Of a stretch of DNA of 26,548 bases, positions 1 to 26,548 are shown piece by piece. A program made the position numbers and the translations under genes. Below the pieces are notes generated by a model. The model was not told where the DNA came from. It saw only the letters and a program-made list of their open reading frames with translations, and made no database searches. The DNA is taken from positions 1 through 26,548 of the IMG/VR virus record IMGVR_UViG_3300047457_001449. The stretch is one strand, 5' to 3'. The DNA comes from a virus. Position 1 is the stretch's first letter, and each line of letters opens with the position of its first letter.

Positions 1-1398
1 ATTCTCAATAGCCCAGACTCAACAGAGATGGCACTTGAAGTGCTCTCCATGCTGCGAGCAGAGGGCGAGCACATCGTCTGCTCTCTTGGGCAGATCTGGC
101 AGTATCAAAAGAACAGGTGGCGACCCATTGAAGAGCACATCCTCAACGGCTTTGTGCAGAGGCTTCGAGGGAGATATGCTTTTGCCAACAGGCTGACGGC
201 CAAAGGCGAGCGCTCGACCATGGTGTTGCGCATCGAAGATCACCACTATCGGGCAATCAGATCCATCATTCTCACCGACTCCAAGCTCTGCTGCCCGAAC
301 TTTTTTGACAATGCTCCGAAGGGCTTTGCTTTTAGAAATGGCTTTCTGAGGCAGCATCCAGAGAACGTCACTCCAAGGCTCACTCTAGAGCCACATGCGC
401 CCGAGCATCGACAGATGTTTGTTGCGTCTTTTGACTACATCAAGGATGCAGAAGCTCCCGTGTTTCGCAGGTTCTTGGGCACTGTTCTACCCGGAGACAA
501 TCCGAAGCAGGGCATCATGCTTCAAGACCAGCTGCTGCAGTTTGTTGGTGCCTGCATGATGGGCGATGCCACAAAGTACCAAAAAGCAATGTTGCTCTAT
601 GGAGAGGGAGCCAATGGCAAGTCGACGTTCATGGAGATCGTCAAGGCAATTTTCCACAAAGAGCAGATCTCCCTTCTCACTCCTCAAGACCTCTGCGACG
701 ACAAGAACTATAAGCTCATCATGCTTGCCAATGTCCTCATCAACATGCCGGCAGAGCTGCCTGTTCGTGATCTTCTCGAATCAGAAAAGATAAAGTCTGT
801 CATCTCTGGCGATCAGGTCAATGCTCGGCAGATTCGAGAAAAGGCAGTCACGTTTGTGCCGAAGGCTGGGCATCTCTTTGCAGGCAATGATCTGCCCAAG
901 ACATCTGATCAATCCTATGCCTTCTTTCGTAGGTTCTTGGTCATACCATTCACTGTCATCATTCCAGAAGAGAAGAGAGATCGAGACCTCGTCCAGAAGA
1001 TCACCACAAAGGAGATGCCTGGAGTGGTGGCGGCCATTCTTGAGGCTTATGAGACATTGCTCGAAGACAAGGTCTACAGAGGCAGCCAAGATGAAAAACA
1101 GCTGAACTTCGAGTGGAGAATCCAGACAGACCCAATGCTTGTTTGGTCGCAAGAAGTACTATGCCGACCATCAAGTGAGGCTCTAAACCGAGTCGTCCCG
1201 AGCCGATGGTTCACTGCCAAAGAAGTGTATCGAGACTATAGCGAGTGGTGCAAAGAAGCCAACTGCAAGCCATTCAACTACATCAACTTCACTAGACAGA
1301 TCCAAAGAAAGGAATGGCAGCACAAAAAGAACAAGTATGGCTCTATGCTACTCCTGCCACTGCCAAAAGAGGTGACAGATGAAGAGCCAGATTTCTGA
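1..1398 (+). CDS. D5/P4-family primase C-terminal SF3 helicase (5' end may lie outside window)
   Basis: ATP-driven replicative helicase of the phage/plasmid primase type, expected to form a ring and open the phage origin. Counting from the first ATG (position 28), residues 192-200 form the Walker A loop (GEGANGKST). A Walker B-like strand lies at about 230-244 (LIMLANVLINMPAEL). Residues 285-308 carry the SF3 sensor and arginine region (AGNDLP, then FFRRFLVIPF). Residues 1-150 resemble the D5 N-terminal domain. The frame is open to the left edge, so the protein may continue upstream into a primase domain; if not, the ATG at 28 gives 456 aa. Iteron-like repeats begin inside the last codons and continue in the gap behind the gene, which fits a self-encoded initiator/helicase. 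The family call is firm; the full length is unknown. Confidence 0.9.
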   Translation: MLNSPDSTEMALEVLSMLRAEGEHIVCSLGQIWQYQKNRWRPIEEHILNGFVQRLRGRYAFANRLTAKGERSTMVLRIEDHHYRAIRSIILTDSKLCCPNFFDNAPKGFAFRNGFLRQHPENVTPRLTLEPHAPEHRQMFVASFDYIKDAEAPVFRRFLGTVLPGDNPKQGIMLQDQLLQFVGACMMGDATKYQKAMLLYGEGANGKSTFMEIVKAIFHKEQISLLTPQDLCDDKNYKLIMLANVLINMPAELPVRDLLESEKIKSVISGDQVNARQIREKAVTFVPKAGHLFAGNDLPKTSDQSYAFFRRFLVIPFTVIIPEEKRDRDLVQKITTKEMPGVVAAILEAYETLLEDKVYRGSQDEKQLNFEWRIQTDPMLVWSQEVLCRPSSEALNRVVPSRWFTAKEVYRDYSEWCKEANCKPFNYINFTRQIQRKEWQHKKNKYGSMLLLPLPKEVTDEEPDF

Positions 1399-1498
1399 TC
1401 TGTCACCCTATCTGTCACCCTATCTGTCACCCATAAGTCGCTGTTTCTTTGGTGCTTTTTAGATGTGGTGACAGAATGACAGATGTTTTCTGGGAAGC

Positions 1499-1573
1499 AC
1501 TATATATAGAAAAAAATGCATGGACAGAGCAGAGAGAGAAGAGAGAGAGCACAAAAATATTTCTCTATATATG
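1499..1573. other. A+T-rich and purine-rich segment, candidate DNA unwinding element
   Basis: Between the left and right repeat groups lie two TATATATA-type tracts (around 1501-1508 and 1566-1572), A-runs, and a purine stretch of GA repeats around 1530-1550. This is strikingly A+T-rich compared with its GC-rich surroundings. It would be the natural melting site if the repeats are an origin. No credible gene crosses it: the open frame at 1449-1712 translates the repeats themselves and has no good ribosome-binding site. Confidence 0.45.
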
Positions 1574-1642
1574 GCCTTTGCCAGCCTCTCATCTGTCACC
1601 CATCACTTTTTTAGGATTGCTGTTTACTATCAATGGTTTAGT

Positions 1643-1674
1643 GGGTGACAGATGCTTTTCTCGATCTGTCACCC
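1643..1674. promoter_or_regulatory. Perfect 11-bp inverted repeat just upstream of the next start codon
   Basis: Two iteron copies face each other here: GGGTGACAGAT at 1643-1653 and ATCTGTCACCC at 1664-1674, with a 10-nt spacer. The element ends 12 nt before the ATG at 1687 and directly abuts its ribosome-binding site (GAGG, 1678-1681). It could be a paired protein-binding site (origin or operator) or, as RNA, a hairpin affecting translation of the downstream gene. No convincing sigma70 promoter was found next to it. Confidence 0.5.
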
Positions 1675-1686
1675 TTCGAGGTTCCT

Positions 1687-2094
1687 ATGACAACACAGCC
1701 CAAGAAGACTGACCAAGAGCTGCTCGCAGAGTGCATCCACATCGCAAGCTTGGTCGATCAGGTCTATGCTCGATGCAGCAGCATCACCAACACTCCCCTG
1801 CTCTGGGCAGAAGAGCACACCCCCAGACTGGCAGCAGCTTACTGGCGAGACAATGAGGCGCTCGATGCCCTCTTGGCTAGCAGGCAGTACAGCCAAGCAG
1901 AGCTCGACCAGAGCATCGACAAGATGCTCGCTTCTCTCCGAGTCGTCATCAAAGCCGTGGTTCTCGGCAAGCCAATGCCCCTCTCCGAAGAGGAACACTT
2001 TGCTGTCACCGAGAAGGCAGCAATCATCGCGGCAGACATGACCACGGACAACTATCGGCTCGCCTACATCAGAGCCTTGCAAGTCATGCTGTAA
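1687..2094 (+). CDS. Hypothetical small alpha-helical protein
   Basis: A 135-aa protein I do not recognise. The ATG at 1687 is chosen because GAGG (1678-1681) sits 5 nt upstream. A GTG at 1645 in the same frame would run through the inverted repeat and lacks such a site. The sequence is rich in Ala, Leu, Glu and Gln and looks all-helical, with no signal peptide, membrane segment or cysteine pattern. It is the first gene downstream of the putative origin and precedes the SSB-like gene, so a role in replication or its control is plausible but unproven. Confidence 0.7.
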   Translation: MTTQPKKTDQELLAECIHIASLVDQVYARCSSITNTPLLWAEEHTPRLAAAYWRDNEALDALLASRQYSQAELDQSIDKMLASLRVVIKAVVLGKPMPLSEEEHFAVTEKAAIIAADMTTDNYRLAYIRALQVML

Positions 2095-2144
2095 CCTGTT
2101 ACTGTGAATTGAAGGCTGGCACTTTAGCCACCGAGGAGACAACT

Positions 2145-2510
2145 ATGATATCATCGACACCTCAGTATTCTCGAATCTACATCAATGGAACAATGACGTG
2201 CATTGATGCCAGAAATGACCCAAGAGAGACCAACATCCAGAAGCAATGGACGAGCTTCACCATCGAGATCAGGACAAAGTTCCAGAGAAAAGATGGAGAG
2301 GTCATCGAGAAGACTCATGTTGTGCCTTGCGTCTGCTTTGGCAAGCTGGCTGCTCAGCTTGAACAGGTCGAGATGATACTACCTCTGAGAGTGGTCGCCG
2401 AAGGCATCTTCTCAACGAGGCCAACAGATGGCAGAGTAGAAGTGTTGGTCGGCAAGCTTTACTCCGAAGAGGTGGTTGACCCTTCGGCTTTTGACGCTTT
2501 TGACGAGTAA
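2145..2510 (+). CDS. SSB-like OB-fold protein with acidic C-terminus
   Basis: A 121-aa protein resembling a diverged single-stranded-DNA-binding protein. An N-terminal strand region (SRIYINGTMTC) is followed by a WTSFTIEI strand, a charged loop (about residues 48-58), the VCFGKLAAQLEQV segment that matches the 'fGk.Ae' helix of SSBs, and LRVVAEGIFSTRP, which matches the 'v.veG.l..r' strand. The tail DPSAFDAFDE is acidic, like the protein-binding tip of SSB, although it lacks the usual IPF ending. The ATG at 2145 is preceded by GAGGAG (2133-2138); an in-frame TTG at 2109 is less likely. A canonical SSB lies 1 kb downstream, so this one may have a specialised replication or recombination role. 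A different OB-fold protein is possible. Confidence 0.6.
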   Translation: MISSTPQYSRIYINGTMTCIDARNDPRETNIQKQWTSFTIEIRTKFQRKDGEVIEKTHVVPCVCFGKLAAQLEQVEMILPLRVVAEGIFSTRPTDGRVEVLVGKLYSEEVVDPSAFDAFDE

Positions 2511-2523
2511 AAGGTTCATCATT

Positions 2524-2943
2524 ATGGGCAAGAGAAGACAGCAACAACAACCCGATATTCTTGAAGATGTCAGCACGGCCCTCGCCTATGTGGCCGTTTC
2601 TGACACAGTGAAGCCGCCCAAGGGAGTGCAAGAAGAAGCAGAGCTTGGGCTCAAGTGGCGCATGGAGTTCAAGCGAGGCGGCACGATGGTTGGTGTCGCC
2701 AGAGCTCGCGACCTCTCCGGTGGTCGGCCTGTCAGCTACCTGACCTTGAAGAGAATGAAAGCCTACTTCGACAGGCACGAGGTTGACTTGCAGGGACAGG
2801 GCAGCAAGCCTGGTGAGGATGGCTATCCGAGCGCAGGGCTCATTGCTTGGAAGCTGTGGGGCGGAGACGCAGGGCGAACATGGGCCGTCTCGGAGCTGCG
2901 CAAGGCAGGGCTGCTTGCAGAGCAGCAGGGAGAGGCAAGATGA
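2524..2943 (+). CDS. Conserved phage protein of unknown function (RGGT / ARARDL / RHE / WGGDAG motifs)
   Basis: A 139-aa protein. Its landmarks are GLKWRMEFKRGGT, VGVARARDLSGG, a LKRMKAYFDRHEVD helix and SAGLIAWKLWGGDAGRTWA. I recall this motif series from a widespread phage domain, sometimes found near or fused to other phage proteins, whose biochemical role I cannot state. The invariant-looking R, H, D and W residues suggest a real fold rather than a disordered linker. The ATG at 2524 has AAAAGG (2510-2515) upstream; an in-frame start at 2476 would overlap the preceding gene. The end overlaps the next start as ATGA (2940-2943), indicating translational coupling. Confidence 0.75.
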   Translation: MGKRRQQQQPDILEDVSTALAYVAVSDTVKPPKGVQEEAELGLKWRMEFKRGGTMVGVARARDLSGGRPVSYLTLKRMKAYFDRHEVDLQGQGSKPGEDGYPSAGLIAWKLWGGDAGRTWAVSELRKAGLLAEQQGEAR

Positions 2944-3176
2944 GATTCGCAGTCTACCTCTATGATGACAGCAGTCTGATCGTGTGTCACCTCGTGCCAA
3001 GCATCGAGGATGGCGAGGCACTGCTTCGCAGGCTGGTCGAGGACGAAGGCAATCGTCTCGGAGTCGAGCGAGCACACACTCGCATATGGTACGACAATGA
3101 CAGGCTTGGTGATGTGGTGACAGCGTACGAAGTGCGCGAGACCTACCGGGTGGTGAGAGTATGGGCGGCAGACTGA
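2940..3176 (+). CDS. Hypothetical 78-aa protein
   Basis: A small soluble protein I do not recognise. The start at 2940 overlaps the stop of the preceding gene (ATGA), and the stop at 3174-3176 overlaps the next ATG (TGATG). The open frame upstream of 2940 is a basic shadow of the preceding gene and was discarded. The protein starts with a strand-like RFAVYLYDDSSLIV and has a central helix rich in Glu, Leu and Arg. No catalytic motif, signal peptide or cysteine pattern is visible. Confidence 0.7.
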   Translation: MRFAVYLYDDSSLIVCHLVPSIEDGEALLRRLVEDEGNRLGVERAHTRIWYDNDRLGDVVTAYEVRETYRVVRVWAAD

Positions 3177-3508
3177 TGCAGTGCAAGATCTGCTCGGCTG
3201 AGCTCGCACCGCCCAAGAAGGCATACTGTGGCAAGCAGTGTGCTCGACAAGGCAATCTCAACAATGCACTGGCAGCCTATCATGGTTCCGAGCGACGGGT
3301 CATTCGACGCAGATGCCTGTTCTGCTCGGCTGAGTTTGTCGTCACTCGGAACCAGAAGACCTGTCTTGGCACTGCCTGTGCTGCAGCTCTGCGCCGAAGA
3401 CAAAACAAGAACTATGTGGCCAAGTATCGAAGGGAAGACCTGTCGATGTTCTTGGCTAAGCAGCGAGAGTACCAGCGGCGCTCTCGTCGAAGAAAGACCC
3501 AAGGGTGA
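3176..3508 (+). CDS. Small protein with two four-cysteine zinc fingers
   Basis: A 110-aa protein with two similar cysteine quartets: C3, C6, C18, C22 and C47, C50, C63, C68. Each has the form CxxC-x(11-12)-Cx(3-4)C and begins with a CxxCSAE signature. They should bind two zinc ions in treble-clef or ribbon folds, and look like an internal duplication. Residues 78-110 are strongly basic (RRRQNK, RRSRRRKTQG), which suggests nucleic-acid binding. The ATG at 3176 forms TGATG with the preceding stop; an in-frame ATG at 3161 would add five residues. It lies between two SSB-like genes, so a DNA-transaction role is likely. No HNH nuclease motif was seen. Confidence 0.75.
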   Translation: MQCKICSAELAPPKKAYCGKQCARQGNLNNALAAYHGSERRVIRRRCLFCSAEFVVTRNQKTCLGTACAAALRRRQNKNYVAKYRREDLSMFLAKQREYQRRSRRRKTQG

Positions 3509-3537
3509 CGACTGCCCTTTCAGTCGCAGGAGCGAAC

Positions 3538-3972
<435 letters not shown>

Positions 3973-3996
3973 CACCCTTTGGGCATTGCTTAGCTT

Positions 3997-4026
3997 AGGG
4001 CTGACAGGCTTCGGTCTGTTGGCCCT
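3997..4026 (+). terminator. UUCG-capped hairpin after ssb, probable transcription terminator
   Basis: Positions 3998-4009 pair with 4014-4025 in a 12-bp stem (several G-U wobbles) closed by C(UUCG)G, an exceptionally stable tetraloop. An A-T pair at 3997/4026 can extend it. Only three T residues follow (4026-4028), so termination may be partial or Rho-assisted. It lies 25 nt after the ssb stop, at the boundary between the replication and packaging gene sets. Confidence 0.6.
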
Positions 4027-4043
4027 TTGGCTTACATAAAAGA

Positions 4044-4078
4044 AGCCCCATCGGCTGGAGAACGGTACCGATGGGGCT
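4044..4078. terminator. Perfect 11-bp hairpin, possible terminator for leftward transcripts
   Basis: AGCCCCATCGG (4044-4054) pairs perfectly with CCGATGGGGCT (4068-4078) around a 13-nt loop. Read on the - strand the stem is followed by TTCTTTTATG, a U-rich tract typical of an intrinsic terminator. On the + strand it is followed by GCCCAAGGAG, which holds the next gene's ribosome-binding site. It could block antisense transcription, work with the preceding hairpin as a bidirectional pair, or shape the leader of the 4095 gene. Confidence 0.5.
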
Positions 4079-4094
4079 GCCCAAGGAGAGTGAC

Positions 4095-4382
4095 ATGGTG
4101 TGTCAGCATGCCACAGACAAAGAGTATCAGAGAGGTCGCGTGGATTCAAGAGATAGTTTGTTCCTGAACGCATTGTGTGCCGAGCTCGAGATGGCAAGGT
4201 TCAAGTTCCCCGAGCGTATCACGATGGCGGTGTTGGTCGAAGAGGTTGGCGAGGTGGCAAGAGCTCTGCAGGAAGAGAGCCGAGAGGCCATCTACCTTGA
4301 GTGTGTGCAGGTGGCAGCAATGGCAATGCGCATGGCCACAGAGGGGTGTCGCGAGTATGAGCGATCTTGGCCCGAAGAGTGA
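4095..4382 (+). CDS. MazG-like all-alpha nucleotide pyrophosphohydrolase domain protein
   Basis: A 95-aa helical protein. Residues 49-53 (EEVGE) and the helix YLECVQVAAMAMRM (67-80) match the two metal-binding helices of MazG-like NTP pyrophosphohydrolases (ExxE...ExxD). The position normally held by Asp in the second motif is Gln here (E69-C-V-Q72). Phage homologues with QVAA at this point exist as far as I recall, so this may be a subfamily trait or a loss of activity. Such enzymes hydrolyse NTPs or dNTPs to monophosphates, cleansing pools or countering (p)ppGpp signalling. AAGGAG (4083-4088) at 6-nt spacing sets the start. It overlaps the next MazG-like gene by 26 bp. Confidence 0.7.
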   Translation: MVCQHATDKEYQRGRVDSRDSLFLNALCAELEMARFKFPERITMAVLVEEVGEVARALQEESREAIYLECVQVAAMAMRMATEGCREYERSWPEE

Positions 4383-4608
4383 TAGCCTGTGGCAGGCTGT
4401 CATTGCCGACATGCACGCTCGAGAAGAGATGGGGCTTCGGAAGTATGGTCGCTTTCTGACAGCCAAGTCACGTGAGATGGGGCTGCAGGAAGCATACGAG
4501 GAGGCACTTGACCTGTGTGTCTATCTCAAGAAAGCACTGGTCGAGATGGAGGGGAAGCATGATAGTCAAGAAGCCAGAGGGATTCTACCTCATGACACAG
4601 GACGGTGA
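4357..4608 (+). CDS. Second MazG-like small protein (KYG / EEALD motif)
   Basis: An 83-aa protein with the pattern DMHARE...LRKYG (18-31) followed by LQEAYEEALDLCVYLKKAL (43-61). This matches a common phage family related to MazG-type pyrophosphohydrolases, where EExxD helices bind metal. The ATG at 4357 has GAGGGG upstream (4341-4346). The long upstream open frame is a shadow of the preceding gene. It directly follows another MazG-like gene and overlaps it, so the two products may act together or form a mixed oligomer. The C-terminal 20 residues overlap the next gene and look unstructured. Confidence 0.7.
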   Translation: MSDLGPKSDSLWQAVIADMHAREEMGLRKYGRFLTAKSREMGLQEAYEEALDLCVYLKKALVEMEGKHDSQEARGILPHDTGR

Positions 4609-4732
4609 CCGCTCTCTTGGTGGGCCATACAAGACACGCGAGGAAGCCATCAGGCGCGAGAACCAGGTGAAGCAGATAGAGTGGCTGAAGAAGATTGCTC
4701 AGCAGGCCAGAGAGGGCCGAGGAGAGGAGTGA
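4559..4732 (+). CDS. Hypothetical 57-aa phage protein
   Basis: A small charged protein: a GFYLMTQDGDRSLGGPY strand pair followed by a long helix (KTREEAIRRENQVKQIEWL). Short phage proteins with a 'G-P-Y-x-T-x-x-E-A-x-x-R-E-x-Q-V' pattern are common, but their function is unknown to me. The ATG at 4559 has GGAGGGG (4548-4554) just upstream. It overlaps the previous gene by 50 bp, and its stop overlaps the terminase small-subunit start as TGATG. Confidence 0.65.
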   Translation: MIVKKPEGFYLMTQDGDRSLGGPYKTREEAIRRENQVKQIEWLKKIAQQAREGRGEE

Positions 4733-5199
4733 TGCCAAAGAAGACAAGCACACCCTCGAAGCCGCCGGCCAAGAAGAAGGCAGCAGCAAAGCCAGCGAGC
4801 ACTCTGGCAACAGCAAAGCCTTCCCTGCCCAAGGCTTCAGCGGCACGACAGAAGCAGGCTCTCAACAGGCAAGAGGCCATCAAGCGCGTGCTCGAGCTTG
4901 TCGAGGAAGGGCACTTTGTGCGTCATGCTTGCGAGGGTGCAGGCATCTCGCACGGCACATGGTACAACTGGGTGAACGAAGACCCACGACTGCTCGACCT
5001 GCAGCGAGAGGCAGAGCTCGCATCGGCGGCGGTGCAGCTGCGCAAGATCACCTCCGATGTTTCGTGGCAGTCGGCTGCTTGGTTCCTCGAGCGCAAGTTC
5101 CCAGAGTGGCGCAAGCCAGAGCTCCAGACACTGATTCACCAGAGCGAGCAGACCATCACCTTGGTCTGGCCCGAAGAACAGAAGAAGAAAGATGAGTGA
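4732..5199 (+). CDS. terS: Terminase small subunit (HTH type)
   Basis: A 155-aa protein. It begins with a Lys/Ala/Pro-rich disordered segment (about 1-45), followed by a helix-turn-helix: EAIKRVLELVEEG, then HACEGAGISHGTWYNWVNED (about 64-84). This is the DNA-recognition domain of small terminases, which bind the packaging site and regulate the large subunit. The C-terminal part (LRKITSDVSWQSAAWFLERKFPEWRKP) matches the family ending 'A..wlLer..P..w'. The start at 4732 overlaps the previous stop as TGATG and is preceded by AGGAG. The large subunit follows, separated only by a 53-aa gene. Confidence 0.8.
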   Translation: MPKKTSTPSKPPAKKKAAAKPASTLATAKPSLPKASAARQKQALNRQEAIKRVLELVEEGHFVRHACEGAGISHGTWYNWVNEDPRLLDLQREAELASAAVQLRKITSDVSWQSAAWFLERKFPEWRKPELQTLIHQSEQTITLVWPEEQKKKDE

Positions 5200-5353
5200 G
5201 CCCTATCAAAAGTTTGTGGTGTGCGACCATGCTCACGAGCAGCCAAGATGCACGCTGCACACAATGCTTCTCGATGTCGAAGGATGGGTGTATCGAGTGC
5301 TGTGCTGCGACGATTGCAAGGCAGCCTTCGAGCAGGACACCGAGGTTGACTGA
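5192..5353 (+). CDS. 53-aa cysteine-rich protein between the terminase genes
   Basis: An open frame of 53 codons starts at the ATG at 5192 and overlaps the end of terS by 8 bp. Its TGA (5351-5353) overlaps the terL ATG as TGATG. The product has C11, C20, C38, C39 and C42 plus histidines at 13, 15 and 23, with a CCDDC cluster, which suggests a small zinc-binding knuckle. Double translational coupling and the lack of any alternative gene for this stretch support it as real. I do not recognise a family. A role in packaging is suggested only by position. Confidence 0.65.
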   Translation: MSEPYQKFVVCDHAHEQPRCTLHTMLLDVEGWVYRVLCCDDCKAAFEQDTEVD

Positions 5354-6579
5354 TGCGCATCGTGATGCCCTATCTTCACCCGGCACAGCAAGAGGTCTTC
5401 AATGACCAGACTCGCTTTCAGGTCTTGGTGTGTGGTCGTCGATGGGGCAAGACTCGCTTGGCTGTGGTCAAGGGCCTGACAGAGCTGCTGAACGGTAAGC
5501 GCGTCTGGTGGGTGGCACCAACCTATGCAGTCTCTGGCATCGGCTGGCGACTACTGAAGACAGTCATCGGGAACGTGGCAGGCGCAGAGGTTCGCGAGGC
5601 TGACCGCATGGTGCGCTTTGGTTCGACCGGTGAGTTCTGGTTCAAGACGGCAGAGCGACCAGACAACCTTCGTGGCGAGGGTCTCGACTTGCTGCTGATG
5701 GACGAGGCCGACTTCATCGACGAGGAAGTGTGGACAGAGGTTCTTCGGCCTGCTCTCTCTGACAGGCTTGGTCGTGCAATGTTCATCAGCACACCCAAGG
5801 TGGAGAATGGCTGGTTCCACAAACTATTCAAGCAGGGCAGGCAAGAGGGTGGAAATGTCAAGTCGTGGTCGTATCCGTCGGTCAGTAATCCTTTCCTTGA
5901 TCCGAGCGAGATCGAGGCCGCACGTGTATCTCTGCCCTCCCTTGTCTTTCGTCGAGAGTATGGTGCCGAGTTTGTCTCAGCGGCAGGCACACTGGTGCAG
6001 TCATCTTGGATTCGATACGTCGGTCAGATGCCCCTTGGCCTCACTCTGTCGATGGGTGTGGATCTCGCAATCTCTCAGAAAGACACGGCAGACTTCACGG
6101 CCATCGTCGTGATGGGTCGCTCTGCCGGTGGCCAGCTGTACATCTTGGATGTTCATCGAGAGCGAATGACGTTCGACCAGATCTTGCAGACCATCAAGAC
6201 CAAGGCGCAGCATTGGCAGCCACAGGTCATCGGCATCGAGCAGGTGCAGTTCCAAGCGGCGGTGGTTCAAGAGCTGCTGCGCACGACCTCTCTGCCAGTG
6301 AAGGGAATGCGAGCAGACAAAGACAAGACGACTAGGTTCCTTCCTCTGCAGGCAAGGTACGAGCAGGGCCTCATTCATCACCTCCGCAGCCTGCCCAGCT
6401 TCTTCGACGACGAGCTTCTCTCCTTCCCCGTGGGCAAGCATGACGACATGGTCGATGCTCTCAGCTGCGCCTACTCTGCAATGTCAGCTGTTGGTCTTGC
6501 GCAGCTTGCTCAGCGAGCAGTGACAGTGGCACAGCAAGCCAGTGTCAAGCGAGGCCATCTGAGCAGCTTTGTGAAATAG
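5353..6579 (+). CDS. terL: Terminase large subunit (packaging ATPase and nuclease)
   Basis: A 408-aa motor that translocates DNA into the procapsid and cuts it. The ATPase domain has Walker A CGRRWGKT (27-34), Walker B LLLMDEAD (113-120) and the coupling motif FISTP (144-148). The RNase H-like nuclease domain has its three acidic strands: MGVDLAI (D237), VIGIEQVQF (E296) and KHDDMVDALS (D364, D365, D368). The length is compact but complete. The start is fixed by TGATG overlap with the 53-aa gene, with GAGG at 5343-5346. The portal follows after an 80-bp gap. Confidence 0.95.
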   Translation: MRIVMPYLHPAQQEVFNDQTRFQVLVCGRRWGKTRLAVVKGLTELLNGKRVWWVAPTYAVSGIGWRLLKTVIGNVAGAEVREADRMVRFGSTGEFWFKTAERPDNLRGEGLDLLLMDEADFIDEEVWTEVLRPALSDRLGRAMFISTPKVENGWFHKLFKQGRQEGGNVKSWSYPSVSNPFLDPSEIEAARVSLPSLVFRREYGAEFVSAAGTLVQSSWIRYVGQMPLGLTLSMGVDLAISQKDTADFTAIVVMGRSAGGQLYILDVHRERMTFDQILQTIKTKAQHWQPQVIGIEQVQFQAAVVQELLRTTSLPVKGMRADKDKTTRFLPLQARYEQGLIHHLRSLPSFFDDELLSFPVGKHDDMVDALSCAYSAMSAVGLAQLAQRAVTVAQQASVKRGHLSSFVK

Positions 6580-6659
6580 TTTGCTTGACACGTTGAGACT
6601 ACGAGCCTCTTTGGTGCTACATAGGGCATGATGCAAGGCACAGCGTTCGGAGTGATGCG

Positions 6660-8102
6660 ATGGGATGGATAGACCGATTCTTCGGTCGTAAGACAACACA
6701 GGTGATGCCTGCGCTCGAGGCTGCTGCCCCCGTAGCTCCTTCGGCATTGGTGCCTCGTCCTGTGTTTCAGCCTTCCTCTTCGCCACTGCGACAGCCTGCA
6801 CCAAAGGACGCGTTCGTCCGCTATCCTCAGTATTTGTCATCGTACCTGTCGCCAGAGAAGCTGACCTCTATCACGAGGCAAGCAGACCTTGGCTACATGA
6901 TGGATCAGATGGGATTGCTGCAGGAGATTGCTGGTCGAGATGGCCTTATCCAAGGTTTGCTGACGACTCGCCTTTCTGCGCTCTCGCGCAAAGAAGTGAT
7001 CGTCGAGCCAAGCAAAGCCGACACAGATCCGAAGCGAGCCGAAGAAGTCGCTGCCTTCTGTCAAGAGGTAGTGTCTCGTCTTCGTCGCATTGAGCGGTCT
7101 GCTGATGGCAGCTATCGATACACGGGTGGCCTAGCCGCTGTGGTCGAGATGCTGTCGATGGCCTCTTGGTATGGTGTCGAGATGGCGTGGGTTCATTGGG
7201 GTCGGGTGGCCGGGGACAGCCTTCCGAGACCAATGGCTCTCGAGCCTCTCGATGAGCGTCGTTTTGGTTTTGACGTTGAGACAAACACGTTGACTCTGGC
7301 CACTTTGGAAAACAATGGGCCTGGTCAACCAGTGACCGACTTCGACCCATTCTTGTGGCTCGAGACTCGGAACACTCGTGTGTCTCGCGTCCTGTCTCAG
7401 TGCGGCTCTGGTCGTGCTGTGCTCTTGCCCTTTACTTTGCGCCTTGGTGCGATGAAAGACCTGCTGACCTATGCTGAGGTGTGGGCCTTGCCGGGTGTCA
7501 TCGGCAAGATGTCGAATGACGTAGCAGCTGCCTTCGATGCCAACACCTTGGCCAGCTTCGAGACAATGCTTCGGGAGTTCGCAGGCGACAGTCGCCAAAT
7601 ACTTCCACCAGGCTTCGACGTGCAAGTTATGTCAGCGGTCGGCGGCGGCGAGAAGGTCTTCGAGCTGCTCGATGCACAGACCGAGCGACAGATTCAGTTC
7701 GCCATCGTCGGCAACGTCGGCACAGCATCGGGCGACAACGCGACCTATGCCAGTGCCGAGGTGGGCATGCAGGTACAGAACACCTTGGTCGATGGTGACA
7801 GCCGCATGGTCGGAGATGCTCTCGAGCGTCTTCTGCTGTCGGCGGTCACTCTTCGCTTCGGCCGTGGCGTGCCTGTTGGTGAGGTTGTGTTTCGCACTCG
7901 TGTGAGCGAGTCAACAGCCGATGACAAGGCCAAGCTCTTCTCCTCTGCCTTGTATCCTCTGATCTCGATGATCGAGAAGGGAATCCCTGTTGACGTCGAA
8001 GCATACGCCAAGCTTTTCGGGCTGCCTGTCTTGGATAATCCAAACCAGCTAGTTCGCGAGCTTCAAGAGCGGATGGCTGCAGAGAAGGCAGCGAAAGGTT
8101 GA
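6660..8102 (+). CDS. Portal protein, DUF935 / Mu gp29-like
   Basis: A 480-aa protein that should form the dodecameric ring at the capsid vertex. After a Pro/Ala-rich N-terminal segment (about 15-50) it shows the DUF935 pattern: a helical stretch LQEIAGRDGLIQGLLTTRLSA, then DLLTYAEVWALPGVIGKM (about 268-285), which matches the conserved 'E.yG.P...gk' region. A GDNATYASAEVG segment and a C-terminal clip/crown region ending in a Lys/Ala-rich helix follow. CGGAG (6648-6652) lies upstream of the ATG at 6660. Its stop overlaps possible starts of the protease gene. No MuF-like head morphogenesis gene follows, unlike the usual Mu order. Confidence 0.9.
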   Translation: MGWIDRFFGRKTTQVMPALEAAAPVAPSALVPRPVFQPSSSPLRQPAPKDAFVRYPQYLSSYLSPEKLTSITRQADLGYMMDQMGLLQEIAGRDGLIQGLLTTRLSALSRKEVIVEPSKADTDPKRAEEVAAFCQEVVSRLRRIERSADGSYRYTGGLAAVVEMLSMASWYGVEMAWVHWGRVAGDSLPRPMALEPLDERRFGFDVETNTLTLATLENNGPGQPVTDFDPFLWLETRNTRVSRVLSQCGSGRAVLLPFTLRLGAMKDLLTYAEVWALPGVIGKMSNDVAAAFDANTLASFETMLREFAGDSRQILPPGFDVQVMSAVGGGEKVFELLDAQTERQIQFAIVGNVGTASGDNATYASAEVGMQVQNTLVDGDSRMVGDALERLLLSAVTLRFGRGVPVGEVVFRTRVSESTADDKAKLFSSALYPLISMIEKGIPVDVEAYAKLFGLPVLDNPNQLVRELQERMAAEKAAKG

Positions 8103-8104
8103 TG

Positions 8105-9361
8105 ATGAGCGAGACAGTGTTTCTGTTTGACATCATCTCTGATGCGCCAGAGGGCATGGTTCAGCTTGCTCGCACTGGCAGCTTCTACAGAGAAGATCAA
8201 GGCAAGTTCAAGGTGACCAAGATGATGCTGCTTCAGATGCGCGACAACGCAATGGAGCGAGCTCTCGATATCCCGATCAAGATCACTCACGAAGACAGCC
8301 GACAGGCAGCCGGGTGGGTGGATTGCATGACGCTCTCGGTGCAGCCATGGCGCACGGGCTTCGGCTTGTTTGGCAAGGTCTCTTGGTCGACCGACACGAA
8401 GGACAAGCTCAAGGGTGGCAAGTACCGCTACATCAGCCCAGAGATCAACTGGTCTGGCAAGCGCTACGCCGACAGCAAGAGAGGTCTGGCAGGCGAGCCC
8501 ATCGGGCCGATGCTGCTTGCTGCTGCCTTGGTGCTGACACCGTTCTTCGACATGGAGCCAGTTCGTTTTTCACTTGCCGCAGGCAAGCGGCAGTATTCCG
8601 CAGGAGACAACATGTATCTAGGAATCGAAGCACTGCCGATGCTCAAGGAGTTCTTGGCAGGCAAGGTCGAGGGTCTCGATGCAGGCAAGGTGGACGCACT
8701 GTCTGCCGAGCTGCTCATCGGGCTCATGGAGTATCAGCGCAAGATGCACGAGATGGAGATGGCCAAGGCAGAGGAGAAGGTTGCCGAGGAAGTCAGCGGC
8801 GAGCCTAAGCTCGAGATCGAGATCGAGGGCATGGGCGAAGAGATGAGCGAAGAGCTTGTTGCTTCTCAGATGCCAATGGATTCTTTGCAGGCTTCTGTTG
8901 GTCGCATTGCCACAGCCTTTGGGCTCAAGGCCACGACCGACACAGCAGTTCTCGTCGCGACAGCAGAGGCGAAGGCCAAGGCTTACGACGTGCTAGCGAA
9001 GAAGGTGGCAAGCCTCGAGGCATCCGCAGCCAAGCAAGCAGAGGTCGAGAAGCAGGCTCTGTTCAGCAAGTACCAGAGCGAAGGCCGCTTCCGCATGTTC
9101 TCTGTGGCAGGCACTGACCCAGACGGCAGCAAGGCAGCCGGTGAGATTCTCAGCAAGGGAGTCGATGTGTTCTCGGCGGTCTTTGGCAAGATTGCACCAT
9201 TGACTGAGGCAGCAAGCCCAGCATCTCCCGAGATGCCAGAGCGCAGCAGCAGCACAGGTGAAGGTATGGTTTCATTCCCGGCCGAGGCCGAGATTCACAA
9301 GTTCGCGGCCGAGAAGGGCGTGACTTACGGGCAAGCCGTCAAGGCGCTTTTGAAGAAGTAA
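8105..9361 (+). CDS. Prohead protease/scaffold, Mu I-like
   Basis: A 418-aa two-part protein. Residues 1 to about 165 match the Mu I protease family: IPIKITHED (H62), AGWVDCM, FGLFGKVSWS, and the diagnostic KYRYISPEI (S111). H62 and S111 are good catalytic candidates. The rest is Glu/Lys/Ala-rich and helical (about 185-350), ending in a small AEKGVTYGQAVKALLKK motif, as expected for a scaffold domain that is cleaved and expelled during maturation. Start codons at 8102 and 8105 both fit; GAAAGG at 8093-8098 favours 8105. It lies between portal and decoration/capsid genes. Confidence 0.85.
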   Translation: MSETVFLFDIISDAPEGMVQLARTGSFYREDQGKFKVTKMMLLQMRDNAMERALDIPIKITHEDSRQAAGWVDCMTLSVQPWRTGFGLFGKVSWSTDTKDKLKGGKYRYISPEINWSGKRYADSKRGLAGEPIGPMLLAAALVLTPFFDMEPVRFSLAAGKRQYSAGDNMYLGIEALPMLKEFLAGKVEGLDAGKVDALSAELLIGLMEYQRKMHEMEMAKAEEKVAEEVSGEPKLEIEIEGMGEEMSEELVASQMPMDSLQASVGRIATAFGLKATTDTAVLVATAEAKAKAYDVLAKKVASLEASAAKQAEVEKQALFSKYQSEGRFRMFSVAGTDPDGSKAAGEILSKGVDVFSAVFGKIAPLTEAASPASPEMPERSSSTGEGMVSFPAEAEIHKFAAEKGVTYGQAVKALLKK

Positions 9362-9373
9362 ACGGAGGCAACA

Positions 9374-9772
9374 ATGGCACTCAATCTAGGACCAATTCAG
9401 CACATTCTTGATGTGGCATTCGTCGCCGACGGAGCCATTGCTCAAGGCGCAGTCGTAAAGCTGTCGACACCATCGAGCGACAACAATGCTCGCGTCGAAG
9501 AGGCAGGCGCTGCTTCTGACGTAGCTCTCGGCGTGGCAGTCTCTCCTGCAGATGACGGCGCAGTCGTTCGCGTTCAGATGCTTGGCCTCGCCTATGTCAT
9601 CGCCAATGGCCCTTTCTCTGCAGGCGACAAGCTCGCAGTGGCAGCAGCCGGTGGCTTGGTTGATACAGCAGGCTCTGGCGATCTTCTGGTTGGTGTTGCT
9701 CTTGAGGCAGCTACTGCCAGTGGCGACCTCGTGATCTGCCAGCTCTATTGCAATGGCTCCGTCGAGCCGTAA
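9374..9772 (+). CDS. Capsid decoration protein, DUF2190-like
   Basis: A 132-aa beta-rich protein, high in Ala, Gly, Val and Asp and almost free of aromatic residues. It contains the patterns AVVKLSTPSSDN, DVALGVAVSPADDG and GLAYVIANGPFSAGDKLAVA. These match capsid-stabilising 'cement' proteins that trimerise on the HK97-fold shell. It sits directly before the major capsid gene, the usual place. GGAGG (9364-9368) at 5-nt spacing is a strong ribosome-binding site, fitting an abundant virion protein. Confidence 0.75.
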   Translation: MALNLGPIQHILDVAFVADGAIAQGAVVKLSTPSSDNNARVEEAGAASDVALGVAVSPADDGAVVRVQMLGLAYVIANGPFSAGDKLAVAAAGGLVDTAGSGDLLVGVALEAATASGDLVICQLYCNGSVEP

Positions 9773-9797
9773 CACTGAAACGTAAAGGGAGGCGACG

Positions 9798-10718
9798 ATG
9801 CCATCACCATCACAACTTCACGTAAATGCGGCACTATCGAACATCTCGATTCAGTTCCGCAACAGCCAGTACATTGGAACCGCAGTTGCTCCTATCGTGG
9901 CAGTCAGCAAGCTCAGCGATGTGTTCTTCAAGTACGGCGAGGCCGATTGGTTCACTCGCGTCAATGACTTGGCCGATGACAAGTCTTTGGCCCAAGAGCT
10001 CGACTACAGTGTCAGCACCGACACGTACAGCTGCCGCTTTCATGCGAACCGTACGTTCGTCTCTGACGAGGAAATCCGCAATGCTGATGCTCCTCTCAGC
10101 CCGATGATCGATGCGACCGAGCAGCTCACCAACAACATTCTCCTCGGTCACGAGAAGGCATGTGCCGACTTGGTGTTCAACCCTGCGAACTTCGGAAGCA
10201 ACACGTCTTCTCCTGTGACCAAGTGGGACAACACTGCTTCGACTCCGATTGCCAACATCCAGACTGCAATCGATGCCACCCTTGGCAACGATCCTCTGCA
10301 TGCCATCATCGGCATCGAGAGCTTCCGTGCGCTTCAGCGTCATCCTGACCTAGTGGCAGCTTTCCACTTTGTCAGCGAGGGTGCTGTTGCTTCGGCCGAG
10401 CAGATTGCTCGCTTCTTCGGCTTCAAGAGCCTGAGCATTGGTGAGGCACGCATCAACACTGCGATCAAGGGCCAGAGCCCTGTTCTCTCCCGTATCTGGG
10501 GCGACAACATGTTGGTTTTCCGCAAGCCCGATGCTCCGTCTCCTCGCAAGGCAGCTCTCGCCTACACCTTCTCGGTGGGCGATCGCCAAGTCATCACCGA
10601 GCGCCACAACATGATCGGCGGCGGCACTGGTGGTGAGTTCGTCAAGGTGACGATGAACTATGATGTCAAGCTCATCTCCTCGGCGGCAGGCTTCCTGATC
10701 AGCAACACCAACACATGA
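9798..10718 (+). CDS. Major capsid protein
   Basis: A 306-aa protein expected to build the icosahedral shell. Position (after protease and decoration genes), size and content support this. The N-terminus (NISIQFRNSQYIGTAVAPIV) and the region IGIESFRALQRHPDLVAAFHF, then RIWGDNMLVFRK, resemble the P-domain and A-domain parts of HK97-fold capsid proteins in phages with Mu-type proteases. The ribosome-binding site AGGGAGG (9786-9792) is the strongest seen in the window. The C-terminus is followed by a structured 111-nt gap that may shape its mRNA end. Confidence 0.85.
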   Translation: MPSPSQLHVNAALSNISIQFRNSQYIGTAVAPIVAVSKLSDVFFKYGEADWFTRVNDLADDKSLAQELDYSVSTDTYSCRFHANRTFVSDEEIRNADAPLSPMIDATEQLTNNILLGHEKACADLVFNPANFGSNTSSPVTKWDNTASTPIANIQTAIDATLGNDPLHAIIGIESFRALQRHPDLVAAFHFVSEGAVASAEQIARFFGFKSLSIGEARINTAIKGQSPVLSRIWGDNMLVFRKPDAPSPRKAALAYTFSVGDRQVITERHNMIGGGTGGEFVKVTMNYDVKLISSAAGFLISNTNT

Positions 10719-10724
10719 TAGAGT

Positions 10725-10753
10725 CAGCCACCCCATGAAAATGGGGTGTGCTG
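10725..10753 (+). promoter_or_regulatory. GAAA-tetraloop hairpin directly after the capsid gene
   Basis: CACCCCAT (10729-10736) pairs with ATGGGGTG (10741-10748) across a GAAA loop of the GNRA type. CAGC (10725-10728) pairs with GCTG (10750-10753), leaving T10749 bulged, so the stem totals 12 bp. It starts 6 nt after the capsid stop. No U-tract follows, so a simple intrinsic terminator is unlikely. mRNA 3'-end protection or attenuation is possible. It shares bases 10745-10753 with the larger hairpin below. Confidence 0.55.
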
Positions 10754-10812
10754 TATTGGTGACCTGAGGCGATATATCGAGGGCCGCTTTTGGGTCACCA
10801 ATTCAGCACACC
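10745..10812 (+). promoter_or_regulatory. Long 19/20-bp inverted repeat between capsid and next gene
   Basis: The arm at 10745-10764 (GGTGTGCTGTATTGGTGACC) pairs with 10793-10812, with a single T-T mismatch (10754/10803) and a 28-nt loop. The loop contains the 10-bp palindrome CGATATATCG (10770-10779). The element ends 5 nt before CGGAG (10817-10821), the ribosome-binding site of the gene at 10830. It could be an RNA processing site, a translation control hairpin, a binding site for a dimeric protein, or a remnant of a mobile element. Confidence 0.6.
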
Positions 10813-10829
10813 GCATCGGAGCACAAACA

Positions 10830-11126
10830 ATGTCCTTACCAGTTCCGGCAAGAATACCTTCGGCATCTGTGAGCAACGTGGCCTCGAGCGCGACCGTGGT
10901 CAACATCGCAGTGGCCAACGAGTTCAGAACCCAGCTGACGATCTTCAATGACAGCACAGCCAATCTGTACCTGAAGCTTGGGTCTGCAGCTACCACTTCG
11001 AGCTACAGCATCAAGATCTCGGCTGGCGGATACTTCGAGCTCGCAGGCGGCACGACTGTATACAGCGGTCTAGTGACAGGTCTCTGGGATGCAGTCAATG
11101 GCGCAGCTCGTGTGACCGAGTACTAA
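10830..11126 (+). CDS. Small conserved structural protein after the capsid gene
   Basis: A 98-aa beta-rich protein: ASVSNVASSATVVNIAVAN, then RTQLTIFNDSTANLYLKLG, SYSIKISAGGYFEL and TVYSGLVTGLW, ending with RVTEY. The pattern 'hN.s...lylklG', an 'i..gg..el' strand and 'YsG.v.g.w' is familiar from small proteins next to capsid genes in many phages, possibly virion decoration or head completion proteins. The true start is taken as the ATG at 10830 with CGGAG 8 nt upstream; the open frame from 10746 would translate the hairpins. Function is inferred from context only. Confidence 0.7.
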   Translation: MSLPVPARIPSASVSNVASSATVVNIAVANEFRTQLTIFNDSTANLYLKLGSAATTSSYSIKISAGGYFELAGGTTVYSGLVTGLWDAVNGAARVTEY

Positions 11127-11152
11127 CATGAACTGGTGGCAGGGGTACTGAC

Positions 11153-11635
11153 ATGGCTTACTGTACACAAGCAGATCTGCAGGCGGCAGTCGGTGGCCTC
11201 GAAGCTCTGACATGGATCTCTGACCTGACCAACGTGGCCGTCGACACAGACGCTGTTGCTAGTGCTATCGAGTACGCATCGGCGGTCATTGACAGCTATG
11301 CAGCAGGCACACCCGAGACAGGCTCGACACCAGGCGATCTCTGGGGGCCACCGAGCGGACCGGGCACTCCGATTCAGGCCAAGCAGGCTGCCATCACTTT
11401 GGCCATCTATCGGCTGTATGAGACAGTGCGGCGCGAGGTACCTGCTCAGTGGCAGACTGCCTTCGACCGTACGCTTGCCAACATGACTGACCTCTCGGCC
11501 GGCAAGGTCTCTTGGGTGGGTGGCCAATCTCCTGCCAAGCAAGTCGTGTCTTCAGTCTTCCAGTGGCAGTCTCGGCAAACACTGCCGACAGGCTCTCTTC
11601 GCCGAGCCACTCGATACCAGACGGATCCTCTCTGA
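11153..11635 (+). CDS. Head-tail connector, DUF1320 / Mu gp36-like
   Basis: A 160-aa protein that begins MAYCTQADLQAAVGG, the typical start of DUF1320 proteins ('Y.t..dL...~g'). AIEYASAVIDSYAAG and QAAITLAIYRLYE follow, which are the two core helices of this connector fold. It should form a ring beneath the portal. A Pro/Gly-rich loop (about 54-75) separates the helices. GGCAGGGG lies upstream of the ATG at 11153, and the stop overlaps the next start as TGATG. Its place after the capsid genes matches Mu-like phages. Confidence 0.85.
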   Translation: MAYCTQADLQAAVGGLEALTWISDLTNVAVDTDAVASAIEYASAVIDSYAAGTPETGSTPGDLWGPPSGPGTPIQAKQAAITLAIYRLYETVRREVPAQWQTAFDRTLANMTDLSAGKVSWVGGQSPAKQVVSSVFQWQSRQTLPTGSLRRATRYQTDPL

Positions 11636-12099
11636 TGGCTGCTCCGACCACTATCGAGACAGTTTTGGATGCGCTGGCCACAGCACTTGAAGGTGCCAAG
11701 CCAGACGTGCGACCGAACGTTGTCTTTCGCCGATGGCGTGGTTCACAGCGTATCGACGACGTGCCTGGGCCTATGCGAGAGCGTGCTTTCCTGATGCGTC
11801 TTGGCGCAAGCTCGAACCCTCGTACCATCTCATCGCCGACTCTGTTTTGGTGTCGTGCAGAGCTGCAGCTGCACATCGGCTACAACCTGAGCGAGCCTCG
11901 ACAGAATGACGTGGCAGGCATCGGGCTTGACCTGCTGCCATGGACAGACCAGAAGGCAGTCTTCGATTCGCTCATCATGGGCAATCCATTGGTTGGTGTG
12001 GCCAACGTGAAGCGCATGGTTTTCATCTCGGCTGATGCCCCAACAGAGCGCACAAGGGTCTATCGCTTCGACCTCGAGTGGGCAGAGGTGAACAGCTGA
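11635..12099 (+). CDS. Head-tail joining or tail terminator protein (positional)
   Basis: A 154-aa protein: an N-terminal helix TIETVLDALATALEG, then alternating strands (NVVFRRWRG, FLMRLGAS, ELQLHIGYNL) and a C-terminal strand VYRFDLEWAEV. An alpha-beta protein of this size directly after the DUF1320 connector and before the tail tube usually is the tail terminator or neck protein. There is no motif that settles it. Both ends are coupled by TGATG overlaps (11633-11637, 12097-12101). The long upstream open frame is a shadow. Confidence 0.6.
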   Translation: MAAPTTIETVLDALATALEGAKPDVRPNVVFRRWRGSQRIDDVPGPMRERAFLMRLGASSNPRTISSPTLFWCRAELQLHIGYNLSEPRQNDVAGIGLDLLPWTDQKAVFDSLIMGNPLVGVANVKRMVFISADAPTERTRVYRFDLEWAEVNS

Positions 12100-12458
12100 T
12101 GCCTGCACGAGTCACACGCATTCGCATCTTTGTCGAAGAAGGCGGCCAGCAGCTCGCGGCCGAAGAGGTGCGCGAAGTCATTCTCGAGCAGAGCGGCGAT
12201 GGCATCTCGGCAAGCGGCGCGCCCTTTCCATCTGGTGTGACAAAGAACCCTCTGACCATGTATGATACTGGGCGGATGCAAGACGATGATGTTGTCGTGA
12301 CACCCGGCCAGATCGAGTATTTCGCGCCTTACGCAAGCATCGTGCAAGGCCAGTACAACTGGGCAGGTGTCTCGCCACAGTACATGACCGAGGTTGACCG
12401 TCGATTGCAGACCACTGCTTTCACTCAATACGTCAAGTCAGAGTCACTTGGCACATAG
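12099..12458 (+). CDS. Neck/virion morphogenesis protein, HK97 gp10-like (tentative)
   Basis: A 119-aa protein. The central part, NPLTMYDTGRMQDDDVVVTP then FAPYASIVQGQYN, follows the 'pL..tG.m..si.v.....i.f...YA...~~G' pattern of small neck and tail-completion proteins (HK97 gp10 or phage virion morphogenesis type). The C-terminus (VDRRLQTTAFTQYV) is a helix. It follows the tail-terminator candidate with a TGATG overlap and precedes the tail tube gene, whose ribosome-binding site TAGGAG includes its stop codon. Confidence 0.55.
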   Translation: MPARVTRIRIFVEEGGQQLAAEEVREVILEQSGDGISASGAPFPSGVTKNPLTMYDTGRMQDDDVVVTPGQIEYFAPYASIVQGQYNWAGVSPQYMTEVDRRLQTTAFTQYVKSESLGT

Positions 12459-12467
12459 GAGCAAACA

Positions 12468-13673
12468 ATGTCACAAGGCGCATTGACCAGAATTCAGCGC
12501 GTGGCCATCGGCAAAGAGGCCACACTTTACGCAACACCAGCGAGCTTCACCAAGCCGCGTGGCATTGAGGCCACAAGCATGACAGCCGCTCGCGAGGCCC
12601 TTGCAGACAATCGTCAGCTGACCTCTCGCAAAGCTCAGCACGCTGCCCACATCGGCCAGAAGAGCTTCACCTTTGGCATGACCATCCCGATGCACGACAA
12701 CATCGTCGATGACATGGGCGACATCTTCGAGAGCGCTCTCGGCTCTAAGGTCTCGACCACTGCACTAGTGTTTGTCAGCGGCACGCAGTCGACCATCACC
12801 ATCTCGAGCGGTACGTTCGACCCTCTGATCATCATCACTCTCTCGGATGGCAGCCGCCATGTGCGTCCTGTCAAGAGCGTGGCTGGCGGCACTGTGGCGA
12901 CACTTGCGATTCAGCTTCCTGCTCTTGCCGGCCGTACTGTGACTGCAGTGAGCAATGCTCTGCACTGCTACAAGCATGACCCAAGCGCAGACATCCTGAG
13001 CTTCCAGATCCAGAGCGACCGCGACCAAGAGACAGACCAAGTGCCATATGTTGGCAAGGGCTGCGCGCCTCTGTCTGTGGGCTTGTCTCTCAGCTTGACA
13101 CAGCGTCTTGGCTTCTCTTTCTCTTTCGAGGGTGGAGACTGGCTGCAGACTGTGGGCGGCGACCTTGGCGATCCAGATGGGCCTCTGACTGGTCAATATC
13201 TCGGCTATGCTTGCGAGGTCTATGTTCAGGACATCGGCAGCCCATCGGCCGGCGTGCAGCTCGATGCGCAGACAGTCGCTCTCGACCTCGCGCCACAGAC
13301 CATCGGTCGTCGTGCGACTCGCATCAACACTTCGGTCGACAACGTACCAGGCTCTGCCTTGGTCGGGTGGAAGCGTGGCCTGCAGTTCCCAGAGCCGATC
13401 GGCCTGACACTGACATTGGCCGACTCGACCTACATCACTGACCGAGACAGCCGCACTCCTTTTGGAATGCTGCTTGTCTTCAGCAAGGGCACACCAGACA
13501 GCGCAGCAAGCAATGAGCGCATGGCTGTGTTCCTGCCTCGCGTGGTGCTAGATGCAGAGCCAACCCTCACAGATATTGACGGCATCGAGGGTCAGCAGCT
13601 ATCCTTCCGCGTAGAAGAAGAAGCACTGGCCGCACCGTACCTCTATCAAGGCTGCCTGTCCTTCTTCGGATAG
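12468..13673 (+). CDS. Major tail tube protein
   Basis: A 401-aa beta-rich protein expected to polymerise into the tail tube. The start (GALTRIQRVAIGKEATLYATPA), the middle (KSFTFGMTIPMHDNIVDDMG) and the repeated strand-rich blocks (SVGLSLSLTQRLGFSFSFEG, LALDLAPQTI-like, GLTLTLADSTY) fit the long tail-tube proteins of siphoviruses, with an extra immunoglobulin-like part possible near 95-170. It lies between the connectors and the tape-measure cluster. TAGGAG (12456-12461) gives a strong ribosome-binding site, matching high expression. No sheath gene is adjacent. Confidence 0.75.
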   Translation: MSQGALTRIQRVAIGKEATLYATPASFTKPRGIEATSMTAAREALADNRQLTSRKAQHAAHIGQKSFTFGMTIPMHDNIVDDMGDIFESALGSKVSTTALVFVSGTQSTITISSGTFDPLIIITLSDGSRHVRPVKSVAGGTVATLAIQLPALAGRTVTAVSNALHCYKHDPSADILSFQIQSDRDQETDQVPYVGKGCAPLSVGLSLSLTQRLGFSFSFEGGDWLQTVGGDLGDPDGPLTGQYLGYACEVYVQDIGSPSAGVQLDAQTVALDLAPQTIGRRATRINTSVDNVPGSALVGWKRGLQFPEPIGLTLTLADSTYITDRDSRTPFGMLLVFSKGTPDSAASNERMAVFLPRVVLDAEPTLTDIDGIEGQQLSFRVEEEALAAPYLYQGCLSFFG

Positions 13674-13679
13674 GAGCCC

Positions 13680-14210
13680 ATGATCACCATCGACTTCCTC
13701 GATCTCGACTCGCGCCAAGCGTGGGTCGAGCTTCCCGTCAATCCCTCCGAGCCCTCACAGGGCAGTGCTCGCTTCCTGCTTCAAGACGTGCCCTATGCCA
13801 AGTGGCAAAGTATCATCATGGAGATTGTGACCGCAGGCGAAGCCATGACCAAGGCTCTTGACGCACTGCATCAAGACGGCAGCGAGCAGGCCACAGCTGC
13901 TTTCGGGCAATCATTGGCACGCGTGCTTCGAGCGCAGACACAGGCTGTGCGATGGGGTGTCGCAGGGCATCAGGACATCGCCAACAGCAGCGGAGAGATT
14001 GCCTTCGAGAGCGAGACTGTGACCTTCGATGGAGTGACTTACAAGGTGGCTTCGGCAAAGATGCTGAAGCTCTACACTCTTATAGGCCGAGACAAACAAG
14101 GCGGCAGCACTCTGCTTGCACAGCTGTCTGGTGCGATTCGTCGTCACCAAGCAGGTGAAGAGCAACCCAGTCTGGAGGCCCTGTGGACATCAGCCTCGAG
14201 CAAAGAATAG
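13680..14210 (+). CDS. Tail assembly chaperone candidate (gpG-like position)
   Basis: A 176-aa protein beginning MITIDFLDLDSRQAWVELP. It has a PYAKWQSIIMEIVTAGEAM helix and a C-terminal domain that includes VTFDGVTYKVASAKMLKLY and ends SLEALWTSASSKE. Size and place between tail tube and tape measure are those of tail assembly chaperones, which bind the tape measure before tube polymerisation. The next gene overlaps it by 28 bp in the -1 frame, as in G/GT-type pairs. The ribosome-binding site TAGGAG (13671-13676) contains the previous stop codon. Assignment rests on position rather than a signature motif. Confidence 0.55.
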   Translation: MITIDFLDLDSRQAWVELPVNPSEPSQGSARFLLQDVPYAKWQSIIMEIVTAGEAMTKALDALHQDGSEQATAAFGQSLARVLRAQTQAVRWGVAGHQDIANSSGEIAFESETVTFDGVTYKVASAKMLKLYTLIGRDKQGGSTLLAQLSGAIRRHQAGEEQPSLEALWTSASSKE

Positions 14211-14590
14211 CCATCAATCTCAGGCTGTCGCAGAGGCTTATTGTCGAGGCAGGAAAGAGCACGGGCAGTGTCGGGCTTGCCGGCCACATGAAAGCTCGAC
14301 ACGTTCCATGCTCGAAGCGCTCGGAGCTCGTGCGCATTGACTATCACAGTGACACAAAAGATGAGCGCGACTGGCTGCTTGGTTGTCCAGCGCAGCACTT
14401 CGACGCACGTCTTCAGTCGATGGTCTATCGAGTTATCGAGATTGAACACATGGGCGGATTGACAGCATGGACACGGACACCGATTGCCCATCTGCCAACT
14501 CGTCTTGTGTGGTTCGTCAAGACAACACTGGCCGCTCGTGATAGACTGCTTGCCGAGCGAGATGCCCTTCGCAACAGACTGAGTAGGTGA
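14183..14590 (+). CDS. Hypothetical tail-region protein in -1 overlap with the chaperone candidate
   Basis: A 135-aa protein with no family I can name. It starts at GTG 14183, placed 4 nt after GGAGG (14174-14178), a strong ribosome-binding site inside the preceding gene. It overlaps that gene by 28 bp in the -1 frame, which stays open back to 14159. It may instead be made as a frameshifted extension of the chaperone, but no textbook slippery heptamer is seen. The protein is basic, with CSKRSELVRIDYHSD and a C-terminal helix (LAARDRLLAERDALRNRL). A second chaperone part or tail assembly factor is the best guess. Confidence 0.6.
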   Translation: MDISLEQRIAINLRLSQRLIVEAGKSTGSVGLAGHMKARHVPCSKRSELVRIDYHSDTKDERDWLLGCPAQHFDARLQSMVYRVIEIEHMGGLTAWTRTPIAHLPTRLVWFVKTTLAARDRLLAERDALRNRLSR

Positions 14591-14592
14591 CA

Positions 14593-15726
14593 ATGCAAGA
14601 GATACGACTACTGGGCAGCAACGTTGTAATCGACAGCTTGATCAGCGTCGAGTACACAGTGGTGCTGACCGATGGCACAGCGACCGAGACGCTAGGCCCA
14701 CTGAGCTTCAACCTCGCGGCCTCAACAGCTCGGTGGTCGTCTTTTGTGCAGACATTGTTGTTTGCCATTCGAGCCACATTGCAGGCCGCCATCGCAGGCA
14801 ATGCCAACCTCAGCATTGGCGTGGGTGTCTATCCTGACATCGATGCGCTCGTGACTCCGACACCGGGCGCAGGTACTCTCGGCATCGAGTACACCTTCGG
14901 GCAGACCAACACAACCTTCGTGGGCAGCGGTCTGCCGGCCACCTACCAGAGCATCACACTCGACAACACAACAGGTGCTTGGTCTCTGGTCGGTCTTGCT
15001 GCAGAGGTAGACACTAGCATCAGCGCAGTCATCACCGCAGGCGAGGGCAGCATTGCCTCGGTCTTTCAGCCTAGGAGCATCTTCTGCTTCGAGCGCTCCG
15101 AGACTGACTCTGGCGACTTCGAGCAGGTGTCGGCGTACGCGACCCATCGGCTTGCCAGTGGACAGACACGCAGCTATGACCTCGGCTCGCACATCATGAC
15201 TCGCACTTACACTCTGGTCGACCAAGACTACGACATGGCAGGGCCTGCAGTGCACATCGGCCTGCTCTCGTCATCGCCCATCAACGGAGCACGCGACACT
15301 CTGAACTTCACTGACTTCACCGCTCTGCCGAACCTGACAGCGACTGGCTTGACGAATCCCGGCTACACCGAGAGCAAGGTCGAGCTCAACAGGTACATCA
15401 GCATCGGCGGCCGGTGGGTGGGTAGAGTGCGAGCCAAGACGGCGACAAGCATACAGCTTTGGGATACGGTGCCTGCCGACATCTCTGTGGTGGCGCAGCT
15501 TGAGATCACACAGGTGAGCGAGGCGCACGCTCTGTGGTTCGAGGCCGTGCGTCTCGGCACCATGCACATCTATGGGATGGACGAGGAGACAGGGCAGCCG
15601 TACTACAACGCCGCTTCCTACGCCATCGCCTCGGGTGAGGCAGCCTTCCAGCCAGCACGTCTCGACATCGGCAACGCTCTGTACAGCAAGACTTTTGACT
15701 TGATCAAGAAGGAGCTCCCGACATGA
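14593..15726 (+). CDS. Minor tail protein (hypothetical)
   Basis: A 377-aa beta-rich protein of unknown family. The first 60 residues alternate strands and a helix (SVEYTVVLTDGTAT, FVQTLLFAIRATLQAAI). The rest is Thr/Ser/Gly-rich, with YTFGQTNTTFVGSG, HIMTRTYTLVDQD and RYISIGGRWVGRVRAKTATS. The ATG at 14593 is preferred (GTAGG 14583-14587, 5-nt spacing) over the GTG at 14587. The stop overlaps the tape-measure start (ATGA). Its location just before the tape measure suggests a tail-tube decoration or minor structural role. Confidence 0.65.
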   Translation: MQEIRLLGSNVVIDSLISVEYTVVLTDGTATETLGPLSFNLAASTARWSSFVQTLLFAIRATLQAAIAGNANLSIGVGVYPDIDALVTPTPGAGTLGIEYTFGQTNTTFVGSGLPATYQSITLDNTTGAWSLVGLAAEVDTSISAVITAGEGSIASVFQPRSIFCFERSETDSGDFEQVSAYATHRLASGQTRSYDLGSHIMTRTYTLVDQDYDMAGPAVHIGLLSSSPINGARDTLNFTDFTALPNLTATGLTNPGYTESKVELNRYISIGGRWVGRVRAKTATSIQLWDTVPADISVVAQLEITQVSEAHALWFEAVRLGTMHIYGMDEETGQPYYNAASYAIASGEAAFQPARLDIGNALYSKTFDLIKKELPT

Positions 15727-17969
15727 GCGTCATCGTCGATGTGGTGATCAACACCGACCAGGCCGAGCAGCAGCTCCAAGACCTACAGCAGCAGATGGCC
15801 AATGACTTGGCTGCAGGGGCCGCACAGATGGGGCAGGCTGCAGGCCAAGCAGCAGGAGCGACCGCACGCTCTGCAGGTAAGAATGCCACCGAGGAGTTTC
15901 TGCGCGCCTTCGACCCAGACAAGCTTCGCTCTGAGCTCGAGAGCGCAGGGCTTGGTGAGCAAGAGATCGAGATCATCCTCGAGACCACAGCAGCCAAGGC
16001 CGAGACGCAGAAGCTCAAGGACAGCATCGCAGGGGCACTCTCCGAGGCATCGGGTCTTGCCGAAGACCAGCTAAAGCAGATCACTGCACAGGTAGCGCGT
16101 GAAGTCGACAGGGCAGCCGGCAAGGTCAAGAGCGTCACTGAGATCGTGGATGGCGTGCGAGATCTCAAGACCGAGATGCAAGACCTTGGTGCAGCAGGTC
16201 AGGCAGCGGGCGAGGGCATCGGGCAGCTTGTGCTCAATGAGACTGTCGACAAGTTTGGCGACCTCAAGGACATCTTCGAGAAGACTGGCGTGAAGCTCTT
16301 TGGGCTATCCGAGCAGACAGTCGAGTATGGTGTGCTCATCGGAGATGTGGCTGAGAAGGGCGCAAGCATAGGCGCAGCCTTTGGGCCTATCGGCGCAGGC
16401 ATTGGCCTCGTGGCTGGCGGTATCCTCGGAGGCTTTACGGCAGCGGCCGACGCAGCGAAGAAAGTCGAAGAGGCGACCAAGGCACAGCAAGAGCAGCTCA
16501 TCGAGACTCAGGAGTATGTGACAAGCTTGAGGTTCTCATACGAGGACTTGGCGAGCGTGTCTTTTGATGGAATCATGCGTAACCTCGAGGAGCTGAAGAG
16601 GAAGCAGCAAGACCTTGAAAAGACAGAGAGAGCTACGCAAGAACAGCGAGTCTTGTATGCGCAGCAGTTAATCACCCTCGGCGATGCCACGAATGAGACC
16701 CTCTTTGCAGGCGCACAGAAGGTCTCTGAGAATATCTCGGAAGTGCTCTCTGACATTGATCAGCAGCTGGCCAAGCCAGTCAAGGTCAAGACCCTTGACG
16801 AGCTGCGCAATGCAGCGACTGACGCGGCACTGAATCTCGAGGACACCAAGGCGCAGTTGGTGGCTCTGACTGCCGAGCTTGCAAAGCCCAAGGGGTCATG
16901 GGGCATCGATGCGCTATCACAGCTGTATCGACAGTATACAGTACTCACTCGCACTGCAAGCAAGCAGAGCGCTGCCTTGACGCAGGCAGAGGGTGAGCTA
17001 GCAAAGGCTGAAGACAAAGTGGCCAAAGCAGCAGGTGGGTCAGCCTCTGCCATGTCTGCGAGAAATGACGAGATGGAGCGTGGCATTCGCAATGCCAAGG
17101 GTAAACTCACAGCCTTTGGCGAGCTTGAGGCAATGGAGGCCCAGCACGCGAAAAATATCAAGGCGCGCACAGATCTCGAAAAGATCGGCAACGACCTCTT
17201 GGCAGACCTCGAGAAAGACCTGCAGAAAAGTAAGAAAGAGACGGCAGAGCTTGACGAGCAGATAGCCAAGAAGGATGGTGAGCAAAAGAAGTACCAGCAA
17301 GAGCAAGCAGAGCAGGCCATCAAGAATGCGGAAGCTCTAGCCAAGGCGCAGCAAGACGCAGCCAAAGCCAACGTCGAAGCCTATCGACAGATCCTCTCCC
17401 CGTATGCCGACTTTGTGGGTGGCCTCTTCACCTCGTTCACCGAGGGCATGCTTGCTGGACAGTCTGCCACCGAAGCCTTTGCCGAGGCGACGAGAAGGGC
17501 CATTGCAAGCGCTCTTGGTTCGCTGGCCAAGGAACTAGGGGTCAAGTCTCTTGCGAACCTTGCAGAGGGCTTTGCTGCTCTGAGCAATCCATTCACTGCA
17601 GCAGCGGCACCGGGCTTCTTCAAGGCATCGGCACTTTACGCAGCAGCAGCAGCGGCAGCTGGTCTAGGCTCATCGGTCTTGTCGACAGCAGGGGCTAACA
17701 GCGGAGCGAGCGGCCTTGGTGCAGCAGGTGGCGGAGCAGCAGGCACAGCGGCAGCAGGCAACACAAGCACGAGCCTTGGCCGTGCAGCCCAAGAGACTGG
17801 GACACCTGCTCCGATAGTCATCGACCTCCGAGGCGCGATGTTCCCGACGACAGACCTGACAGCAGCACAGAGCTTTGGCGAGGCAGTGGCGCGCAGTCTG
17901 GCAGCTGCCTCCGCAGGCAATCAACCTATGGCGCGACGCATGTTTGGGTCGCGAGGATTCGTGGTGTAG
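15723..17969 (+). CDS. Tail tape measure protein
   Basis: A 748-aa protein that sets tail length and is ejected with DNA. It is mostly long Ala/Gln/Glu/Lys-rich coiled coil (about 1-190 and 260-555). A Gly/Ala-rich hydrophobic segment (SIGAAFGPIGAGIGLVAGG, about 217-235) could insert into a membrane. A second Ala/Gly-rich zone lies at about 620-695. At the usual 1.5 angstrom per residue the tail would be near 110 nm. The size, composition and location between chaperone genes and hub gene make the call safe. It overlaps the previous gene as ATGA. The Ser-rich antisense open frames here are shadows of its codon use. Confidence 0.9.
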   Translation: MSVIVDVVINTDQAEQQLQDLQQQMANDLAAGAAQMGQAAGQAAGATARSAGKNATEEFLRAFDPDKLRSELESAGLGEQEIEIILETTAAKAETQKLKDSIAGALSEASGLAEDQLKQITAQVAREVDRAAGKVKSVTEIVDGVRDLKTEMQDLGAAGQAAGEGIGQLVLNETVDKFGDLKDIFEKTGVKLFGLSEQTVEYGVLIGDVAEKGASIGAAFGPIGAGIGLVAGGILGGFTAAADAAKKVEEATKAQQEQLIETQEYVTSLRFSYEDLASVSFDGIMRNLEELKRKQQDLEKTERATQEQRVLYAQQLITLGDATNETLFAGAQKVSENISEVLSDIDQQLAKPVKVKTLDELRNAATDAALNLEDTKAQLVALTAELAKPKGSWGIDALSQLYRQYTVLTRTASKQSAALTQAEGELAKAEDKVAKAAGGSASAMSARNDEMERGIRNAKGKLTAFGELEAMEAQHAKNIKARTDLEKIGNDLLADLEKDLQKSKKETAELDEQIAKKDGEQKKYQQEQAEQAIKNAEALAKAQQDAAKANVEAYRQILSPYADFVGGLFTSFTEGMLAGQSATEAFAEATRRAIASALGSLAKELGVKSLANLAEGFAALSNPFTAAAAPGFFKASALYAAAAAAAGLGSSVLSTAGANSGASGLGAAGGGAAGTAAAGNTSTSLGRAAQETGTPAPIVIDLRGAMFPTTDLTAAQSFGEAVARSLAAASAGNQPMARRMFGSRGFVV

Positions 17970-17971
17970 CG

Positions 17972-20614
17972 ATGGCACAGTACGCAGTGGGGCTCTGCAT
18001 CCGTGGGCTGCCTGACCCGACAGGGACGACGACGACAGTGCCCGTGCTGTTCACCAACTGGCACGGCAATCTCGGTCTGCCTATCGCCTTTGCGAGTTAC
18101 GTGCAGCTGCCTTGGCTCGACCTGACATCCTCTCCGTCTGGCCTCTCCGTGGTCGGCGACATCAGAGATCCAGTGCAAGGGGCAGCTCCTGTGCAGGTCA
18201 TGATGGTCGATGTGGACGACCAGCTGTCGCGGTACTTTGCCGACGATCCCGGTTACCAGTCGACTGTGTTTCGTGACAGCGTGAACCCTCGCGTGCTCTC
18301 CACAGATACTACAATCGGCTTTGGCTACAACGGCAATGCACCGATAGTCGGAGACATCCTCTGGCTAGGCCAAGAGGCTTTGCGTGTGGACAGCGTCACG
18401 ACAGGCAGCAACCCAGTCATCACAGTCAATCGTGGAGTGTGCGGATCAAGGGTGCGCTCGCACGAGGTGCGGCCTGATGCGTACGTGCCTGGAGACAATG
18501 GGCTGACCGAGACGCTCGTGCTGAGCTCGAGACCTGACTGGGATGCGTACCACTTCGACGCAGATCTCTACCTCTTCCGCGTGGAGCGAGGCACAGCAAG
18601 CATCGTCTGGCAGAGACAAGGCTACATGCAGCAGCGGCCCACGCCATCGGGCGATGGGCGGTGGGAGGTAGTCATCGAAGATGTGACGCGTGTGCCAGAG
18701 GAGCACAGCTTCGCTCGCGAGACCATCACTCTGAGCCGTCGTGTGGTTGTCGAGCAGACCAATGCCGACTCGGTGGGCAGCGTGATTCAGGTAGCCTTCG
18801 AGGGGCTGCAGGCCACGAGAATTGGTCTCTGGCTGAATAGGCTCGAGGCTGAGATGTTCTTCAATGTCTGCCTGCATCGCAGCGGCCTGCCGAACCTAAA
18901 CTCGACTTTGTGCGATGACATCTTTGGGGCAACAGGGCTGATGTGGCAAGACAGTCGCATCGAGTACCAGATCGCTCTCAAGGCCGGTGGCCACCAGTAC
19001 GCATACCGCATGGTCAAGCCCGACCCAGCCATCAACGTCACCATCTCGCAGAACAATGCCGTGGGCATCGACCAAGACTATCTGCAGATCTATGCAGAGC
19101 TTATCGGGTACGAGCAGGACACGACCATCATCGATAGCCCTCTGTCAGAGACTGGCTACAATGCAGGGCTGCAGCCTCGCACCTTTGGCATCATCAACTT
19201 CCCTTTGTCGGAAGGCGAGACTGCACCAGAGATCACCCTGCGCATCGGGCTCAATATGAGTATGGTGGATGCAACTTTGTACTTGCTGCACAGTGACCGA
19301 GGCGACGGCGCAACAGACCCGACCTACGACAAGATCGTGGGTCGCGTGGGATGCGGCCTCTTCACTGACCAAGTCAACCATGGCACTGCGCCTGTGTCCG
19401 CACTCTTGGCCTCCGATGACAGCGACGAGCTCTTGGTCTTGCGCGAGCTGCTGCCCTCCGAGTTCCAGTACGTCATCGACCTGACGCAAGACAAGCTTCG
19501 AGACTGGCTGACCAATGAGTGTCGCTTGCAGACTCTCTTTGCGATCCCTGCTCCTGACAATGGGGCGTGGGCCTTGCGCCTGTGGAACAAGGTCTCTGCT
19601 GTACCTGTTGCTGTGTCTCCGCTCACAGGCGCAGACAACCTTGCGTCTCCTCGAGAGCGTCTTGAGCCGATGCGCGCCATCATCGTCGACTTTGGATACA
19701 ACCCTCTGACGCTCGAGCCAAGCTTTGCAGGGATGGCAGTGCGCAGCAAGGGAGCCAAGCCGGCCGACGTGCGGCAAGCACAGCGCGTGCGAGTGTGGCT
19801 GACAGGCAGCCAGCAGACTCTCGAAGACTTTGCCGAGGTCACACTCTATCGCATGGTGACCAGCTTCTTTGCACAGCTCCAAGGGCAGCCCATCGCGTAC
19901 ACCATCCAGACCTTCCTCGATGACTATGTGCACGAGGTCGGAGATGTGATCCTGTGGACAGAGCCAAGCATCGCAGTGCCGACACCGACAGGGCACGGGG
20001 TGAGCTCGCTGCAGATGATAGTGGTCAGCATCGACGTTGACTTTGCCACAGGCAGGCAAACACTCAAGGCGATCCCAGACTCGGTCAATCTCGTGTCTTC
20101 GTCGGCCGGCCAGATTGCTCCGACCTTGCGAGTAGAGAGCATCCTCACATCAAGCCCAACGTCCCTTGACCTAGAGGTGACCAGCGTGGGCGAGAGCACT
20201 CCGTTCGACATCACCTCCGCCCACGACAACATCTGGACAGACCTTGCTGCAGTGCAAGGCCGAGTGCGCCTTGTCAGCTATGGCTTTCACAATCCCGTCG
20301 GCGCAGAGGAGCGCACACCAGGGTGGGCAGAGGCTAGCGCGGTAGTGTCAGCCGTAGCCTTTTCTGCAGGTGTCAGCAAGATCTCACTGACTATTGACGC
20401 GTCTTGGGTCAGAGGTGGGCTGACCATCAATGACCTTGGCAGCTTCGCCTTTGTGTGCTTGACTGACAGACGGCTGACAGATAGCAACGTGGAAGGAGTG
20501 CTCATCGAGCCGATTGCCGAGCAGCTCTTCAACGGCGGCGCAGGCGATGACTTCTTGAAGTTCGCTCCGAGCACTGGCCTTCCATTCGACCAACACTTCA
20601 GCTTGATAGGATAG
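17972..20614 (+). CDS. Large tail tip/hub structural protein
   Basis: An 880-aa protein that follows the tape measure by 2 nt, where distal tail and hub proteins are encoded. The N-terminal 250 residues include VLFTNWHGNLGLPIAFASY, DIRDPVQGAAPVQVMM and QEALRVDSVT...NRGVCGS, typical of baseplate-type beta domains that define an attachment ring. The segment HEVGDVILWTEPS (about 649-661), then MIVVSIDVDFATGRQTLKAI, resembles the hub-fold ending 'D...~Gd.v.l......m.V..~~~d...g...l'. It appears to combine distal tail and hub functions in one chain. No lytic enzyme motif was seen. Exact domain borders are uncertain. Confidence 0.7.
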   Translation: MAQYAVGLCIRGLPDPTGTTTTVPVLFTNWHGNLGLPIAFASYVQLPWLDLTSSPSGLSVVGDIRDPVQGAAPVQVMMVDVDDQLSRYFADDPGYQSTVFRDSVNPRVLSTDTTIGFGYNGNAPIVGDILWLGQEALRVDSVTTGSNPVITVNRGVCGSRVRSHEVRPDAYVPGDNGLTETLVLSSRPDWDAYHFDADLYLFRVERGTASIVWQRQGYMQQRPTPSGDGRWEVVIEDVTRVPEEHSFARETITLSRRVVVEQTNADSVGSVIQVAFEGLQATRIGLWLNRLEAEMFFNVCLHRSGLPNLNSTLCDDIFGATGLMWQDSRIEYQIALKAGGHQYAYRMVKPDPAINVTISQNNAVGIDQDYLQIYAELIGYEQDTTIIDSPLSETGYNAGLQPRTFGIINFPLSEGETAPEITLRIGLNMSMVDATLYLLHSDRGDGATDPTYDKIVGRVGCGLFTDQVNHGTAPVSALLASDDSDELLVLRELLPSEFQYVIDLTQDKLRDWLTNECRLQTLFAIPAPDNGAWALRLWNKVSAVPVAVSPLTGADNLASPRERLEPMRAIIVDFGYNPLTLEPSFAGMAVRSKGAKPADVRQAQRVRVWLTGSQQTLEDFAEVTLYRMVTSFFAQLQGQPIAYTIQTFLDDYVHEVGDVILWTEPSIAVPTPTGHGVSSLQMIVVSIDVDFATGRQTLKAIPDSVNLVSSSAGQIAPTLRVESILTSSPTSLDLEVTSVGESTPFDITSAHDNIWTDLAAVQGRVRLVSYGFHNPVGAEERTPGWAEASAVVSAVAFSAGVSKISLTIDASWVRGGLTINDLGSFAFVCLTDRRLTDSNVEGVLIEPIAEQLFNGGAGDDFLKFAPSTGLPFDQHFSLIG

Positions 20615-20617
20615 CCG

Positions 20618-21226
20618 ATGCCCATCCTCTATGGCCTGCCTCAGAACCTCGCGCACGCAGACGATCCCTACCAGTCGCTCTTGACCGAGACAGCCAAGCG
20701 CAACGCAGCTGCTCTGTACGAGTCTCTGGTGGACAGCGCACTCGTCGGCACAGTGCCTGTGTCAGGTGGACACACGCACACCGAGACGAGCGACACAGTG
20801 ATGACGTGGATGCAGCTCGGCACGGTCATGACCGCAGAGGGCTACGACACCACAGACTTGACGACGAGAGGCGCGACCAAGGTAGCCTCCCACATCCCAG
20901 AGGTCTTGGGCTTCGTGGCCATGGTAGTACCGCAGGGCCGCACGACGATAGTTCCTAGGGCTCGCGTCACGACCACAGGTGGCAAGACCATCACCATCAC
21001 CATTGACTACATGGCACCAAGCAACCTCAATGCTGTGGCAGTGGCCGGCGGAACCATCACCAATGCAGGCGTAGACACAACCAATGGCTGGATAGTGGGC
21101 AGCAGTGCTGACGTGTCTGGCATCGCTCTGACAGGTGGCCTGAGACTGGTCTATGTGCGCATCGAGACATCCTACAGCACAGGCAATCATGGGCATCTCT
21201 TCGAGGTACAGGTAGGTTATGTCTGA
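20618..21226 (+). CDS. Tail-tip associated protein with HTH metal-type motif
   Basis: A 202-aa protein: a helical N-terminus (SLLTETAKRNAAALYESLV), then GHTHTETSDTV with histidines H52 and H54, then a beta-sandwich-like region (VMTWMQLGTVM through LRLVYVRIETSYSTG). HxH motifs near a beta domain occur in receptor-binding and tail-tip proteins that bind iron or other metals. The same motif style recurs twice in the next gene. It lies directly after the hub gene and overlaps the following one by 8 bp. Function is inferred as adsorption apparatus. Confidence 0.6.
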   Translation: MPILYGLPQNLAHADDPYQSLLTETAKRNAAALYESLVDSALVGTVPVSGGHTHTETSDTVMTWMQLGTVMTAEGYDTTDLTTRGATKVASHIPEVLGFVAMVVPQGRTTIVPRARVTTTGGKTITITIDYMAPSNLNAVAVAGGTITNAGVDTTNGWIVGSSADVSGIALTGGLRLVYVRIETSYSTGNHGHLFEVQVGYV

Positions 21227-22757
21227 CATCAAGCTCATCCCCGACAGTGACGTGGCACCGATGCAGCCACTGACTCCGCAGATCATCAGCGATGCCTATG
21301 TGGCCAACGTCGATGGTGTGCGAGACCTGACCTATGGCACACCTCCAAAGATTGTGCTTGCGCATGACCATGGGCAGTCACGAGGCGAAGTGCTTGAGCG
21401 AGCGCTGGCCACATGGAACTTCGGCCCGAGCTCCGACACCAGCACAGCAGGTGCTTGGAATAACGGCGTGCCAATGTACAGCGCGACCGGTGGCGGCAGC
21501 TTTGTCACGACACCCAAGCTCTTGGCCTCCTGTGGCCTGCTTATCGGAGGCAACGTCGGCGACATCAAGGCGCGCATCGCTGTCGACATGGGCACCACAG
21601 CAGCTACTCGCACAGTGACGGTGCGAGTGGAGTTCCGAGTCTTCGCCGATGTGGGCCTCACTGCAGGCAGCGGCGTATATCAAGACATCACGATCTCCAT
21701 CCCATCACTGGCTGCGAGGTACCAGACCGCAGAGGCGACCATACCCGAGGCCGAGCTTCGTGGGCTGCTTGGTCTCACAGGCATCGACAGAGAGTGTGAA
21801 GTCGCAGTCTGGCTTGTCTCGAATCCTACCGTCGGCCACACCTATCGGCTGCTCTCGCTTGTGCTGACAGGCACGACAGTCTCAAGCTACGATGCTTCAC
21901 CAACAGGCACGCAGCTCATGACACAGATCGACCCCATCGAGATACAGCAGGGGCGAAGACTGGTCGATGTGCTCGGCACCAAGATCAAGCGACGACTGAA
22001 TCAAGCCACCTATGGTGTGCTCGGCAAGATTCCCGGCATGGAGACACTGACGCAAGAAGACAGCACGAGATGGGGTCGCAACCTCTTGGCCTCGCATCAG
22101 CACACAGGCAAGAGCGAGGGCGATGGGGCATGCGTGCGTCTTGGCACTTGGTCTTCTCCGTACTGCATCGACTATGGTGTAGTGGGCGGCGCGATGACTA
22201 CCTCTGGTGTCGTCGGCTTGAAGATGACCACAGGCGGCACAACCATCTCGAACCTGACGCAGTTCGAAGGCAGAGTGTCAATGCCTGTTGGTCTCGGAGC
22301 TCTGCAGCTTCGGCTCGGCGTGTCACCCGGCAACAACCAATTCACAGCAGCACTGTATGTTTGGGTCATGGTCGATGACAACCTCGCATCAGCAGGGCCT
22401 CTCACTCAGTACGCGACGAGCATCAGCACAGTCACCTTCCCACAGATCAATGTCACCATTGGAGACTATATCGGCTGTAGAGTGAACCCCATCGACACGG
22501 CCCTGTGGAACGCAGTCGGAGACCGCACAGATGGCCTCTGGACAGAAGACGACCTCTTGGCAAGTCAGCCTGTGGCTCGCTCTCTTGGTGCGGTGTATCG
22601 AGTGACTGAGACTGTGACGATAGGTGTAGACCTCCCCTCGACAAAAGACTATCGTGTCAAGCTGATCTGCGGCATCGAAGCACCGACAGGCAGCGGCACG
22701 TTTGACGGCAACAGCTACATTCAGTGGGCGAGCATCGTGCCGGCCTACGGTTATTAG
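21219..22757 (+). CDS. Tail-tip/fibre protein with two HxH modules
   Basis: A 512-aa beta-rich protein. It has two related landmarks: LAHDHGQSRGE (H49, H51) and LASHQHTGKSEG (H293, H295), each followed by a threonine/glycine-rich beta region, suggesting an internal duplication of a roughly 240-residue module. The middle helix-containing linker (QIDPIEIQQGRRLVDVLGTK) separates the halves. HxH sites in phage fibres commonly coordinate metal at a trimer axis. The preceding gene carries a third copy of the motif style. The ending GNSYIQWASIVPAYGY is typical of a virion beta domain. Probable part of the adsorption structure. Confidence 0.6.
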   Translation: MSDIKLIPDSDVAPMQPLTPQIISDAYVANVDGVRDLTYGTPPKIVLAHDHGQSRGEVLERALATWNFGPSSDTSTAGAWNNGVPMYSATGGGSFVTTPKLLASCGLLIGGNVGDIKARIAVDMGTTAATRTVTVRVEFRVFADVGLTAGSGVYQDITISIPSLAARYQTAEATIPEAELRGLLGLTGIDRECEVAVWLVSNPTVGHTYRLLSLVLTGTTVSSYDASPTGTQLMTQIDPIEIQQGRRLVDVLGTKIKRRLNQATYGVLGKIPGMETLTQEDSTRWGRNLLASHQHTGKSEGDGACVRLGTWSSPYCIDYGVVGGAMTTSGVVGLKMTTGGTTISNLTQFEGRVSMPVGLGALQLRLGVSPGNNQFTAALYVWVMVDDNLASAGPLTQYATSISTVTFPQINVTIGDYIGCRVNPIDTALWNAVGDRTDGLWTEDDLLASQPVARSLGAVYRVTETVTIGVDLPSTKDYRVKLICGIEAPTGSGTFDGNSYIQWASIVPAYGY

Positions 22758-22766
22758 GAGACAGTC

Positions 22767-24227
22767 ATGCCATACTTTCCAGGAGGCGGCGGCGGCGGCG
22801 GAGCACCAAGCGGACCAGCAGGCGGCAGCCTCGCAGGTAGCTACCCAAATCCCACCATCGCAGCAGGAGTCATCACAGCCACCGAGATTGCTGCGCAGAC
22901 CATCACTGCTGCGGAAATAGACCCTGGCACCATCACTGCCAACGAGATTGCCAACGAGACCATCGGCAACGACGAGATCAGCCCGACGGCAGACATCGAG
23001 CAGAGCAAGATCCTAAACCTGACCTCTGACTTGTCAGGCAAAGTGTCAGGCTCTATCGCAGCCGATGAGATCGCGTTTGGCACTGGTATCAACAGCATCG
23101 GTGGATCTAGTGACCTGACTTGGAATGCTGGCACTGGCACACTTGATATCAATGGCAAGATCACTCTTGCTGGAGCTGCAGGAAACAGCGGCCAAGTGCT
23201 CACCAGTAATGGCAGCGGCTCTGCGCCTACATGGCAGAATGCAGCAGGGGGCAGCACAAAGATCGCTCGCGTCTATTATGTAGCCGTGGGTGGCTCTGAC
23301 GTGACAGGCGATGGCTCTGTCAGCAAGCCCCTTGCGACCGTGGGTGCAGCCCTAACCCTCGGCACGAGTGAGGTGCCTGCTCCGAGTGGAGCGGCAGGCA
23401 GCAACTACTTTATGATCCAGATCGCTCCCGGTGACTATACCGAGGACATCACGATAAGCCGTGTCAATGTGGTGCTGCGCGGCGCAGGCTCAGAGTACGG
23501 CAGAGCACAGGCTACGGTCTTGCGTGGTCAGATGACTATCAACCCGACCGTGTCTTTGGGTGGCAAGTTCAACTCTCGCATTGCCCTCCAAAACCTCATG
23601 CTGCATGGCAACACAGCCGACACCTACACGCTCAAGGTCACTGGCTCAGCGGCCTTTGGTGTGGACATCGACAGCTGCTACCTGTACATGCCAGCCACTG
23701 GCAATGGCAGTGTGCTAGTCTCTGACAACACCGCAGCCTCTCGCGGCCGCATCAACATCACGAGCACAACAATCAACTGCGAAGACGCGACTTTCCACGC
23801 AGCAGATCTGAGCGGCACAGTGGAGTTGCAGTGTGGCGACACCGTGCAGTTTCAGGCACAGGGTGCGACAGGCTCTGCCCTCAAGCTCTCGGGCTCGGCC
23901 TCTGCACAATGCGACACGTGCACCTTTGACAGCCTGGGCAGCGCGGCCATTGACCTCAGTGGCACGCAGGCAGGGAGCTTCAAGCTGGCCTTGTCAAACA
24001 GCGGCATCACCTCGGCAAGCTCGGATGGTATCAACATCAACGCCAATGGCTTTGCGATCATCCTACTCCGATGTGTCTTCACTGTTGCGACAGTCGCCAA
24101 AAACATCATCCTGCTGACCGCACCTGCGACGGGCGTGACCTACGCCAACAGCGGCAATCTCGCGGTGCCAGGCACCTCAACCACCAAGTCGGCCGGCACC
24201 ACATCAGTGCCATACACTGCAGTCTGA
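22767..24227 (+). CDS. Tail fibre/spike with decapeptide stalk and beta-helix
   Basis: A 486-aa protein likely to contact the host. A seven-Gly run (6-12) precedes GSYPNPTIA, a common fibre hinge. Four 10-residue repeats follow at 35-74 (VITATEIAAQ, TITAAEIDPG, TITANEIANE, TIGNDEISPT). DINGKITLAGAAG and SGQVLTSNGSGSAPTWQ are the typical connector of phage fibres. From about 170, YYVAVGGSDVTGDGS opens a right-handed beta-helix of the pectate-lyase type running to about 460. No catalytic triad of a depolymerase was identified, so it may bind or cleave surface sugars. AGGAG (22756-22760) includes the previous stop. Confidence 0.8.
   Translation: MPYFPGGGGGGGAPSGPAGGSLAGSYPNPTIAAGVITATEIAAQTITAAEIDPGTITANEIANETIGNDEISPTADIEQSKILNLTSDLSGKVSGSIAADEIAFGTGINSIGGSSDLTWNAGTGTLDINGKITLAGAAGNSGQVLTSNGSGSAPTWQNAAGGSTKIARVYYVAVGGSDVTGDGSVSKPLATVGAALTLGTSEVPAPSGAAGSNYFMIQIAPGDYTEDITISRVNVVLRGAGSEYGRAQATVLRGQMTINPTVSLGGKFNSRIALQNLMLHGNTADTYTLKVTGSAAFGVDIDSCYLYMPATGNGSVLVSDNTAASRGRINITSTTINCEDATFHAADLSGTVELQCGDTVQFQAQGATGSALKLSGSASAQCDTCTFDSLGSAAIDLSGTQAGSFKLALSNSGITSASSDGININANGFAIILLRCVFTVATVAKNIILLTAPATGVTYANSGNLAVPGTSTTKSAGTTSVPYTAV
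22869..22988 (+). repeat. Four tandem 30-bp coding repeats (decapeptide) in the fibre stalk
   Basis: Residues 35-74 of the fibre protein are four consecutive decapeptides of form (T/V)I(T/G)xxEIxxx. At the DNA level each 30-bp unit keeps a core such as ACCATCACTGC and GAGATTGC. The period is exact. This could be a beta-strand stalk. Such repeats may change copy number by recombination and so alter fibre length. Confidence 0.7.
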
Positions 24228-24239
24228 TAGGAGTACATC

Positions 24240-24626
24240 ATGTCTGATAAATCAACATTTTCTCGCAATGCCGTCGTCAATGCCCTGCTCCGCAACACGA
24301 CCCTCACCGGCATCAGCCCCTTCGTGGCGCTCTTCATCGGCGATCCGTATGGAGCAGGTGTCGAGGTCTCGACAGTGGGGACCAACTACAGCCGTCAGTC
24401 TGTCACCTTCTCTGCGCCCTCCAATGGTGCGACAAGCAACAGCAACACCATCAGCTTTGGCGTAGCCTCCGCATCGTACGGCGGCACCGTGTCGCACTTT
24501 GCGCTGATGGACAACAGCACAGGCGGCAACATCTTGTACGCCGATGCCTTGACCGTGGCACAAGTAGTCAACACAAACAATGAGCCCAAGTTCGCAGCGA
24601 CCGCAATCACAGTGCAGGAGTCATAA
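24240..24626 (+). CDS. Small tail appendage/fibre-associated protein
   Basis: A 128-aa protein with a conserved phage pattern: an N-terminal helix TFSRNAVVNALLRN, a strand SPFVALFIGDP, NYSRQSVTF, then TISFGVASASYGGTVSHFALMDNSTGGNILYADAL. Similar proteins ('v.LF.g......~..yaR..v.f', 'i.F..a...wG.v....l.D....Gn.ly') are found in tail-fibre regions of many phages. Their exact role is not settled, probably structural. AGGAG (24229-24233) at 6-nt spacing precedes the ATG. It sits between the fibre gene and a pair of paralogues. Confidence 0.65.
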   Translation: MSDKSTFSRNAVVNALLRNTTLTGISPFVALFIGDPYGAGVEVSTVGTNYSRQSVTFSAPSNGATSNSNTISFGVASASYGGTVSHFALMDNSTGGNILYADALTVAQVVNTNNEPKFAATAITVQES

Positions 24627-24629
24627 GCG

Positions 24630-25454
24630 ATGGCTATCAGCAGCATGGACACGCTCGTCGCAGCCATGACTGCGAGCACAGCGCAAGTTTTGACGTGGCA
24701 CAAGTCAGCCGTCGCGGCAGAGGCAGCAGGCACCTACTCTGACCTCTTCTTGGTGGCAGGCAATCCAGGGGCAGGTCAAGTGCCTGCTGCTGCTAGCGCA
24801 GGCGGCACCAGCTACAGCGGCACCGCAGATGCAGGCTTGGTCTTTACACTGCCCATCGGTGGGCAGTTGACCTATGTCCTGTCGTGGTCTGCGAGCAACA
24901 GCCTTGCAGGAACCATCATGCTCTATGATCGTCTCTGGGCATGCAGTGGTCTTGGCACAGGCGCAGGTGTCACGACGACTGTCACAGGCATGACACCGAT
25001 CACGCGCTACAGTGGCGGCGAGGGAGCTCTGCTCTGGTATGTGTGCCTTACAGCTCCGAGTGCACAAACTGCAGGCATGACCATCACCGCCAGCTACACC
25101 AACAGCGATGGGGTGTCGGGTCGCACGGCTAGCGTGGTGCTATCAGGAGGGTCACCGCCACCCACAGCTAATCAAGCCTATCCCTTTAGCCTCCAAGCAG
25201 GGGACAAGGGCGTGCAGTCTGTGCAGTCTGTCACCAACAGTGTCGGATCTTTCACCGGCGGCACGCACGGCTTGGTTGTGTGCAAGACTCTGATGACAGC
25301 CCCTTGCCCTATCGGCAGCAACGGCCTCTTGGTGGATGGCCTCAAGATGGGATTGCCACAGCTCGAGGATGATGCAAGCCTCAACATGATGGTCTTGGCA
25401 AGCACGACAAACACGGGCTTCTGGTCTGGTACGATCACACTGGTGCAGGGATAG
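24630..25454 (+). CDS. Virion-associated protein, paralogue of the next gene (copy A)
   Basis: A 274-aa, Ala/Ser/Thr/Gly-rich beta protein with a short helical N-terminus (MAISSMDTLVAAMTAS). Landmarks shared with the next gene are DRLW (100-103), TRYSGGEGALLWY (125-137), SYTN (155-158), GVQSV (194-198), GLPQLEDDASL (241-251) and the terminal SGTITLVQG (266-274). The order and spacing of these blocks show a common fold and ancestry. I do not recognise a named family. Position in the fibre region suggests an adsorption or capsid/tail decoration protein. AGGAG (24616-24620) precedes it. Confidence 0.65.
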   Translation: MAISSMDTLVAAMTASTAQVLTWHKSAVAAEAAGTYSDLFLVAGNPGAGQVPAAASAGGTSYSGTADAGLVFTLPIGGQLTYVLSWSASNSLAGTIMLYDRLWACSGLGTGAGVTTTVTGMTPITRYSGGEGALLWYVCLTAPSAQTAGMTITASYTNSDGVSGRTASVVLSGGSPPPTANQAYPFSLQAGDKGVQSVQSVTNSVGSFTGGTHGLVVCKTLMTAPCPIGSNGLLVDGLKMGLPQLEDDASLNMMVLASTTNTGFWSGTITLVQG

Positions 25455-25463
25455 GGGGCAGCC

Positions 25464-26339
25464 ATGGCCATCGCAAGCCTTGCAAGCCTCAGAGCCAAAG
25501 CAGAGTATGCGCAGCGACAGCAGTTTTATAAGACGAGCGTGTCGATGGTCAATGGGCGCAATGGCATCATCTATGACCACAGCACAGCGAGCGGTCTGCC
25601 CACAGGTGCAAGCGTGGCAGGCATCGGCACCAATGGCGTGCTGCTCAGTCGCACATCTCAAGGGGCTCTGCCTCTGACTTCTGCAGGCTCTGGGCAGGCC
25701 CTGTATCTGCTCGGTGTCAATGCGCAGATGCTGTGGGATAGCACGGTGTCAGGTCAGTATGTGATCCCCACAAGTGGCGTGCTGCATGTGTGGGATCGGC
25801 TCTGGATCAATGACAGCCTTGCGAGCAATACCACAGCACGTCGGTCTTGGTCACCAGGCGCATTGACTCGATACACTGATGGTGTAGGGCTATCGATCTG
25901 GTACAAGCAATTTGGGTCTGGCTCTGGTTCTGGCACAATCACCTATACCCTCGAGTACACCAATCAATCTGGCACGGCAACAAGCGTCGAGTACACTTGG
26001 AATCATGCGGCCCCGAGCTTTATCGCCAACGTCAATCAGATGATTGCGGTACCTCTGAGACGCACAGATAGTGGCGTGCGAGCGGTCACAGCAGTGACGC
26101 AGAGTGGAACTATTGCCTCTGGATCCTATGGCTTTGCGATCCAAAAGTACCTCGGCGCATACCCTCTGGTCGAAGGTAGTGCTTTCCCGTCGATCAATAG
26201 CATCATGGCAGGCATGCCACAGGTGGACAATGACGCTTATCTGTGCTTTGGCGTGCAGCTAGGTGGTTCCCTCAATAACAGCTTCAACTCGAATCAAAGC
26301 CCAACACTGAGCGGCGAGCTGCTCTTCGTCGAGGGCTGA
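25464..26339 (+). CDS. Virion-associated protein, paralogue of the previous gene (copy B)
   Basis: A 291-aa protein with the same block order as its neighbour: DRLW (111-114), TRYTDGVGLSIWY (135-147), EYTN (164-167), GVRAV (204-208), GMPQVDNDAYL (250-260) and the terminal SGELLFVEG (283-291). The N-terminal 90 residues are more divergent, as expected for a region that adapts to a different partner. The first 25 residues form a helix (SLASLRAKAEYAQRQQF). AGGGGG (25453-25458) at 5-nt spacing precedes the ATG. Structural role inferred from context; no enzymatic motif was seen. Confidence 0.65.
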   Translation: MAIASLASLRAKAEYAQRQQFYKTSVSMVNGRNGIIYDHSTASGLPTGASVAGIGTNGVLLSRTSQGALPLTSAGSGQALYLLGVNAQMLWDSTVSGQYVIPTSGVLHVWDRLWINDSLASNTTARRSWSPGALTRYTDGVGLSIWYKQFGSGSGSGTITYTLEYTNQSGTATSVEYTWNHAAPSFIANVNQMIAVPLRRTDSGVRAVTAVTQSGTIASGSYGFAIQKYLGAYPLVEGSAFPSINSIMAGMPQVDNDAYLCFGVQLGGSLNNSFNSNQSPTLSGELLFVEG

Positions 26340-26340
26340 C

Positions 26341-26548
26341 ATGGCTGGCGACTTCTCATCCCCCCTCGGCGGCCTCTTCGACTCGACCAATAGCCTTGCC
26401 TCTGCGACCTCGCAGGCCATCGCTGAGCAGGCGCTCTTTGGCGGCACAGTCGAGCAGTTTCTATATGGGGCAGTCACAGGCAATGGCAACGCAAGCGCTA
26501 TCCTAGGGCAGGCTATCAACATCTCTGGCACTGTGGATGGCAACGGCA
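26341..26548 (+). CDS. Partial structural protein, runs off the right edge
   Basis: The ATG at 26341 lies one nucleotide after the previous stop, and the frame stays open for 69 codons to the end of the window. The visible start, MAGDFSSPLGGLFDSTN, then a helix (SATSQAIAEQALFGGTVEQ) and a Gly/Ala/Asn-rich region are like virion proteins. The spacing and composition match the neighbouring tail genes. Family unknown; the rest lies outside the window. Confidence 0.6.
   Translation, partial: MAGDFSSPLGGLFDSTNSLASATSQAIAEQALFGGTVEQFLYGAVTGNGNASAILGQAINISGTVDGNG

Follow-up and report, generated by a model that had tools for sequence, protein, structure and literature searches.

The origin layout considered here is already known from the SaPI/PICI and P4 satellites; in the present case, it was found in a phage. 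According to PMC6092414, the PICI origin is located directly 3' of rep and has its iterons in two sets, one on each side of an A+T-rich region, and rep together with ori of EcCICFT073 is functional and replicates. SaPI Rep and SCCmec Cch2 use their C-terminal domains to bind repeats lying immediately downstream of the gene or operon that encodes them (PMC7581432), and the alpha protein of P4, also an SF3 helicase, binds the origin repeats via a C-terminal winged helix (PMC4234260). In the window, i.e., the whole stretch of DNA analyzed (a complete IMG/VR record, 26,548 bp), region 1370–1674 very probably represents the replication origin of the phage, with iterons predicted from the sequence to be read by the adjacent SF3 helicase. 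This interpretation, put forward earlier in the sequence-only reading, is well supported by the absence of a second cluster in the contig and by the recurrence of the iteron beside related helicases. Several observed features support it: the repeats and their arrangement, the domain signature of the helicase, the general location of such arrays 3' of SF3 genes and the same iteron near divergent relatives. An uncultivated phage consequently gains a testable pair of origin and initiator.

The gene of the presumed initiator is represented by its 3' part (positions 1–1398, plus strand), its 5' part lying off the contig. The presence of an SF3 helicase gene next to the repeats, as had been claimed, was confirmed by a profile match to DUF5906 (E-value = 2.5 × 10−13), by matches to phage primase families (E-values down to 6.5 × 10−57) and by the Walker A motif GEGANGKST; the VapE-like and D5_N profiles matched more weakly. 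The best solved structure for the helicase profile was 7ola (database title "DNA primase"), which we take to be the SaPI5 primase-helicase. The presumed reader of the iterons is a C-terminal winged-helix domain (1219–1350, plus strand) assigned to Pox_D5 (PF03288), which matched the last 96 residues with 22.1 bits, barely above the curated cut-off of 21.4, and weak Cdc6_C and RFX winged-helix matches were found on the same C-terminus. The model of the last 95 residues had a helix–helix–strand–strand order, as in a winged helix (moderate pLDDT of 65.6), and its matches in the PDB were winged helices (Cdc6/Orc1 on origin DNA and RFX), none of them significant (best E-value = 0.16). An AlphaFold model of the whole helicase fragment was discarded (pLDDT = 39).

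The repeat array is genuine. All six exact 11-mers ATCTGTCACCC previously counted were located, five on the plus strand (1398–1408, 1410–1420, 1422–1432, 1591–1601 and 1664–1674) and one on the minus strand (1643–1653), the first three being in tandem at a period of exactly 12 bp, as reported. The one near copy and two partial copies were found on the minus strand as well, namely, ATCTGTCACCT with one mismatch (1370–1380, within the helicase CDS, where it codes for part of ..EVTDE..) and an inner pair with two mismatches each, TTCTGTCACCA (1466–1476, with the 9-mer core kept) and, 8 bp from it, ATCTGTCATTC (1474–1484). The extent of the cluster, given as 1371–1674, was correct at its end, while its start is at 1370. 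The octamer CTGTCACC was present in eight exact copies within 305 bp of the window, whereas no octamer was counted more than three times when the whole window was shuffled 60 times under a first-order Markov model. The lone distant 9-mers were present at 24399 and 25227 as described, and no second comparable array was found elsewhere in the record. The iterons have unequal spacers and lie on both strands, with no pattern of head-to-tail duplication. A blastn search with the array gave no match in phages, and in plasmids only matches with an E-value of about 7.

The helicase stop codon ends at 1398, so that the array, with its first iteron at 1370, starts in the last codons of the gene; it then occupies the intergenic space ahead of the next gene (1687–2094). 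The latter position is what would be expected if the repeats were an operator array, through which the gene at 1687 or the early operon is controlled by a repressing or activating protein, perhaps the helicase, with replication starting elsewhere; initiators often autoregulate, which also counts for this explanation. It is nevertheless considered unlikely, since the cluster is not repeated at any other gene start and since six of the nine copies are in the first half of the array, inside or near the 3' end of the helicase gene. In addition, a search around the array revealed no terminator-like sites and a single promoter-like site, at chance level, and such arrays occur 3' of SF3 genes irrespective of the phylum sampled (see below).

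The favored interpretation of the region as an origin is consistent with its base composition. As claimed earlier, an A+T-rich block flanked by repeats is present: the A+T content of 1485–1590, the presumed melting region, is 60% versus 43% overall, a value among the highest 0.5% for windows of this length (the contig maximum is reached in the 106-bp window with its first base at 1456), and the iteron sets 1370–1484 and 1591–1674 lie on either side of it. In the proposed mechanism, the SF3 helicase would bind the nine ATCTGTCACC(C) iterons via its C-terminal winged helix, assemble on both iteron sets beside the block, melt 1485–1590 and then begin unwinding, and replication in vivo would start here. 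The suggested GC-skew check gave no usable switch because the array sits at the contig end. An imperfect inverted repeat of 28 bp (75%; 1490–1517/1557–1584), containing TATATATAGA/TCTATATATA, was noted inside the block, where it brackets a purine-rich GAGAGA run. No stable single-strand fold or hairpin was detected in the A+T-rich block (z = −0.02 relative to shuffles), and no Rfam families or tRNAs were detected in the window.

Comparative analysis revealed that the layout fits SaPI/PICI better than P4. As in SaPI/PICI, the putative origin is immediately 3' of the SF3 gene (first copy at 1370, stop codon ending at 1398), two iteron sets flank an A+T-rich stretch, and the presumed initiator, an SF3 helicase, has a predicted C-terminal DNA-binding domain (Pox_D5, barely over the cut-off); the comparison concerns the layout. 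A difference is that the element in the window has virion genes, whereas PICI are satellites without them. ORFs for two SSB-like proteins, terminase, portal, protease, major head and tail proteins were found downstream, and because the terminase, portal, capsid and tail genes are its own, the element is a tailed phage and not a satellite or a PICI. The match of the SSB-like gene at 3538–3969 was strong (E-value = 2 × 10−30); that at 2145–2507, in the same module, was weak, divergent and below the cut-off (E-value = 7 × 10−4).

In the sequence-only reading, the origin had been described as P4-type. This holds for the SF3 helicase with a C-terminal winged helix and for an iteron one base apart, and does not hold for the iteron length and the single cluster. 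The annotated type 1 ori repeat of P4 is CTGTTCACC, one base longer than that of the window, so that the core was rightly said to be one base short of the P4 iteron (GGTGAACAG in P4 versus GGTGACAG in the window). The core in the window is CTGTCACC, and the two copies of CTGTTCACC are scattered, with none in the array, and at chance level. P4 has mixed-strand repeats in crr directly 3' of alpha, where crr consists of two repeats of 120 bp; it also has a separate ori, more than 2 kb from alpha, and repeats of type 2, whereas one cluster instead of ori and crr was found in the 26.5 kb of the window, a linear contig that may be incomplete. In P4, primase is fused N-terminally to the helicase; in the window, the corresponding 5' part lies beyond the contig end. 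The phage also differs from P4 in having its own head and tail genes. SCCmec Cch2 is similar in having an initiator helicase, repeats downstream of the operon and binding by the C-terminal domain, but its iteron is AAGTG in three copies and the element is different. Thus, the window has a SaPI/PICI-like origin layout on a phage and is neither a strict P4 origin nor a PICI.

When viral contigs were scanned for the iteron, arrays of it were found 3' of an SF3 gene in five (L002, L512, L516, L536 and L013), whose helicases had an identity of 21–24% to that of the window (the alignment for L013 alone being not significant). The expectation that the repeat would be found beside related helicase genes was therefore confirmed in these contigs, but six named phages had no CTGTCACC at their homologous primase genes. 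Counted from the stop codon, with the strand following each position, the order of copies in the window was −27−, 1+, 13+, 25+, 69−, 77−, gap, 194+, 246−, 267+, and that in L002 was −15−, 10+, 22+, 33+, 70−, 77−, gap, 174+, 181+, 228−, 240−, 267+, 324+, the order of the left block (−, +++, −−, gap, +) being common to both. Close variants of this plan were found in L013, L516 and L512, whereas L536 shared the iteron; a similar order was thus characteristic of four of the five contigs, and the inner minus pair (1466 and 1474 in the window) had counterparts in L002, L512 and L013. A perfect two-fold palindrome of iterons, with a central gap of approximately 100 bp, was found in two other loci, L282 and L290, and two-fold symmetry was significant in 8–9 of the 39 surveyed arrays, as well as in L002. 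For the window array, it was not significant (two mirrored pairs, p = 0.63), and dyad symmetry is consequently not claimed for it. Among viral contigs with the same iteron, terminase was present in L013, L529 and L113 (L113 being counted for its terminase and iteron), which, together with the window, suggests that this origin layout is also a phage format.

A survey of flanking arrays was performed on loci picked without using the repeat, to avoid circularity: DUF5906 genes were taken from about 1300 genomes, sampled from one phylum and three classes, and an array was defined as four or more copies of any octamer not of low complexity in 450 bp of flanking sequence. Of 197 non-redundant 3' flanks, 73 (37%) contained an array, compared with 5 of 131 control 5' flanks and 4 of 119 control 3' flanks of other ORFs from the same loci (3–4%), and shuffled individual flanks seldom reached four octamer copies. 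Arrays are thus common next to helicase genes of this SF3 (DUF5906) family, irrespective of the phylum sampled, and in 50 of the 73 they start no more than 60 bp from the stop codon; by the same 450-bp octamer criterion, 63% of the surveyed SF3 loci had no array. The iteron sequence varies among loci. The commonest 5-mer, GTGAC/GTCAC, which is the core of the repeat in the window, was found in 9 of 53 non-redundant near-stop arrays, and one locus, L308, carries the P4 form GTGAACAG. The survey extends a feature described for satellites (SaPI, PICI and P4) and provides a rule of thumb for finding origins, namely, to search the sequence immediately 3' of the SF3 helicase gene. An unrelated array, TCCCCTAA in five copies from the stop codon of the SF3 gene, was observed in Staphylococcus phage vB_SpsX-DSP2.

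Triple-octamer arrays of CTGTCACC numbered at least 120 in viral contigs, versus about 0.2 expected from base composition. This expectation was rejected as a null, since 45 triple arrays were obtained with the reversed octamer used as a control, 5 of them also 3' of SF3 genes, so that linkage to SF3 is not peculiar to CTGTCACC; for the same reason, array frequency by itself is of little value, and what is informative is where an array lies with respect to the SF3 gene. Triple arrays from genome contigs, mostly within long ORFs, were set aside. That arbitrary octamers such as the reversed one form arrays too would be in line with a neutral minisatellite without function or, alternatively, with a partition, packaging or integration site. 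Both possibilities are extremely improbable for the window, given the copies on both strands, at unequal spacers and not head-to-tail, the recurrence of the strand order in divergent contigs and the strong enrichment of arrays 3' of SF3 genes.

Among the 120 CTGTCACC triple arrays listed, 67 are inside HTH_36 genes, so most lack a link to SF3. Where the arrays have a period of 20–23 bp, 66 of 75 viral loci have the array within an HTH_36 gene (for example, L007:3948–3998, L008:1773–1822 and L015:5779–5829), and of the 67 loci whose array is in an HTH_36 gene, 45 also have a DnaB helicase gene. These arrays represent a lambda-O-like layout with the octamer of the SF3-linked arrays, and phage initiators of the HTH_36/DnaB type may use it independently. 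One octamer with two unrelated initiator classes is a puzzle of convergence or of a common reader, and the motif alone therefore does not identify the reader. It should be noted that arrays of CTGTCACC were also observed 0.5–1.2 kb 3' of VapE-type genes in five loci (L062, L019, L074, L052 and L531), i.e., farther from the stop codon than in DUF5906 loci.

The occurrence of the octamer in phages with unrelated initiators, often by dnaB, is a point in favor of an origin whose reader is not the SF3 helicase but a host protein or a different phage protein. This appears quite unlikely for the window: the arrays begin at the SF3 stop codon, and the iterons differ among close SF3 genes and follow the C-terminal domain, for which reason a fixed host reader is not expected. 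Reading by the SF3 helicase was further assessed in a set of 38 loci, with 37 pairs showing clear C-terminal similarity; the mean iteron similarity of these pairs was 0.556, versus 0.369 when permuted (0/5000). A Mantel test of iteron against C-terminal similarity over all pairs of an earlier set of 32 loci was null, and only pairs with detectable C-terminal similarity were deemed informative. Similarity of the helicase core domain correlates with iteron similarity too, and the covariation among close pairs is thus inseparable from shared ancestry of the whole protein. Related initiators with differing iterons (L287/L414 versus L290/L416, and L258 versus L355) provide ready pairs for work on C-terminal specificity. 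The helicase cores of L258 and L355 are near-identical, whereas their iterons are TTGAACGGGT and TTTGACGGGT, respectively (GAAC versus GAC), a one-base difference that is the same as that between the iterons of P4 and the window.
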